A stretch of DNA of 64,000 bases from Paramagnetospirillum magnetotacticum MS-1 (GTDB lineage: Bacteria; Pseudomonadota; Alphaproteobacteria; Rhodospirillales; Magnetospirillaceae), in NCBI RefSeq assembly GCF_000829825.1, contig NZ_JXSL01000027.1, positions 496,001-560,000 on the forward strand, read 5' to 3'. The position numbers and the translations under genes are program-made. Below the pieces are notes generated by a model. The model made no database searches, was not told the origin of the DNA, and saw only the letters and a program-made list of their open reading frames with translations. Numbering within the stretch: position 1 is the stretch's first letter; the number at the start of each line of letters is the position of its first letter. Of the stretch, positions 1-64,000 are shown one piece after another.

Positions 1-565
1 CCACCACGCCGGGATAGCGCCCATTCCGGCCATTGGCGACGACGCGGCCCTGGGCATCGGCCACCCACAGGTCGAGATAGACGGTGTAGGAATCGAGGAT
101 CACGCCGAGACGGCGGCATGTATGGTCGGCGACGGCCTTTTCGCCCGGCCGCCCGGCGCAGGCCACCACGGCCGCATCGGTCGCCCACCAGCGCACATCG
201 CAGGAGCGCTCATAGAGGTTGCGGTCCATCACCTCGATGGTGTTGTGGGCCAGATCGGCCAGACGCTCGCCCCGCACCTGCCGCACCTGAGACGCCAGAC
301 TTTCGCCAAACCGCGACAATTCGCCCAACCGGCCGCGCAACTCTCCTTGCAAGGAATCGGTCAGCAGGGCGATCTCGTTGGAGATGGCCTTGACCTCATC
401 GGCCACCACCGCGAAGCCCATCCCCGCCGAGCCGACGCGGTGGGCCTCGATGGTGGCGTTGAGCGCCAGCATCTTGGACCGACGGGTAATCCCGTTGATA
501 CGCATGATCTTGTCATCGGCCACCGAGGCCACGCCGCCCGTCAACTGAAGCAATTGCTCGATCAT
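1..565 (-). CDS. Methyl-accepting chemotaxis-type protein, 3' end outside window
   Basis: The first 188 codons are present, starting with ATG at 565; the frame stays open to the window edge. Around residues 30-62 it carries the conserved receptor hairpin-tip signature (SKMLALNATIEAHR, then GFAVVADEVKAIS), which binds CheA/CheW. After it comes a region (about residues 112-188, with YERSCDVRWWATDAAVV and a DLWVADAQGRVVANG segment) that resembles a Cache-like sensor placed C-terminal to the signalling hairpin. No membrane segment lies ahead of the hairpin, so it is probably a cytoplasmic or atypical receptor. The ligand is unknown. Confidence 0.8.
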   Translation of the reverse strand, partial: MIEQLLQLTGGVASVADDKIMRINGITRRSKMLALNATIEAHRVGSAGMGFAVVADEVKAISNEIALLTDSLQGELRGRLGELSRFGESLASQVRQVRGERLADLAHNTIEVMDRNLYERSCDVRWWATDAAVVACAGRPGEKAVADHTCRRLGVILDSYTVYLDLWVADAQGRVVANGRNGRYPGVV

Positions 566-706
566 TACTCACTCCCGAATCACACCTTCCGGAGCAATCA
601 ACGCAACCGCCATGCCAGCCCAGGCCACTGTCTTTTCAGCATTTGCACAGGAATTTTGCACCGAACCGGCTCATTAGGCGCTCAAAACTCGGGCAAATAC
701 GTGGTT

Positions 707-1498
707 CTACCGAACCTCGATCAACATCTTTTGCCCGTGGACCGGCAGGCGGTAGACGTCCTTCACCTCCTTGACCTTCAAGGACGCCTCGAACATATGG
801 GGCGAGCAGGAATTGTCGGCGAACATGTCCCAGTGACACGGGATGGCCTGGGCGGGTCCCACCCGACGGACCAGCTCCGCCGCTTCCCAGTGGGACAGAT
901 TGGCATAGCCGCCGTTGATGGGCAGGCAAATGGCGTCGGGACTGTGCTTGGCGCCCGCCTCGGCCAGCAGGTCGCACCAGGCGGTATCGCCGGTGATCCA
1001 GACCTTAGGGCCGCCATCGCCCTCGATGACAAAGCCCATATGGGTGAGATCACCCGCATCGGTGGGCAGGGCGAAGGTTCCGGTGACGGTCAGGTCGCCC
1101 AGCGCGATCTGATGGTTGGGCCAGGTCAGAATCCGGTCGCTTTCCGCGACACTGGCCGCGGCCAGCACCGCCTGGGTATCGCCCGGCCCGGCGAAGGCCT
1201 TGACCCTTCCGCTGCGGGCGCAGCCGCACAGGGTGTCGGGATCGGCATGGTCCTTGTGGGAATGGCTGCACAGCAGCAGATCGGCCCGCAACTCCTCGGG
1301 CGCGACCAATACCGGCACCCGCCGGTCAAGGTCGAGGCCGCGCCGCGACGGATGGCAGGAATTGGAAAGATAAGGATCGACGGCCAGGACATGTCCCGCC
1401 GGAGACTTGATCATCCAGCCGTTCTGGCCCAGGAACCACAGGGCGAGGGAGCCCTTCTCCACGCGGGTCGTGGCGATTTCGCCCATCAAGCCGGTCAT
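707..1498 (-). CDS. UlaG-like metallo-beta-lactamase-fold hydrolase
   Basis: A 263-residue protein of the metal-dependent hydrolase group related to L-ascorbate-6-phosphate lactonase UlaG. The metal-binding HxHxDH motif is visible as SHSHKDHADP, preceded by DPYLSNS and followed by WITGDTAW and a late PCHWDMF segment. The frame is open further upstream, but ATG 1498 gives the normal domain beginning (EKGSLALWFLGQNGWMI). It is divergent from the HupR-like gene, with about 95 bases between the starts. The substrate cannot be told from sequence. Confidence 0.75.
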   Translation of the reverse strand: MTGLMGEIATTRVEKGSLALWFLGQNGWMIKSPAGHVLAVDPYLSNSCHPSRRGLDLDRRVPVLVAPEELRADLLLCSHSHKDHADPDTLCGCARSGRVKAFAGPGDTQAVLAAASVAESDRILTWPNHQIALGDLTVTGTFALPTDAGDLTHMGFVIEGDGGPKVWITGDTAWCDLLAEAGAKHSPDAICLPINGGYANLSHWEAAELVRRVGPAQAIPCHWDMFADNSCSPHMFEASLKVKEVKDVYRLPVHGQKMLIEVR

Positions 1499-1592
1499 GA
1501 TCCATCCACGCTGGTAAAGAGTTGACCACTGCGGGCCGTCAGCCCAAGAATAGCGCACCTTAAGCCCTTCTGACCACTGGAGCCCCGCCTCA

Positions 1593-3031
<1,439 letters not shown>

Positions 3032-3032
<1 letters not shown>

Positions 3033-4375
3033 TGGCCACCTATACCGACCCCCGGCCCTCCTCGGCCTACGACTTCGCGGGCGGCTATGACCCGGACATG
3101 GCGAGCGCCCAGGAAACCGCCTGGATCGAGGTCATCCGCAAGATGGAGGAGGTCTATTCCGACCTCATCTCCTACGAGGTGGAACTGGAGGAAAAGAACA
3201 CCGCCCTGGAGGAGGCCCAGCGCTTCATCAATTCCGTGCTGTCGGCGGTGTCGGATATCCTGATCGTCTGCGATCAAATGGGCCGCATCCAGCAGGTCAA
3301 TCTCGCCTTCCTCCAACTCACCGGTCTGGCCGAGGTGGATCTATTCGAACGCCCCTTGGACGAATTGCTGGCCGAAGGCACCGGCCAGTTGCGCCTGTTC
3401 AGCTGGATCGACGCGGTGGAAAGCCAAGACCGCGAGGTCCGTTTCCGCTCCCATGACGGCGGGCTGACCGATCCGGTGGCGCTGTCTTGCGCCACCCGCC
3501 TGGACCATCGCGGTCTGCCAGCGGGAATCGTGCTGACAGGGCGCCCCGTGGGTGAGCTGCGCCGCGCCTATGAGGCCTTGAAGACGGCCCAGGCTCAGTT
3601 GATCCAGCAGGAAAAGATGGCCTCTCTGGGCCGTCTGATCGCCGGTGTGGCCCACGAGCTCAACAATCCCATCAGCTTCGTCTATGGCAATGTCCATGCC
3701 CTGTCCAAGTATTCGGCGCGCATCGCCGCCTATCTGGATGCCATCCACGCCGGTTGCGACGAGACGGAGCGCGAGTCCCTGCGGGCCAAGCTACGCATCG
3801 ATTCCACCCTGGCCGACCTGCCCGCCCTGATGGAGGGAACCGCCGAGGGCGCCCAGCGGGTGGCCGATATCGTGCGCAGCCTGAAGCGACTGTCCTTCTC
3901 CGCTGGCTCCAAGCCCGAGGAATTCGATCTGGGCGAGGTGGTGGCCAAGGCGGTGCAGTGGTCGGGATCGGGCAAAAAGGGGCTGGCGTCCATGGATCTG
4001 GACCTGCCTGACAGCCTGATGGCGCGCGGCAATCCCGGCCAGTTGCATCAGGTGATCGTCAATCTGATCGAAAACGCCCAGGACGCCGTGGCGGACCGCC
4101 CCAATGGCCGCGTCGCCGTGACGGGCAGAACGGAAAACGGCCAGACCGTGTTGGAGATCGCCGATAATGGCCCCGGCATCGCTCCCGATATCGTCGGCAA
4201 GGTCTTCGACCCTTTCTTCACCACAAAACCGGTGGGCAAGGGAACGGGCTTGGGTTTATGGATCTCTTACGGCATCATCCGCGACCACAATGGGTCTTTG
4301 GAAGCCGGAAACGGGCCGGACGGCGGCGCCTGCTTCACCATCCGCCTGCCCGCGCCAATACTCGTAGGAGCCTGA
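3032..4375 (+). CDS. hupT: Soluble PAS sensor histidine kinase, HupT/HoxJ-like
   Basis: A 447-residue kinase without membrane segments. A short coiled region (about 30-65, KMEEVYSDLISYEVELEEKN) leads into a PAS domain (about 65-175), then a HisKA domain with phospho-acceptor His208 in GVAHELNNPISFVYGN, and a HATPase domain with N box ENAQDAV, DNGPGI and GKGTGLGL. The PAS linker and H-box context match HupT, which signals H2 status from a regulatory hydrogenase to HupR. It is translationally coupled to the regulator upstream and followed at once by the SGNH gene. Calling it HupT rather than another NtrB-like kinase rests on recognition of these segments. Confidence 0.75.
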
Positions 4376-4376
4376 T

Positions 4377-5507
4377 TTGCCCCGTTACCGTCGCCCCTCC
4401 CGGTTGCGCAATTTGGCAGGGAACCTCCTGCTCACCCTGGTCTCCTGCCTGACCTTCCTGGTGGTGGCCGAGCTTGTCGCATGGCAATTCAATCCTCCGC
4501 CCAGCCCCGGCCTGCCCGTGGACATGTTTCAGGGCGGGCCGGGTGGCGTCTGGATCATGACCCCGGACTTCAGGGGGGTGATGGACAATCGGGTCGATTT
4601 CACCAATGTGCCCGCCGCCGCCGATTCATCCGGGGCCCGCATCGTCCCCGCGGCCCCCGCCGAGGCTCCGCGCCGCCTGCTGGTGATCGGCGACAGCCAG
4701 ACCTTCGGGCACGGGCTTTCCGACGAGGATTCCTGGCCCAATCGCCTGCAGGAGAATCTCAATCGCCGCGATCAGGCGGTGAAGGTATCCAATCTGGCCA
4801 TTCCGGCCATCAATATCGACCAGTACCTGGCCCGTGTCCGGGTCTTGGCGCCATCGCTGGGAGCCAACGACACGATATTGATCGGAATGAGCTGGAACGA
4901 CCTCATCACGCCGCCTTCGGATCAGGAGTCCAACCGTATCGTGGCGGGCCATCTGGTCAGCGTCGGCACCGGCGACAGCGAGACCGCCATCCAAGCACGG
5001 GTGCGCATCTACGACTTTACCGGCATCAGGGTACCGCGCTTCCAGAACCTGAAGACCTTCCTGGACACGCTGAGCCAGGAATCCGCCCTGGTCTCCACCT
5101 TGTATCCGCGGGCCAAGGCCATCTATTACCGCCTTCGCGACCATTCGCCCGTGGCGGATCTGGTCAAGGCCGGGGTGCCCGAGGCCAATTTCCTGATGAT
5201 GCGCCAGATCGCCGAACTGATCGCGCCCACCGGCGCGCGGCTGGTGGTTGTCCTCTTGCCTGAGCGGATGTTCTTCGAGGACGGGCCCTTCGCCGTCTAT
5301 TCGGTGAATGGCCGGGACTTCCCCACCCCGGATTATCAGGCGGCCCTGGCCCTGCCCCTGTGCAAGGACGCCGCGATCACCTGCCTCAACGCATTCCCCC
5401 TCCTGCACGACCATCACCGCGAAGGGCTGGTCTTCCCCGTGGACGGGCATTTCAATGCCAAGGGCGCCGTCCTGATCGGTGACTGGCTGGCGTCCGAGTT
5501 GTATTGA
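4377..5507 (+). CDS. Membrane-anchored SGNH/GDSL-family hydrolase
   Basis: A 376-residue protein with an N-terminal membrane segment (about residues 12-33) and an SGNH hydrolase fold facing the periplasm. Block I is GDSQTFGHG (Ser nucleophile), and the C-terminal DGHFNAKGA supplies the Asp-x-x-His pair. Such proteins often act as O-acetyl transferases or esterases on polysaccharides. The start is TTG at 4377, one base after the kinase stop, with GGAG at 4367-4370 as ribosome site. It is followed without a gap by a carbohydrate-deacetylase-type gene, which supports a role in glycan modification. Confidence 0.7.
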   Translation: MPRYRRPSRLRNLAGNLLLTLVSCLTFLVVAELVAWQFNPPPSPGLPVDMFQGGPGGVWIMTPDFRGVMDNRVDFTNVPAAADSSGARIVPAAPAEAPRRLLVIGDSQTFGHGLSDEDSWPNRLQENLNRRDQAVKVSNLAIPAINIDQYLARVRVLAPSLGANDTILIGMSWNDLITPPSDQESNRIVAGHLVSVGTGDSETAIQARVRIYDFTGIRVPRFQNLKTFLDTLSQESALVSTLYPRAKAIYYRLRDHSPVADLVKAGVPEANFLMMRQIAELIAPTGARLVVVLLPERMFFEDGPFAVYSVNGRDFPTPDYQAALALPLCKDAAITCLNAFPLLHDHHREGLVFPVDGHFNAKGAVLIGDWLASELY

Positions 5508-6349
5508 TGCCGAAGATAAAATCCGCCATCACCCTTTGCGCCGATGATTATGGACTGACCCCAGGCCTGGGTGTCGCCATTCGTGCCCTGATCGGGCAAG
5601 GCCGTCTTCAGGCCACAGGCTGCATGACCGGCTCGGCCTTCTGGCCCGATGAGGCGAAGCTGCTGCAGTCCCTGGAGGGCCGTGCCCAGTTCGGGGTGCA
5701 CCTGACGCTGACCGATCAGCGGCCGCTGGGTCCCATGCCCAACCTGGCGCCCGAGGGGCGACTGCCGCCCATCGGCGGCATGGTCAGGCGCTCTCTCCTG
5801 CGCCGCCTGGACAAATCCGAGATCGCCGCCGAGTTGGAGCGTCAGGTCGATTCCTTCGAAACCCATATGGGGCGCGCGCCCGACTTCCTCGACGGCCATC
5901 ACCATGTCCATCAGCTCCCCATCATCCGCGATGTGGTGGTGGATCTGTGGCGCCGCCGGTTGAAGCCCCAAGGCGGATGGGTTCGCTCCTGCTGGGAAAA
6001 CCCCTTTGCCATTGCCCGACGCGGCATCGATCCCATCCGGGCCACCATCATCGCGCTGCTGGGGATCGGACTTCGCCACCGCATGCGGGCCGAGGGCATT
6101 CCCCACAATCTCAGCTTCCGGGGCGTCTATGACTTTTCCGGCAAGGTCCCTTACCGTGAACTGTTCCGGCGCTTCACCGATTCCCCTGGTCCCAAGACTC
6201 TGATCATGTGCCATCCCGGCCAGGTTGACGACGCGCTTCGCGCCTGCGAACGGCTGACCGACCAGCGCGAAGTGGAATGGCGCTTCCTGGAATCCGATGC
6301 CTGCCCCCTGTCCCTGGCTGACCGCGGCATCACCCTGACCGGGCCATGA
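5507..6349 (+). CDS. ChbG/HpnK (YdjC)-family carbohydrate deacetylase
   Basis: A 280-residue member of the YdjC family, metal-dependent deacetylases of N-acetylated sugars that include ChbG and the hopanoid-associated HpnK. The metal ligands are seen in CADDYGLTPG near the start and in DGHHHVHQLP near residue 125. The ATG at 5507 overlaps the upstream stop (TGATG); a TTG one codon earlier is also possible. It overlaps the next gene by four bases. No hopanoid biosynthesis gene is adjacent, so the substrate is open. Confidence 0.75.
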   Translation: MPKIKSAITLCADDYGLTPGLGVAIRALIGQGRLQATGCMTGSAFWPDEAKLLQSLEGRAQFGVHLTLTDQRPLGPMPNLAPEGRLPPIGGMVRRSLLRRLDKSEIAAELERQVDSFETHMGRAPDFLDGHHHVHQLPIIRDVVVDLWRRRLKPQGGWVRSCWENPFAIARRGIDPIRATIIALLGIGLRHRMRAEGIPHNLSFRGVYDFSGKVPYRELFRRFTDSPGPKTLIMCHPGQVDDALRACERLTDQREVEWRFLESDACPLSLADRGITLTGP

Positions 6350-7506
6350 GCCCACAATCCGCCGCCCTGCGGCTGGGAACCTACTACGCCGCCCTGTTCG
6401 TGGCGGTAGGTATTCACATCCCGTTCTGGCCGCTGTGGCTGCAAAGCCGGGGGCTCTCGGCTTCGGAAATCGGGCTGGTGGCCGCCGCTGGCTATCTGAC
6501 CCGCATCCTGGCCAGCCCGGTGATCGGCCATCTGGCCGATCATGGCGGCCAGCGCCGCCTGCTGATGATCCGCCTTGCCCTGGCCGCCGGGGTGATCTGG
6601 CTGCTCTTTCCGCTGATGGGGGGATTCCTGCCCATTCTGGTGTTGAGCGTGGTGGCCATCTTCCCCTTCACCGGTCTGGTGCCTTTAGGCGACACCCTGG
6701 CCATGATGGTGGTCGGCCGCCATGGACTGGATTACGGACGGGCCCGGCTTTGGGGATCGCTGTCCTTCATCGCCGCCGCCACCTTGCTGGGCAAGACACT
6801 GGAATCCTGGCCGGTGACGGCGTTGCCCTGGCTGATGAGCGGAGCTCTGCTGCTGACCGCCGCCGCCTGTTTCGGCCTGCCCGACATCAAGGTTCCCCGG
6901 CACGAGGACAAGCCGCCCTCGTTGCGGCCAGTCCTGCTCAATCCGCTGTTCCTGCTCTTTTTGGGAACAACGGCGCTCAACCAGATGGCCCACACGGTTT
7001 ATTACGCCTTCGCCACCATCCATTGGAAGGCGGCGGGGCTGTCGGACATGGTCATCGGCCTGTTATGGTCCGAAGGCGTGGTGGCCGAAGTCATCCTGTT
7101 CGCGGTCAGCAACCGGGTGGTGGGCCGCTTCGGTCCCGCCGCCCTGCTGCTGGCCGCCGCCTTGGGCGGGACGGTGCGCTGGCTGATATTGGGAACCACA
7201 GCCGCCCTGCCCCTGGTGGTCCTGGCCCAATTGCTGCACGCGGCGACGTTCGGCTGCGCCCATCTGGGAGCCATTCACTTCATCGCCCGCGCCGTCCCGC
7301 CGGGCCTGTCGGCCCGCACCCAGGGCATCTTCGCCGCCATGGCGATCGGACTGGCGCCCGGCCTGATAACGCCATTCAGCGGCAGGCTCTACGAAAGTCT
7401 GGGCGGCGGTTCCTATCTGGCCATGGCGGGCCTGTCCGCCCTGTCGGCGCTGCTGGCTTGGGCGTTGATGCGACACTGGACTTCAGGCGGCCGGATCACC
7501 AAGTGA
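6346..7506 (+). CDS. MFS transporter, MFS_1_like/HcaT type
   Basis: A 386-residue integral membrane protein with about twelve hydrophobic segments and a typical major facilitator loop (GHLADHGGQRRLL) between helices 2 and 3. The opening segment YYAALFVAVGIHIPFWPLWLQSRGLSASEIG is typical of the MFS_1_like group related to the 3-phenylpropionate carrier HcaT. ATGA overlap with the deacetylase gene shows co-translation, so the cargo may be a product or substrate of that enzyme. The cargo itself cannot be inferred. Confidence 0.75.
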   Translation: MSPQSAALRLGTYYAALFVAVGIHIPFWPLWLQSRGLSASEIGLVAAAGYLTRILASPVIGHLADHGGQRRLLMIRLALAAGVIWLLFPLMGGFLPILVLSVVAIFPFTGLVPLGDTLAMMVVGRHGLDYGRARLWGSLSFIAAATLLGKTLESWPVTALPWLMSGALLLTAAACFGLPDIKVPRHEDKPPSLRPVLLNPLFLLFLGTTALNQMAHTVYYAFATIHWKAAGLSDMVIGLLWSEGVVAEVILFAVSNRVVGRFGPAALLLAAALGGTVRWLILGTTAALPLVVLAQLLHAATFGCAHLGAIHFIARAVPPGLSARTQGIFAAMAIGLAPGLITPFSGRLYESLGGGSYLAMAGLSALSALLAWALMRHWTSGGRITK

Positions 7507-7574
7507 AACTCTTTCCTCCCTTGCATGGGGGGAGTAGGATCGAGGCGGGGAAATACAGTGGCAGGCTATCGGGG

Positions 7575-7886
7575 ATGAGCGATAAAGATAAGACCGTCGC
7601 GCAGATGTCGCGGTCGGAATTGATGGATTTGCTAAAGCGTTTCGCCGGCCTGCCGCCGCCTTCGGGCTATGATCAGGACGACTGGGACGACTGGCTAGTG
7701 GCCTCCGTCCTGCAGCGCTGCCGCCGTGATGCCGGCAATGATGACCTCGGCGCCGCCAATGCCATCAAGATGCTGGCCCCGCTCAAATTCTTTCCTCAGC
7801 TCCTGCCCCATCTGGAAAGCCAGTTGGGACGCGGCCTGACCGCCGAGGAACTGGCCCCGGCCGCCGCCCTACGGAAAAAGAAATAG
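7575..7886 (+). CDS. Small hypothetical protein
   Basis: A 103-residue soluble acidic protein with a lysine tail (RKKK). It has a predicted helical start (KTVAQMSRSELMDLLKRF) and a DQDDWDDW stretch. ATG 7575 is chosen because the frame upstream is the antisense-like continuation of the MFS gene region. It converges on chrA and overlaps its 3' end by 18 bases. I do not recognise the family. Confidence 0.55.
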   Translation: MSDKDKTVAQMSRSELMDLLKRFAGLPPPSGYDQDDWDDWLVASVLQRCRRDAGNDDLGAANAIKMLAPLKFFPQLLPHLESQLGRGLTAEELAPAAALRKKK

Positions 7887-9224
7887 CTTCCACACGATCC
7901 CCGACAGCCCTGCCGCCGCCAGGGTGGGAATCATGCCCAGATGCAGACGCAGCATGGCGATGGCGGCCGCCACCGCCAGGGCCAGGGCGGCCGGATCGAG
8001 ACTGGCCGGATCGGGGATGAACAGGCGCAGCGGTCCGGCCCGCGTCTCATCGACCTTGCCGAACAGCACATGCAGGGCGAACCACAGGCCGAGATTGAAG
8101 ATAACGCCCACCACCGCCGCGGTAATGGCCGCCAGGGCGCCGGACAGCGCCTTGTAGCCGCGCAACACTTCCACATAGGGCGCTCCGGCCAGAATCCACA
8201 GGAAACAAGGCACAAAGGTTACCCACACGGTAAGACTGGCCCCAACAACGCCCCCCATCCAGGGCCCGAGGGAGCCAGGATTGCGAAAGCCCGCCAGAAA
8301 GCCCACGAACTGATTGACCAGGATCAGCGGCCCCGGCGTGGTCTCGGCCAGCCCCAGACCGTCCAGCATCTCGGGCGGGGCCAGCCAGTGATGCACCTCT
8401 ACCGCCTGCTGCGCCACATAGGCCAACACCGCATAGGCTCCGCCAAAGGTCACCACAGCCATCTTGGAGAAGAACAGGCCAACGGCCCCGAAAGCACCTT
8501 GCCCCCAAAACAAGGCCAGGGCGACCGGCGCAAGCCACAAAATCAGGCAAATGAAGGCCGTCCGAACACTTCGTCCACGGTTGGGACGGGTATGCTCCGC
8601 CCCTTCATCGACGGCGCGGTCGGCGGCTCCCTTGGTTCCCTCCCCGGCCTCGGCAGGCAGAAAAGCCGCCCGCCCCGCCCTGGCCGCCAGGAAGCCCCAA
8701 ACTCCCGCCGCCAGCACGATCAGGGGAAAGGGCAGATCCAGGAGGAAGATGAAGAGAAAGGCGGCAATGGCGATGCCCACTTTCTCCGCTGATTTCAATG
8801 CCCGGCGGCCGATGCGCAAGATGGCCTCGATCACCACGGCCAGAACCGCTGGTTTGATGCCCCAGAACAATCCGTCCACCAGGGGAACCTGATGGAAACC
8901 GGCATAGAGGGCGGCCAGCCCCATCATGACCAGGAAGCCTGGCAGGACGAACAGGGTTCCAGCCACGATGCCGCCCCGCGTCCGGTGCAAGAGCCAGCCG
9001 ATATAAGTGGCCAGCTGCTGGGCCTCGGGCCCAGGCAGCAACATGCAGAAATTCAACGCATGGAGAAAGCGGGCCTCGCCCACCCATTTGCGTTCATCCA
9101 CCAGGATGCGGTGCATGGTGGCGATCTGGGCGGCAGGGCCACCAAAACTGAGCAGGCCGATGCGCACCCAGACCCGGACGGCCTCGCCGAAAGAGGGATG
9201 AGCCTCAGATGGGAGTTGTGACAT
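7869..9224 (-). CDS. chrA: Chromate transporter, ChrA family, two-domain
   Basis: A 451-residue membrane protein of the CHR family, which exports chromate from the cytoplasm. Two homologous halves are visible: the first with GLLSFGGPAAQIATMH and LPGPEAQQLATYIG, the second with MAVVTFGGAYAVLAYVAQQ and ETTPGPLILVNQFVGF. A charged cytoplasmic linker (about residues 200-230) joins them. The start at 9224 overlaps the end of the GGDEF/EAL gene by 20 bases, so the two are probably transcribed together. No chrB regulator is nearby. Confidence 0.88.
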   Translation of the reverse strand: MSQLPSEAHPSFGEAVRVWVRIGLLSFGGPAAQIATMHRILVDERKWVGEARFLHALNFCMLLPGPEAQQLATYIGWLLHRTRGGIVAGTLFVLPGFLVMMGLAALYAGFHQVPLVDGLFWGIKPAVLAVVIEAILRIGRRALKSAEKVGIAIAAFLFIFLLDLPFPLIVLAAGVWGFLAARAGRAAFLPAEAGEGTKGAADRAVDEGAEHTRPNRGRSVRTAFICLILWLAPVALALFWGQGAFGAVGLFFSKMAVVTFGGAYAVLAYVAQQAVEVHHWLAPPEMLDGLGLAETTPGPLILVNQFVGFLAGFRNPGSLGPWMGGVVGASLTVWVTFVPCFLWILAGAPYVEVLRGYKALSGALAAITAAVVGVIFNLGLWFALHVLFGKVDETRAGPLRLFIPDPASLDPAALALAVAAAIAMLRLHLGMIPTLAAAGLSGIVWKLFLFP

Positions 9225-11700
9225 TGTCGGCGGAGGCTCCGTCAAGGAAGACGCCAGCCATATCCGCTGGCATGGGTTTGGCAATCAGATAGCCTTGAAT
9301 CTCGTCGCATTCCAGGGAGACCAGAATACCCAATTGATCCGTATCCTCGATGCCCTCGGCCACAACCTTCAGCCCCAGGCTGTGGGCGATGCCGATGATG
9401 GAGGAGACCAGCATCATGTCGCGCGAATCCCGCGCGATGTCGCGCACGAAAGAACGGTCGATTTTCAAGGTGTTGACCGGCAGACGCTTCAGATAGCTGA
9501 GCGAAGAATAGCCTGTGCCGAAATCGTCGATGGACAGTCTCACACCCAGGGCGCGCAGCCTCTGCAAGACTTCCCTCTTATCCACGGCCAGGTCGATCAC
9601 GAAACTTTCGGTGATTTCCAGTTCCAGATATTCAGCCGGAAAACCCGTTTCCTCCAGAACCTTGGCCACCTGCCCCGGAAGATCGTCAGCGGAAAAGTTA
9701 ACCCCAGAGAGGTTAACAGCAATGGTGATGTCGTGTCCCTCCTCCCGCCAGATGCGCCCCTTGCGGCAAGCCTGGCGCATGACGAACAGGTCGATGCGGT
9801 CCACCAGATGCATCTCCTCGGCCAGGGGAATGAAATCCATGGGCGGGATCAGTCCCAGGCGAGGATGCTGCCAGCGCACAAGGGCCTCAAAACCGCACAC
9901 CCGGTTGGCCGAAGTGGATTTCTTAGGCTGGTAGTAGACCAGGAACTGCCCCTCTTCCACCGCCTGGCGTAGGGCTATTTCAAGGTCGAGGCGATGCTCC
10001 TGGCGCTTGGTCATTTCGGCGGAGTAGAAATTGAAGCACCCCTTGCCGGCCGCCTTGGCCTGATACATGGCGGTATCTGCGTGCTTCAGCAAAACGTCGC
10101 CGGTGGTCCCATTCTCGGGGAACAGGCTGATGCCGATGCTGGTGCCGATGAAAACCTCGCGCCCGTCGATGGTAATGGGGGCTTGTAGCGACGCCAGGAT
10201 CTTGTCGGCCACCACCGCGGCATCTCCGGCAGACGAAATCTCGTCCAGGATGACCGTGAATTCATCGCCGCCCAGACGGGCAATGGTGTCGGTCATACGC
10301 ACGCAGGTGCGCAGACGGTTGGCAACCTCCTTAAGAAGATCGTCGCCCGCCCGATGACCCATCGTGTCGTTGACCTTCTTGAAGCCGTCCAGATCAAGAA
10401 ACAGCAAAGCCGCCAGCCGGTCGTGGCGCAGCGCATGAACCACCGCCCGCTCCAGCCGGTCCTGAAACAAGACGCGATTGGGCAGGTCGGTCAGCACGTC
10501 GTAATGAGCCAGCCGCAGGATATGGCGCTGAGCCTCCACCTGCTCTGTAATGTCGCGGAAGATGCCGATGAAATAGCGGATGGCCCCGGCGTCATCATGG
10601 ACCGCGACGATGCTTTCCCAGGCGACGAACACCTGTCCGTCCTTGCGGCGGTTCCATATCTCGCCCTGCCAACGTCCGTCCCGATAGATGGACTGCCAGA
10701 TCTCCGCGTAAAACTCCGCGTCGTGATGGTTCGACCGGATGACACGGGGATTACGGCCCAGGACCTCGTCCTCGCCATAGCCCGTCAACTCGGTGAACAT
10801 GGGGTTGACCCGCAGGATGCGCCCCTTGGGATCGGTGATGATTGTGGCTTCCAGCGCATTGCTGAACACATGGGCGGCCAGCCGGTTCTCTTCGTCGGCC
10901 ACGGCTTGTTCGGTAAGGCGCCTGACGCTGCGCCGCCCGATCAGCGCAATTCCCAGCAGGCCCACCAGCCAAAAAGCCCCATGGGAAATGGCCTGGACAC
11001 GAATGGACTGGTTTTGCACCGCCAGGAACGGTTCCATGGGAACCGACACCCCGACGGCGCCACGCACCGAGCCGTTGGGAAAGCCCAGGTGGCCGTGACA
11101 CTTCTGGCAGCTTTCTTCCATCATGAACGGCCTGATCAGCCGCAGATACGGCTTGCCGCCCAAATCGGCAAGTTCCAGTTTTTCGGAAATGGCGCCCGCG
11201 GAAAACTGGCGGATGGCCTCGGCCTCCCAGGAATCCGCCTCGTTATTGGGGTTAAGGGTGACGATGCCGACGATGCGGCCCTTGATGCCGTAATCATCGC
11301 CATAATCAGCCATCATCTCGCGCAGCATATAGGCCGGATTCATCAAGGTCAGCATCCGCCCGTCATTGGTCATGACGTCGCGGTCCGGCAGATGGGACAT
11401 CCAGGGGCTGGGCGGTGTTTTTTCACTGGGCTCCACATAAACGCCGCCATGGCCGGAGGCCCAGCGGCGATAGGCGAGATCTTTGGTAAAGGCGGATATG
11501 GCGGTATTGCGGGCAAGGTCGAAGGTGTTGGCCTTCTGCTGGGCGATATTCCACCACAGCGACAGCCCCAGCAAACCCGACCATACAATCACAGCCGCTG
11601 CTGCATAACGGATGACCAAGTCGGAGATCCGCCGCTGCTCGATTCCGGAAACGACCACCATGCCGTCATCGGCGGCCCTGTCTGCGGCACCGGTCTGCAT
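9205..11700 (-). CDS. Membrane GGDEF/EAL protein with c-haem-type Tll0287-like sensor
   Basis: An 831-residue protein. Order: membrane segment (about 28-50), periplasmic Tll0287/DUF3365-like domain with a CQKCH haem c motif at 198-202, second membrane segment (about 238-255), PAS (about 270-390), GGDEF (about 395-560), EAL (about 570-825). GGDEF is intact at 477-481 and the RxxD product-inhibition site lies five residues ahead (RMTD, 468-471). EAL is intact at 605-607, with DDFGTGYSSL later. It could both make and degrade cyclic di-GMP, with redox or gas input through haem. The haem is inferred from the motif and the domain family. Confidence 0.88.
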   Translation of the reverse strand: MQTGAADRAADDGMVVVSGIEQRRISDLVIRYAAAAVIVWSGLLGLSLWWNIAQQKANTFDLARNTAISAFTKDLAYRRWASGHGGVYVEPSEKTPPSPWMSHLPDRDVMTNDGRMLTLMNPAYMLREMMADYGDDYGIKGRIVGIVTLNPNNEADSWEAEAIRQFSAGAISEKLELADLGGKPYLRLIRPFMMEESCQKCHGHLGFPNGSVRGAVGVSVPMEPFLAVQNQSIRVQAISHGAFWLVGLLGIALIGRRSVRRLTEQAVADEENRLAAHVFSNALEATIITDPKGRILRVNPMFTELTGYGEDEVLGRNPRVIRSNHHDAEFYAEIWQSIYRDGRWQGEIWNRRKDGQVFVAWESIVAVHDDAGAIRYFIGIFRDITEQVEAQRHILRLAHYDVLTDLPNRVLFQDRLERAVVHALRHDRLAALLFLDLDGFKKVNDTMGHRAGDDLLKEVANRLRTCVRMTDTIARLGGDEFTVILDEISSAGDAAVVADKILASLQAPITIDGREVFIGTSIGISLFPENGTTGDVLLKHADTAMYQAKAAGKGCFNFYSAEMTKRQEHRLDLEIALRQAVEEGQFLVYYQPKKSTSANRVCGFEALVRWQHPRLGLIPPMDFIPLAEEMHLVDRIDLFVMRQACRKGRIWREEGHDITIAVNLSGVNFSADDLPGQVAKVLEETGFPAEYLELEITESFVIDLAVDKREVLQRLRALGVRLSIDDFGTGYSSLSYLKRLPVNTLKIDRSFVRDIARDSRDMMLVSSIIGIAHSLGLKVVAEGIEDTDQLGILVSLECDEIQGYLIAKPMPADMAGVFLDGASADNVTTPI

Positions 11701-11931
11701 TCAGCCGCGCCTCGCCTTTTCAGCAATTATCCTGGGCATCGCGACCATGGACACGAGCCTCTCCTTCCCGCACGGAAGATTCATTGTTCAACGCCAACCC
11801 TACGACCACAAGCGATAATGACTGCCTGGGAAAGTTTTGTTGCTTTGGACCTATCCCGCAAGCCAGATGTCGAAACTCCACAACTTCATGATACACTTGA
11901 TAATAGAAGCGTGTGGAAAGACAGGAGTTCC

Positions 11932-12549
11932 ATGTCCGAGGACGAGGTTGTTCCACTGTTGAAGATCGGTGCCATCGTGCGGCCGCCGGAATCTGGCGTG
12001 CCTGACTCCTTGGAAGGTTTTGCCCGCATTCTGCAGGGCCAAGGCTATTTCGTGCGCGGTCTGGTCCAGCGCAATTCAGCGGCGAACGGCGGCTGCACCT
12101 GCACCAGGACCTTGGTGGACCTGGACAACGGCCAGCATTTCCGCATCAGCCAGGATTTGGGAATCGGCTCGAATTGCTGCCGCGTCGATACCCAGGCGGT
12201 GGCCGAGGCCAGTTCCGTACTGCGCCGCGCCATGGAAACCGAGACCGACCTGATCATCGTCAACAAATTCGGTAAACTCGAATCCCAAGGACGCGGCCTG
12301 ATGGACGAGATCATGGCCGCCGTCAGCCAGGGCATCCCTCTGCTGACCTCGGTGGAAATCCCGCTGTTGGAGCGCTGGCGCGAGGTCACGTGCGGAATCG
12401 CCCAGGAACTGAGTCCCGGCTGCGGCGCCCTGATGCGCTGGTGGGATGGGGTAAGGCCACGCGGTGTGCCGCGTTCCTCGCGCCTGTTACGCCCCAACCA
12501 GAACGATCAGCCGTTCCAGAGGATGGAACCGATCCCCGAGACATCGTAG
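11932..12549 (+). CDS. DUF2478-family protein, probable molybdenum-related NTPase-like protein
   Basis: A 205-residue soluble protein matching my memory of the DUF2478 family, which resembles nucleoside triphosphatases and is often found beside molybdate genes. Seen: GIGSNCCRVDTQAVAEASSVL, TDLIIVNKFGKLESQGRGL (a Walker-B-like strand followed by a conserved Lys-x-Glu) and the C-terminal WW segment. ATG 11932 has AGGAG seven to eight bases upstream. Its 3' end overlaps by 43 bases the convergent regulator gene that carries a periplasmic-binding-protein-like domain. Function is inferred from family and context only. Confidence 0.65.
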   Translation: MSEDEVVPLLKIGAIVRPPESGVPDSLEGFARILQGQGYFVRGLVQRNSAANGGCTCTRTLVDLDNGQHFRISQDLGIGSNCCRVDTQAVAEASSVLRRAMETETDLIIVNKFGKLESQGRGLMDEIMAAVSQGIPLLTSVEIPLLERWREVTCGIAQELSPGCGALMRWWDGVRPRGVPRSSRLLRPNQNDQPFQRMEPIPETS

Positions 12550-13409
12550 CCGCCCAGTAACTCTACCCTGCGTGCGAATTCCGCGGTGCGGGTAAAGGCC
12601 AGCAAGGCCTGAACCGGTGGCTCGAAATAGGCGCAGCGATCGATGGCCAGGTCGAAGCGCTCACGATGCAAAGGCACGAAATCCAGCCGCAGGCTCTTGG
12701 CCACCGAGGCAATCGCCAGTCCGGCATCGGCGGTCCCGTCCAGAATGGCCAGACCGACATCGGTTTCGCTGCGCACCGGCACCTGCGCCGTGGTCAGGGA
12801 TTCGGCGGACAAGCCCGCGTCGGTCAACAGACGATCCAAGAGAAGACGGCTCCCCGCGCCTTCCTGACGCAGTACGACCCGAGCCTTGGCCGTCACCAGA
12901 TCAGCAACCGAGGCAAGTCCCAGCGGATTACCCGGCGCCACCACCAGCCCCTGACGGCGCCAGGCCCATTCGATCAGCACCACATTGCGGTCGGCCAGGA
13001 CATCTTGAACCTGAGTCAGATTGTAGGTCCCGCTTTCGGCGTCGAGAAGATGGACGCCCGCCATGGCCGCCTCGCCCAAGGCCAATTGCCGCAATCCCTC
13101 CATGGACGACCCCGGCAACATGGCCAATCCGCCGCCGACCTCACGCAGACACCATTCCAGCAAAGGGTCATGACTGCCCGCCACCACCATGGGAACAGCC
13201 CCCTGGCGCGGCGCATCGGAGGGTGACGCGCTGTTGCGCTTCAGCCAGGCGTCGATCTCGGTTTTGGGAAATAGCCATTTTCCGGTGACACGGGTACAGG
13301 GGATTCGCCGTTCCTTCAATAACTCGTAGACCTTGCGTTCCTTGACGCGCAGGTAACGGGCCACCTGGTGGGTGTCCATCATCTCGGGAAAGTCTAGGGC
13401 TTCGTCCAT
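12507..13409 (-). CDS. HTH regulator with substrate-binding-protein-like domain
   Basis: A 300-residue protein. An excisionase-type helix-turn-helix (about 10-55: THQVARYLRVKERKVYELLKERRIPCTRVTGKWLFPKTEIDAWL) is joined to a periplasmic-binding-protein-like domain kept in the cytoplasm (about 75-295). Such one-component regulators are often linked to molybdate or tungstate, sensing the ligand with a ModA-like domain. The start is uncertain: ATG 13409 or 13382, and the frame is open to 13499; none has a clear ribosome site. A terminator-like hairpin separates it from the XRE gene upstream, so it has its own transcript. Confidence 0.7.
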   Translation of the reverse strand: MDEALDFPEMMDTHQVARYLRVKERKVYELLKERRIPCTRVTGKWLFPKTEIDAWLKRNSASPSDAPRQGAVPMVVAGSHDPLLEWCLREVGGGLAMLPGSSMEGLRQLALGEAAMAGVHLLDAESGTYNLTQVQDVLADRNVVLIEWAWRRQGLVVAPGNPLGLASVADLVTAKARVVLRQEGAGSRLLLDRLLTDAGLSAESLTTAQVPVRSETDVGLAILDGTADAGLAIASVAKSLRLDFVPLHRERFDLAIDRCAYFEPPVQALLAFTRTAEFARRVELLGGYDVSGIGSILWNG

Positions 13410-13516
13410 TGGGATGCGGCTTGCGGTTCGGGTGGTGGAAACGCGGTTCCTGGCCCGAGAATGGCGCGGGGCGCGGCCATTGACAAGGACCCACTCCATT
13501 CAGACCGAAATGAAAA

Positions 13517-13547
13517 CGGCCGGAGCAAGGCCCCGGCCGCTAATCTC
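13517..13547 (-). terminator. Rho-independent terminator after the XRE gene
   Basis: On the minus strand, about 25 bases after the XRE stop codon, CGGCCGG and CCGGCCG (13533-13539 and 13517-13523 on plus) form a strong stem extended inward by GGC/GCT, and the transcript continues TTTTCATTT. This fits a classical intrinsic terminator. Confidence 0.7.
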
Positions 13548-13563
13548 GCGTGTAAAAGCGGAA

Positions 13564-14031
13564 CTACTCGGTCCCGGCCACGGCGGCCAGGGCCTTGGCC
13601 AGTTCGTAGACACGCTTTCTGACCTGGGGATCGGTGATGTTGTAATAGGCGCGCACCAGTTCCAGCGTCTCGCGCTTGGTCATGGGATCGGCCTCGAAGG
13701 TCGCCGGCTCCTCGGACAGGCCGACAGAACCCTTGATGATGTTCACCGGGCTTTGGGCCTGAACGCCATCGGCCATATCGTCGAAGAAGTAGGACACAGG
13801 CACGTCGAGAACCCGCGACAGGTCGAACAGCCGCGACGCGCCGATGCGATTGGCTCCGCGCTCGTATTTCTGCACCTGCTGGAACGTCAGACCGATGGCT
13901 TCGCCCAGCTTCTCCTGGCTCATGCCCAACAGAGTCCGGCGAAGCCGCATGCGGCCACCAACATGGACGTCAACAGGATTGGGGGCACCACTCTCAAGCC
14001 GCCCACGGGTCGATACATTCCGCTTAACCAA
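13564..14031 (-). CDS. XRE-family (Cro/CI-type) helix-turn-helix regulator
   Basis: A 155-residue cytoplasmic protein. The HTH lies at about 25-80 (MRLRRTLLGMSQEKLGEAIGLTFQQVQKYERGANRIGAS), typical of the alphaproteobacterial group with a C-terminal tail of about 70 residues (ETLELVRAYYNITDPQVRKRVYELAKALA). The likely start is TTG 14031 with AGGGG about nine bases upstream. It has its own promoter-like sequence and a terminator, so it is monocistronic. The regulon is unknown; such proteins often repress themselves. Confidence 0.8.
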   Translation of the reverse strand: MVKRNVSTRGRLESGAPNPVDVHVGGRMRLRRTLLGMSQEKLGEAIGLTFQQVQKYERGANRIGASRLFDLSRVLDVPVSYFFDDMADGVQAQSPVNIIKGSVGLSEEPATFEADPMTKRETLELVRAYYNITDPQVRKRVYELAKALAAVAGTE

Positions 14032-14066
14032 AACGACACCCCTGATTGCGTGAATTACATTTCGTC

Positions 14067-14094
14067 ATATTAACCGAGACGACATCAAACGCAA
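14067..14094 (-). promoter_or_regulatory. Putative promoter of the XRE gene
   Basis: On the minus strand TTGCGT (-35, plus 14089-14094) and TAATAT (-10, plus 14067-14072) are 16 bases apart and end about 35 bases before the TTG start at 14031. The match to the sigma-70 consensus is moderate. Confidence 0.4.
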
Positions 14095-14102
14095 CCTTTT
14101 TT

Positions 14103-14132
14103 AGTATGCAGATGAATACCGGAGTATGCAGA
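14103..14132. repeat. Direct repeat AGTATGCAGA x2, 20-bp period
   Basis: AGTATGCAGA occurs at 14103-14112 and 14123-14132. The start-to-start spacing of 20 bases is close to two helical turns, just upstream of the XRE promoter. This suggests tandem binding sites for a regulator. Confidence 0.5.
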
Positions 14133-14155
14133 AAGGCCGGGGCGGCGAACCGATC

Positions 14156-15089
14156 CTATTTGTCACGGTACCATGACGAAGCGGTGAACATCCCGGCCAG
14201 CAAATCATACAATTCCCGAACCGACGGCTCGCGCAGCGTATCCTCGTGGGAGACCAGCCAGAGGGAAACCGCCATGGAGGGGGCATCCACGTCGACGACC
14301 TCCAGCCTCTGTTCGTAGAGGGTTGAATAATCCGGAAGAATCGACACCCCCTCCCCCCCCCAGCAAGGGGCGCTGGAGCTTGGGCGTATTGGGAGCCACG
14401 CTCACCCCATCACCGTCTTTGGCGGCCACAAGGCCATTCCAGGCGTCCAAGCCCCGGATGGCGCGGTAGATCCCGATATCCAGCAGCGGCAGATCGGCCA
14501 GGTCATCGAACGTGGAAACGCCCCGCAACTCATGCAGGAAATCACGGCTGGCCACGGGAACGAAATTCATGGTGCCGACCCGGCGCACATGGACGGCGCC
14601 GCTTACCCGAGGAAGATCGCCCGGAGAGGTCGCCATGATGGAAATATCTGCCTTGGCCGGGGCCGTGGAAAAGGCCAGCTTGGGCAATTGGGACCTGACC
14701 ATACTGCGGTCGAGCGGCAACTCATGTTTGTCCTGGCCCATCAGGGCGGGAATCAGGGTATAGGTCAGCAGCCCCTCGCTGGCCGCCAAGGTCACCTTGG
14801 GCGTCTCGAACGATTTGAGCCCGTGCATGGCGCCTTCGAAGTCGTCGGCCAGGGCCGCCATGGCCCTCGCCCGCTCCAGGAGAGCTTCGCCCGCCGGTGT
14901 CGGCGTGGCGCCGGATCTGCGGCGGGTGAACAGCGGCCGGCCGATGGCCGCCTCCAAATTGCTGATCCGGCGGCTGACCGTGGTCTGATCGATGCCCATG
15001 GCGACAGCCGCCGCGGCAAAGCTGCGGTACTCGGCACAGGCGATGATCAACCTGACATCATTCCAGTCATGCAGACGAAACTGACCCAT
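14156..15089 (-). pseudogene. LysR-family regulator, frameshifted at a G9 run
   Basis: The first three quarters are a normal LysR protein: winged HTH (about 8-65, FAAAAVAMGIDQTTVSRRISNLEAAIGRPLF) and effector domain. At plus 14353-14361 the coding strand has nine G. As written, the frame then reads 57 unrelated residues to a stop at 14205. With eight G the frame continues GGEGVSILPDYSTLYEQ and on to a stop at 14156, giving 310 residues, the normal length, with the usual LysR C-terminal segments. It is either a phase-variable gene, a recent mutation or a base-calling error. It is divergent from the GNAT gene, the usual arrangement for a LysR regulator and its target. Confidence 0.8.
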
Positions 15090-15111
15090 GACCCCCTTCG
15101 CACCATTCCCG

Positions 15112-15137
15112 CGGTATTAACATTACACGGCATACCG
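15112..15137. promoter_or_regulatory. Putative LysR-type operator between lysR and the GNAT gene
   Basis: CGGTAT (15112-15117) and ATACCG (15132-15137) form a perfect inverted repeat with a 14-base spacer in the 107-base divergent region. LysR proteins bind interrupted palindromes of this kind near their own start. The assignment is inference. Confidence 0.4.
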
Positions 15138-15196
15138 TAACACCGCACATCGCGGCAAGATAGCCGCCATCAAGTTTCTTGTATGGAGATTTACCG

Positions 15197-15802
15197 ATGA
15201 CGACGCAGGTTCGTAACGGTAGCAAGGTGTCCGGAGCGTCGGTTACCGTGAAGATTGCTCGCACCCCCGATGAATTCGCCATGGCCATGGCCATTCGCGC
15301 AGCGGTCTTTCTCGCCGAAGAGGATAACATAACCTATTTCGACGAGTTCAACGGAAACGACTATGTCGCCACCCACCTAATCGCTTTCGTGGATGGCGAT
15401 CCGGCCGGTGTCATCCGGGTTCGCTGGTTCGCCGATTTTGCCCTCCTCGAGCGGGTCGGAATCCGCAGACGCTACCGTTCCTATCAGGTTCTGGCCTCCC
15501 TGGCCCGCGCCGCCCTGGATCTGGCCCGCCAGAAGGGGTTCCGCATCGCCGCCGGGCGCGCCCGGCTGGAGACGGTCAATTTCTGGAAGCGCTTCGGAGG
15601 CCGCCAGTCGGGCGAGGCCGTCGATATGTATCGCGGCACCCTTGTGCCCATCGTTCACGACATTCCGCGCCGCCCCGACCTGGGCTCCATTCAGGCCGGT
15701 CCGTTCGGGGACCCTGATTTCGAAGCCCTGATTGTGCAGCAGGAAGGCAATTGGGACTTCGCCAAGTTGAAGGCTCCCGTTCACCTCGCGGCCGCGGAGT
15801 AG
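15197..15802 (+). CDS. GNAT-family N-acetyltransferase
   Basis: A 201-residue acyl-CoA-dependent transferase of the GNAT fold. Seen: an N-terminal strand-helix unit (IARTPDEFAMAMAIRAAVFLAEE), the central strands HLIAFVDGDPAGVIRVRWF and the CoA-binding motif A region LERVGIRRRYRSYQVLASLARAALDLARQKG (pyrophosphate loop RRRYRS), then LETVNFWKRFGGR. ATG 15197 has GGAG nine bases upstream; a TTG at 15179 is less likely. A RHH-type gene follows after six bases. The acceptor substrate is unknown. Confidence 0.78.
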   Translation: MTTQVRNGSKVSGASVTVKIARTPDEFAMAMAIRAAVFLAEEDNITYFDEFNGNDYVATHLIAFVDGDPAGVIRVRWFADFALLERVGIRRRYRSYQVLASLARAALDLARQKGFRIAAGRARLETVNFWKRFGGRQSGEAVDMYRGTLVPIVHDIPRRPDLGSIQAGPFGDPDFEALIVQQEGNWDFAKLKAPVHLAAAE

Positions 15803-15808
15803 CGCTCC

Positions 15809-16237
15809 ATGAATTGGCAAGACCGTCAAGGCATGATCGCCGACCTCAACACCCGCATCGAGCTCAAGCGTCTGGCCGACAAGGCGTTCGAACGTGATGA
15901 CGGGCCCCTGATGGCGATCCTCGAGGTCGCCATCAACACCTTGGACGAGCGGCTCGCCGATCCGCAGACCTATACCCGTGAGGAAGCACCGCGCAAACGA
16001 CCGGTGACGCTCATCTGCCGCAATATCCGGGTCAAGGGCAAGCGAACCAGCGTCAAACTGGAGAACGAATTTTGGAGCGCCCTGGAAGTGATGGCCGACG
16101 AAGCCCATTGCGCTGTCGATGATCTGTGCGAGACCGCCCGGCGGCGCTACGAGGCCAGCAGCCTGACCTCGGCCATCCGGGTCTTCGTCCTCAACAGCAA
16201 TATGAACAACCAGCCGCAACAACCGGTTACGGCGTAA
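15809..16237 (+). CDS. Ribbon-helix-helix domain protein
   Basis: A 142-residue protein whose second half (about 63-130, LICRNIRVKGKRTSVKLENEFWSALEVMADEAHCAVDDLCETARRR, then LTSAIRVFVL) matches the RHH_4 family of ribbon-helix-helix DNA-binding proteins common in alphaproteobacteria. The N-terminal half is helical and charged. It sits six bases after the GNAT gene, so the two are probably one operon. The target is unknown. Confidence 0.7.
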   Translation: MNWQDRQGMIADLNTRIELKRLADKAFERDDGPLMAILEVAINTLDERLADPQTYTREEAPRKRPVTLICRNIRVKGKRTSVKLENEFWSALEVMADEAHCAVDDLCETARRRYEASSLTSAIRVFVLNSNMNNQPQQPVTA

Positions 16238-16263
16238 GACGCAAGACAAGAAGGGATCACGCC

Positions 16264-16452
16264 ATGCTCACCACGGCACAACGCCCGTCGGGTCTGCCCA
16301 GTGCGGCGGCGGCGGCGCAGATCGCCCGGCTTCTGGAGGACCTTGCTCAGGAAGCCCGGCAGATGGGGTTCGGCGGATTGGCGGAATCCATCGCCTCGGT
16401 CGGCATCGAGGCCAGCGAGGAAGCCCGCCACGCCAGCCGGCTCAGGATCTGA
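16264..16452 (+). CDS. Small alanine-rich hypothetical protein
   Basis: A 62-residue, largely helical protein (AAAAAQIARLLEDLAQEARQMGFGGLAESIASVGIEASEEARHA). AAGGG lies eight to ten bases ahead of ATG 16264, and the gene follows the RHH gene by 26 bases in the same direction. No family is recognised. A helical partner or dimer protein is possible. Confidence 0.55.
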   Translation: MLTTAQRPSGLPSAAAAAQIARLLEDLAQEARQMGFGGLAESIASVGIEASEEARHASRLRI

Positions 16453-16474
16453 CGCCGCACGGCTATTGAAGTGA

Positions 16475-16600
16475 CTCACCTTGTCATCCCGAGCTAAGTC
16501 GAGGGATCGCCGCTTGAGCCACGGTACCGGTTGTAAATGCGCCGTACCTGGAAGGGATCCCTTCCTCCCGATGGTCGGGGGGGCATGACACCCCGCCGTT
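16475..16600. repeat. Non-coding element with palindromic parts, possible dispersed repeat
   Basis: The 216-base gap before the lipoprotein gene holds TTGTCATCCCGAGCTAAGTC followed by GAGGGATC, a type of sequence I associate with small dispersed elements in bacterial chromosomes. It also holds a perfect 16-base palindrome, GGAAGGGATCCCTTCC, at 16550-16565. No second copy was noticed in this window, so its repeat nature is inference. Confidence 0.35.
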
Positions 16601-16668
16601 TGCATCCGTGATTGGGGACGGTTATCCTCGGTTCCCCCGGCCGGACCGGGAATTGGAGGATGGGGTGG

Positions 16669-16980
16669 ATGAGAAGAGCCGTTTTCGCCTTGCTGCTGCT
16701 GTCGCTCGGTGCCTGCGCCGAAGTGACGACCTACCGCCGTCCCGATGGCTCCGTCTATCACCACGTCAATTGCGGCGATACCTTGAAGCTGGAATCGTGC
16801 CGTCACGCCGCAGAACGGACCTGTCCTAGCGGCTTTACCCGCGCGCCCATCGCGGTCAGGAGTGAAAACACCCCCGCCCAGCAATGCGCGCGCGCAAACG
16901 AGGATCGGCGCCTCAACGGCGAACCGGAAACGGCCTGTCCGCAGGAAAAGCAGACGGACAGCTTCTTCGTCTGCAAATAG
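16669..16980 (+). CDS. Small cysteine-rich lipoprotein
   Basis: A 103-residue exported protein. Signal peptide MRRAVFALLLLSLGAC with lipobox LGAC, so it is lipidated at the Cys and membrane-anchored. The mature part has further cysteines (NCGDTLKLESC, RTCPSGF, QQCARAN, ACPQEK, FVCK), enough for several disulfides in the periplasm. GGAGG at 16655-16659 fits ATG 16669 better than the ATG at 16660, which it touches. It converges on hss with a four-base gap. The function is not recognised. Confidence 0.65.
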   Translation: MRRAVFALLLLSLGACAEVTTYRRPDGSVYHHVNCGDTLKLESCRHAAERTCPSGFTRAPIAVRSENTPAQQCARANEDRRLNGEPETACPQEKQTDSFFVCK

Positions 16981-16984
16981 GGTT

Positions 16985-18388
16985 TCAGATCACCCGAACG
17001 TTCTTGAACTGCCAGGGATCGGAGGTATCCAGATCCTCGGCGAACAAAGCCCCGCGTCCGTCCAGCGGCGTCCAGTCGGTGTAGACCCCCACCACCGGCC
17101 CCAAATAGGGCCGGGCGACCTCCAGGATACGCTGGAAATCGATTTCGTCGGGCTCGACGATTCCCATCATGGGATTTTCCAACGCCCAGATCATGCCAGC
17201 CAGCACCGTTGCGGTGACCTGCAGGCTGGTGGCGCTGTTATGGGGTGCCAGTTCGCGGGCTTCGGTGATGGAGAGCTGCGAACCGTACCAATAAGCCCCC
17301 TTGGCATGACCGGCGATCAGCACGCCCAGTTCATCGATTCCGCTGACCAGTTCCTTGACCATCAGCCGTTGTTTGGACGGCATGGCCCAGTTCTTCCCGG
17401 CCAGTTCATGCAACGACAGCACGGCGGCGTCACAAGGGTGATAGGCATAGTGCACCGTGGGGCGGTAGACCACCCGGCCCTCCTCCTTCACCGTGAAATA
17501 ATCGGCGATGGAGATGGATTCGTTATGGGTGATGAGAAAGCCGTGAAATGCGCCTTCCACCGGCGTCCAGGTCCGCACCTTCTGGCTGGCGCCGGGCTTC
17601 ATCAGATAGATGGCCGCATCGCCGCCGAAATCGTGGCGCCGCCCATCGGGGGGCAGTTCCTTTTCGTGAGTGCCCCAGCCCAGTTCGGCGGGCTGGCAGC
17701 CCTCGCCCACGAAACCGTCGATGGACCAGGTATTGACGAATTCGTCGGGTCCCTTGGGAGTCGAGCCCTGCTGGGTATCGCGTTCGGCCACATGGATGAC
17801 CTTGACGCCCAGCCGCGAGGCCAGATCACCCCAGCCCTGACGGTCCTTCGGCACGTCAGCGCCCATTCCGGTGTCGGCGGCGATATTCAGTAGAGCCTGC
17901 TTGACGAAATGGGAGACCAGGCCGGGATTGGCGCCATGGGTGACAAGCGCCGTCGGCACCGGCGCGTCGACCCGAAGACGCAACATCTCTTCGCGCAGCG
18001 CATAATTGGAGCGCAAGGACGGCGACAGGCTGAGATCGGTATATCCGCCAGCCCAAGGCTCGATGCAGGTGTCCTGATACAACACCCCGAGATCGCGGCA
18101 CAGCTCGACCAGCGCGGTCGACGACACATCCACCGAAAGATTCAGCAGGAAGTCGCCCTTGCCCAGCATGGGAGTCAGACGGTCGCGGAAATCGTCCTTG
18201 GTCAGCGCTTTGTTGATGAATTCGATGCCGTATTCGGCGGCAACCTCGCGGCCGCGTTCGCAGGCCGTAATAATGGTGATCTGGGCCGGTTTGATCTCGA
18301 TATGGCGCAGGATGAGGGGCAGAATGCCCTGGCCGATGCTGCCGCAGCCGATGATGACCAAACGGCCCTTGAAGACAATGGTGCGCAT
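16985..18388 (-). CDS. hss: Homospermidine synthase
   Basis: A 467-residue NAD-dependent enzyme that makes sym-homospermidine from two putrescines (or putrescine and spermidine), the main long polyamine of many alphaproteobacteria. The N-terminal Rossmann fold is seen as LVIIGCGSIGQGILPLILRH. Other family segments include LLNLSVDVSSTALVELC, YQDTCIEPW, THGANPGLVSHFVKQAL and ITHNESISIADYF. Start ATG 18388 has GGGGAG (18396-18401) five to seven bases upstream. The leader is long and structured (see separate entries). Length matches the family. Confidence 0.92.
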   Translation of the reverse strand: MRTIVFKGRLVIIGCGSIGQGILPLILRHIEIKPAQITIITACERGREVAAEYGIEFINKALTKDDFRDRLTPMLGKGDFLLNLSVDVSSTALVELCRDLGVLYQDTCIEPWAGGYTDLSLSPSLRSNYALREEMLRLRVDAPVPTALVTHGANPGLVSHFVKQALLNIAADTGMGADVPKDRQGWGDLASRLGVKVIHVAERDTQQGSTPKGPDEFVNTWSIDGFVGEGCQPAELGWGTHEKELPPDGRRHDFGGDAAIYLMKPGASQKVRTWTPVEGAFHGFLITHNESISIADYFTVKEEGRVVYRPTVHYAYHPCDAAVLSLHELAGKNWAMPSKQRLMVKELVSGIDELGVLIAGHAKGAYWYGSQLSITEARELAPHNSATSLQVTATVLAGMIWALENPMMGIVEPDEIDFQRILEVARPYLGPVVGVYTDWTPLDGRGALFAEDLDTSDPWQFKNVRVI

Positions 18389-18395
18389 AGCGGTA

Positions 18396-18533
18396 CTCCC
18401 CTTACCTCGGTTCTGGCCGGTGCCAGTAAGGCCCGGACCTGATGACATCAACAACGCTCCCAATCACGGGCTCCTTACGGAGACCGCGCTCGATGAATTC
18501 GGCGGCAGGCGACCTGAATCGGCCGCGACCGCC
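18396..18533 (-). promoter_or_regulatory. Structured hss leader with mutually exclusive pairings
   Basis: Minus-strand RNA. Right after the upstream ORF stop comes a stem GGCGG (18533-18529)/CCGCC (18505-18501). Then GTAAGG occurs at 18478-18473 and again at 18405-18400, with the complementary CCTTAC at 18431-18426 between them. Pairing with the first copy can be extended by CCCG/CGGG. Pairing with the second is reinforced by an inner TGGC/GCCA stem and covers the start of the hss ribosome site. Only one pairing can form at a time. The pairings were read by eye, without folding software. Confidence 0.5.
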
Positions 18534-18534
18534 G

Positions 18535-18588
18535 TCACATACTGTGAAGAATTTCCGGGATAACGCCCGTCGTGCAGGTCACGAACAT
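18535..18588 (-). CDS. Upstream ORF (17-residue leader peptide candidate) of hss
   Basis: ATG at 18588 encodes MFVTCTTGVIPEILHSM and stops at 18535. A very good ribosome site, AGGGAGGTGG, lies five bases ahead of it. It is 147 bases upstream of the hss start, on the likely hss transcript, and its stop is one base before a GC-rich stem. Leader peptides that sense polyamines are known for other polyamine genes (for example SpeFL ahead of speF in Escherichia coli). Whether this one is translated or conserved is unknown; the same frame is also open further upstream. Confidence 0.45.
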   Translation of the reverse strand: MFVTCTTGVIPEILHSM

Positions 18589-18678
18589 GTCCACCTCCCT
18601 TTCGGGCGCCGCCAAAGAACCCGGCGGCTCTTCCAAAAAGGACGCGTCCGTCGTTGCAGAACCATCAAGGGCCATTTG

Positions 18679-18688
18679 CACGTACGTG
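18679..18688. promoter_or_regulatory. CACGTACGTG palindrome in the hss promoter region
   Basis: A perfect ten-base palindrome lying about 10 to 20 bases after the predicted hss transcription start, a typical place for a repressor. The regulator is unknown. Confidence 0.35.
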
Positions 18689-18704
18689 TGCGTCACTGAT
18701 CCGC

Positions 18705-18733
18705 TATATACCCGTCCCTTTACTGCGATGCAA
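18705..18733 (-). promoter_or_regulatory. Putative sigma-70 promoter of hss
   Basis: TTGCAT (plus 18728-18733) and TATATA (plus 18705-18710) are separated by exactly 17 bases on the minus strand. The start site would be near 18698, giving a leader of about 310 bases before hss. Together with the leader entries this accounts for most of the 464-base gap between hss and the next gene. No other gene was supported there. Confidence 0.5.
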
Positions 18734-18852
18734 TACCTCTTGGTCCCAAGCGATATCGCGTACCGCCTATTCGATGGCCTGGGCACGGGACCGTCCCTGC
18801 CCCATATGATCGCAATCTGGTATAAGGTCTGTAGGAATAAGAGGAGCAAGTG

Positions 18853-20019
18853 ATGCACCATCCTGGGCCATGGCGTTCCACCGTGTCGGCGCTTTTTGCC
18901 AATCTGGTGGGTATCGGTCTGGCCCGCTTCGCCTATTCCCCGCTGATTCCGGCCCTGGTGGTGGAAGGCTGGTTCGAAGCCTCGGCCGCCGCCTATCTGG
19001 GCGCCGCCAATTTGGCCGGATATCTGGCCGGTGCGCTGTCGGCCCGTGCCCTGGGGCGCCGCCTGGGTCCTGCCTTGGCCCTGAAGGTGATGATGGGCCT
19101 GATCGCCGCGTCTTTTCTGGTCTGTGCCCAACCCGCCCCCTTTGCCTGGTTCTTCATCTGGCGCTTTGCCTCGGGTCTGGCCGGAGGCGTCATCATGGTC
19201 CTGGCCGCCACCCTGGTCCTGCCCCATGTGCCGGAATCGAGACGCGGCCTGGCCGGGGGCCTGATCTTCATGGGCGTGGGCCTGGGCGCCGTGGCCTCGG
19301 CCACCTTGCTGCCCCTGCTTCTGGCCCAGGGCATGAGTTTCACCTGGATCGCGCTCGGCCTGCTGTGCCTGGGCTTCACCCTGGCCGCCTGGAGCGGATG
19401 GCCCGAGGACGCGGTCCTACCGGCAAGCACTCCTGCCGCCCCCCTCAAGGATTCCCGCCTGCGCGCCCTGATGGTCATCTACGCGCTGAATGCCTTCGGA
19501 CTGGTGCCGCATATGGTGTTTCTGGTGGATTTCGTGGCGCGCGGCCTGAACCAGGGAATCGGGCGCGGCGCCTTCATCTGGTTTCTGTTCGGATTGGGAG
19601 CCACGGTGGGTCCGGTCATTCTCGGCCGGCTCGGAGACCATTTCGGCTTCGGCAGGGTTCTGCGCGGCGCTTTGGCGACCCAGGTCCTGGTGGTGGGACT
19701 GGCCTCGACCACCAGCCAGATCGGATGGCTGGGTCTGTCCGCCCTCATCATGGGAAGCTTCACGCCGGGTGTGGTGCCTGTGGTGCTGGGCCGTGTCCGC
19801 GAACTGCTGCCTGGCGATTTCGGTGCCCAGCGCACCGCCTGGAGCCGGACCACCGCCGCCTTCGCCCTGGGACAAGCGGCGGGGGCCTATGGCCTGTCCT
19901 GGGTCTTCGCCACGGAGAAGGCCTATCCGCCGCTGTTCGCCCTTGGGGCCGTAGCATTGGCCCTGGCCCTGGCACTGGAACTGGTGGTCAGACGCCGGAA
20001 CGTTTCAGCGCCCGTTTGA
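18853..20019 (+). CDS. YbfB/YjiJ-family MFS transporter
   Basis: A 388-residue membrane protein with about twelve hydrophobic segments. The opening (ANLVGIGLARFAYSPLIPALVVEGWF) and AAYLGAANLAGYLAGAL are characteristic of the YbfB/YjiJ group of major facilitators. ATG 18853 is preceded by AGGAG at good distance; a GTG one codon earlier is possible. It is divergent from hss across a 464-base gap. Its cargo is unknown; a link with polyamines is only suggested by position. Confidence 0.8.
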   Translation: MHHPGPWRSTVSALFANLVGIGLARFAYSPLIPALVVEGWFEASAAAYLGAANLAGYLAGALSARALGRRLGPALALKVMMGLIAASFLVCAQPAPFAWFFIWRFASGLAGGVIMVLAATLVLPHVPESRRGLAGGLIFMGVGLGAVASATLLPLLLAQGMSFTWIALGLLCLGFTLAAWSGWPEDAVLPASTPAAPLKDSRLRALMVIYALNAFGLVPHMVFLVDFVARGLNQGIGRGAFIWFLFGLGATVGPVILGRLGDHFGFGRVLRGALATQVLVVGLASTTSQIGWLGLSALIMGSFTPGVVPVVLGRVRELLPGDFGAQRTAWSRTTAAFALGQAAGAYGLSWVFATEKAYPPLFALGAVALALALALELVVRRRNVSAPV

Positions 20020-20236
20020 AGGCGCCGTCGCGCTTGATGGCCATTTCGCGCCGTAGCGCGTCGCCATGGCTCAGCGGCCCTTCCACATGGGCCAGCCGCC
20101 AGGGGCCGCGCCCGCGGGTGAACTTGGCCCCCTCGCCCGCATTGTGGCGGGCCAGCCGGTCTTCCACGTCAAGGGCGATGCCGGTATAGGCGATATGGGC
20201 CCCATTGAGCAGGACATAGACGAACCAGTCCTTCAT
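19988..20236 (-). CDS. GIY-YIG domain protein (UPF0213 type)
   Basis: An 82-residue single-domain protein with the modified GIY-YIG core VYVLLNG...AYTGIALDVEDRLARHNAGEGAKFTRGRGPW, followed by ALRREMAIKR. This is the size and pattern of the small UPF0213 group of putative endonucleases. It overlaps the end of the convergent MFS gene by 32 bases and is followed upstream by the LysE gene two bases away. Nuclease activity is a family inference. Confidence 0.8.
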   Translation of the reverse strand: MKDWFVYVLLNGAHIAYTGIALDVEDRLARHNAGEGAKFTRGRGPWRLAHVEGPLSHGDALRREMAIKRDGAFKRALKRSGV

Positions 20237-20237
20237 C

Positions 20238-20870
20238 TCACCCTTCGACCATCAGTTTCAGACCCAGGGAGATAAAGACGATTCCGGCCGTGCGATCGAG
20301 CCATACCCCCGCCCGCCCGTGACGGCCCAGCCATCCGCCCAGGGAGCCGGCGAACCACCCGATGAGGCCGAACAGAACACAAGCCTGGACGGTAAACATC
20401 AGCCCCAGGAGGGCCATCTGTCCGCCCACCGCTCCCTTCCCGGAATCCACGAATTGCGGAAGGAAGGCCAGAAAGAACAAGATCACCTTGGGATTGACGG
20501 CATTGGCCAGCAGACCTCGCCAGAACAACATGGGCAGGGACTCGGGACTCGCCATCGTCCCGTCCAGCCGCACGCTCCCGGTGGAGGGCAAGGCGCGTAT
20601 TCCCAGCCAAACCAGATAGATGCCGCCAGCCACTTTCAGTCCGGTGAACAGCGCGGGCGAGGCCGCGATGGCCGCGCTGATTCCCAAAGCCGCCAGAATG
20701 GTATGGCTGAGACAGCCCAGCGCACATCCCAGACCGAAAGCCATGCCGAAATTCCGACCCCGCGACAGGCCGAGGCTGAGGATCATCAGATTGTCCGGCC
20801 CCGGCGACACGGTGATCAGCATGGCCGCCGCCAGAAATCCCAGGACCTGAGATGCGTCCAGAATGGCCAT
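20238..20870 (-). CDS. LysE/RhtB-family exporter
   Basis: A 210-residue membrane protein with about six hydrophobic segments. The family signature is seen at the start (ITVSPGPDNLMILSLGLSRGRNFGMAFGLGCALG), and later AVNPKVILFFLAFLPQFV. Members export amino acids or related small molecules. It is one base from the GIY-YIG gene and on the same strand, so the two are probably co-transcribed. The cargo is unknown. Confidence 0.85.
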   Translation of the reverse strand: MAILDASQVLGFLAAAMLITVSPGPDNLMILSLGLSRGRNFGMAFGLGCALGCLSHTILAALGISAAIAASPALFTGLKVAGGIYLVWLGIRALPSTGSVRLDGTMASPESLPMLFWRGLLANAVNPKVILFFLAFLPQFVDSGKGAVGGQMALLGLMFTVQACVLFGLIGWFAGSLGGWLGRHGRAGVWLDRTAGIVFISLGLKLMVEG

Positions 20871-20950
20871 GCCCTCGTCCTCCCTCCCCCTTGCGTGCCA
20901 GCGGCTCTACAATAGCCGTCCAGGCGCGCTTTTGAAGCGAAGATGAGGGA

Positions 20951-23092
20951 TCAGACCGGCCCGCCCGGCGCCTGGGGCATGGTAAACAAGACGGTGGTGC
21001 CGCTCGTCCCGTCGGATTCCACCCAGATACGGCCTCCCGCCATCTCGGTGATCTTGCGGGCAATGGCCAGGCCAATGCCGGTACCGCCATAGGTGCTTGC
21101 GGAATGAAGGCGTTCCAGCGCCACGAAAACCCGTTCGTGATAGCAAGGATCGATGCCGATACCGTTATCCGCCACCTGGAACACCCAGCCTTCCGGGTGG
21201 TTCTGCGCTCCGACATTCAGACATAATGGCCGCTCGGCATGGCGGAAGCGTACGGCATTCTCGATCAGGATCTCGAACAGATCATCGAGATATTTCTGCG
21301 GGATGCCCACGCGGGGCATCAGCCCCCTTTCCACCTGCACCGGGCCGGTCTTGCTGGTATCGACGAAACGGTTGATCGCCGCCGCAAGCGCCGTTTCCGA
21401 AGAAGCGATCCCGCCGACCACCGGCTGGCGCTCGATGGCAAGATAGGCCTGGACGTCACGCAATATGTCAACCAGACGCCTGGCGGCGTCGATAATCAGG
21501 TGGGCCGGCTGCTCGGCTCCCGTGGCCTCGGGCAGATCCTCGATCCGTTGAAGCAGAACCTGGGCCTGAAGACGCATCTGGCGGGCCGGTTCCTGAAGAT
21601 GGTGGGCCAGCACGAAGGAAAAGCGCTCCAGATCCTCGCTATAATGGGCCACGTCGTCATAGGCCTTGGCCAGTGACGCCCGCGCCTCCTCCTGTTGGGT
21701 GATGTCGCGCTGGACCCCCACCCAGTGGGTCAGAGCGCCATTGGTGCCCCGCAAGGGCGACAGCGAAAGCTGATTCCAGAACAAGGTGCCATCGGCGCGC
21801 TGATTTCGCACCACCACCGTAACCGGACGCCCCTCGGCCAGCGCTGCGCGGATATCGTCCAATCCCTCCTGGGCCGGATCGAATTCGTGCAGGAAACGGG
21901 CATTACGCCCCAGGGCGTTTTGGGCGGCGTAACCCGTGATGTGCTCGAAAGCGGGATTGACGTAGATAAGCGGCATGTCAGGGCCGCTCACATCGGCGAT
22001 GGTCACCCCGTTGGAGACATTGGACAGAACCATGTCCGACAGCCGCAATCTGGCCTCGTCACGCCCCCTCTTGTGCAGCATGGCGGCCATGGCCGCGGTC
22101 AGTCCCAGCACGATCAGCGTCATGGCCGCCACCGGCCAGGCGATGATCTCGACGCTGCGTGTCCAACCCTCCAAGGCGCGATCGAGGGAAATACCGACGC
22201 TCACCACCAGCGGCCAGGCCAGGTTCGTGCGGTAACTGGTGATCCATGTCACGCCGTCGCCCCAGGGCCCCATGAAGGTCCCCATCTCCGAGTCCTTCAA
22301 ATGGCGGGAAAACAGCGGATTGTCCCATCCACGATCCTGGTGCTGGTCGTCAATCCCCCCCGCTCCGGCAAGAAGCAGGCCGTCAAAACGCCAAAGATGG
22401 ACATGGGCGCCGGATTCCCCCTCGATCCCCTGGAAACTGGAGACGAAGTAATCGGGGTTGACCGCACCGATCACCAGCCCGAGGATCTTCCCACTGGCAT
22501 CACGGATAGCCCGGCTGAGGGGAATGGTCTTGTGACCGCCGCCCCGGATGCCGATTCCAATAAATCGCCCATCGACCGGTAGGCCGATGACCAATGGACG
22601 CGGAAGACGCTCATGCTCGACCAACAATCCGCCGATATCAAAAGAGCGGCCATCGGATTGGTTGGCCGAATCGAACAGCAAGGCGCCATCGGCCCTGACC
22701 ACCAGGATCTGCCGCAGATAAGGGGTAAAGGTCAGACGCTGGGCCACGGCGGCGCGCAGATCAAGCCGCGCGCTTCCCATTCCCTGTTCCAGCGCCAGAT
22801 CGGCAACCGAGGCAAGGGTCACATCCATGGAATTGACGGAACGTTCCACGGATTCCGTCAGGCTGCGCGCCAGATTGCGGGTCACCGCCTCGGCGCCGCC
22901 GATGGCTTCCTGACGCCCAGCCAGCAATCCCAGCGTGGTGGCAACGGCCATGGCCAACGCCATGCCAACCCCGAACACAACCACCGCCGCGATCAAACGC
23001 GCAGAGAACAGCGGTTTGACCGGGACGCGGCCCAACTCCACCGGAGAGATTTCCGGTTGCGCCTCTCTTGTCTTGGTATGGTCAGCTTGCAT
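20951..23092 (-). CDS. Membrane histidine kinase with Cache sensor and cysteine-less LOV-like PAS
   Basis: A 713-residue kinase. Membrane segment (about 31-57), periplasmic double-Cache-like sensor (about 60-310), second membrane segment (about 316-338), PAS (about 350-470), HisKA-like domain with FVLAHHLQEPAR (His497 the likely acceptor), and HATPase (NAVRF, DNGIGI, GGTGIGLAI). The PAS domain reads like a LOV domain (GRNARFL, then DGTLFWNQLSLSPLR and THWVGVQRDIT), but the flavin-reactive cysteine of GRNCRFLQ is Ala398 (codon 21899-21901). The HHLQEP box resembles bacteriophytochrome-type kinases. It is divergent from the solute-binding-protein gene by 44 bases and has no adjacent response regulator. 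Confidence 0.85.
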   Translation of the reverse strand: MQADHTKTREAQPEISPVELGRVPVKPLFSARLIAAVVVFGVGMALAMAVATTLGLLAGRQEAIGGAEAVTRNLARSLTESVERSVNSMDVTLASVADLALEQGMGSARLDLRAAVAQRLTFTPYLRQILVVRADGALLFDSANQSDGRSFDIGGLLVEHERLPRPLVIGLPVDGRFIGIGIRGGGHKTIPLSRAIRDASGKILGLVIGAVNPDYFVSSFQGIEGESGAHVHLWRFDGLLLAGAGGIDDQHQDRGWDNPLFSRHLKDSEMGTFMGPWGDGVTWITSYRTNLAWPLVVSVGISLDRALEGWTRSVEIIAWPVAAMTLIVLGLTAAMAAMLHKRGRDEARLRLSDMVLSNVSNGVTIADVSGPDMPLIYVNPAFEHITGYAAQNALGRNARFLHEFDPAQEGLDDIRAALAEGRPVTVVVRNQRADGTLFWNQLSLSPLRGTNGALTHWVGVQRDITQQEEARASLAKAYDDVAHYSEDLERFSFVLAHHLQEPARQMRLQAQVLLQRIEDLPEATGAEQPAHLIIDAARRLVDILRDVQAYLAIERQPVVGGIASSETALAAAINRFVDTSKTGPVQVERGLMPRVGIPQKYLDDLFEILIENAVRFRHAERPLCLNVGAQNHPEGWVFQVADNGIGIDPCYHERVFVALERLHSASTYGGTGIGLAIARKITEMAGGRIWVESDGTSGTTVLFTMPQAPGGPV

Positions 23093-23136
23093 GGTCTATG
23101 TGAAATAGCATAATACATCCGTATCGGAGGACAATA

Positions 23137-23937
23137 ATGTACAGACACGCCTGCCTTGTCACCGCCGTTATTGCCGCCTTGGCGGGAATTCCGTCCTTTG
23201 CCACCGCATCCGGCGGAAAACTGGCGAAAATCCGTCAGACGGGGGAGGTCAGAGTTTGCATCTGGCCCGACTACTACTCCATCTCCTACCGCAATACCCG
23301 GACCGGCAAGCTGGAGGGCATCGACATCGACATGGCCCATGAGTTTGCCAAGGACCTGGGTGTTCAGGTGCGGTTTATCGATTCGTCGTTCAAGACACTG
23401 GTCGAAGACCTTCTAAGCGATAAGTGCGACATCTCCATGCACGCGGTGGCCATTACGCCTGACCGCCAGGAGAAACTGGCCTTCACCCGCCCCCATCTGC
23501 GCAGCGGTATCTTCGCCATCACCAGCAAGACCAATCCGGTCGTCAAGGAATGGGCCGATATCGACCGCGATGGCGTGGTGGTTGCCGCCGCCGCCGGAAC
23601 CTTCATGGTCGGCGTCATGAAGAATGAGTTGAAACAGGCCCGCCTGTTGGAGGTCGCCACACCGGAAGCGCGCGAACAGGAAGTGATGAGCGGACGCGCC
23701 GATTTGTTCGTCACCGACTATCCTTTCAGCCGCAAGATGCTGGCCCGGCATGATTGGGCCAAGTTGTTGACGCCGCCCACGCCCCTGGCGCCCAGTCCCT
23801 ATGCCTATGCCATGGCGCCCGGCGACCGGGAATGGCTGGAAACGGCCGACGCCTTCGTGGGACGCGCCAAGACCGACGGCCGCCTGCTGGCCGCGGCCAA
23901 GGCCAACGGCCTGGAAGCCATCGTCGATCTCAAATAA
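23137..23937 (+). CDS. Periplasmic solute-binding protein, SBP_bac_3 (amino-acid type)
   Basis: A 266-residue exported protein with signal peptide (about 1-24, ending FATASG). The family 3 binding-protein fold is seen in RQTGEVRVCIWPDYYSISYRN, LEGIDIDMAHEFAKDLGV, DKCDISMHAVAITPDRQEKLAFTRPH and GRADLFVTDYPFS. GGAGG lies ahead of ATG 23137. No ABC permease or ATPase gene is near; it stands between two large sensor-kinase genes, so it may feed a sensor rather than a transporter. Confidence 0.85.
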   Translation: MYRHACLVTAVIAALAGIPSFATASGGKLAKIRQTGEVRVCIWPDYYSISYRNTRTGKLEGIDIDMAHEFAKDLGVQVRFIDSSFKTLVEDLLSDKCDISMHAVAITPDRQEKLAFTRPHLRSGIFAITSKTNPVVKEWADIDRDGVVVAAAAGTFMVGVMKNELKQARLLEVATPEAREQEVMSGRADLFVTDYPFSRKMLARHDWAKLLTPPTPLAPSPYAYAMAPGDREWLETADAFVGRAKTDGRLLAAAKANGLEAIVDLK

Positions 23938-23941
23938 GCGC

Positions 23942-26485
23942 TCATTCCCCCGCATCCAGGAGCGTTCCCGACTGACCGCCGTGCTCGTCCAATGGCAGGC
24001 GCACGGTCACGCGGGTTCCCTCCCCCTTGCGGCTGTCCATGACCAGGCTGCCTCCGTGCAGTTCCACGAAAGCCCGCACCAGGGGCAGCCCCAGACCGGT
24101 GCCGTCGTAGCGGCGTGACAGGCTGCCATCAACCTGACGGAAGGGCTGCATCGCCACCACCACCTCATCTTCGCTCATGCCGATCCCGGTATCGGCAACG
24201 GTAAAGCCCACATCTACGCCGATCTTCTCGACAGTGACTTCCACACGACCGCCTTCCGGGGTGAACTTGACCGAATTGGACAGAAGATTGACCAGAATCT
24301 GCAGCAACCGGCGGCGGTCAGCCCTGAGAATGGGCACATCCTCCGCAATGTGGGTGCCGAGAAACAATCCGCCAGAATCGGCGCGGCTTTCGACAATCCG
24401 GATGGCGGCCGCCACCACTTCGGCCGGTTCTACCGGCTCCATGTCGAATTCCATCTGACCCGCCTCGATCTTGGCGATATCGAGAATGTCGTTGATAACC
24501 GCCAGCAAATGGCGGCCCGAGGTCAGGATATCGTTCACATAACCGGCGTAGCGGGCCGAACCCAGCGGGCCGAACATTTCCGACGCCATGACCTCGGAAA
24601 AGCCGATGACGGCATTCAGCGGCGTGCGCAATTCGTGGCTGACATTGGCCAGGAACTCGGTCTTGGCGCGGTTGGCCAGATCGGCCTGTTCCTTCGCAGC
24701 GACCAGTTCGCGTTCGGCACGGATATGCTCGGCGATCTCGGCTTTCAGGGCCTCCGTCCGCTGATGCACACGGCGCTCCAGGCTCTCATTGACCATGTGC
24801 AAGAGACGTTCGGCGGCAATGCGCCCAGTGATGTCGCTGCCATAGACATTCACCACGCCGACGCCGGGCAGGGGCACGAAAACCAGGGACAGAATGCGGT
24901 CGCGGACGGTGATCTCGACCTCTGACTGATCGCCGCTGTCCAGGGCATCGACGATATTGGCCTTCCAGTCGTCGGGCAAAGTGCCGCCCAGATCGATATT
25001 CCAGAACACCAGCAGCCTGGACGCAGCCTGATTGGCATGGGTCACCACGCCGTCGCGGGTGACCCGCAGCACGGGATTGGGATCTTGCGAGGGAAACTGG
25101 GCGAAGATGGCGATGTTTTCTTCCGCCTTGCGGCGGCTTGTCGCATCCTCCACCAGAATCAGCCCGGTATCGACATTGCGGGCCAGCATGGTCTCGAACA
25201 CGCGTTCCTTATCTCCCTCACCGATACGGACCACGTCGCCGCCACTGGTTCGGGCATCCAGGAATGGCTGAAGACCGCCAGCCTGCCGTGCAAAGTCGCG
25301 CATGACGGAATTTTCCGCCTGGGCTCCCTTATCGGTAATGCGGATGACGCCCAGCCCCATGATTTCCGTCACGGAATGCAACAGGCGCAGACGTTCGTTC
25401 TCGGTCGCCAGGGCCGCCTGCTCGGTCAGCATGCGGATACGTGTTTCCCCTTCCGCGCGCAAGGCTAGCCGCGAAAGTTCGACCTCGGAAACAAGAGTCT
25501 CCACCTCGGCTTCCAATTTGGCCAGTTCATCGCACCCCACATCCTTGCTCCGGACGTCGGAAATGCGGTGAGTCAGGGCGGCGACACGGGCCGACGCATT
25601 GCGAATTCTCCAGGCAAGATAAACGAGAGCCAGGAAAAACAGGGTACTCAGCCCCGCCCCCATGATGGTGCGGCTTGAACGCTCCATGGTGACCAGCGGT
25701 TCGCTCATCACGCCTTGCCGGTCACGGGGCAGAGCGGTCAAAAAGGCCAATCCGGAAAATCCGTCCCCCGCCCCCAGCACCCTCGGATCGCCCAGCAGGA
25801 ACGTATCGGCCCAGGCCGCAAGGCTGACCCCAGGCAAGACATCACCCGGCGTTCCGGCGCGCGCCACGATCTGATCCCCACCAGGCTTGGCGGCGAGCAA
25901 AGCATAGCCACGATCCATGTACGGCCCCATGGCCACCCGCAGGAAGTCGTCATCGACGACCGAAACCACCGCCAGGCGGCGGGAATCGTCACCGGGTAAG
26001 GGAGCCGCCGAAATCAGCAACCCCACGGAATCGAGGGCCAGCAATCGCTGCACCCGGCCTGGCGGCAGGTCAGCCAGTATCCCGGCCAGTTCGGGACGGA
26101 GGACCCGGCCCGCCAGTGGCAGGGGCGCGCCCTCCACCGTGCCGCCCTTCAGAATGGCAAGATAATCCACAGGGGGAAATGCCCCGCGCTCCCCGGGGGC
26201 GGGAAACCAGATGGAAGCGTCGCCAGATCGCCCCCCCTGAAACCGCCCAGCCAGGAGCGCCAGGGACTGATGGGACCGCAGCATGTCATCTAGGCGCAAG
26301 GCATCGCGCCCGGCCTTCTGTTGGAGGCGCTCCACCAATATGCCATCGGCGACGCGGATCAGAACTTGCTGATGCACCAATTCGAGCAGCGTCCACAATG
26401 CGACGCAGACGCCCATGCAGATGAACACCAGCCTCACCATGAGACCGCGCCAACCGATCAGCCTTGCTCCCCAAGCCTCGCTCAT
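23942..26485 (-). CDS. Large membrane sensor histidine kinase with PAS domain
   Basis: About 847 residues from ATG 26485 (AGAGG seven bases upstream); ATG 26512 is an alternative. Order: membrane segment (about 15-37), periplasmic sensor of about 230 residues, second membrane segment (about 280-300), a coiled coil rich in Glu/Leu, a PAS-like region (about 455-570), a second coiled segment, HisKA with NVSHELRTPLNAVIGFSEVM, and HATPase (NLLSNSVKF, DTGIGM, GTGLGLP). No receiver domain is attached. It converges on the solute-binding-protein gene with a four-base gap. The signal is unknown. Confidence 0.85.
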   Translation of the reverse strand: MSEAWGARLIGWRGLMVRLVFICMGVCVALWTLLELVHQQVLIRVADGILVERLQQKAGRDALRLDDMLRSHQSLALLAGRFQGGRSGDASIWFPAPGERGAFPPVDYLAILKGGTVEGAPLPLAGRVLRPELAGILADLPPGRVQRLLALDSVGLLISAAPLPGDDSRRLAVVSVVDDDFLRVAMGPYMDRGYALLAAKPGGDQIVARAGTPGDVLPGVSLAAWADTFLLGDPRVLGAGDGFSGLAFLTALPRDRQGVMSEPLVTMERSSRTIMGAGLSTLFFLALVYLAWRIRNASARVAALTHRISDVRSKDVGCDELAKLEAEVETLVSEVELSRLALRAEGETRIRMLTEQAALATENERLRLLHSVTEIMGLGVIRITDKGAQAENSVMRDFARQAGGLQPFLDARTSGGDVVRIGEGDKERVFETMLARNVDTGLILVEDATSRRKAEENIAIFAQFPSQDPNPVLRVTRDGVVTHANQAASRLLVFWNIDLGGTLPDDWKANIVDALDSGDQSEVEITVRDRILSLVFVPLPGVGVVNVYGSDITGRIAAERLLHMVNESLERRVHQRTEALKAEIAEHIRAERELVAAKEQADLANRAKTEFLANVSHELRTPLNAVIGFSEVMASEMFGPLGSARYAGYVNDILTSGRHLLAVINDILDIAKIEAGQMEFDMEPVEPAEVVAAAIRIVESRADSGGLFLGTHIAEDVPILRADRRRLLQILVNLLSNSVKFTPEGGRVEVTVEKIGVDVGFTVADTGIGMSEDEVVVAMQPFRQVDGSLSRRYDGTGLGLPLVRAFVELHGGSLVMDSRKGEGTRVTVRLPLDEHGGQSGTLLDAGE

Positions 26486-26783
26486 GGCCGCCTCTGCGAC
26501 TCCCCGAAACATCGAACAAAGGAAGATTTATTAAACTTATGCATAGGGCACAACACAAACAAGACCCTTTGGAATAATATTTAATAAGAACATAAAATTC
26601 ATATGAATTCTCACATACCGGCCAGACTATGTCTAGTGCCGCTCAGGTTGAATATTGAGGTGAAGTCATTACTCAATATGACGTTTTGAGATGAAGAACC
26701 TCGCCAACCTTATGACTTAAGGATGTGGCTTGTCGTCGCTCGCGCCAATGATATGGTATCGCCGTTCCAAAGGAGGCATGCCT
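26486..26783. promoter_or_regulatory. AT-rich divergent control region with an inverted repeat
   Basis: About 300 bases without a gene between the kinase and pgpA, clearly more AT-rich than its surroundings. It holds a perfect inverted repeat, ATATTGAG (26652-26659) and CTCAATAT (26672-26679), separated by 12 bases. This looks like an operator. Exact promoters could not be fixed. Confidence 0.45.
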
Positions 26784-27266
26784 TTGTCCTATCGCCGCGC
26801 AGGCATTACGGCCTTTCATCCCGCAACCATCGTCTCCACGTGGTTCGGCGCCGGATTATTACCAAAAGGACCGGGAACCTGGGGTTCGGCCGCCGCCCTC
26901 CCCTTCGCCTGGGCATTGATGGCGGCGGGAGGACCCGAGCTGCTGCTGGTGGCCACCCTGATCTGCTTCGCTCTCGGCTGGTGGGCCTCGGCGGTCTATG
27001 TGCGCCGGACCTTGGCCGAGGACCCGAGCGAGGTGGTCATCGATGAAGTGGCCGGGCAATGGATGGTTCTGCTGGCGGCGCCGCTGGACCCCCTCTCTTA
27101 TGGAATCGGCTTTGTCCTGTTTCGCATTTTCGACATCTGGAAGCCCTGGCCGGTAGGCTGGGCCGACCGGAAAATCGGTGGGGGATTAGGCATCATGGCC
27201 GACGATATCCTGGCCGGAGTCTATGGCCTGGGATTGCTGATCCTCTTCAACCACTTTCGGAGTTGA
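26784..27266 (+). CDS. pgpA: Phosphatidylglycerophosphatase A
   Basis: A 160-residue inner-membrane phosphatase that converts phosphatidylglycerol phosphate to phosphatidylglycerol. Family motifs: GLLPKGPGTWGSAAALP, DPSEVVIDEVAGQW (acidic active-site region) and FRIFDIWKPWPVGWADR. A perfect AGGAGG at 26771-26776 is seven bases before TTG 26784 but only one base from ATG 26778, so TTG is the likely start; ATG 26778 is the alternative. Two bases separate it from pncC. Confidence 0.9.
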   Translation: MSYRRAGITAFHPATIVSTWFGAGLLPKGPGTWGSAAALPFAWALMAAGGPELLLVATLICFALGWWASAVYVRRTLAEDPSEVVIDEVAGQWMVLLAAPLDPLSYGIGFVLFRIFDIWKPWPVGWADRKIGGGLGIMADDILAGVYGLGLLILFNHFRS

Positions 27267-27268
27267 GC

Positions 27269-27760
27269 ATGCTGCCCGCCGCTTTGAAAGAGACGGCCGC
27301 CTTGGTTCTCCGCGAGGCCGGACAGCGCGGCGAGCGCATCGCCACCGCCGAATCATGCACAGGCGGACTTGTGGCTGCGGCGCTGACCGCCATTGCCGGA
27401 TCATCCTCGGTGGTGGAGCGCGGCTTCGTCACCTATTCCAACGAAGCCAAGACGGAAATGCTGGGCGTTCCCGCGCCGTTGATCGCCACCCATGGCGCGG
27501 TCAGCCGGGAAGTGGCCGTGGCCATGGCCGAGGGTGCCCTGGCCCATTCCCGCGCCGATGCGGCCGTATCCATTACCGGCATCGCCGGACCGGATGGAGG
27601 CTCGGAGGATAAACCGGTGGGCCTCGTCCATTTCGCCCTGGCACGGCGAGGATGTCCCACACGCCACGCCCGGCACGTCTTTACCGGAGACCGCGATGCG
27701 GTCAGGCTTCAGGCGGCGCTTGCCGCCCTGGACCTGCTTTTGCCGCCACCAGGGATCTGA
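27269..27760 (+). CDS. pncC: CinA-family nicotinamide-nucleotide amidohydrolase
   Basis: A 163-residue stand-alone CinA C-terminal domain, which removes the amide from nicotinamide mononucleotide in NAD recycling. Seen: ATAESCTGGLVAAALTAIAGSSSVVERGFVTYSNEAKTEMLGV, then the conserved SITGIAGPDGGSEDKPVGLVHFAL. It follows pgpA by two bases, a common alphaproteobacterial pairing. The gene overlaps by 59 bases a convergent small gene. The cytoplasmic location is inferred from the lack of a signal. Confidence 0.88.
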   Translation: MLPAALKETAALVLREAGQRGERIATAESCTGGLVAAALTAIAGSSSVVERGFVTYSNEAKTEMLGVPAPLIATHGAVSREVAVAMAEGALAHSRADAAVSITGIAGPDGGSEDKPVGLVHFALARRGCPTRHARHVFTGDRDAVRLQAALAALDLLLPPPGI

Positions 27761-28031
27761 GAATGGCCAGCGGCACGGTCGCCGCGTCCGAGATGATGCT
27801 CAGCCCCTGGCCCCTCAGGGAGGCATAGGGAAAGACACCGCTGGCGCCATAGCCCAGATGCAGCCGGATGCCGGGCAATGCCGCCTCGGCCAGGGAATGG
27901 CAATCGGATACCGATGAGGTGAAGGGGGCGAGAACCACGCCGAAGGCCGCGGCCAGATCGCGGTCGAGTTCGGGATCAGAGCCTGCCGCCCGTTCAAGAC
28001 GCCGTTCCAACGCGGACCAGTCGGTTGCCAT
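27702..28031 (-). CDS. Small hypothetical protein of a recurrent unnamed family
   Basis: A 109-residue protein with pattern LERRLERAAGSDPELDRDLAAAFG, PFTSSVSDCHSLAEAALPG and a closing AATVPLAILRSLVAA. This pattern resembles a family of small proteins seen in alphaproteobacteria and their phages (leucine-rich RLE-A-G-DRELD start, P-T-S-D-A-L middle, A-ALA-L end). No function is known to me. It overlaps the end of pncC and is divergent from the ThDP-enzyme gene. Confidence 0.6.
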   Translation of the reverse strand: MATDWSALERRLERAAGSDPELDRDLAAAFGVVLAPFTSSVSDCHSLAEAALPGIRLHLGYGASGVFPYASLRGQGLSIISDAATVPLAILRSLVAAKAGPGRQAPPEA

Positions 28032-28118
28032 AAGCCCTCCATGTCGTCCATGGACGAGACGACAGGCCTCAGCCTATCCTGTGCTCCAGCCTTGTTCCAG
28101 ATGTACTCGGAGAATTTC

Positions 28119-29792
28119 ATGTCCCAGTCCCGCACCGGAGGCGAAATCCTGGCCGACGCCCTGATCGCCCAGGGCGCCGATACGGTGACCTGCGTGCCGG
28201 GCGAGAGCTTTCTGCCCTTCCTGGATGCCGCCTGGGATCGCCGCGACCGCCTCAAGATCCTGGCGTTTCGCCACGAAGGCGGAGCCGCCTATGCCGCCGA
28301 GGCCCATGGCAAGCTGACCGGGCGGCCCGGCGTGTGCATCGTGGGACGCGGACCCGGCGCCACCCATGCCTCGGTGGGCGTCCACACCGCCTTCCAGGAT
28401 TCCACCCCCATGGTGCTGCTGATCGGCCAGGTGGACCGCCCCATCCGGGGACGCGAAGCCTTTCAGGAGGTGGAACTGGCCCAGATGTTCCTCCCCCTGG
28501 CCAAACGGGTCGAGGAAATCACCTCGCCCGACCGCCTGCCCGAGGCGGTGGCCCGCGCCTTCGCCGCCGCCATGGGCGGGCGCCCCGGTCCAGCGGTGCT
28601 GATCCTGCCCGAGGATATGCTGGCCGAGCGCGCCCAAGTCGCCGATGTGGAACGCCTCGTCCCGGCGCTGCCCCATCCCGGCCCCTGCCGCCTGGAGAAG
28701 ATGGTGGACCTGCTGGGCCAGGCCCAACGCCCTCTGATGCTGGTGGGCGGAGGCGGCTGGAATGCCGAAAGCGCGGGCCTGATCACCACCTTCGCGGAAG
28801 GTTGGAACCTGCCTGTGGCCGCGTGCTTCCGCCGCCAGGACATCATCGACAACGAATCCCCCTCCTATGGCGGCGAACTGGGCTATTCCATGGCGCCCAG
28901 CCTGGGGGCGCGGGTCAAGCAAGCCGACCTGATCCTGGCGGTGGGAACCCGGCTGGGCGATATCGACACGGCCGGGTACAGCCTGATCGAGGCGCCCAAT
29001 CCCAAACAGACGCTGATCCATATCTTCCCGGAAGCCGAGGAATTGGGCCGGGTCTACCGCCCCCACCTTGCCATCGTCTCGGCCATGCTGCCCTTTGCGC
29101 GCCGCGCCGCGCAATTATCCCCGCCAACCCGAATTCCCTGGACGGATTGGGCACGGTCAGTGCGCGACGATCACCTTGCCAATCGTATTCCCAATCCCTG
29201 CCCCGGCGCCCTGGACATGGGACAGGTGATGGCCGAGATCGAGAAACGCCTGCCCGATGACGCCATCATCTGCACCGGAGCGGGCAATTACACCGGCTGG
29301 CCCCAGCGTTTCCACCGGTTCCGCCGTTATCCCGGCCAACTGGCGCCCGCCAACGGCTCCATGGGCTATGGCCTGCCCGCCGCCCTGGCGGCCAAGTCCC
29401 TTCATCCCGACCGGATCGTACTGGCCTTCGCGGGCGACGGCTGCTTCCTGATGACCGGCCAGGAACTGGCCACCGCCAAGCTGCACGGCCTCGCCCCCGT
29501 GATCCTCATCGTCGATAACGGCATGTACGGCACCATCCGCATGCATCAGGAGGCCAGCCATCCCGGACGAACCCTGGCCACCGATCTCGCCAATCCCGAT
29601 TTCGCGGCTCTGGCCGCGTCCTACGGCGCCTGGACGGCGCGGGTGGAGCGCACCGAGGACTTCGCCCCCGCCTTCGATCAGGCTCTGGCCGCAGGACGTC
29701 TTGCCGTGCTGCATCTGGTGATGGACCCGGAAGCCATCACCACCCGCACCACCCTCTCGGCCATTCGGGATAAGGCCCGCGCCAAGGCATAG
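28119..29792 (+). CDS. Thiamine-diphosphate-dependent enzyme, acetolactate-synthase-like
   Basis: A 557-residue protein with all three domains of the acetolactate synthase/pyruvate decarboxylase family. Catalytic Glu lies in FRHEGGAAYAAEAHGKLTGRPGVCIVGRGPG, the central domain in GQAQRPLMLVGGGGWN, and the ThDP/Mg motif is AFAGDGCFLMTGQELATAKLHGLAPVILIVDN. ATG 28119 has GGAG seven bases upstream. It lacks an adjacent ilvN-type small subunit, so it is unlikely to be the biosynthetic acetolactate synthase. The substrate is not identified. Confidence 0.85.
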   Translation: MSQSRTGGEILADALIAQGADTVTCVPGESFLPFLDAAWDRRDRLKILAFRHEGGAAYAAEAHGKLTGRPGVCIVGRGPGATHASVGVHTAFQDSTPMVLLIGQVDRPIRGREAFQEVELAQMFLPLAKRVEEITSPDRLPEAVARAFAAAMGGRPGPAVLILPEDMLAERAQVADVERLVPALPHPGPCRLEKMVDLLGQAQRPLMLVGGGGWNAESAGLITTFAEGWNLPVAACFRRQDIIDNESPSYGGELGYSMAPSLGARVKQADLILAVGTRLGDIDTAGYSLIEAPNPKQTLIHIFPEAEELGRVYRPHLAIVSAMLPFARRAAQLSPPTRIPWTDWARSVRDDHLANRIPNPCPGALDMGQVMAEIEKRLPDDAIICTGAGNYTGWPQRFHRFRRYPGQLAPANGSMGYGLPAALAAKSLHPDRIVLAFAGDGCFLMTGQELATAKLHGLAPVILIVDNGMYGTIRMHQEASHPGRTLATDLANPDFAALAASYGAWTARVERTEDFAPAFDQALAAGRLAVLHLVMDPEAITTRTTLSAIRDKARAKA

Positions 29793-29903
29793 GCCGTAAG
29801 CTCCGACCGATGTCACAATTTATCGAACCTTAGCGATTGCAGCATTGTGGAGTTTCGAGCAGAGTCGAGGCGCCTCCACCTTCCCTCATGCCCCCCCAGG
29901 ATC

Positions 29904-30563
29904 ATGAACGAAATCAGCGCCCCCCTCGCTCCTTCCCCCAGCCCAGGCGAACCCAAGATGGAAAAGCTCGCCGTCGCGGCCGGAGCGACCTTGTTCCGCC
30001 AGGGGGACGCGGGCGATGCCGCCTATATCCTGGAAAAGGGCAAGATCATGATCTTCCAGCAGGTGGAGGGTCAGCGGGTGGAACTGGACACCATCCGGCC
30101 GGGCGAGATTTTCGGCGAAATGGCGGTGATCGACAGCACGGAGCGCATGGCCACCGCCGTCGCCGCCACGGATTGCAGCGTAACCCGCGTCCCCCAGGCC
30201 ATCTTCAACCGCAAGCTTGAAGCCACCGACAAATTCGTCCGTGCCCTGGTCAACATGTTCATCAAGAACATCCGCACCTCGCACCGAATCTTCGTTCGCC
30301 GCCCGCGCAGTTTCCGCGACAATATCAAGCTGATCCGCTTCTTCGCCTTCAATATCCAGCGCTATGCCAGGCTGATGGACGACCGCCCCCTGGGCGACGA
30401 GATGCTGGCGGCACTGGAGAAGGTGGAAAAGGCCGTCGCCGATTTGGCTGAAATCGGTAGCCGCGCCAAGGACAAGCGCCACGATCACATCATGGAGGAA
30501 GGCGATGCCCATAATGTGGGCCTCAAATCCGTGATGGGCACCGAGGGTCACCGGAAGCTTTAG
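29904..30563 (+). CDS. Cyclic-nucleotide-binding domain protein without HTH
   Basis: A 219-residue cytoplasmic protein. The cNMP-binding fold (about 22-135) shows GATLFRQGDAGDAAYILEKGKIMIFQ and RPGEIFGEMAVIDSTERMATAVA, where the phosphate cassette (FGEMAVI...RMATA) is close to consensus. The C-terminal part is helical and charged (RSFRDNIKLIRFFAFNIQRYARLM) and is not a CRP-type helix-turn-helix. It may be an allosteric subunit for another protein. It converges on a lipoprotein gene with 11 bases between. Confidence 0.8.
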   Translation: MNEISAPLAPSPSPGEPKMEKLAVAAGATLFRQGDAGDAAYILEKGKIMIFQQVEGQRVELDTIRPGEIFGEMAVIDSTERMATAVAATDCSVTRVPQAIFNRKLEATDKFVRALVNMFIKNIRTSHRIFVRRPRSFRDNIKLIRFFAFNIQRYARLMDDRPLGDEMLAALEKVEKAVADLAEIGSRAKDKRHDHIMEEGDAHNVGLKSVMGTEGHRKL

Positions 30564-30574
30564 ACTTCCGCCCT

Positions 30575-30835
30575 CTAGCGCGGGGGCAGTTCCTCGACCG
30601 TCACCGATGATGACGACCGGGTGGCCGGAGCCCTGGCGGGCGGCGGGGGCTCTTCCTCGGTCCGCGATTGCGGCTGCGCCGATTGCTGCGAGGCGGTCTG
30701 TGACGACTGATCACCGCGATTACGCTTCTCGATCTCCTTGACGCCGTGGGCCGCCAGTTCCGCGACGGCGCAGCCCGAAAGCCCCGCCGACAGCAAAACG
30801 GCAACCGCCACCCGCAGCAAACCGGACATGGTCAT
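30575..30835 (-). CDS. Small proline/serine-rich lipoprotein
   Basis: An 86-residue protein with signal peptide and lipobox (LSAGLSGCAVAEL), followed by a low-complexity Gln/Ser/Pro/Glu tail (QSSQTASQQSAQPQ, EEEPPPPARAPAT). ATGA overlap with the upstream cyclophilin-like gene indicates translational coupling. No function is recognised; the tail looks disordered and periplasmic. Confidence 0.65.
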   Translation of the reverse strand: MTMSGLLRVAVAVLLSAGLSGCAVAELAAHGVKEIEKRNRGDQSSQTASQQSAQPQSRTEEEPPPPARAPATRSSSSVTVEELPPR

Positions 30836-31218
30836 CCCTCGGACTCTCCGGCCGCTTCGATGCGGACCAGCGCGCCCGCCTCGACCCCGCTGAGAAAGGC
30901 CAGGGAATCACCCGTGCGTCCGAAGATATTGGCGGGAACCGCCAGGCGGATCTCGTCCCCCTCGGAACAAGGGGTGGGGCCATAGGCGATGACCACGGCC
31001 TCTCCCTCATGGCGAAAAGCCAATTCCCCGGCTTCCACCACTTCACGGGCCGTATCCTCGCGATCGGCATGGATGGGAGCCTGGAAATAGACCTCGCCCT
31101 GCCAAGTGGCTGCACGGGCCTCGAACGGCACCGCCGCAAGAACGGCATCGGCCGTGGCCGTATCGTAGAGGTCGATATTCAGGACATGGTGTCCGATGGA
31201 AATCTTCAGCTTACGCAT
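30832..31218 (-). CDS. Cyclophilin-like fold protein (TM1367/DUF3830-like)
   Basis: A 128-residue beta-rich protein. Seen: LKISIGHHVLNIDLYDTATADAVLAAVPFEARAATWQGEVYF, then GDEIRLAVPANIFGRTGDSLAF, a pattern I associate with the small cyclophilin-like family (TM1367 type), whose role is unknown. The reading TWQGEVYFQAP with the late IFGRTGD segment supports it. It heads a two-gene operon with the lipoprotein. Assignment to the exact family is by memory. Confidence 0.6.
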   Translation of the reverse strand: MRKLKISIGHHVLNIDLYDTATADAVLAAVPFEARAATWQGEVYFQAPIHADREDTAREVVEAGELAFRHEGEAVVIAYGPTPCSEGDEIRLAVPANIFGRTGDSLAFLSGVEAGALVRIEAAGESEG

Positions 31219-31338
31219 GCCTTACCGGTCCCGACTGGTTCGGTGTCATGGGGTGACTGTGCCATACCTCAAGGGATTTGACCAGAAGCACAATATCCAC
31301 ACCATATCTGGTGCCGAATAGGCCGAAAGTTAGGTTCT

Positions 31339-31776
31339 TCAATCCTCGTTGGCTGGCCAACGCCTCATGGTCTTCCAGTAAATCTCGATTTCTTGGATCA
31401 AAGCGAAGAACTTATCGACATCGATGGGCTTGACGGCATAGCCGGCGGCACCGGCCAGATAAGACGCCTCGACATCGCGCTCGACACTGGACGTGGTCAG
31501 CACAATCACCGGAATGGCCCGCAGATCGGGATCACTCTTGATGGCGTGCAGGACCTCACGCCCATCCATGCGCGGCATATTGAGATCAAGCAGCACGAAA
31601 TCAGGACGGGGCGCAGCCTCGTAAGGCGTCTTCCGGCTCAGGAAATCCATGGCCTCCCTGCCGTCGGCCACATGATGAAATGCAAAGGGAATCTGGGTTT
31701 CCCTCAGCGCCGTCCTCACAAGCGCGGCATCCGCAGGCTCATCCTCCGCCAACAAGATAACAAGTGGCGAAGTCAT
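31339..31776 (-). CDS. Single-domain response regulator, Rcp1-like
   Basis: A 145-residue receiver domain without an output domain. Acidic pair in LAEDEP, phospho-acceptor Asp in FVLLDLNMPRMDGREVL, then VLTTSSVERDVEASYLAGAAGYAVKPID. The insertion before the Asp strand and the closing YWK resemble Rcp1, the partner of cyanobacterial phytochrome Cph1. It overlaps the kinase gene upstream by four bases, and that kinase has the phytochrome-style HxLQEP box, so they are very probably partners. Confidence 0.88.
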   Translation of the reverse strand: MTSPLVILLAEDEPADAALVRTALRETQIPFAFHHVADGREAMDFLSRKTPYEAAPRPDFVLLDLNMPRMDGREVLHAIKSDPDLRAIPVIVLTTSSVERDVEASYLAGAAGYAVKPIDVDKFFALIQEIEIYWKTMRRWPANED

Positions 31777-33530
31777 GGCGCGGAAGCCCCCGGTATTTTG
31801 GGTAAAGTGAACAGGAAGGTCGATCCCTGTCCGGGCGCCGACCGGGCGTGGATGCTGCCACCCGCATATTCGACGATCTTGCGGGCCAAGGCGAGGCCGA
31901 CCCCCGTCCCGGCATGACGGCCGCGCGGATGCAACCGCTCGAATACGCGGAAGATGCGCTCCAGGTAGTCCGCCTCGATGCCGATTCCGTTATCCCCGAC
32001 GGAAAATTCCCACATCGTTTCACGATCAGCGCATTCGACCGTGATCCGGGGCGGCCGGTCCGGGCTGCGAAATTCGATGGCGTTGCTCAAGAGGACCATA
32101 AACAGATCGACCAGCCTCTCGCGGCAGACTTTGACCGCAGGCAGGGAGCCGGTATCGAGTTGCGCCCCGGCTTGCTCGGCCCGGTCGCTCAGCGCCCGCC
32201 AGGCCGCCTGCAAGGCTTCGGCTGCGGAAACGGGTTCGGAGGGCGGCGGCAAGCGATCGACCACCAGATAGAGATAGGCATCATGAAGCAGATCGCGCAA
32301 CCGGACGGCGCTGACCTGAACAAAGCCGATCACCTCCTCGATCTCGGGAGACAGGGGCTTGGGCAGAAGATGTGCCAGGGTCTGGACATAGGTCACCTGA
32401 ATGCGCACCGGTTCTTGCAGGTGATGGGCCAGGATTTCCGTAAAACGGCGCAGATCGGCATTGATCGCTGAATGTCTGGCCCCAAGCTCCGTCAGGTCGG
32501 CGCCAAGCCTGCGTATTTCCTTGGGACCGCTCCAGTCGAAGCGAACCCCCTTCTCGCCCGCGATGATCCGGTTGAGTCCGGTAAGGGCGTTCAGACGGAT
32601 GGCTTCGGCCCGAATGGCCGCCCATCGCGCCGCCACGATAAGGGCAAGAACCAGGACACCGGCCACGATGCCCGAGCGTAACCACAGGGCTGCCAGCCAT
32701 GCATCCAGTTCGCTTTCGTCGAGACGCGTGCCGATCCAAAGCCGGTCCGTCGGATCCGGGCCCACCACCAGCGGCACCCAGGCGATCCGCTCGCCGCCAT
32801 CTCCGCCAACCACCACTGGCTTTGGCTCGGCACTCTTTTTCAGGTTGGGAAACCGGTCGAACACCGTTACCGCATCCTTTCCGCCGTGAAGCGGACGGCC
32901 ACTGCCATCCACCCATACCGAGCGGGCCGCGGCCGACAGGGTTCCGGTCAGATCGTAATCGATGGTCAGCATGCCGACGGAAGTGCCGTCAGGCTTGCGA
33001 ATCGGCTGGAACAGGCGCAACGCGCCGCCAGCAAGAACGCTGGCTCCGCCCTGACCCGACGACATGGACGACGCGAACCGCGCCCCGAGACCGTGGCGCG
33101 ACTCGGAAGACAAGGCCGCGACGGCAAGTCCGCCCCCCTCCCTCGGCTCGAACCGCAGGCGCTCGTGCCCCTGACGATCGAGTACGGTAATGACGTTGAG
33201 ATCGGCCGAGTCCCGGAACCAACGGCTCAGCACGCCGCGCAGGCGCTCTGCCGCCTGGCCTTGGTCGAGGGTGGGGCCAGTGGCGCCCTCCGCCATGGAC
33301 AGGACCTCGAGCGGCGCCGGAAGCAACGCGATATTGCGCGTCCGTTCGCTGCGCCGTTCGATGGCCTGCATCAGCAGGCTTTGCTGGGCGCGGGCCTGCG
33401 ACAATCCTTCCTGCCGCGCCACGGTGTCGAAGGCATCGACCACACCGGGCAGCAGCAGAACACCCAGAATCAATGCAGGGAACACCCCAAGCGCCAACAG
33501 AAGCAGCGGAATCAGTCTACGTAAGGTCAA
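31773..33530 (-). CDS. Membrane histidine kinase with periplasmic Cache-like sensor, HHLQEP type
   Basis: A 585-residue kinase. Membrane segment (about 8-30), periplasmic sensor (about 35-270, with LNVITVLDRQGHERLRF typical of Cache folds), second membrane segment (about 285-305), kinase core with EILAHHLQEPVR as phospho-acceptor box, and HATPase (SNAIEF, DNGIGI, GTGVGLAL). The same HHLQEP box occurs in the kinase at 20951. It is translationally coupled to an Rcp1-like regulator. The signal is unknown. Confidence 0.85.
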   Translation of the reverse strand: MTLRRLIPLLLLALGVFPALILGVLLLPGVVDAFDTVARQEGLSQARAQQSLLMQAIERRSERTRNIALLPAPLEVLSMAEGATGPTLDQGQAAERLRGVLSRWFRDSADLNVITVLDRQGHERLRFEPREGGGLAVAALSSESRHGLGARFASSMSSGQGGASVLAGGALRLFQPIRKPDGTSVGMLTIDYDLTGTLSAAARSVWVDGSGRPLHGGKDAVTVFDRFPNLKKSAEPKPVVVGGDGGERIAWVPLVVGPDPTDRLWIGTRLDESELDAWLAALWLRSGIVAGVLVLALIVAARWAAIRAEAIRLNALTGLNRIIAGEKGVRFDWSGPKEIRRLGADLTELGARHSAINADLRRFTEILAHHLQEPVRIQVTYVQTLAHLLPKPLSPEIEEVIGFVQVSAVRLRDLLHDAYLYLVVDRLPPPSEPVSAAEALQAAWRALSDRAEQAGAQLDTGSLPAVKVCRERLVDLFMVLLSNAIEFRSPDRPPRITVECADRETMWEFSVGDNGIGIEADYLERIFRVFERLHPRGRHAGTGVGLALARKIVEYAGGSIHARSAPGQGSTFLFTLPKIPGASAP

Positions 33531-33576
33531 ACCGCCCCCCGACCCGAACCATTGCCGACATCATACTTAGGTTTTA

Positions 33577-33586
33577 GGATGCATCC
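33577..33586. promoter_or_regulatory. GGATGCATCC palindrome upstream of the kinase gene
   Basis: A perfect ten-base palindrome 46 bases ahead of the kinase start, flanked by TTTTA and by CCTAAA-like arms on the far side. It lies where an operator would be expected, between ackA and the kinase. No regulator is identified. Confidence 0.3.
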
Positions 33587-33640
33587 GCACCCACCTAAAG
33601 ACCAGTCAGAAATCGGGTCGCTTTCCGCATGCCTGGGCAT

Positions 33641-33671
33641 TGAAAACCGCCGCCCCTCCCAGAAGGCGGCG
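33641..33671 (-). terminator. Rho-independent terminator of ackA
   Basis: On the minus strand a CGCCGCC/GGCGGCG stem (plus 33665-33671 and 33648-33654) with a ten-base loop follows the ackA stop by four bases and runs into GGTTTTC. It separates the acetate genes from the kinase operon. Confidence 0.7.
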
Positions 33672-33675
33672 ACCC

Positions 33676-34869
33676 CTAATCGCGCAGGCTCTTCAACACC
33701 TCGCGGGTATGCTTGGCGATCATCATTTCCTCGTCGGTGGGAATCACCCAGACGGAAACGGGGCTTTCCACTGCGCTGATCAGCAGGGAGTCGCGCTGAT
33801 TGGCCTCCTGATCCATTTCGACCCCCAACCATTCGGCATGGGCGCAGACCCTTTCGCGGATCTGATGCGAGCGTTCGCCGATGCCTGCGGTAAAGACCAG
33901 GGCGTCCACGCCGCCCATGGCGGCGGCCAGGGACCCCAATTCCCGCGAGATGCGGTAGACGAACAGTTCGACCGCCTCGGCCGCGTGGGGCTCGGAACTT
34001 TCCAGCAGAATGCGCATGTCATTGCTGACGCCTGACACGCCCAACAGGCCGGACTGCTTGTAAAGCAGATCCTCGATCTCCTTGGGAGTCATGCCCTTCT
34101 GCTGCAGCAGATACAGCACCACGCCCGCATCCAAGGTGCCGGTGCGGGTTCCCATGGGCAGGCCGTCCAGGGCGGTAAAGCCCATGGTGCTGGCCACACT
34201 CTTACCGCCTTCGATGGCGCACATGGACGCGCCGGACCCCAGATGGCAGACCACCACCTTGCCTCGCGCCGCCGCCGGAGAAAGCTGATGCAACTGGCGG
34301 GCGATATATTCGTAGGACAATCCGTGGAAGCCGTAGCGCTTGACGCCTTCGCCGGTGATCTTGCGCGGCAGGGCGAAGCTTTGCGCCGTCCAGGGATTGG
34401 AGCGGTGGAAGGCTGTGTCGAAACACGCCACCTGGGTGAGATTGGGATGGACCTTGGTCAGCGCCCGGATGGGGGCCAGGTTGTGGGGCTGATGCAGCGG
34501 CGCCAGGGGAACCAGCTTGTCCAGTTCGTCCATCAGTTCGTCGGTGACCAGCAGCGGCTGCGAATACTGCGAGCCGCCATGCACCACACGATGCCCGGCC
34601 GCCTTGAGTTCGGCATCGCCCAACTGCGCCTCGATCCAGTCGATCATGTATTTGAACAGAGCCTCGTGGCTCATATTCGGCTGATCGGGCCAGCGCTGCT
34701 CGTTCAACACGCCGCCATGGGGGGCCTTGGCGATGAAGTGAGGAGCCACATTGATCCCCTCCACCTGCCCCTTGCACGACAGAAGCGGCTTCTCGTCGCC
34801 ACTGGAGATGTAGAGCGAGAACTTGATGCTGGACGAACCGGCATTGATGACCAGGATGCCTTCACGCAT
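33676..34869 (-). CDS. ackA: Acetate kinase
   Basis: A 397-residue cytoplasmic enzyme interconverting acetate plus ATP and acetyl phosphate. Family signatures: VINAGSSSIKFSLY at the start, GHRVVHGG, FDTAFH, YGFHGLSYEYIA, HLGSGASMCAI, MGTRTGTLDAGV and FTAGIGERS. ATG 34869 is the normal family start; GGAG is 11 bases upstream. It lies 52 bases after the MaoC-Pta gene in the same direction, so acetyl-CoA, acetyl phosphate and acetate are linked in one operon. Length is normal. Confidence 0.95.
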   Translation of the reverse strand: MREGILVINAGSSSIKFSLYISSGDEKPLLSCKGQVEGINVAPHFIAKAPHGGVLNEQRWPDQPNMSHEALFKYMIDWIEAQLGDAELKAAGHRVVHGGSQYSQPLLVTDELMDELDKLVPLAPLHQPHNLAPIRALTKVHPNLTQVACFDTAFHRSNPWTAQSFALPRKITGEGVKRYGFHGLSYEYIARQLHQLSPAAARGKVVVCHLGSGASMCAIEGGKSVASTMGFTALDGLPMGTRTGTLDAGVVLYLLQQKGMTPKEIEDLLYKQSGLLGVSGVSNDMRILLESSEPHAAEAVELFVYRISRELGSLAAAMGGVDALVFTAGIGERSHQIRERVCAHAEWLGVEMDQEANQRDSLLISAVESPVSVWVIPTDEEMMIAKHTREVLKSLRD

Positions 34870-34893
34870 AGGTCCGAAACTCCGTTGATTGTC

Positions 34894-34917
34894 TGGCCCG
34901 CCATGACCGGCGGGCCA
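34894..34917. other. Intercistronic hairpin between the MaoC-Pta gene and ackA
   Basis: TGGCCCGCC and GGCGGGCCA (nine-base arms, six-base loop) sit between the two genes with no T run after the stem. It may stabilise the upstream message or set different amounts of the two proteins. Confidence 0.5.
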
Positions 34918-34921
34918 TTCG

Positions 34922-36331
34922 TTACTGCGCCGCGACCGTGCCTTTGGCGCGGCGGGCATGGGCGAACAGGACGGCGACGGCGCAAGACGCCAGACGGGCC
35001 TTGGCGCTGTCGGCGCGGCTGGTCAGCACGATGGGCACCCGGGCGCCCAGCACGATGCCGGCGGCATCGGCGTCGGCCAGATAGGACAACTGCTTGGCCA
35101 GCATGTTGCCAGCCTCCAGATCGGGAACCAGCAGAATATCGGCACGCCCAGCCACCGGCGAATTGATCTTCTTGATCTTGGCGGCTTCCTCGCTGATGGC
35201 GTTGTCAAAGGCCAGCGGACCGTCCAGCAGGGCGCCGGTAATCTGGCCGCGATCGGCCATCTTGCAGAGCGCGGCGGCCTCGATGGTGGAGTTGATCTTG
35301 GGATAGACGGTCTCCACCGCCGACAGAATGGCCACCTTGGGCAGTTCGACGCCCAGCACATGGGCCAGTTCGATGGCGTTCTGCAAGATGTCGGCCTTGT
35401 CCTCCAGGGTCGGATAGATGTTGATGGCCGCATCGGTGATCAAGAGGGTGCGCGGATAGGTCGGTACGTCCATGACGAAGACATGGCTGATGCGCCGCGC
35501 CGTACGCAGGCCCTTATCCCTGGACGCCACCTCGTGCATCATCTCGTCGGTGTGCAACGAGCCCTTCATCAGGGCCTCGGCCTCACCCGAACGGCACATG
35601 GCCACCGCCTTCTCGGCGGATTCGTGGGAATGCTGGGTGTCGATGATACGCAACCCCGTGATGTCCAGGTTGAACTCCTTGGCCACCGAACGGATCTTGG
35701 CTTCCGGCCCGATGAGGATCGGGTCGATGAGTCCCAACTTGGCCGCCTCCACCGGGCCTTCCAGCGACACCTGGTCACAAGGATGGCACACCGCCACCGA
35801 GATGGGCGCCAGGGTGTGGCAGCGGGCGATGATGTCTTCGAACACATGATGGCGGCGGCGCAGCGAGACTTCGTTCAGCTCCAACCGGGGCAGAACCAGC
35901 TTCTCGCTGGGCGCCGCGACACGGGCCCGGCCCGAGAACACCGTCTCGCCCCGCTGGTTGACGCCCTTGCAATCCATCAAGATATCGGAAGGAGCGCTCT
36001 TTTCCGTCACCGTCACGGTGACGGTCAGGGTATCACCCACCTCGACGGCCGCCGAGAATTCCAGGTCCTGGTTGCGATAGACGGTGCCCGGCCCCGGCAA
36101 TTCATTGCCCAAGAGAGCCGAGAGCAACGAGCCGCCCCACATGGAATGCGCCACCACCTTGCGGTGATGGGCGAATTTCTCGGCGCTTTCCGCGCTGTAA
36201 TGGGTCGGGTTGAGATCCCCCGTGGCGACCCCGAAAAGCTCCACATCCTTCATGGAACAGGTTCGCGACAGGCTCGCGGTATCACCGATCTTGATCTCGG
36301 CGAATGTGCGGTTTTCCATCATCTCGACCAT
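34922..36331 (-). CDS. Bifunctional MaoC-like hydratase / phosphate acyltransferase
   Basis: A 469-residue fusion. The N-terminal hotdog domain (about 1-150) has the MaoC motif GDLNPTHYS...HRKVVAHSMWGGSLLSALLG. The C-terminal domain (about 160-465) is a phosphotransacetylase/phosphotransbutyrylase (RCHTLAPISVAVCHPCDQVSLEG, ALMKGSLHTDEMM, ITDAAINIYPTLEDKADILQNAIELAHVLG). This fused form is common in alphaproteobacteria. It would make acyl phosphates for AckA. Start ATG 36331 follows a G-rich ribosome site. Confidence 0.9.
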   Translation of the reverse strand: MVEMMENRTFAEIKIGDTASLSRTCSMKDVELFGVATGDLNPTHYSAESAEKFAHHRKVVAHSMWGGSLLSALLGNELPGPGTVYRNQDLEFSAAVEVGDTLTVTVTVTEKSAPSDILMDCKGVNQRGETVFSGRARVAAPSEKLVLPRLELNEVSLRRRHHVFEDIIARCHTLAPISVAVCHPCDQVSLEGPVEAAKLGLIDPILIGPEAKIRSVAKEFNLDITGLRIIDTQHSHESAEKAVAMCRSGEAEALMKGSLHTDEMMHEVASRDKGLRTARRISHVFVMDVPTYPRTLLITDAAINIYPTLEDKADILQNAIELAHVLGVELPKVAILSAVETVYPKINSTIEAAALCKMADRGQITGALLDGPLAFDNAISEEAAKIKKINSPVAGRADILLVPDLEAGNMLAKQLSYLADADAAGIVLGARVPIVLTSRADSAKARLASCAVAVLFAHARRAKGTVAAQ

Positions 36332-36549
36332 ACCCGGCCCCCTTCGATATCAATCGGCAATAACGCTATTGCAGTGCGGAATTGTACATCCGTTCCGCCG
36401 CGCCGCACAATGACGCCTTGGTGACTAAGGTCAAGACCGGATGGGTTTTGGGGAGCTGGCAGGTATGTTTCACAACATATTGCGGTGCATTATGAAACAG
36501 GACTAATCTGCCGATCGCGCCGGACATTGACCGCCATATTGGGATTCCC
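36332..36549. promoter_or_regulatory. Divergent control region with a repeated TTGC(A/G)GTGC motif
   Basis: 218 bases between the MaoC-Pta-ackA operon and the acyl-CoA ligase/GNAT gene. TTGCAGTGC (36369-36377) and TTGCGGTGC (36480-36488) lie near the two ends, one close to each start. They may be binding sites for one regulator of both transcripts. No clear -35/-10 pair was fixed. Confidence 0.4.
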
Positions 36550-39261
36550 ATGAGCACCCGCAACCTGAAGTCCCTTTTCCGCCCGCAATCCATCGCCGTG
36601 GTGGGAGCCTCCACAAAGCCAAAGAGCGTCGGCTCGGTGGTGATGCGCAACCTCCTGAAGGGCGAATTCGCAGGCCCGGTGATGCCGGTGACCCCCGATC
36701 ACGCCTCGGTTGGGGGCGTTCTTGCCTATCCCGACGTGGCCTGCCTGCCCATGGCGCCCGATCTGGCGCTGATCTGTACACCTGTGGCGGGCATTCCCGC
36801 CACGCTTCGGACGCTGGGAGAGCGCGGCACCAAGGCCGCCTGCGTCATGACCGGCGGGCTGCATCTGACCCAGGGCGAAGACGGCACCACCATGCTGGAA
36901 CAGGCTCTGGCGGTGGCGCGGCAGTTCGACATGCGGCTGCTGGGGCCCAATTCCATGGGCATCCTGGTCCCCGGCATCGGTCTTAACGCCAGTTCGTCCC
37001 ACGAGAACGTCCTGCCCGGCAAGCTGGCCTTCGTCTCCCAATCCGGGGCGCTGTGTACGGCGGTGCTTGATTGGGCGCGGGCCCGGGAAATCGGCTTTTC
37101 CCACTTCATCCATCTGGGCGACACCGAGGGCGTGGATTTCGGCGACGTACTCGACTATCTGGGCAGCGACCCCAGCACGCGCGCCATCCTGCTTTACATG
37201 GAATCCATCCATGAGCGGCGCAATTTCATGTCCGCCGCCCGCGCCGCCGCCCGCAACAAGCCCGTTCTCGCCATCAAATCCGGGCGTTCCAAGGAAGGCG
37301 CCCGCGCGGCGGCCTCCCATACGGGCGCCCTGGCCGGTTCCGATCTGGTGTTCGACGCGGCCATGCGCCGGGCGGGCATGCTGCGGGTGAAGGATATCGA
37401 AGAGATTTTCGGCGCGGTGGAAACCCTGGCCCGCTCCAAGCCCATGAAGGGCAAGCGGTTGGCGATCTTGACCAATGGTGGCGGCTTTGGGGTCATCGCT
37501 TCCGACGATCTGGCCGAAATGGGCGGTGAACTGGCCCAGTTGCCCGACGATGTCATCGACAAGCTGAAGGCGATTTTGCCCCCCGGCTGGACCCAGGGAA
37601 ATCCGGTCGACATCTCGGGCGACGCCGATGGCGACCGCTACGTCAAGGCGTTGAATATACTCTCGGAATCCAGGGCGGTGGACGCGGTTCTGGTCATGCA
37701 CTCCCCCTCGGCGGTCTCGGACCCCACCGATGTGGCGGCGGCCATCATCAAGACCGCCAAGGACCGCCCGCGCGCCAATGTCATGACCTGCTGGGTGGGC
37801 AACGAGGCGGTGGCGCGGGGCCGCCACCTGTTCAGCGGCGCGGGCATTCCCACTTACGACACACCGCGCGCCGCCATCCAGGCCTTCATGCATCTGCTGG
37901 AATACCGCAAGAACCAGGACCTGCTGATGGAAGTCCCGGCCTCGGCGCCGACCGACTTCGTGCCCGATACCAAGCGGGCCCGCTTCCTGATCGACGAGGC
38001 CCTGGCCAAGGGCGGCGGCACCTTGAACGAGCCCGAGGCCAAGGCGGTTCTGGAATCCTACGGCATCCCCACCGTCGAGACCCATGTGGCGCGCAGCCCC
38101 GCCTTGGCGGGCAAGATCGCCATGGCCATGAAGGTGCCGGTGGCGTTGAAGATTCTATCGCCCGACATCTTGCACAAGTCGGATGTGGGCGGCGTCATGC
38201 TGAACCTGGAAGGCGCCTTCGAGGTCGAGAAGGCCGCCCATGCCATGCTGGAGCGCGTCAAGGAGGTCTATCCCCAGGCCCGCATCGACGGATTCACCGT
38301 GCAAACCATGGCGCGGCGCCCCGGCGCCCAGGAACTGATCTGCGGCGTCGCAACCGATCCGGTCTTCGGCCCCGTCATCATGTTCGGCCAGGGCGGTATC
38401 GCCGTGGAAGTCATCGCCGACAGGGCCATGGCCTTGCCGCCGCTGAACATGAATCTGGCCGCCGAGGTGATCTCGCGTACCCGCGTGTCGCGCCTGCTTG
38501 AAGGCTATCGTGGCCGCCCCCCGGCCAATAAGGAAGCCATCCAGCTTGCCCTGGTGCAGTTGTCCCAACTGGTGGTCGATTTCCCCGAGATCGTCGAACT
38601 CGACATCAATCCGCTCTTCGCCGATGCCCAAGGCGTGCTGGCCCTGGACGCCCGCATGGTGGTGGCCCCCGCCAAGCCGGGCACCGAGCGCCTCGCCATC
38701 CGTCCTTACCCCAAGGAACTGGAGGAATGGTTCACCATGACCGACGGGCGCAAGACCCTGCTGCGCCCGCTGCGGCCCGAGGATGAGCCCAACCACCACA
38801 TCCTGGTCTCCAAACTGACGCCCGAGGATATCCGCTTCCGCTTCTTCGGCCTGGTGCACGAACTGCCCCATTCGGAAATGGCGCGCCTGACCCAGATCGA
38901 CTACGACCGCGAAATGGCCTTCATCGGTGAGATCGAGACGCCCGAGGGCAACAAGGAAACGCTCGGCGTGGTGCGCACCGTCACCGACCCCGACAATGAG
39001 GCCGCCGAATTCGCCATCGTGGTGCGCTCGGACCTCAAAGGATCTGGCCTGGGCAAGCGCCTGCTGGTCAAGATGATCGAATACTGCCGTTCGCGTGGTA
39101 CCCGCACCATCGTGGGCCAGGTCCTCAAGGACAACCCGCGCATGCTGGCCTTCGTGCAGCATCTGGGCTTCCTGCCCACCCGGACCATCGACGGCGACAT
39201 CGTCGAGGTGGAACTGGAACTGCAAAAGGAACACGAACTGGGCCCCGACCCCACGGCTTAG
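36550..39261 (+). CDS. Acyl-CoA synthetase (NDP-forming) fused to GNAT acetyltransferase
   Basis: A 903-residue fusion. CoA-binding domain (about 5-140, SIAVVGASTKPKSVG), ligase domain with His257 in ASHTGALAGSD, the phosphohistidine of ADP-forming acetyl-CoA synthetases, ATP-grasp domain (about 480-700) and a GNAT domain (about 735-890, EFAIVVRSDLKGSGLGKRLLVKMIEYCR). This architecture matches protein lysine acetyltransferases of the Pat/PatZ type, which inactivate acetyl-CoA synthetase. In several Pat proteins the His is lost, but here it is kept, so ligase activity is possible. Confidence 0.88.
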   Translation: MSTRNLKSLFRPQSIAVVGASTKPKSVGSVVMRNLLKGEFAGPVMPVTPDHASVGGVLAYPDVACLPMAPDLALICTPVAGIPATLRTLGERGTKAACVMTGGLHLTQGEDGTTMLEQALAVARQFDMRLLGPNSMGILVPGIGLNASSSHENVLPGKLAFVSQSGALCTAVLDWARAREIGFSHFIHLGDTEGVDFGDVLDYLGSDPSTRAILLYMESIHERRNFMSAARAAARNKPVLAIKSGRSKEGARAAASHTGALAGSDLVFDAAMRRAGMLRVKDIEEIFGAVETLARSKPMKGKRLAILTNGGGFGVIASDDLAEMGGELAQLPDDVIDKLKAILPPGWTQGNPVDISGDADGDRYVKALNILSESRAVDAVLVMHSPSAVSDPTDVAAAIIKTAKDRPRANVMTCWVGNEAVARGRHLFSGAGIPTYDTPRAAIQAFMHLLEYRKNQDLLMEVPASAPTDFVPDTKRARFLIDEALAKGGGTLNEPEAKAVLESYGIPTVETHVARSPALAGKIAMAMKVPVALKILSPDILHKSDVGGVMLNLEGAFEVEKAAHAMLERVKEVYPQARIDGFTVQTMARRPGAQELICGVATDPVFGPVIMFGQGGIAVEVIADRAMALPPLNMNLAAEVISRTRVSRLLEGYRGRPPANKEAIQLALVQLSQLVVDFPEIVELDINPLFADAQGVLALDARMVVAPAKPGTERLAIRPYPKELEEWFTMTDGRKTLLRPLRPEDEPNHHILVSKLTPEDIRFRFFGLVHELPHSEMARLTQIDYDREMAFIGEIETPEGNKETLGVVRTVTDPDNEAAEFAIVVRSDLKGSGLGKRLLVKMIEYCRSRGTRTIVGQVLKDNPRMLAFVQHLGFLPTRTIDGDIVEVELELQKEHELGPDPTA

Positions 39262-39529
39262 GCAAGACGGCGGGAGAATTCCCATCCCTGTCCGCCGCGG
39301 CAAGACGAAGACCCCGCCACCCCGCCCCTAACCTGTTGCTCAATATGGCGACTTGCCGCAAGATGAGGCGAATCTCGGGGTCTGGCCCCATCGGAAGATT
39401 TTGGGGCGGGTAAGCAGGCCGGGTCTCGGGGTGTCTTGGTGGAGCGCTTGTTCACCAAACATAAAGCACTCGTCCGTCACTCTTTCCGCCAGATGAGTGC
39501 GCTCGCGGGCAATTGGGGATTTCGCCGTC
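39262..39529. other. Intergenic region before the first stator operon
   Basis: 268 bases with no supported gene. GCCCCA (39385-39390) and TGGGGC (39402-39407) can form a small hairpin, and the sequence is otherwise G-rich. No flagellar sigma-28 promoter could be recognised by eye. Confidence 0.4.
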
Positions 39530-40327
39530 ATGTCGCTGCCTACAGTCATCGGCTTCACGCTCAGCCTGCTGCTGATCATCGGCTCGATTCTCGAACTGAC
39601 GACCAACTTCAAGATCTTCCTGCACCTCTCGGGCCTGCTGATGGTGATCGGCGGCACGCTGGCCGCCGCCAATGTGGGCTTCGAGGCCCGCTACGTGAAG
39701 CAGGCGCTGGGCAATATCAAGGCCATCTTCTTCTCGCCCAAGATGGCGCGCGGCATGCTGACCAACGAGGTGGCCCGCGTCATCCGCTGGGGCTATCTGC
39801 TGCAAAAGAGCGGTATTCAGGCTCTGGAAAGCGATGTGAAGAGCCTGAAGGGCCAGGACGCCTTCCTGGCCTATGGCGTCGGTCTGGTGGTCTCGGGCTA
39901 TACGGGCGAGGAAGTGCGCCACATGCTGGACAATCAGGTTGAAACCGCGTTCCAGCGCCACACTGTCTCGGTGGAAATTCTCAAATACATGGCCAGCAAC
40001 GCCCCGGCCTTCGGCATGATGGCCACCCTGGTGGGTCTGGTGGTCATGCTCGACAATATGGGCGACGACCCGTCCAAACTGGGCGCTGGCATGGCGGTGG
40101 GTCTGCTGGGCACGCTGTACGGCGTGCTCTTCGCCCGCCTGATCCTGATGCCGGCGGCAGAAAAGGCCCATCAGCGCGAATCCATCATCCGGTTCCGCAA
40201 CATGCTGGTGGCCGAAGGACTGGTCATGCTGGCCGAGCGGCGCAGCCCCCGCTTCATTCAGGACGCCATGAACTCCTATCTCGACCCCGCCATCCACTTC
40301 GACATCGACAAGGCGCCGAAGAAGTAG
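39530..40327 (+). CDS. Flagellar stator protein, MotA/PomA family
   Basis: A 265-residue inner-membrane protein. Four hydrophobic segments (about 4-22, 30-46, 152-172, 186-208) enclose a cytoplasmic loop that contacts FliG. Family segments include HLSGLLMVIGGTLAAANVGF and ASNAPAFGMMATLVGLVVMLDNM, with GAGMAVGLLGTLYGVLFARLI. It is closer to the PomA-like, shorter type than to the second MotA at 60982. Its partner gene follows after 16 bases. Confidence 0.88.
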   Translation: MSLPTVIGFTLSLLLIIGSILELTTNFKIFLHLSGLLMVIGGTLAAANVGFEARYVKQALGNIKAIFFSPKMARGMLTNEVARVIRWGYLLQKSGIQALESDVKSLKGQDAFLAYGVGLVVSGYTGEEVRHMLDNQVETAFQRHTVSVEILKYMASNAPAFGMMATLVGLVVMLDNMGDDPSKLGAGMAVGLLGTLYGVLFARLILMPAAEKAHQRESIIRFRNMLVAEGLVMLAERRSPRFIQDAMNSYLDPAIHFDIDKAPKK

Positions 40328-40343
40328 CCGGGAGGCATCGGTC

Positions 40344-41000
40344 ATGAGCAAGTTCCACAAGGAAAACAAGGAAGCGGCCGAGGACTGGCTGCTGTCCTAT
40401 GCCGACATGATCACCCTGCTGATGGCCTTCTTCATCGTCCTGGTCTCCATGTCCAAGATCGACAAGAACAAGTACGAGCAGGTGCAGCAGGGCATGGCCA
40501 AGGATATCGGCCTGCGCGAGACCAAGACCCCGCTGCAGGACCTGCGTTCCGAAATGCTGGGCCAGGTGACCGGAGCTGGCGTCGAGGATACCGTGGATGT
40601 GGGCCGCGACGACAAGGGCATCGTCCTCAATCTGGCCAGCGGCACCATGTTCAAGCCGGGCTCGGCCGAGGTCCGCCCGGAAATCCTGCCCTTGATGAAG
40701 GAAATCAGCGCCACGCTGAAGCAGGAGCGCTTCCTCAACTACCAGATCGACATCCAGGGCCATACCGACGACACGCCGGTCCGCACCCCGCAATTTCCCA
40801 GCAACTGGGACCTGTCGGCGGCCCGCGCCCTATCGACGCTGAAAGTCATGAACGAGTTGGGCATTCCCACCAACCGTATGAAGCTGGCCGCCCTGGCCGA
40901 TACCGCGCCGCGCGTTCCCAACCGTAGCGATACTGGCAAGGCCTATCCCGAGAACCAGGCCATCAATCGCCGGGTCGAGATCCATATTTATCCGCGCTAG
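40344..41000 (+). CDS. Flagellar stator protein, MotB/PomB family
   Basis: A 218-residue protein with one N-terminal membrane helix carrying the ion-binding Asp21 (LLSYADMITLLMAFFIVL) and a C-terminal OmpA/MotB peptidoglycan-binding domain (about 85-215: IDIQGHTDDTPV, NWDLSAARALSTLKVM, NRRVEIHI). With the gene upstream it forms a complete stator unit. Whether it uses H+ or Na+ cannot be read with confidence. It is convergent with the small DUF6898-like gene. Confidence 0.88.
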   Translation: MSKFHKENKEAAEDWLLSYADMITLLMAFFIVLVSMSKIDKNKYEQVQQGMAKDIGLRETKTPLQDLRSEMLGQVTGAGVEDTVDVGRDDKGIVLNLASGTMFKPGSAEVRPEILPLMKEISATLKQERFLNYQIDIQGHTDDTPVRTPQFPSNWDLSAARALSTLKVMNELGIPTNRMKLAALADTAPRVPNRSDTGKAYPENQAINRRVEIHIYPR

Positions 41001-41001
41001 T

Positions 41002-41205
41002 TCACGCTTCGCCCTGACGCCGCTTGTTCAGCACGTATTCCAGGCGCTTTAGGCCCAACAGCTTCAGATGCGCCTGGCTGGCCGTCCGGGGGCCGACGAT
41101 GGAAATTTCCGTCAAGGTGGGGACGTGAAAGACCGTCACCTTGACCGCATTGCCCAGGCGGATGAACTCGAACAGCACTTCCGCCGCATTGATATCCGGC
41201 TTCAT
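41002..41205 (-). CDS. Small DUF6898-like protein
   Basis: A 67-residue protein: LFEFIRLGNAVKVTVFHVPTLTEISIVGPRTASQAHLKLLGLKRLEYVL. The pattern (FEF-R-GN-VKVTA, TE-S--GP, LK--AL-KLEYV) matches a small alphaproteobacterial family I know as DUF6898, without a function. ATG 41205 has GAGAG upstream; GTG 41220 would overlap the stop of the hydrolase gene by GTGA, so the two are coupled either way. Confidence 0.6.
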   Translation of the reverse strand: MKPDINAAEVLFEFIRLGNAVKVTVFHVPTLTEISIVGPRTASQAHLKLLGLKRLEYVLNKRRQGEA

Positions 41206-41216
41206 CCCCAACACTC

Positions 41217-42275
41217 TCACGGTAACGGCAACTCGTCGTCGCCCAGCATCTGGAAATACGCCGCCACCGACAATTCGTCCACTTCGGCCAGGCTGGAAGG
41301 GCTCCAGACCGGCCGCCTGTCCTTATCTACGACCAGAGCCCGGATTCCCTCAAGAAAATCGTGACCCGCCAGGAAGTGCCAGGCGAGACGGAATTCCCGC
41401 GAGATGGCTTCGTCGAATTCCATCCCCTTGCCTTCGCGCAATTGCCGATGCGTGACCGCCAGACTGAGGGGCGCCCGGCCCGATAGATCCCAGATGGTAT
41501 CCCAGGCCCATTGGCCGCCGTCCCTGCGCAGGCCCTCCACCACATCCTCCAGGCGCCCCATCGCGAAGCAGCACTCGAGCGTATCGAGATGCCGGAGAAG
41601 CGGCCCGTCACCCGGCGGCTGATGAAAACGGCTTAAGGTGGCCGCGACTGCATCGGTTGGATCGGAAGATAACGCTGCCGCATCCAAGGCATTGTGCAGT
41701 TCATCCAGCCGTTCCACCGGTACGAAATGGGTGGCGATGCCTGCCCACAGGCAATCCGCAGGCCCCAATTGACGCCCCGTCAGACCGAGATACAGCCCCA
41801 CCGAACCGGGACAGCGGTTGAGAAAATGGGTGGCGCCCACATCGGGAAAGAAACCGATTCCCGTCTCGGGCATGGCGAAGCGGGTCCGTTCTGTGGCGAT
41901 CCGGTAGCGCCCGTTGACCGACAATCCCGCCCCTCCTCCCATGCAGATACCGTCGAGCAGACTGACATAAGGTTTGGGGTAGTGATGGATGCGCCGGTTC
42001 AGACGGTATTCGGTGCGAAACACGTCGAGATTGAACGCGTGATCGCCCCGCCGGGCGGCGTCCCACACCATGCGGATATCGCCACCCGCGCAAAAAGCAC
42101 GATCCCCCTCGCCCTCGATCAGAATGACGGCGATGTCGGGATCGATCTCCCACTGACTGAGGCAATCCGTGATTTGATGGTACTGCGTGGCAGACAGGGC
42201 ATTGAGGACCTTGGGACGATTGAGAACGATCCGGCCCAGCCTGCCGCTCCGGTCGATCCGTGTTTCCTCGCCCAT
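41217..42275 (-). CDS. 3-hydroxyisobutyryl-CoA hydrolase (enoyl-CoA hydratase family)
   Basis: About 352 residues of the crotonase superfamily. The oxyanion-hole segments are AFCAGGDIRMVW and DGICMGGGAGLSVNGRYRIATERTRFAMPETGIGFFPDVGATHFL, typical of the HIBCH branch, which cleaves 3-hydroxyisobutyryl-CoA in valine breakdown. The long C-terminal part (VEGLRRDGGQWAWDTIWDL, SLAVTHRQL) also fits HIBCH. Start ATG 42275 or 42287. No other valine-degradation gene is next to it. Confidence 0.82.
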   Translation of the reverse strand: MGEETRIDRSGRLGRIVLNRPKVLNALSATQYHQITDCLSQWEIDPDIAVILIEGEGDRAFCAGGDIRMVWDAARRGDHAFNLDVFRTEYRLNRRIHHYPKPYVSLLDGICMGGGAGLSVNGRYRIATERTRFAMPETGIGFFPDVGATHFLNRCPGSVGLYLGLTGRQLGPADCLWAGIATHFVPVERLDELHNALDAAALSSDPTDAVAATLSRFHQPPGDGPLLRHLDTLECCFAMGRLEDVVEGLRRDGGQWAWDTIWDLSGRAPLSLAVTHRQLREGKGMEFDEAISREFRLAWHFLAGHDFLEGIRALVVDKDRRPVWSPSSLAEVDELSVAAYFQMLGDDELPLP

Positions 42276-42314
42276 CCCCGCCCCCATTACTCTACATTTC
42301 TGGTAGATTTATAA

Positions 42315-42417
42315 TTGACAGAACAGTTTTTATGCGTGAAATTTTTTCCATTGCCATGAAGGCGTTCGTTGCCGACCCTTGCGCAGCCGAACACCACGCC
42401 ACCTTCCGCCCCGGCGG
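42315..42417 (+). promoter_or_regulatory. Putative promoter and structured leader of metY
   Basis: A perfect TTGACA (42315-42320) is followed 16 bases later by a weak -10, TGAAAT. Downstream, GAAGG (42358-42362) and GTTCG (42364-42368) can pair with CCTTC (42402-42406) and CGAAC (42388-42392), giving an interrupted stem. It matches no SAM riboswitch I know. The role is unproven. Confidence 0.3.
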
Positions 42418-42439
42418 CCAACACAGGAATCCGACGCCC

Positions 42440-43732
42440 ATGACCGTCACCAGCGCCAATCCCGAGACGATCGTTCTCCATGCCGGCTATCGCGCCGATC
42501 CGGCCACCGGTGCCGTCGCGGTTCCCATCTACCAGACCACCTCGTACCAGTTCCGCGACACCGAACATGCCGCCAATCTGTTCGCCCTGAAGGAACTGGG
42601 CAACATCTACACCCGCCTGATGAACCCGACCACCGACGTGCTGGAACAGCGCCTTGCCGCCCTGGAAGGCGGAGTCGCGGCCCTGGCGGTAGCCTCGGGT
42701 CAGGCGGCATCCACCTTCGCCATTCTGAACCTTGCCCAGGCCGGTGACAACTTCGTCACCTCCACCGACCTTTATGGTGGCACCTGGAACCTGTTCGCCA
42801 ACACCTTCAAGCAGCTGGGCATCGAGGCCCGTTTCGTCGATCCCGCCGACCCCGAAGCCTTTGTGCGCGCCACCGACGACAAGACCCGGGCCTGGTATGC
42901 CGAGACCCTGCCCAACCCCAAGCTACAGGTCTTCCCCATCGCCGAAGTGGCCAAACTGGCTGAGAAGATTGGCGTGCCGCTGATCGTCGACAACACCGCC
43001 TCTCCGGTGATCGCCAAGCCGCTCTCGCTCGGCGCCCATATCGTGGTCTACTCCACCACCAAGTATATCGGCGGCCATGGCACCTCGATCGGCGGCGCCA
43101 TCGTCGATGGCGGCACCTTCGACTGGGAGAAGCATGCCAAGCGCTTCCCGCTCTTGAACGAGCCCGATCCCAGCTATCACGGCGCCGTCTGGACTCAGGC
43201 GGTCAAGCCACTGGGCCCCATCGCCTATATCATCCGCGCCCGCGTCACCTTGCTGCGCGATATCGGCGCGGCCATCAGCCCGTTCAACGCCTTCCAGGCG
43301 CTGCAGGGCCTGGAAACGCTGCCCCTGCGCATCCGCGAGCACAGCCGCAACGCGACGGCGGTGGCCGAGTTCTTGGCCGGTCATCACAAGGTGGCCCATG
43401 TCATTCACCCCTCCCTCCAGGATGGCGAATACCGCCGCCGCGCCGATGCGGTGCTGAAGGGCGGCTATGGCGGGCTGCTGGGCTTCGAGCTGAAGGGCGG
43501 AGCCGATGCCGGGCGCCGCTTCATCGATGCTTTGAAGCTGTTCTATCATGTGGCCAATATCGGTGACGCCCGCTCGCTGGCCATCCACCCGGCCAGCACC
43601 ACGCACTCCCAGTTGTCGGGCGACGACCAGTTGGCTTCGGGTGTGACTCCGGGCTATGTGCGCCTGTCCATCGGCATCGAACATATCGACGATATCCTGG
43701 CCGACCTTCGCCAGGCCCTCGACGCCGCTTAA
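42440..43732 (+). CDS. metY: O-acetylhomoserine aminocarboxypropyltransferase / sulfhydrylase
   Basis: A 430-residue PLP enzyme of the Cys/Met metabolism family that makes homocysteine or methionine from O-acetylhomoserine and a sulfur donor. Family segments: PIYQTTSYQFRDTEHAANLFALKELGNIYTRLMNPTTDVLE, ASGQAASTFAI, the PLP lysine in YSTTKYIGGHGTSIGG and HPASTTHSQL. ATG 42440 gives the usual start; the frame is open upstream to an ATG at 42332 that would add 36 atypical residues. A terminator follows. Confidence 0.92.
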   Translation: MTVTSANPETIVLHAGYRADPATGAVAVPIYQTTSYQFRDTEHAANLFALKELGNIYTRLMNPTTDVLEQRLAALEGGVAALAVASGQAASTFAILNLAQAGDNFVTSTDLYGGTWNLFANTFKQLGIEARFVDPADPEAFVRATDDKTRAWYAETLPNPKLQVFPIAEVAKLAEKIGVPLIVDNTASPVIAKPLSLGAHIVVYSTTKYIGGHGTSIGGAIVDGGTFDWEKHAKRFPLLNEPDPSYHGAVWTQAVKPLGPIAYIIRARVTLLRDIGAAISPFNAFQALQGLETLPLRIREHSRNATAVAEFLAGHHKVAHVIHPSLQDGEYRRRADAVLKGGYGGLLGFELKGGADAGRRFIDALKLFYHVANIGDARSLAIHPASTTHSQLSGDDQLASGVTPGYVRLSIGIEHIDDILADLRQALDAA

Positions 43733-43756
43733 GGCCGCGTTTCGACGAAAACAGGG

Positions 43757-43787
43757 GGGGCCGGTTCCGCGAGGGATCGGCCCCTTT
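43757..43787 (+). terminator. Rho-independent terminator of metY
   Basis: GGGGCCG (43757-43763) and CGGCCCC (43778-43784) with a 14-base loop, then TTTCCC, 25 bases after the metY stop. Confidence 0.6.
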
Positions 43788-43802
43788 CCCGTTCATGGAT
43801 GA

Positions 43803-44882
<1,080 letters not shown>

Positions 44883-44994
44883 GCTTTTCAGGCTTTTTGG
44901 GATTGCGTGAAGGGCAGCTTATTTCAGGTATACAACACATTCTTGCTGTAATTAACCAAAGTCAAGACTCTGCACCGGGGTGTCATCGTATTGT

Positions 44995-45006
44995 TTTTCC
45001 GGAAAA
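44995..45006. promoter_or_regulatory. TTTTCCGGAAAA palindrome upstream of the pentapeptide gene
   Basis: A perfect 12-base palindrome 57 bases before the pentapeptide-repeat gene, inside an AT-rich gap of 180 bases after hemB. It could be an operator; no regulator is identified. Confidence 0.3.
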
Positions 45007-45062
45007 CCACATATCTGTGTGTTGATGGTTCGGCTTTTCCGACAGACGGAAGGATTGAGACG

Positions 45063-45575
45063 ATGACCAGGATCAGGAGCCTCCTTTGCCACAGCGCCGC
45101 CTTCTCACTCCTCACCGTGATGCTGGCTGTACCGGCCTTGGCCAATGACAAGGGCGTGGTCAATCCCGCCTGCAAGGCGGAACCCGAAAATCAGTGCGCT
45201 TTTGGCGAACTCCGTAACGCCAATCTGGCGGGAAAGGACCTGCATGACGGCAATTACGACACCGCCCGCCTGGACGGCGCCAATCTGTCGGGGGCCAATC
45301 TGAGGGGATCGAGCATGCAGGTTGCCAATTTGAGCAAGGCCAATCTGTCGAAAGCTAATCTGGAGCGCGTCCATCTTCACGCCGCTCAGTTGATGGGGGC
45401 CGATCTGACCGGGGCCAACCTGACGGGGGCGATCATGACCAAGACCTTTGCCATGGGTGCTAATTTCAAGGGAGCGACCTTGACCAGAACCTCACTGCAA
45501 GGGGCTGATTTCTCGGGGGCAACCTGGACCGACGGACGGATTTGCGCCCAAGGCTCCATCGGTGGCTGCAAGTAG
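45063..45575 (+). CDS. Exported pentapeptide-repeat protein
   Basis: A 170-residue protein with a signal peptide (about 1-28, VMLAVPALANDKG) and about twenty A(D/N)LxG-type pentapeptide repeats (residues about 48-155: GANLSGANLRG, VANLSKANLSKANLE, GADLTGANLTGA), which fold as a right-handed four-sided beta helix. Cysteines near both ends (PACKAEPENQC, RICAQGSIGGC) may cap the helix by disulfides in the periplasm. The function is unknown. It converges on the FkbM gene with a five-base gap. Confidence 0.85.
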   Translation: MTRIRSLLCHSAAFSLLTVMLAVPALANDKGVVNPACKAEPENQCAFGELRNANLAGKDLHDGNYDTARLDGANLSGANLRGSSMQVANLSKANLSKANLERVHLHAAQLMGADLTGANLTGAIMTKTFAMGANFKGATLTRTSLQGADFSGATWTDGRICAQGSIGGCK

Positions 45576-45580
45576 AAGAC

Positions 45581-46390
45581 TCAGAACGGCGGCGGCGCGT
45601 CGGGGGAGAGAATCTCGGTGCCGTCGCCGAAGGTCACGCCGCTTTCCCGCGGCAGACAGGCCATGTTGAGCGACGAGATATTGCCGAACACGTTCTCGGC
45701 ATTACCGCGCGGATTATGAGGCGAATAAAGCGGCACGACGTGCCACCACAGCCGATAGCCCAGGTCCAGAATACGGGCGATCAGCGCCGCCGACTTTTCC
45801 TTGCGGTCGTTTTCCACGTAAAGCACCGGCCTGGTGCGGGTGATGGTATGGCGCGCACCATCGATGACCTCGGATTCGGCGCCTTCAACGTCGATCTTGA
45901 TCAGCTTCAGACTCTGCAACCCATAAGAATCCAGCGTCACCAGCGGGCAGTCCTCGCCCACATCCCCGCCCGTGGAGATGCCGCCGAAATTGCCCGTCCG
46001 CGACAGATCGAGCAAGGGCACCTTGATATTGCCCGCCGCGGCTCCCAGAGCAACGCGCTCGGCCCAGACCTGCTGCAAACCGTTCAGCATGAGATTGGTG
46101 GTCAGCACCGCATGGATGGGGCGCTGCGCTTCGAAAGCCAGCACCCGCCCCCTGGCCCCCACCAAACCGGCCAGTGGCAGGGTCAGGCCACCGATATTGG
46201 CGCCCGCTTCCACCACCGTGTCGCCTGCCCGGAGAATCTGGCGAAACAAGGCGGTCTCGCCCTCGGAATACTCGCCGTAAACGGCCAGGGAGCGCCCGAC
46301 CCAGACATCGCCCTTGGGGAAAATCATGGTGCCATAGCGGGTCTGCGCCACCCCCAGATAGGGCGGCAGGGCAAGGGGCGCTTCGGTCAT
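45581..46390 (-). CDS. FkbM-family methyltransferase
   Basis: A 269-residue SAM-dependent methyltransferase. SAM-binding motif VVEAGANIGGLTLPLAGLVGARGRVLAFEAQRP, then the FkbM signature LIKIDVEGAESEVIDGARHTI and a late ENDRKEKSAALI. Such enzymes often methylate sugars or glycoconjugates. ATGA overlap with the GH17 membrane protein gene shows coupling, suggesting a role on the same glycan. Confidence 0.82.
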   Translation of the reverse strand: MTEAPLALPPYLGVAQTRYGTMIFPKGDVWVGRSLAVYGEYSEGETALFRQILRAGDTVVEAGANIGGLTLPLAGLVGARGRVLAFEAQRPIHAVLTTNLMLNGLQQVWAERVALGAAAGNIKVPLLDLSRTGNFGGISTGGDVGEDCPLVTLDSYGLQSLKLIKIDVEGAESEVIDGARHTITRTRPVLYVENDRKEKSAALIARILDLGYRLWWHVVPLYSPHNPRGNAENVFGNISSLNMACLPRESGVTFGDGTEILSPDAPPPF

Positions 46391-48066
46391 GGCCGCGACC
46401 GCAGGCGCGCTTCCGCCCAGAAGGGCAGGATCATCACCACAACCATGGCGGCCCAGACCATCATCTCCTGATTTTCCCACAACGCCCGGATCAGCAGGGG
46501 AAGGCGATCGGACCACTGGGGGTGGGAGGTAACGAAATCATCGCCCCGCGACAGGGCCCAGGCCTCGGACAAGGGAGCGGCCAGGGCGGACAGCGCCAGC
46601 CCGGTGACGAAGCGCCGCGCCATGGCGAAGCCGTCTCCGCCGAACAGGCGGCCCACGGCAAAGGCCTCCTCCCAGGTCCTGCCCTGCACCACCATGCGGC
46701 CCAGGGCATAGACGATGATTCCGAAGCAGGGCATCAGGAATTCCACCGGCGGAATATCGCGGTAGCGGCCATGGATCAGCAAGGTTGCGCCCACCACCAT
46801 GGCGGCAAAACCATAAAGGGGCATGATCTTCTCGGCCCAGGCCCAGTTCACCGGCCCCGGCTCGCGCCGGAACTGCAAGGCAGCACCCCATGCCAGTGTG
46901 ATGGACAGTACCGTATGCAATCCGATGCGCGCCCAGGCCCAGGCGTCCTCCAGCCCGTCATAGGCCATGGCCAGGGCGTTGACCGCCTGCCAGGTGATGA
47001 ACAGACCGGCCAATTGCGCCAGTACAAGCACGAACAGCCCGCCTTTGAGATCAAAGCGGTCATACCGCCGCCACATCAGGAAAAGGGCCAGGGCCGAACC
47101 GATCAGCACCGAGGCGGCGGCGTGGCGCGGCCAGTCGGGGCTGGGCTCGACGGGGCCGGACATGGCGTATTTGACCCGGCGATTCTCGTCGACCACGCCC
47201 CATTTGGCGCCCACCGTGCCTTCGAGGAAGGCCTTCCACGGCTGGTCGAAGGCTTCGACCACGTTGTAATCGAAACCGTTTTCCTTGGAGACCAGGGCCA
47301 GGGTGCGCACGAAGCGCGCCGCATTGGCCGTATCGGCCACCGCTGGCCCGCGCGAGCGGCCCCGTGTCGGCCAACCGGCCTCGCCGATCAGGATGGGCTT
47401 GCCGAACTGCTCGGCCATGCGCTTGTAGATGGCGACGATATGTTTCGCGGCACCATCGACACCGATGGGCTCGTCCTCCCAATAGGGCAGGATATGGATG
47501 GTAAGAAAATCCACTTCCCTGGCCACTTCCGGGTATTTCAGCCAGAAGGCCCAGACATCGGCGTAAGACACAGGCTGTTTCACCGCCGCCTTGACCTTGC
47601 GGATGTAGTAGATCAGCTGCTCGGGCGGCAGATCCTGGCGCAGCAACACCTCATTGCCGACGATCACCCGCTTGATGACGTCGGGAAAGGCGTTGGCCGC
47701 CTTGATCAGGGCGTCGACCTCGGCCTCGTTGATGGCGATCTTCTGGCCCAGCCAGGCGGAATGGGTGACCTCGATTCCGTATCGGCGGCCCAGTTCCGGC
47801 ACCACGTCCAGGCCTTCGCGCGCGGTATAGGTGCGCACCCCCTTCGAGACGCCCACCAAACTCTTCATATCCTCGGCAATCTGATCCGCTGTGGGATAGA
47901 CCTTGGTGATGGGCCCCTGGCCACGCCGGAACGGCGCGAAGGATACAGAGGGGAACGGCTCGTTGAACGACAGTTCCACCGGCACCGGCCGGTTGAACCA
48001 CCACCAGCCAGCGGCGTTGAGAACGGCCAGGACGAGGACGGCGAGAAGAGCGAGAAGACGGTTCAT
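46387..48066 (-). CDS. GH17-like beta-1,3-glucanase/transglycosylase with C-terminal membrane domain
   Basis: A 559-residue protein. An N-terminal membrane anchor (about 4-24) leads to a glycoside hydrolase family 17-like domain (about 36-300). Candidate acid/base Glu139 is in VIVGNEVLLR, and candidate nucleophile Glu229 in ILIGEAGWPTRG. The C-terminal part (about 315-555) has several membrane segments and no recognisable catalytic motif. GH17 domains occur in proteins of cyclic beta-glucan synthesis such as NdvB, but no GT2 synthase domain is present here. It is coupled to the FkbM gene. Confidence 0.78.
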   Translation of the reverse strand: MNRLLALLAVLVLAVLNAAGWWWFNRPVPVELSFNEPFPSVSFAPFRRGQGPITKVYPTADQIAEDMKSLVGVSKGVRTYTAREGLDVVPELGRRYGIEVTHSAWLGQKIAINEAEVDALIKAANAFPDVIKRVIVGNEVLLRQDLPPEQLIYYIRKVKAAVKQPVSYADVWAFWLKYPEVAREVDFLTIHILPYWEDEPIGVDGAAKHIVAIYKRMAEQFGKPILIGEAGWPTRGRSRGPAVADTANAARFVRTLALVSKENGFDYNVVEAFDQPWKAFLEGTVGAKWGVVDENRRVKYAMSGPVEPSPDWPRHAAASVLIGSALALFLMWRRYDRFDLKGGLFVLVLAQLAGLFITWQAVNALAMAYDGLEDAWAWARIGLHTVLSITLAWGAALQFRREPGPVNWAWAEKIMPLYGFAAMVVGATLLIHGRYRDIPPVEFLMPCFGIIVYALGRMVVQGRTWEEAFAVGRLFGGDGFAMARRFVTGLALSALAAPLSEAWALSRGDDFVTSHPQWSDRLPLLIRALWENQEMMVWAAMVVVMILPFWAEARLRSRP

Positions 48067-48116
48067 GGAAAACTCATGCTGTTGGCGGGCGGGACGCCCG
48101 CGCTTGCCGGATCGCG

Positions 48117-48593
48117 TCAGTTCCTCTTGCCCGCGCCCCCCAGGGCCGAAGCAAAGTCGAAATCGCCATTGGTTTCGAAACCGGCGCTGCGACCTGCCAT
48201 ACCCGCCAGGAACAAAGTTCCCGACATGCGGTAGGCCAGCCCCTGGGCCGACGGCGCGCTCAAGACCTGACGCACCAGATCGGTGGTGGAGACATGGGCG
48301 GTGCCTTCCAGCTCGGCTTCCCCCAGACGCGGCACGGTCACCGCCTTGTCGCTGCTGCCCTTGGCGAAACCCTTGCCATTGATGTCGATGGAAAAACGCA
48401 TTCCGTCCACACTCATGGGCACGTTATTGGGATTGCGCACGCGCAGCGTCACCGCCAGCCTCTGCTCCATCAGCGAGACATCCACCGGCACCATGGAAAC
48501 CAGCACCACCTCGGGCGGTTCGGCGAATTCGGACGGGGTGCAGGCGGAAAGCCCCAAGACCACAAGGACAGCCGTCAACCATCGCATTGACAT
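48117..48593 (-). CDS. LEA type 2 family lipoprotein
   Basis: A 158-residue exported protein with lipobox (LVVLGLSACTPSEF). The mature part is a single LEA_2 beta-sandwich (ALTLRVRNPNN-type segment RLAVTLRVRNPNNVPMSVDGMRFSIDINGKGFAKGSS), known from desiccation-related plant and bacterial proteins. Start ATG 48593 shares a base with the dnaE stop and has GGAGG eight bases upstream. It links dnaE and the glycan genes in one transcript. Confidence 0.8.
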   Translation of the reverse strand: MSMRWLTAVLVVLGLSACTPSEFAEPPEVVLVSMVPVDVSLMEQRLAVTLRVRNPNNVPMSVDGMRFSIDINGKGFAKGSSDKAVTVPRLGEAELEGTAHVSTTDLVRQVLSAPSAQGLAYRMSGTLFLAGMAGRSAGFETNGDFDFASALGGAGKRN

Positions 48594-51500
48594 CAGATTT
48601 CCTCCACCTCGACGATGCCGGGAATGCTGCGCAGGGACCCCATGAATTTGGGCGACAGGGTGATATTGGACTTCAGGCCCAGTTCCACCTCGCGATTATC
48701 GGCCCGCGCCACGATGGCGACGCGGTTGCGGCCCCTGGCCTCGCCATTGATCAGCTCGGCCAGTTGGCGGATGGCGCTGTCGTCGGAAATGATGATGCGG
48801 ATACCAGCCGCCGCCTTGGCGGCCTCCTGATCCAGCGAGGCGATGCGCTGGCAGGTCATGCGCAACTGCTCTTCCTCCAGCTTGGCATCCACATCGATGA
48901 GCAGCGGCCCGCCCGCATCGAGCAAGTCGCGCGACGCGGCCAGGATTTCCGAGAAGCAGGTCACCTCGAACATGCCGCTGGCATCTGAGAATTGCAGGAA
49001 GGCATAGCGTGACCCCTTGGCCGAGACCCGCTCCTGCTTGGACAGAAGCGAACCGGCCAGACGCACCCTGCCCTTGCCGCCCGATTGCAGATGGCGCGGC
49101 AGTTCGGCGATCTTGAGCACATTGAGACGCTTCATGCTCTTGGCATAGGCGTCGAGCGGGTGGGCCGAGAGGTAGAATCCCACCGCCTCGAATTCCTGAT
49201 TGAGCTTCTCGTGGGGCGACCAGTCTGGACCGCTTTCCAGCTTTAAGGTCGGCGCGTTGGAGCCGCCCAGCAGGCTCATCTGGCTGGACTGGCGGTCCTC
49301 GGCGGCCTGGGCCGCGTAACGGCACAATGTGTCGGCGTTCTTGAACAGGCGGCCGCGATTCTTGTCGATGGAATCGAAGACGCCCGCCTTGACCATGTTC
49401 TCCAACTGGCGGCGGTTGAGCACCTTGGAATCCATGCGCGCCGCGAAGTCGCCCATATCCTTGAAGCGCCCGCCGCGATCGCGTTCCTCCACCAGGGATT
49501 TCATGGCCGCCTCGCCCACATTCTTCAAGGCCGCCAGGGCATAGCGCACGGCGGAACCGCCATCGGGAAGCAGTTCCACCGAGAAAGTGGGCTGGGACGA
49601 ATTGATGTCAGGCGGCAGCAGTTTGATCCCTAAGCGATCCAGTTCCTGGCGGAAGGAATTGAGCTTGTCGGTGTTGCTCATTTCGTAGGTCATGGTCGCC
49701 GCCATGAATTCGGCCGGGTAATTGGCCTTCAGCCAGGCGGTCTGATAGGCGATCAGGGCATAGGCGGCGGCATGGCTCTTGTTGAAGCCGTATTCGGCGA
49801 ACTTGGCCACCTTGTCGAAGATCATGGAAGCTTGGCCGCCATCCACCGCCCGCGCCGTGGCGCCTTCGACGAATTTGGCCCGCTGGCGGTCCATTTCCTC
49901 GCGGTCTTTCTTACCCATGGCACGGCGCAACAGATCGGCGCCGCCCAGGCTGTAGCCCGACAGCACCTGGGCGATCTGCATCACCTGCTCCTGATAGACC
50001 ATGATCCCGAAGGTTTCCTTCAAGATGGGTTCCAGCAGCGGATGCATGTAGTCCGGCTCTTCCTTGCCGTGCTTACAGGCGATGTAGCGTGGAATCTGGT
50101 CCATGGGGCCGGGACGGTAAAGCGCCACCACGGCGATCAGGTCTTCCAGGCGGTTGGGGCCCATCTTGCGCAGCACGTCGCGCATGCCCGAACTTTCCAG
50201 CTGGAACACGCCCGCCGCATCGCCCCGCGACAGCAGCTCGTAGGATTTGGCGTCGTCCAGGGGGATGGCCGACAGATCAATGTCGATGCCCTTGGACTTC
50301 TTCACGTGCTTGACCGCCGTGACCATGACGGTAAGCGTCTTCAATCCCAGGAAGTCGAACTTCACCAGACCGGCGGATTCCACCCATTTCATATTGAACT
50401 GGGTCACCGGCATGTCGGAGCGCGGATCTCGATACAGAGGCACCAACTCGTCGAGTGGCCTGTCGCCGATCACCACGCCCGCCGCATGGGTGGAGGCGTG
50501 GCGGTAGAGACCTTCCAGCTTCATGGCCAGATCGATCAGGTGGGAGACGGTCTCGTCCCTCTCCTTCTGCTCCTTGAGTAGCGGCTCGTTCTCCAGCGCC
50601 TGTTCCAGGGTCATGGGATTGGCGGGATTGTTGGGCACCAATTTGCAGATACGGTCCACCTGGCCATAGGGCATCTGCAGCACACGGCCCACGTCACGCA
50701 GCACGGCGCGGGCCTGCAGCTTTCCGAAGGTGATGATCTGCGCCACCTGGGAATAGCCGTATTTGGCCTGGACATAGCGGATGGTCTCTTCGCGCCGGTC
50801 CTGACAGAAATCGATATCGAAGTCGGGCATGGAGACGCGTTCGGGATTGAGGAAGCGTTCGAACAGCAGCCCCCAGCGCAGCGGGTCCAGATCGGTGATG
50901 GTCAGCGCCCAGGCCACCGCCGACCCCGCGCCCGATCCGCGGCCCGGCCCCACGGGAATCTCATGGGCCTTGGACCACTGGATGAAGTCGGACACGATCA
51001 GGAAGTAGCCGGGAAAGCCCATCTGCTCGATGACGCCCAGTTCGAACTCGATGCGCTCGCGGTACGGCTTGGCGGCGTGGTCCTTCTCGTCATCGGTCAT
51101 GCCGTCCTTGAAGACATGCTTGGCCAGTCGGTCATCCAAGCCCTCAAGGGTCTTCTTGCGCAACACCTCCGCCTCGGTCAGGCCGTCCATGCGGTAGGGC
51201 GGCAAGATGGGCTTGCGCTTGGCGACGCCGAAGGCGCAGCGCCGGGCGATCACCAGGGTGTTGTCGCAGGCCTCGGGCAGATCGGCGAACAGGGCGCGCA
51301 TCTCTTGGGGCGACTTGAAATAATGCTCGGGCGTCAGCCTGCGGCGCTCGTCCTGGGAGATGTAGGCCCCTTCCGCGATGCAGACCAGGGCGTCGTGGGC
51401 CTCGTACATGCCCCGGTCGGCGAAGAAAGCTTCATTGGTGGCCACCAGGGGCAGGTCATGCTTGTAGGCCAGGGAGACCAGCATGGGCTCGATGCGGTCC

Positions 51501-52057
51501 TCGACCTCCAGCTTGTGGCGCATGATTTCCACATAACAGCGCCCTGCGAAGGCCCGCGCAAGGCGGGCCAGCACGATCTCGGCCTTCTCCGCCTGCCCGT
51601 CGGCCAGCAGACGTCCCACCGGCCCAGCCGGGCCGCCGGTGAGAATGATCAGACCGTCGGAGCGGGTCTCCAGATCATGCAGCGTCACCTGGGGCGTCTC
51701 GCCCGCATCGGTCTCGAGGAAGGCCTTGGACACCAGTTTCAGCAGATTGAGATAGCCCGCCTCGTTCTGGCATAGCAGGACCAGGGTGTCGGGCTCGGGC
51801 TTGCGTCCATCCTTGGACGGGCCGCCGTCTTCGCGCCGGATAGCGATCTGGGCGCCGACGATGGGCTGAATCCCCGCATCCGAGCAAGACGTGGAGAATT
51901 CCAGCGCGCCGAACAGATTGCCGGTATCGCTGATGCCCACGGCAGGCATGGCCATCTTCTCGCACAGCTTGATCAGCTGTTTGAGCTTGATGGCGCCTTC
52001 CGCCAGGGAATAGGCGGTGTGGACCCGAAGATGGACGAAATCGGCATAGGCAGGCAT
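48593..52057 (-). CDS. dnaE: DNA polymerase III subunit alpha
   Basis: A 1154-residue replicative polymerase. PHP domain at the start ([19 protein letters not shown]), polymerase core with [38 protein letters not shown] and catalytic aspartates in MPDFDIDFC, then [30 protein letters not shown], the HhH region and a C-terminal OB fold ([31 protein letters not shown]). The length is normal for DnaE1. It follows MAPEG and lolD on the same strand; lolF-lolD-dnaE is a usual alphaproteobacterial order. Confidence 0.97.
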   Translation of the reverse strand: [1154 protein letters not shown]

Positions 52058-52100
52058 GGCGGCGAGATTACCGCAACTCAGCGTCCTTGTCCCCTATGCC

Positions 52101-52481
52101 TTAGCCGCCGAGAACTGCATGGGTGGCAGCCCCCAGCAGGACGACAAAGGTCCCGATCACGCCCACCTGGCGAAAACGAAGCACACCGGTTGTCAGCCCC
52201 CAGGCATGGGAGAGACGGACCAGAATCAGCACGCTCCCCAGCACATGAATGGACCAGAAGGGCGAACCGTTCATCTCGGCCAAGGCGATCAGCACCAGGG
52301 CGAAGGGCACGAATTCGGCGAAGTTGCCGTGCACCCGAATGGCACGCTTCAACCCTTCGTCGCCACCGTCGCCCAGGGATGCCCTGGCGCGGTAGCGGGC
52401 CTTGATCACGCGGATGGTCAGGACCACGAACATCACCGCAAGAACGGCGGCGTAATAGGCGACAATCTTGGGAGCATGCAT
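52101..52481 (-). CDS. MAPEG-family membrane protein
   Basis: A 126-residue protein with four hydrophobic segments and the MAPEG pattern (RVIKARYRARASLGDGGDEGLKRAIRVHGNFAEFVPFALVLIALAE). Members are glutathione-dependent membrane enzymes, such as microsomal glutathione transferases. It is inserted between lolD and dnaE with gaps of 5 and 43 bases. The substrate is unknown. Confidence 0.85.
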   Translation of the reverse strand: MHAPKIVAYYAAVLAVMFVVLTIRVIKARYRARASLGDGGDEGLKRAIRVHGNFAEFVPFALVLIALAEMNGSPFWSIHVLGSVLILVRLSHAWGLTTGVLRFRQVGVIGTFVVLLGAATHAVLGG

Positions 52482-52486
52482 GATGG

Positions 52487-53167
52487 CTAGACCTCGACCA
52501 GCAATCCCTCGCTCATCTTCACCACCCGGTCCATGCGGGCGGCCAGATCAGGGTTATGGGTGGCGATCAGGGCGGCGACCCCCGAGCCCTTGACCAGGCG
52601 GATCAGTTCGTCGAACACGCCCTCGGCGGTATGGGGATCGAGATTGCCGGTGGGCTCGTCGGCCAACAGGACGCGCGGCCCGTTGGCCAGGGCGCGGCAG
52701 ATGGCGACACGCTGCTGCTCGCCGCCCGACAACTGGCCGGGACGATGCTCGGCCCGTTCTGCCAGTTTCATGCGCGCCAGCAGATCCATGGCCTTTTCCC
52801 GCGCCTTGGACCGGGACACGCCCGCGATCATCTGAGGCAGGATCACGTTCTCGACGGCCGAGAATTCCGGCAGCAAGTGGTGGTACTGGTAGACGAAGCC
52901 CAGATGCAGACGCCGCAGCAGGGTGCGTTCCCCCTCGCCCAAACTTCCAGCCGGGTTACCCGCCAGATGGACCTCGCCCGCATCGGGACGTTCCAATAGA
53001 CCGGCGATGTGCAAAAGCGTTGATTTGCCCGCGCCCGAAGGACCGACCAGGGCGACGATCTCACCCGCCCGGATCTCCAGATTGGCGCCCTTCAGAACTT
53101 CCAGGTCATCCTTGCCCTGTTTGAAGACGCGGCGGATGTTTTCCAGTTTGAGCCCGTCGTTACTCAT
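52487..53167 (-). CDS. lolD: Lipoprotein-releasing ABC transporter ATPase LolD
   Basis: A 226-residue ABC ATPase. Walker [11 protein letters not shown] loop region [25 protein letters not shown], signature [15 protein letters not shown] and Walker [13 protein letters not shown] are typical of LolD/MacB-type ATPases. It energises release of outer-membrane lipoproteins from the inner membrane. It overlaps the permease gene by eight bases. Confidence 0.93.
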
Positions 53168-54404
53168 AACGCAGCGCCTCCACCGGATCGAGTTTGGCGG
53201 CGCGCCAGGCGGGATAGATCGTGGCGGCGAATGACAGGCCCAACGCCATCAGCACCACGGTGACCACTTCGCGCGTCTCGACGCGGGCGGGCAGTTGGGT
53301 CAGGAAGTAGATCTCGGCGGCGAACAGTTCGCGGCCGATGATGGACTGGATGAACTGGCGGATATTCTCGATATTGGTGGCGAAGGCCACGCCCAGCAAG
53401 GTGCCCGCCACGGTTCCCACCACACCCACCGAAGCCCCGGCCAGGAAGAAGATGCGCAAGATCATGCCGCGCGTCGCCCCCATGGTGCGCAGGATGGCGA
53501 TGTCGCGCCCCTTGTCCTTCACCAGCATGATCAGGCTGGAGATGATGTTGAACGCCGCCACCAGAATGATCAGGGTGAGGATCAGGAACATGACGTTCCG
53601 CTCCACCTGGATGGCATTGAAGAAATTGGCGTTGGCTTGCTGCCAGTCATAGATGGTGGCGCTGCTCCCCGTCAGGTCCCAGATGGCCTTGCGGGTCTCG
53701 GGCACCATGTCGGGATTTTCCAAAAAGACCTCGATCTGGGTCACCAGTTGGGGCAGGCGGAAATAGGTCTGGGCGGCCTCCAGCGGCATGAAGACGAAGC
53801 CGGAATCATATTCGAACATGCCCACATCGAAGGTGCCCACCACCCGATAACCGCGCATGCGCGGCACGGTGCCAAAGGCGGTGACATTGCCCTTGGGCGA
53901 AATCAGTGAAACGGAATCGCCGATGCGCACGCCAAGCTTTTCCGCCAGGCGCTTGCCGATCACCACGGCGTCGTCACCGGCGAAGTCGGCGGGATTGCCG
54001 CGATACTTCTTCTGAAAGACCGGCCGCGTCAGCAGATCCTCGGCACGCACGCCGCGCACGATGGCCCCCGTCCCGCCCCCGGCCGAAGTGGCGAAGACCT
54101 GGCCCTCGGCGGTGGGAATCACCTTGGTGACCCCCGGCAACTTGCGGATGGACTCGGCCAGCGGGTCGTACCCCGAGAGCGGTGCGCCGCTGCCATAGAC
54201 GCCGATATGACCGTTGATGCCGAGGATGCGGCCCAGCAATTCGTGACGAAAGCCGTTCATCACGGCCATCACCACGATCAGCGTGGCGACGCCCAGGCCG
54301 ATTCCCGCCAACGAGAAACCGGCGATCACCGAAATGAAGCCTTCCTTGCGCCGGGCCCGCAAATAGCGGAACGCCACCATGCGCTCGAACGAATTGAAGA
54401 TCAT
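53160..54404 (-). CDS. lolF: Lipoprotein-releasing ABC transporter permease (single LolC/E, LolF type)
   Basis: A 414-residue permease with an N-terminal membrane helix, a large periplasmic MacB-like domain (about 50-270) and three C-terminal helices. Seen: [48 protein letters not shown] and [34 protein letters not shown]. Only one permease gene accompanies lolD, so the transporter is probably a homodimer of LolF type. Start ATG 54404 is the family start. Confidence 0.9.
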
Positions 54405-54464
54405 GGAACCCCGCCGATCAATCCTGGAGGGCGACAATAGGCAATGGCGACCGGCTTGGCAACG

Positions 54465-55325
54465 CTACCGCACGCCCCGTTTGGAACAGGCCTCGGCCAG
54501 GGCGCGCTGGTCCTCGGACACCATGGGCTCGTCGTTGAAGGTGAAGGAGTTGCGCGCGATGTCGTATTTGACCACGCCCACCTTCATGGAGGTGGAATCC
54601 AGCCCCTTGCCCGACAGCCCGGCCAAGGTGCCCTCGGTCGCCATGTTGGTATCCGTGTATTGCTGGCGAAGGGTGGTGTCCTTGGTCTGCAGGTCGGAGA
54701 CCGTGGTGGTGTTGGCGGTGATGGCGGTATTGGTCGTAGTGATCTGCGAATTGATGGACGCAAGCTTTGTGTTATAGGCGTCATCGATGGTCTTTTGCCG
54801 CGCCGCCCGGACCCGCAGCAAACCGGGATCCGTCGCCCCCGCCCCACCGGTATTGGCGATCAATGCAGCCGTATCGGAATTGTAGGTGGTGGTCAGCGCC
54901 GTCTTTTGCGAATTGAGACTGGTGAGTTGAGTATTCAGGGCCGTGCCTTGCGCCTTGGCAGTGGTGATGGCCGTGGTGTTGGACGCCACGGCGGAAGCGG
55001 CGGCGGCCTTGTTCTTGTTGGCCGTCTTGGCCTTGTTGTAGGTCATGGGATTGATGGTGATGGGAATCTCCAACACCTCGGGCAGCACCTTCTTGGCGAA
55101 GGCCTCCCTCCCCGGATCGGTATCGGCCGAGACCACCGGCTTGCCGCGCACATCAACGCCCGGTTTATAGGCCACGTCGGGCGCGGGCGTATGGCTGATC
55201 ACCCGCGAACAATCCAGCTTGGATATGGTGATCACCACCGGTCCCGACGAGCCAGATGCCCCCTGCGCCATCACGGCGGGGGTGCAAAGGCAAAATGCGG
55301 CGGACAGCGACAGAAAGCGGCGCAT
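54465..55325 (-). CDS. Exported Thr/Ala/Asn-rich coiled-coil protein
   Basis: A 286-residue protein with a signal peptide (about 1-21, FCLCTPAVMAQG). After a domain of about 75 residues (VVITISKLDCSRVISHTPAPDVAYKPGVDVRGKPVVSAD) comes a long low-complexity helical part (about 95-235) rich in Thr, Ala and Asn with spaced hydrophobics (NTAITANTTTVSDLQTKDTTL). A short C-terminal domain has a Cys (ALAEACSKRGVR) that could pair with the early Cys. I do not recognise the family. It lies 60 bases upstream of lolF on the same strand. Confidence 0.65.
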   Translation of the reverse strand: MRRFLSLSAAFCLCTPAVMAQGASGSSGPVVITISKLDCSRVISHTPAPDVAYKPGVDVRGKPVVSADTDPGREAFAKKVLPEVLEIPITINPMTYNKAKTANKNKAAAASAVASNTTAITTAKAQGTALNTQLTSLNSQKTALTTTYNSDTAALIANTGGAGATDPGLLRVRAARQKTIDDAYNTKLASINSQITTTNTAITANTTTVSDLQTKDTTLRQQYTDTNMATEGTLAGLSGKGLDSTSMKVGVVKYDIARNSFTFNDEPMVSEDQRALAEACSKRGVR

Positions 55326-55662
55326 GGCCAGGCTCCGAAGGGGATCAACGACGGTTCACGAAGGATGCGCCCCTCTAGGCCCGCCTTTCAAGCCCCGGAC
55401 TCCCGCATTAGAGACTTTCGCGTTAAGCCCCATTTGCGAAAGGTTCACAAAGAATAATGGTGACAGCTGTCAGAAAATTTCGTAACTTGGTGTCCAAGCC
55501 CGGTGAACGGGCAAGACATCCGATAACGGTTGCGCCAAAGCGGCTTGAGTGTCGGGAGGAACGTGTCCCAGGTCCGCCGAAAAGGCCGAGGCCAGGAACG
55601 TAGGATGCGGCAGGATCCCTTAAGGGCGGTCCTGCCGTTTCCGTTTTCAGCGTCTGATAGGC
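55326..55662. other. 337-base region with palindromes, no gene
   Basis: No supported coding sequence. It holds the palindrome TGACAGCTGTCA (55461-55472) and a strong hairpin GGCAGGA/TCCTGCC (55609-55636) that encloses CCCTTAAGGG. The hairpin lies 27 bases past the stop of the gene to its right and may end or protect that transcript, although there is no T run on that strand. Confidence 0.5.
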
Positions 55663-56472
55663 TCAGGCCGCCAGGCTGGCCCGCATCCTGGCCAGTTCGC
55701 CGAGTATGGGCCCGAACACCGCCTCCGGCGTCATCTGCCAACGGAATTGAAACTGGGCATGCCCGGCGTCATCCATGCTTTTGGGATCGCAGACGGCGAA
55801 CAGGGCCTCGAAGATCAGCAGGAATTTGGGATCGTCGAATTCGTCGGTACACCGCTTTCCCGGCTTGGCGGACAGATAGACGCCGCCGCCTATGGTGCGG
55901 GTGGCCGGGGCCGAGTTCATGACGATCATCAGCCAGTCCTTGCGGGGCTCGAACCGCCGGAAGGTCCGCGCGATGGACACCAGAACCCGCTCGCGCAGAA
56001 GGATGGTTTCCGGGTGAGCATAAAAGGCCTCCCAGCGGGTCACGCCATCGCGCCCCTTTCCCGCCTCGGCGGCGATGGCGGCGCAGCGCCCTTGGATCTC
56101 CTCGTAGACCTCCTCACCCAGAATCATGCGCAGCGCGGTAAAGAACCGGCCAAGATGACCGCGCGTGATCCCAGATGCATGGTCGTTCAGGATATGGGCA
56201 AAGGCCTTGGTGACAATCCGCCCGATATAATTGGTGCGCTGGCAGTCCACCTGCCGCAAGGCGAAGATGTCCTGGCAGGACTGTTCGCTGTCGGAGTACA
56301 GGGAGCCGACCACGTCGCCCAATCCGCCCATATCGGCGCAAAGCCGCCGAATGGTCTCCACCGGAACCTGGCCATCGACCGCCTGCTGCTCCAGCAGACC
56401 CGCAAAGGCCTTGACCGCAACGGCCGCCGTATTCCGGCATCGTGCCCCAAGTTCGTTCTCGGACATCGCCAC
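55663..56472 (-). CDS. Hypothetical helical protein, family not recognised
   Basis: A 269-residue, apparently soluble and mostly helical protein. It has several cysteines in the N-terminal half (GARCRN, RRLCADM, EQSCQDIF, QVDCQRTN) and a segment HASGITRGHLGRFFTALRMILGEEVYEEIQGRCAAI. The C-terminal half is richer in aromatic residues (FRRFEPRKDWLMIVMNSAPATRTIGGGVYL). Start ATG 56472 or 56466. It is monocistronic between AT-rich gaps. Nothing shows its role. Confidence 0.6.
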   Translation of the reverse strand: MAMSENELGARCRNTAAVAVKAFAGLLEQQAVDGQVPVETIRRLCADMGGLGDVVGSLYSDSEQSCQDIFALRQVDCQRTNYIGRIVTKAFAHILNDHASGITRGHLGRFFTALRMILGEEVYEEIQGRCAAIAAEAGKGRDGVTRWEAFYAHPETILLRERVLVSIARTFRRFEPRKDWLMIVMNSAPATRTIGGGVYLSAKPGKRCTDEFDDPKFLLIFEALFAVCDPKSMDDAGHAQFQFRWQMTPEAVFGPILGELARMRASLAA

Positions 56473-56621
56473 CCTACTCGGAAAGCACCCACTCCTCGAT
56501 AAACTATAGGACTAGCCGCATAGCAACTCAATATCGTTTAAAGAAAAGAAATCCGCATCAAAGGAGATAGCCGCAACCTTGCAGAACCCTGTCAGCCGGA
56601 ATACTCATTTACAGCCAAACA

Positions 56622-56648
56622 CAGTGTGGACACATATTGTTCACACTG
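56622..56648 (-). terminator. Hairpin downstream of tag
   Basis: CAGTGTGGACA (56622-56632) and TGTTCACACTG (56638-56648) form an 11-base stem (one G-U pair in RNA) with a five-base loop, 11 bases after the tag stop. The following TGTTTGG is only a weak T run, so it may be an imperfect terminator or an operator for the next gene. Confidence 0.5.
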
Positions 56649-56658
56649 CATCAACATT

Positions 56659-57216
56659 CTATTTTGAATAGAAGTCTTCCCCCACCTGTATCCAGGGCGG
56701 ATTGATGGAAACCAGCTTTAAGCATACGGGGCAATCCGCGCGGTGAGCTCCCGGCAGATAACCGATGCTCATCAGGAATTCCCCCACCACCTCGCCGCCC
56801 ATGAAGACGAAGCTGGATTTGAACAGCCTGACCCAGTCCTCCTTGGACAGCGGGTGGTGACGCTCGATCCAGGCGGCGAAACTGCCTTCGCGGGCCCGCA
56901 GGGCCTGAAGCCGCCGGGCGTTCTCAACGATGGCCGCCAGCTTGCGCCGGTTGCGGATGATTCCGGGATCGCTTAGCAGACGATCCATCTCGGAATCGCC
57001 ATAGGCCGCCACCTTGTCCACATCAAAGCCGTCGAAGGCCGCCACCATGGACGGACGCTTCTTCAGAACGATCAGCCAGGAAAGCCCCGCCTGGAAGATC
57101 TCCAGGCACAGACGCTCGAACAGCGCCCGTTCGTCGGTGAGGGGGAAGCCGTATTCCTGATCGTGATAGGGACCGTGGAATGGGTGGCCGGGCGCGATAT
57201 CGCAATACCAAGACAT
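56659..57216 (-). CDS. tag: DNA-3-methyladenine glycosylase I
   Basis: A 185-residue base-excision repair enzyme removing 3-methyladenine. The zinc-snap residues are seen at the start (WYCDIAPGHPFHGPYHDQEYGFP) and end (HRADCPVC). Other family segments: ERLCLEIFQAGLSWLIVLKKRPSMVAAFDGFD, DPGIIRNRRKLAAIVENAR. Start ATG 57216 has AGGAGA seven bases upstream. The methylmalonyl-CoA epimerase gene lies 65 bases upstream. Confidence 0.94.
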   Translation of the reverse strand: MSWYCDIAPGHPFHGPYHDQEYGFPLTDERALFERLCLEIFQAGLSWLIVLKKRPSMVAAFDGFDVDKVAAYGDSEMDRLLSDPGIIRNRRKLAAIVENARRLQALRAREGSFAAWIERHHPLSKEDWVRLFKSSFVFMGGEVVGEFLMSIGYLPGAHRADCPVCLKLVSINPPWIQVGEDFYSK

Positions 57217-57281
57217 TTGATTCTCCTCGGCCACGCGGCCACCCCGCCAACCCCACATGGCCGAGGAGGATTGGAGTCAGA

Positions 57282-57686
57282 TCAGGCCTGTTCCAGTTCC
57301 ACCAGAGTGCCGTTGAAATCCTTGGGATGCAGGAACAGAACCGGCTTGTCATGGGCGCCGATCTTGGGCTCGCCGTCGCCCAGAACGCGGGCGCCGGTGG
57401 CCTTCAGTTTGTCGCGGGCGGCCAGGATGTCTTCCACCTCGTAGCAGATGTGATGGATACCTCCCGACGGATTCTTTTCGAGGAAACCGGCGATGGGGGA
57501 CTTTTCGCCCATGGGATGAAGCAGTTCCACCTTGGTGTTGGGCAGTTCCACGAACACCACCGTCACGCCATGGGCAGGCTGCGCCACCGGAGCGGAGACC
57601 TTGGCTCCCAGAGTGTCGCGATAGAGTGCGGTGGCGGCGGCCAGATCGGGCACGGCGATGGCAACATGGTTCAACTTACCGATCAT
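57282..57686 (-). CDS. mce: Methylmalonyl-CoA epimerase
   Basis: A 134-residue vicinal-oxygen-chelate enzyme. It interconverts the two methylmalonyl-CoA epimers on the path from propionyl-CoA to succinyl-CoA. Metal ligands fit IGKLNHVAIAVPDL, VELLHPMGEKSPIAGFLEKNPSGGIHHICYEV and the closing GTLVELEQ. ATG 57686 has GAGGA upstream. No mutase gene is in the window. Confidence 0.92.
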   Translation of the reverse strand: MIGKLNHVAIAVPDLAAATALYRDTLGAKVSAPVAQPAHGVTVVFVELPNTKVELLHPMGEKSPIAGFLEKNPSGGIHHICYEVEDILAARDKLKATGARVLGDGEPKIGAHDKPVLFLHPKDFNGTLVELEQA

Positions 57687-57858
57687 CGGAATCCTCGTCC
57701 TTGCTGTGAAAAAGCTTGGGCTGCGAAAAAAATTTGGGTCGGCCACCTATATCACGCCTGGGCGGCGGAACACACTAAGGTGATGCGGCCTTTGACTTGC
57801 CGCCCGACGCGGGGTAGGAAAGGGCTCAGAGCCTGAATTTGTAAGTGGGGCGGGACCT

Positions 57859-60264
57859 GTGCCGGAACACGCCGCGAATGACAAGACCTCGGCCGTAAGC
57901 AAACCCGACAACCCGGATTTCGTGCGCATCGGCGACACCATGTCCCCTTGGGCGAGGATTGCCAATACCATCGCCCTTGTCCTGCTCCTGGGTGGTTCGG
58001 CCCTGTTCGTCGTGGTGATGGGCTCGCTGCCGCGCATCGAAGGGCATCACCCGGTCTCGGGAATCCTACTGAAGACCGCCATCACCCGCGACAGCGTCGG
58101 CATCCCCAGCATCAAGGCCGAGACCAGTCATGACGCCTATTTCGCCATGGGCTGGGTCCATGCCCAGGACCGCATGTGGCAGATGGAGGCCTCTCGGCGC
58201 TTAGGGAGCGGACGGCTGGCCGAACTGGTGGGCGAGCCGGGTCTGGCCAGTGACCGCTATATGCGCACGCTCGGCCTCTATCAGGCGGCGGAGCGCTCGC
58301 TGGGGGCTCTGGCGGAACCGACCCGCTCGGCGCTGCAATCCTACGCCGATGGCATCAATGGCTGGCTCTCCCACAACAGCCACCGCCTGCCACCCGAGTT
58401 CAGTCTGTTGGGCGTCAAGCCCGAGCCCTGGACCCCCGCTGATTCCATGGTCTGGCAAAAGATCATGGCCATGACCCTGTCGGGAAACTGGCACGACGAC
58501 GTCTTGCGCAGCCAACTGGCGCGAAACCTGGACCCAAAGCGGCTGCAGGAACTGTTCCCCGCCTATCCCGCCGATGCGCCGGTGACCCTGTCGGCCGAGG
58601 GCGGCAAGGCTTTGCTGGACCTCGCCCCCGACGCGCTGCGCCCCATGCCCGCCTCCAATGTCTGGGTGGTGAGCGGGGCCCGCACCCGCTCGGGAAAGCC
58701 CCTGCTGGCTGGCGATCCCCATCTGGCCTTTCGCGCCCCCGTCCTATGGTATCTGGCGCAAGTGGAGATGCCCGGCCTCAAACTGGCGGGCGCCACCGTT
58801 CCCGGCCTGCCCTTTCACCTGATCGCCCAAAATGGCCGCATCGCCTGGAGTTTCACCTCCACCCAGGCCGACACCGTCGATCTGTTCGTGGAAAAGCTGG
58901 CGGGCGAATCCGGCTACCGCACCCCCGAAGGCACCAGACCTTTCCTCGCCCGCACCGAGACCATCAAGGTCAAGGGCAAGCCTGATGTGACGCTCATCGT
59001 GCGCGAAACCAGGCACGGGCCGGTGATTTCCGATCTTCTGGCCCAGGATGTCGCGGGCAAGGACGAGGTAATCGCCCTGTCCTCGTCCGCGCTTGGCCAG
59101 ACCGATACCAGCATCCAGGCCCTGCATCTGCTGAATCAGGCCGTCGACTGGACCGGCTTTAACAAGGCGGTCAGGGATCTCCAGGCCCCGGCTCTCAACA
59201 TCGCCTATGCCGACACCGCCGGAAATATCGGTTTTGTCACCGCCGGACGCATTCCCATCCGCAAATCCGGGAACGGCACCGTGCCCGCCCGCGGCTGGAC
59301 CGGCGAAGGCGATTGGACCGGATGGGTGCCAGCGGCCAAGCTGCCGCAAGTCCTGAACCCCAAATCCGGCCTGCTGATCAACGCCAACAACAAGGTGGTG
59401 GGCGATAAATATCCCTATCTGATCACCGCCACCTGGCCCGACGGCTATCGCGCCGCCCGCATCCGGGAATTGCTGGGCGAGCGCCGCGGACTGACCATTG
59501 AAGACATGTCGGCCATTCAGGCCGATGCGGTGTCGGCCCAGGCCATCGAACTCAAGGATTTGCTGACCGGCATCGAGTTCAAGGATCCCCACGCCCGCGA
59601 CATGGCGCACAAGATCGCCGAATGGGACGGCAAGGCCGACCGCGACCGGCCCGAGCCGCTGATCTTCGCAGCCTGGATGGATCGCCTGAACCGCGCCATC
59701 CTGGCCGATGAACTGAAGGAGTCCTTTTCCGCCTTCGAGCCGGTGCGGGCCCAGGTTCTGGTGGATATCCTGACCCGCCGCCGTCACTGGTGCGACGACA
59801 TCACCACGCCCGAGGCCGAAAGCTGCGACGACCTGATCGAGCGCAGCCTGGGCAAGGCCCTAACCGATCTGGAAGCCACCTGGGGCAAGGACAGCAAGAC
59901 CTGGCGCTGGGGTGCCGCCCATCCGGCCCGCTTCTCCCATCCCCTCTTGGGGCATGTTCCGGTGCTGGGCGGCATGGCCGATCTGCAGGTGCCATCCGAC
60001 GGCGACGATTTCACCGTGTCGCGCGGCACCTATCGCGCCGAGGACAACGCCACCCGCTTCCCCCAGATTCACGGGGCGGGCCTGCGCGCGGTATTCGATC
60101 TGGCCGATCTGGCCGACAGCCGCTTCGTCATCGCTACCGGCCAGTCAGGCAACCCGCTGTCGCGCCACTATTCCGACATGCTGCCAGCCTGGAGCGCCAA
60201 CCGCCTCTTTCGCCTGGGGCATGATCCCAAGCACTCGGTGCTGACCCTGGAACGGGGACGGTGA
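57859..60264 (+). CDS. Penicillin acylase-family (Ntn) hydrolase
   Basis: An 801-residue precursor with an N-terminal membrane segment (about 31-54). Alpha part: DSVGIPSIKAETSHDAYFAMGWVHAQDRMWQMEASRR. The beta chain would begin at Ser266 in PASNVWVVSGARTRSGKPLLAGDPHL, the autocatalytic nucleophile. Later segments include QNGRIAWSFTSTQAD and FGNPA-type C-terminal GQSGNPLSRHYSDM. Members hydrolyse penicillins, acyl-homoserine lactones or other amides in the periplasm. GTG at 57859 is used; the start could be a few codons later. Confidence 0.88.
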   Translation: MPEHAANDKTSAVSKPDNPDFVRIGDTMSPWARIANTIALVLLLGGSALFVVVMGSLPRIEGHHPVSGILLKTAITRDSVGIPSIKAETSHDAYFAMGWVHAQDRMWQMEASRRLGSGRLAELVGEPGLASDRYMRTLGLYQAAERSLGALAEPTRSALQSYADGINGWLSHNSHRLPPEFSLLGVKPEPWTPADSMVWQKIMAMTLSGNWHDDVLRSQLARNLDPKRLQELFPAYPADAPVTLSAEGGKALLDLAPDALRPMPASNVWVVSGARTRSGKPLLAGDPHLAFRAPVLWYLAQVEMPGLKLAGATVPGLPFHLIAQNGRIAWSFTSTQADTVDLFVEKLAGESGYRTPEGTRPFLARTETIKVKGKPDVTLIVRETRHGPVISDLLAQDVAGKDEVIALSSSALGQTDTSIQALHLLNQAVDWTGFNKAVRDLQAPALNIAYADTAGNIGFVTAGRIPIRKSGNGTVPARGWTGEGDWTGWVPAAKLPQVLNPKSGLLINANNKVVGDKYPYLITATWPDGYRAARIRELLGERRGLTIEDMSAIQADAVSAQAIELKDLLTGIEFKDPHARDMAHKIAEWDGKADRDRPEPLIFAAWMDRLNRAILADELKESFSAFEPVRAQVLVDILTRRRHWCDDITTPEAESCDDLIERSLGKALTDLEATWGKDSKTWRWGAAHPARFSHPLLGHVPVLGGMADLQVPSDGDDFTVSRGTYRAEDNATRFPQIHGAGLRAVFDLADLADSRFVIATGQSGNPLSRHYSDMLPAWSANRLFRLGHDPKHSVLTLERGR

Positions 60265-60268
60265 AAAC

Positions 60269-60772
60269 TCAGACCACGTCGGTAAGCGACGGCGTGTGCG
60301 GATCCATATAGCTTCCACGGAAATAGACCAGGGGGCTGCCGCCCTCCTGATGCTTCATCTTCTCCACCTTGCCGATAAAAATCTGGTGATCTCCACCGTC
60401 AGCCACATTGACGAGCGAGCATTCCAGATTGGCCAGGCACCCCGAGAGAATGGGAACGCCGCTGTTCCACCCGCTCCAGGCGATGGACTTCCACTTATCT
60501 TCCGACCGGCTGGCGAAGCGGATGGAGAGGTCGCGCTGGTGTTCCGACAAGATGTTGATGGCGAAATGCCCGAAGGTCTTGAACGCGTCCATGCTCGACG
60601 TCGTGTTGCCCAGGCAGAACAGCACCAGCGGCGGATCCAGCGACAGGGAGGTAAAAGCGCTGACCGTGACCCCCACCGGCTCGTTGCCGCCGGGCGTCAA
60701 GGTGGTCACCACCGTAACGCCCGAAGCGAAACAGCCCAAAGTCTTGCGAAAGGAACGGGGGTCAAGGGACAT
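60269..60772 (-). CDS. Flavin reductase-like, FMN-binding domain protein
   Basis: A 167-residue protein of the flavin reductase family that supplies reduced FMN to partner oxygenases. Seen: FRKTLGCFASGVTVVTTLTPGGNEPVGVTVSAFTSLSLDPPLVLFCLGNTTSS and the late HQIFIGKVE. Start ATG 60772 gives the normal beginning. It converges on the penicillin-acylase gene with a four-base gap. No oxygenase gene is adjacent. Confidence 0.85.
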   Translation of the reverse strand: MSLDPRSFRKTLGCFASGVTVVTTLTPGGNEPVGVTVSAFTSLSLDPPLVLFCLGNTTSSMDAFKTFGHFAINILSEHQRDLSIRFASRSEDKWKSIAWSGWNSGVPILSGCLANLECSLVNVADGGDHQIFIGKVEKMKHQEGGSPLVYFRGSYMDPHTPSLTDVV

Positions 60773-60981
60773 GAATGGCTCGGTATCACTGGAGGCGGGA
60801 GATAGATTTAAATGCGTTCTACCGTCCAGGTCAAATGCGCCTTTCCCCATGGCTGGGGAAAAGAGATGCTTTTCATCACGACAAGGCAGTTGACTCAAGA
60901 CATGGAGGAGGAATTATAGCATTCTCCGTGATAAGGAGATGGTCCGCCCATTCCCGTCGGGATGGCCTCCAGGGGAAGTGA

Positions 60982-61842
60982 ATGTTCGCAATCATCGGCA
61001 TCGTCGTGACATTCGTCAGCGTCATCGGCGGTTATGCTGCACCGGGCGGCCATCTTGGCGTTCTGTTCCAGCCTTTCGAGTGGCTGATCATCATCGGCGC
61101 CGCCGTCGGCTCACTCCTGCTTGGCAATCCCAAGACCGTCATTCTCGGCATCGGCAAGAATATCGGTCTGGTGTTCAAGGGCGCCCATCACGGCAAGGAC
61201 GACTATATCGAACTGCTATCGGTGCTGTACGCCGTGTTCAAACTGGCCAAGACCAAGGGCGATCTGGCCCTGGAAAGCCATGTGGAAAAGCCCGACGAAA
61301 GCCCGCTGTTCGGCAAGTTTCCCAAATTCAGTTCGGACCACCACACCCGGACCTTCTTCTGTGACTATCTGCGGCTGCTCACTCTGGGCACCAGCAATGC
61401 GCACGAGTTGGAATCCATCATCGATGGCGAGCTTGAAGCCCACCACAAGCACTATCACGAGATCGCCCACGCGGTGAATCTGATGGGCGACGCCATGCCC
61501 GCCCTGGGCATCGTGGCGGCGGTGCTGGGCGTTATTCACACCATGGGCTCCATCACCGAGCCACCGGAAGTTCTGGGCCATCTCATCGGCGCGGCGCTGG
61601 TGGGCACGTTCTCGGGCGTGCTGATTTCCTATGCTTTCATCGCCCCCATCGCGCGCAACATGCAGCTGTGTTTCGATTCGGACCATTACTACTTCATGGC
61701 CATCAAGGCCGGGCTGCTGGGTCACATGCAGGGCTATGCGCCGCAGGTCTCCATCGAATTCGCCCGCAAGATCCTGCCCGACGAGTTGCGCCCGACCTTC
61801 CAGGAATTGGAAGAGACCGTCACCAACCTGCCACCCGATTAA
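60982..61842 (+). CDS. motA: Flagellar motor stator protein MotA
   Basis: A 286-residue inner-membrane protein with four hydrophobic segments and the MotA signature (GGYAAPGGHLGVLFQPFEWLIIIGAAVGSLLLGNP; AVNLMGDAMPALGIVAAVLGVIHTMGSI; GAALVGTFSGVLISYAFIAPI). It drives rotation with MotB by ion flow. The AGGGGAAG ribosome site is in place. It is a second, longer stator type beside the pair at 39530. Confidence 0.93.
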   Translation: MFAIIGIVVTFVSVIGGYAAPGGHLGVLFQPFEWLIIIGAAVGSLLLGNPKTVILGIGKNIGLVFKGAHHGKDDYIELLSVLYAVFKLAKTKGDLALESHVEKPDESPLFGKFPKFSSDHHTRTFFCDYLRLLTLGTSNAHELESIIDGELEAHHKHYHEIAHAVNLMGDAMPALGIVAAVLGVIHTMGSITEPPEVLGHLIGAALVGTFSGVLISYAFIAPIARNMQLCFDSDHYYFMAIKAGLLGHMQGYAPQVSIEFARKILPDELRPTFQELEETVTNLPPD

Positions 61843-61860
61843 CCGAGAAGGCAGCCGGAT

Positions 61861-62895
61861 ATGGCCGAAGGCGGTCAGCAGATCATCATCAAGCGGGTCA
61901 AGAAGGTGGCCGGTGGCGCCCATGGCGGCGCCTGGAAGGTGGCCTATGCCGACTTCGTGACCGCCATGATGGCCTTCTTCCTGCTGCTGTGGCTGCTCAA
62001 TGCCGTCACCGAGGAACAGCTGACCGGTGTGTCCAACTATTTCGCTCCCACCATGGCGTCGAAAAGCTCTTCGGGCGCAGGCGGCCTGTTGGGCGGCAAG
62101 GTGATCGGCGAAGGCGCCCAGACCTCCAACACCTCATCACCCAGTCTGGTACAGCACCTTCCCCCCGCCTCCATCGGTCCCGGCGGCGAGGATCTGACCG
62201 GATCCAAGGAGTTCGAGTCCGACAATCCCAGTGAAAGCAATCAAGGACCCGGCCAGGGCGCGGGTCAGGGCGCGGGCCAGGGTCCGGGCCAGGGCAAGGA
62301 CCGCTCGGGCATGTCCGAGCAGGAGTTCAAGGAAGCCCAGGCCCAACGCGAGCAGCAGAAATTCGACAAGGCCAAGGAAGTTCTGGAAGGCGCCATGAAG
62401 GGCATTCCGGAAATGAAGCAGTTCCAGGGCTCCATGCTGGTGGACAACACGCCCGAAGGCCTGCGCATCCAGATCACCGACCAGGAAGGCCTGGCCATGT
62501 TCCCCTCGGGCTCCAGCGCGCAGTTCGGCCATACCCGCGCCATGCTCGACCTCGTCTCGCGCGTGGTGCGCCAGCTGCCCGACAACCGCATCGCCATTTC
62601 CGGCCATACCGACGCCGTCCCCTTCCGCGACCCGTCGGGCTATACCAATTGGGAATTGTCCGCCGACCGTGCCCTGGCCACCCGTCGGGCGCTGATCGCC
62701 TCAGGCGTGCCGGAAGGCCGCATCGACCGCATCGTCGGACGCGCCGATCAGGAACCGCTGGACAAGGCGGATCCCAAGGGGTTGCGCAACCGGCGGATCA
62801 GCATCATCTTGCTGCGCGAGAACGACCTGGGACCGGTGGATTCCCAGAACCTGTCCGTTCCCTTGAAATCCACAACGCCCGCGCCGAAGCGTTAG
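61861..62895 (+). CDS. motB: Flagellar motor stator protein MotB
   Basis: A 344-residue partner of MotA. The single N-terminal helix has the ion-binding Asp31 (KVAYADFVTAMMAFFLLLWLL). A long linker contains a Gly/Gln repeat (see separate entry). The C-terminal OmpA-like domain (about 195-330: NRIAISGHTDAVPF, NWELSADRALATRRAL, NRRISIILL) binds peptidoglycan. It starts 18 bases after motA. An RDD-family gene follows by nine bases. Confidence 0.93.
   Translation: MAEGGQQIIIKRVKKVAGGAHGGAWKVAYADFVTAMMAFFLLLWLLNAVTEEQLTGVSNYFAPTMASKSSSGAGGLLGGKVIGEGAQTSNTSSPSLVQHLPPASIGPGGEDLTGSKEFESDNPSESNQGPGQGAGQGAGQGPGQGKDRSGMSEQEFKEAQAQREQQKFDKAKEVLEGAMKGIPEMKQFQGSMLVDNTPEGLRIQITDQEGLAMFPSGSSAQFGHTRAMLDLVSRVVRQLPDNRIAISGHTDAVPFRDPSGYTNWELSADRALATRRALIASGVPEGRIDRIVGRADQEPLDKADPKGLRNRRISIILLRENDLGPVDSQNLSVPLKSTTPAPKR
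62246..62295 (+). repeat. 12-base tandem repeat in motB (Gly-x-Gly-Gln units)
   Basis: Four near-identical 12-base units encode GPGQGAGQGAGQGPGQG in the linker of MotB. Such repeats can change length by slippage in steps of four residues without a frameshift. Confidence 0.7.
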
Positions 62896-62904
62896 GCGGC
62901 CACC

Positions 62905-63426
62905 ATGGCCATGCCGCCCTCCGCCTTCTCCCGCATCATCGACAACACCCCCGAGTGGGACGACCCTTGGGGACAGCCGCGCTATTACATGGGCATCACC
63001 GCCCGACGCATCTATGCCTATTGCATCGATCTAGTGGTGGTCGGCCTGTTGATGGGCATGGTGTTCATGGGCTCCATCATCCTGGGCGCCCTGACGCTCG
63101 GCCTGCTATGGCCGGTCTTGATGCTGGTGATGGCCTTGACACCCATCGCCTACCACACCCTGACCATCGCGGGTCCGCGCGCGGCCACGCTGGGCATGCG
63201 CGCCGCCAATATCCGGGTCATGTCGGTTGGCACCAACGCCTTTGACGATAACGGGCGGCCAAGCCTTCTCCAGGCGGCCATCCAGACCGTATGCTTCTAC
63301 GCATCCGTGGCCCTGACCTGCTGGCTGATCCTGGCCGTGGCCCTGTTCAACCCGAGGCGGCGCACGGTGCACGACATGCTGGCCCGGACGGTGGTGGTCA
63401 ACGATCCGGCGCAGTGGGGCAGTTGA
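62905..63426 (+). CDS. RDD-family membrane protein
   Basis: A 173-residue protein with about four hydrophobic segments and the RDD pattern: YYMGITARRIYAYCIDLVVVGLLMGMVF (Arg and Asp of the name), GPRAATLGMRAANIRVMSV and RRRTVHDMLARTVVV. Members are of largely unknown function, some being ion or solute carriers. It follows motB by nine bases but is more often found near bpt, as here. Confidence 0.82.
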   Translation: MAMPPSAFSRIIDNTPEWDDPWGQPRYYMGITARRIYAYCIDLVVVGLLMGMVFMGSIILGALTLGLLWPVLMLVMALTPIAYHTLTIAGPRAATLGMRAANIRVMSVGTNAFDDNGRPSLLQAAIQTVCFYASVALTCWLILAVALFNPRRRTVHDMLARTVVVNDPAQWGS

Positions 63427-63510
63427 ATCAAGGGGCTGGCGGCGGCGGGGGCCAACTCCTATATGTGAGAAACCGGGTGGTTTGGCCGGGATACGGGACG
63501 ACGGAATTCC

Positions 63511-64000
63511 ATGGATCATTTTCCGCTCAAGCGGCCCCATTTCTTCTTCACGACGGCGCCGCTGCCTTGCCCGTACGTGTCGGGCCGTCTCGAGCGCAAG
63601 ATCGTCACCGAACTGAACGGCACCGATGCCGACTGCCTGCACGAGGCCCTGTCGCGCGCCGGTTTCCGCCGCAGCCACTCCATTGCCTATACCCCGGCCT
63701 GCCCCGGCTGCAACGCCTGTATTCCGGTGCGCATCGTCGCCGACGAATTCACGCCCGACCGCACCATGCGCCGCATCTGGCGCACCAATGGCGCTCTCAT
63801 CGCCCGCAAGGTCCCGGCCCGGGCCAGCGCCGACCAGTTCCGCCTGTTCGCCCGTTACCAGGAATCACGTCATTCCGGCGGCGATATGGCGCTGATGGGA
63901 TTTTATGACTACCGGTCCATGGTCGAAGACAGCCCCATCGACACTTTCATCGTCGAATTCCGTGATGGAGAGGACAATCTGGTGGCGGCCTGCCTAGCGG
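63511..64000 (+). CDS. bpt: Aspartate/glutamate leucyltransferase, 3' end outside window
   Basis: The first 163 codons of a Bpt/Ate-type aminoacyl-tRNA-protein transferase, which adds leucine to N-terminal Asp or Glu as an N-degron for ClpAP. The N-terminal CPYVSGRLERKIVTEL and the Cys-rich TPACPGCNACIPVRI are characteristic, then FARYQESRHSGGDMALM. The start ATG 63511 matches the family. The gene runs off the right edge. Confidence 0.9.
   Translation, partial: MDHFPLKRPHFFFTTAPLPCPYVSGRLERKIVTELNGTDADCLHEALSRAGFRRSHSIAYTPACPGCNACIPVRIVADEFTPDRTMRRIWRTNGALIARKVPARASADQFRLFARYQESRHSGGDMALMGFYDYRSMVEDSPIDTFIVEFRDGEDNLVAACLA

Follow-up and report, generated by a model that had tools for sequence, protein, structure and literature searches.

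A conserved leader RNA with a small open reading frame upstream of homospermidine synthase in Paramagnetospirillum magnetotacticum, apparently a divergent relative of the ar45 and speF families

We analyzed a window of 64,000 nucleotides from the genome of Paramagnetospirillum magnetotacticum MS-1, which belongs to the Magnetospirillum group. On its minus strand lies a gene whose product carries Saccharopine dehydrogenase domains, as expected for homospermidine synthase. NCBIfam supplies no name for this protein, and the gene name hss is therefore taken from an earlier sequence-only reading of the window. A match to hss is present in 17 of 17 genomes of the genus; of the relatives that carry a name in the loci fetched, Paramagnetospirillum caucaseum is the nearest (hss 95%). 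The divergent neighbor, at window positions 18850-20019, encodes a YbfB-type MFS transporter (Pfam MFS_4). A 230-aa frame at 18535-19227, which encloses the small open reading frame (uORF) described below, has no Pfam match. From promoter to gene, the locus is organized as follows.

18705-18733, minus strand: promoter TTGCAT-N17-TATATA; TTGC[AG]T-N17-TATA[TC]A in 15/15 genus leaders.
18586-18694, minus strand: conserved leader RNA core, starting close to the presumed 5′ end and reaching the uORF ATG; 97.8 bits with covariance model R2 and 121.4 bits with model R1, a score that is not independent, the window core being one of the 17 sequences behind R1.
18535-18588, minus strand: uORF of 17 codons (MFVTCTTGVIPEILHSM), with an AGT codon at 18543-18541.
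18500-18534, minus strand: GC hairpin that begins right behind the uORF stop and is part of the minimum-energy fold in 15/15 genus leaders.
18426-18431, minus strand: CCTTAC of a proposed switch, in 1/15 genus leaders and not counted as part of the system.
18396-18408, minus strand: purine-rich hss ribosome site GAGGTAAGGGGAG, with identical letters in 6/15 genus leaders.
16985-18388, minus strand: homospermidine synthase gene (hss), from its Pfam Saccharopine dehydrogenase domains.

Everything that the sequence-only reading picked out is present where it placed it or about a base away: the promoter (TTGCAT at 18733-18728, N17, TATATA at 18710-18705), a palindrome just after the start site (CACGTACGTG, 18688-18679), and an ORF with GGGAGGTGG ahead of its ATG at 18588, running 17 codons to the TGA at 18537-18535. 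The palindrome occurs at a single place in the whole 4.5-Mb genome. A generic promoter scan and a simple terminator scan of the leader returned neither a promoter nor a terminator. The GC stem said to follow the uORF stop is predicted as a hairpin at 18534-18500, but it begins directly after the stop and not one base later. Part of its proposal, a leader with a small ORF before hss, is borne out by comparison, in that the same promoter, core, ORF and stop hairpin lie directly upstream of hss in 15 of 17 genus genomes. A contig edge cuts genome G013 38 nt upstream of hss, and genome G002 has hss without this leader within 360 nt upstream. Promoter spacing, the 17-codon length of the ORF and the stop hairpin are each kept in all 15 leaders, and 98 of 100 shuffles fold less well than the whole leader. 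The uORF stop is 133-183 nt from hss in the genus leaders, which is far for simple coupling. We conclude that the stretch upstream of hss is a conserved control RNA ending in a tiny, probably translated gene.

The same reading had placed the regulatory choice further downstream, with one CCTTAC (18431-18426) pairing with either of two GTAAGG copies (18478-18473 and 18405-18400) and thereby choosing hss translation. All three hexamers exist. However, just one of the 15 genus leaders has CCTTAC and just two have the upstream GTAAGG, and the closest relative has CCTTCG in place of CCTTAC. The fold of the region holding this switch is unremarkable, with 17 of 200 shuffles equally good. We rejected these alternative hairpins because their pairings are not conserved, which is a ground that the sequence-only reading had itself named for refuting them, and we regard a switch of this kind as scarcely credible. 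The conserved pairings of the leader lie instead around the ribosome site of the small ORF. There the uORF Shine-Dalgarno sequence is predicted to be base-paired, and a hairpin stands at the stop.

The leader was followed into other genomes with R1, built from 17 leaders, and R2, built from 85 leaders and three loci of the Rfam family RF00518. R1 matches 50 of 55 genomes of the family, 39 of them two to four times, with matches upstream of ornithine decarboxylase (ODC), hss or an ODC paralogue. We collected 98 leaders, namely 96 R1 family matches together with L039 and L046; rows L022 and L024, the same places as L141 and L191, were dropped. A classical ODC, of COG0019 type, is the first recognized gene downstream of all 48 class II leaders. 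Among the 50 class I leaders, 24 have an ODC paralogue as their first recognized gene, 20 have hss and 1 has a classical ODC; none was recognized in 5, one of which has just 0.6 kb downstream. Behind four class I leaders (L139, L157, L158 and L161) neither ODC nor hss was found, and a low-molecular-weight-phosphatase-like gene follows, identified by Pfam at L161 only. Two of these, L157 and L158, have identical leader letters and lie 28.7 kb apart on one contig. The source genome carries one leader of each class, the window copy before hss and a class II copy, at C20:136941-137053, before a COG0019-type ODC. The second copy was found with the covariance model; DNA similarity gave just short weak matches within the genome. 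In sister genera the same core lies upstream of the ODC paralogue, followed in several by hss. These model matches before ODC agree with the original suggestion of a polyamine-gene leader, as they relate the window core to leaders of other polyamine genes.

R2 matches 86 of 199 genomes from the order, own family included; in a sample of 385 genomes from the class it matches 78. Of the matched loci outside the family we examined 104, picked at about one per genus (L252 omitted). Within ∼1.8 kb downstream on the same strand, ODC is found in 94 and hss in 5; one further locus brings those with a polyamine-synthesis gene downstream to 100. In that locus, L290:301-660, the ORF of the leader is minimal (MSGSSLRG), and the genes behind it are those for S-adenosylmethionine decarboxylase and spermidine synthase (speD-speE), a third kind of polyamine target. 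A strong match at L336:404-1285 (E 9.9e-18) has a start that opens a glutamine amidotransferase class-I protein (Pfam), and at L284 the match (E 2.8e-12) is followed by an ORF of 136 aa, no polyamine gene being recognized there. The weak matches L331 and L332 (E 3e-4 and 7e-4) are probably due to chance.

Attempts to assign the leader to an Rfam family at gathering or relaxed thresholds gave no usable match. RF00518 (speF) has no match in the window at its gathering score (37 bits) and none over the leader at E≤10; it likewise has no match at gathering score in 16 relatives or at E≤1 in 15 further loci. RF02347 (ar45) has no match in the window at gathering score or at a relaxed threshold, and its best score in this branch, the single match in these scans, is 26.5 bits (L152) versus a gathering score of 40. 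A SorX match in the scan of the window leader (11.2 bits versus 46.6, on the opposite strand) was taken as chance. RF00518 loci from other families have core letters in common with the leader, and R1, built without them, matches 6 of 6 such loci at the same spot, from AACGACG onwards (E 2.6e-5 to 0.5; three at E≤0.001). R2 matches three RF00518 loci that are absent from its building set (E 7.8e-6 to 5.9e-4), and the six genomes matched by RF00518 among 190 are all within the R2 class matches. Counting against the relationship, a larger search with R1 failed to recover two RF00518 loci, L115 and L116, at E≤1.

At 6 of 6 RF00518 loci, which are Rhizobial ODC leaders, ar45 covers the 5′ part and speF the adjoining 3′ part. 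The window leader resembles ar45 in its 5′ letters (GCACGUGCC ... GCAACGACGG), followed by a U-rich end, and the Rfam ar45 alignment likewise ends in a U-rich stretch. It resembles speF in its position before ODC and in the pairing of a U-rich strand with a purine strand around an apical hairpin, in the same order. In contrast to these families, Rfam classes ar45 as a small RNA gene, the Rfam speF model is blind to this branch, hss is among the targets here, and an ATG-started ORF follows the purine strand, where none is seen in the six Rhizobial-type loci. A candidate start codon in the corresponding position of RF00518 loci was rejected; judged by eye, the frames differ between L112 and L113. 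Judging from shared letters and model matches, the core appears to be a divergent relative of ar45 and speF, both orphan Rfam families. Related leaders precede ODC genes in other Alphaproteobacteria, and thus these two RNA families may belong together in a single system of polyamine control.

The speF element was described in 2005 (Corbino et al. 2005, PMC1273637), where no binding by the six compounds tried is reported for the Agrobacterium relative, a set that does not include homospermidine. Its effector was stated to be unknown in 2013 (PMC3766115), and a 2024 review speaks of no strict evidence that speF is a riboswitch (PMC11477304). A 2008 paper gives speF and smrC45 as one Sinorhizobium locus (PMC2573895), and the role of ar45 is described as unclear in a paper from 2025 (PMC12403871). 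In Bartonella, expression of the ar45 RNA is reported to be independent of the speF leader that lies immediately after it, and ar45 RNA of Sinorhizobium co-precipitates with Hfq (PMC7717549). These last two reports are what speaks for a quite different explanation, in which the 5′ part is mainly a separate trans-acting small RNA gene of the ar45 type and the remainder a plain 5′ UTR. We consider this improbable. A polyamine-synthesis gene follows in 100 of the 104 loci examined, the structure runs across the U-tract into the ribosome site of the ORF, and early termination of a leader would likewise yield a short RNA.

The structural elements of the leader core are listed here.

18690-18694, minus strand: GACGC, 5′ arm of a putative helix P0, pairing with 18641-18645 in the fold of the 62-nt 5′ RNA (−19.8 kcal/mol).
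18641-18645, minus strand: GCGTC, 3′ arm of P0, a competing segment partly common to outer P3 in the folds.
18635-18639, minus strand: U-tract, terminator-like after P0, whose same T's pair in P3 (sequence and fold).
18592-18646, minus strand: P3, pairing 18642-18633 with 18605-18596 and, in its outer part, 18646-18644 with 18594-18592 (fold); it covers the uORF Shine-Dalgarno sequence.
18608-18628, minus strand: P4 apical hairpin, 18628-18621 with 18615-18608 (minimum-energy fold).

Pairing was assessed in alignment A3, made up of three RF00518 loci and 85 of our 98 leaders; 13 near copies and three chance matches of alignment A2 were kept out. Paired cells make up 92% of A3, and changes on both sides are seen in 22 of 29 pairs, including 11 of 12 helix pairs in P3 and 7 of 7 in P4, figures that are inflated because the alignment was fitted to that structure. 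None of 500 shuffles is as high on any of five measures, and sliding gives at most 51%. A covariation result for P2 was discarded, its arms having been set in the wrong register. For 14 of 14 genus leaders tested, out of the 15, an average of 0.17 of the uORF Shine-Dalgarno sequence is predicted to be unpaired. For the stop hairpin of class II leaders, 70 of 78 cells are paired with 13 distinct arm pairs, and 0 of 2000 shuffles is as high, at positions chosen to maximize pairing. Equal freedom for foreign arms leaves a small margin (6.25 versus 5.86 of 7), and we did not retain this hairpin as covariation evidence.

P0 and outer P3 compete for GCGTC when the RNA up to the uORF start is folded: with P0 enforced the energy is −42.1 kcal/mol and the Shine-Dalgarno sequence is largely free, versus −46.5 without enforcement. 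Of 90 leaders with TTTTT, 86 have a minimum-energy fold in which the 5′ end is paired to bases that precede the tract. When arms were swapped among leaders, the longest helix averaged 4.80 bp with a leader's own arm versus 4.51 with swapped arms, and at least 5 bp was reached in 54/69 versus 57%; for unusual arms, the own partner is no better than the common one (4.32 versus 4.35). P0 looks terminator-like because the U-tract follows it, and a 62-nt RNA ending there is allowed by folding. Its action as a terminator, for which the simple scan was negative, is something that we infer, as the arm-swapping test did not decide; the short ar45 RNA of Bartonella (PMC7717549) lends it some help.

What P3 hides is the start of the small ORF. 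A Shine-Dalgarno sequence and an ATG open a short ORF after the core in 98 of 98 collected leaders. Among the 104 outside-family loci, a short ATG ORF follows the core in 62, the start opens a long ORF in 26, and 6 of Rhizobial type are without ATG; 10, which count against the pattern, have no Shine-Dalgarno start after the core. The long-ORF leaders have their ATG within 165 nt in 24 of 26, and in 23 of those 24 the frame is ODC itself. The masked start is probably a true start, because across leaders it opens short ORFs or ODC, and in some lineages the leader RNA appears to govern ODC directly.

An AGT codon tends to mark the short ORFs near their end. It lies in frame within the last nine codons of 110 of 154 distinct ORFs, versus 5 and 7 in the other frames, although the sequences are related and these counts are therefore not independent. 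By group, it is present in 39/46 class I, 44/47 class II and 27/61 outside-family ORFs, at 27 different codon distances from the start, and the codon before it is often CGA (41), TCC (15) or TCG (11). The 24 ODC-opening leaders have no such frame bias (3, 7 and 8 in the three frames), and hss and ODC of the source genome use no AGT for serine. As AGT is linked to frame while ORF length varies, the short ORFs are probably translated. Constraint on the peptide is weak, with dN/dS mildly below one in these comparisons, which counts against the explanation we favor: the pooled value is 0.63 for 17 class I hss ORFs (two from other genera), versus 1.06 and 0.88 in the other frames, and for 32 class II ORFs it is 0.73 in their last 20 codons (middle 0.41, last seven 1.08). 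Conservation of the peptide, which the earlier reading had proposed as a check, was found in part: ORF length and much of the sequence are kept in close relatives, but the window peptide is among the less typical of its genus.

The variability of the peptides would fit an ordinary metabolite riboswitch, in which the 5′ domain controls termination or masks the Shine-Dalgarno sequence and the ORF just relays the outcome, its peptide and codons being irrelevant. The strong conservation of letters in the 5′ domain points the same way, as do the 24 of 104 leaders that lack a uORF and whose start leads into a long ORF. The linkage of AGT to frame argues against it, and the work of Corbino et al. (PMC1273637) is also cited against it. 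We therefore rate a plain riboswitch as rather unlikely, if well ahead of the small RNA explanation above.

The reading that we prefer, and consider likely, is that the leader is the hss copy of a polyamine-synthesis leader RNA present in many Alphaproteobacteria, in a Rhodospirillales branch of ar45-speF. Comparison supports a conserved 5′ domain, a P3 that would hide the Shine-Dalgarno sequence, a short ORF, and a hairpin at its stop. The GCGTC segment would either close the 5′ domain with the 5′ end of the RNA (P0) or extend P3 over the Shine-Dalgarno sequence, and the balance between the two would set both transcript completion and ribosome starts on the ORF. Ribosomes pausing or terminating near the conserved AGU codon might then open the stop hairpin, and this opening may set hss expression. 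The genes controlled suggest a polyamine, or a precursor of one, as the most likely signal.

More tentatively, and with clearly less confidence, we suggest a two-stage polyamine sensor that ODC, hss and speD-speE would share. A terminator-like domain would gate the mini-ORF, and a ribosome at the in-frame AGU, a rare codon, often in CGA-AGU and beside the stop-codon hairpin, would be the second sensor; homospermidine or another polyamine is the candidate signal. SpeFL and other arrest-peptide leaders of enterobacteria likewise have a polyamine gene behind their short ORF, which is conserved towards its end. The present leaders share the placement of the ORF, may share a conserved end, and differ in occurring in other bacteria and in having an RNA domain that masks the ribosome site of the ORF itself. 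Among the matches listed for the open-licence literature, we found no hss leader and no alphaproteobacterial ODC leader peptide.

The leader thus adds a new branch, and further target genes, to a kind of leader that is known but still lacks an explanation; it has a mini-ORF at its heart and a mechanism that we infer in part. It concerns two RNAs, speF without a known ligand since 2005 and ar45 without a known role, that look like two parts of one leader. The combined leader reaches hss and speD-speE and ends in a masked start, of either a mini-ORF or ODC itself. This reading names a step to test and a first signal to try, homospermidine, which is outside the 2005 list.

Among class II ORFs an ending like RQAWALLWxDVRSTSRRI is frequent, the stop codon falling at or inside a hairpin, and NP[L/H]SS is common to six ODC leaders outside the family. 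At two loci of the same genus the masked start is used differently: it is in the ODC frame at L229, versus a 12-aa ORF with ODC in another frame at L230. The difference could reflect a frameshift, a sequence error or a change of design, and programmed frameshifting, which this one case suggests, was not adopted.
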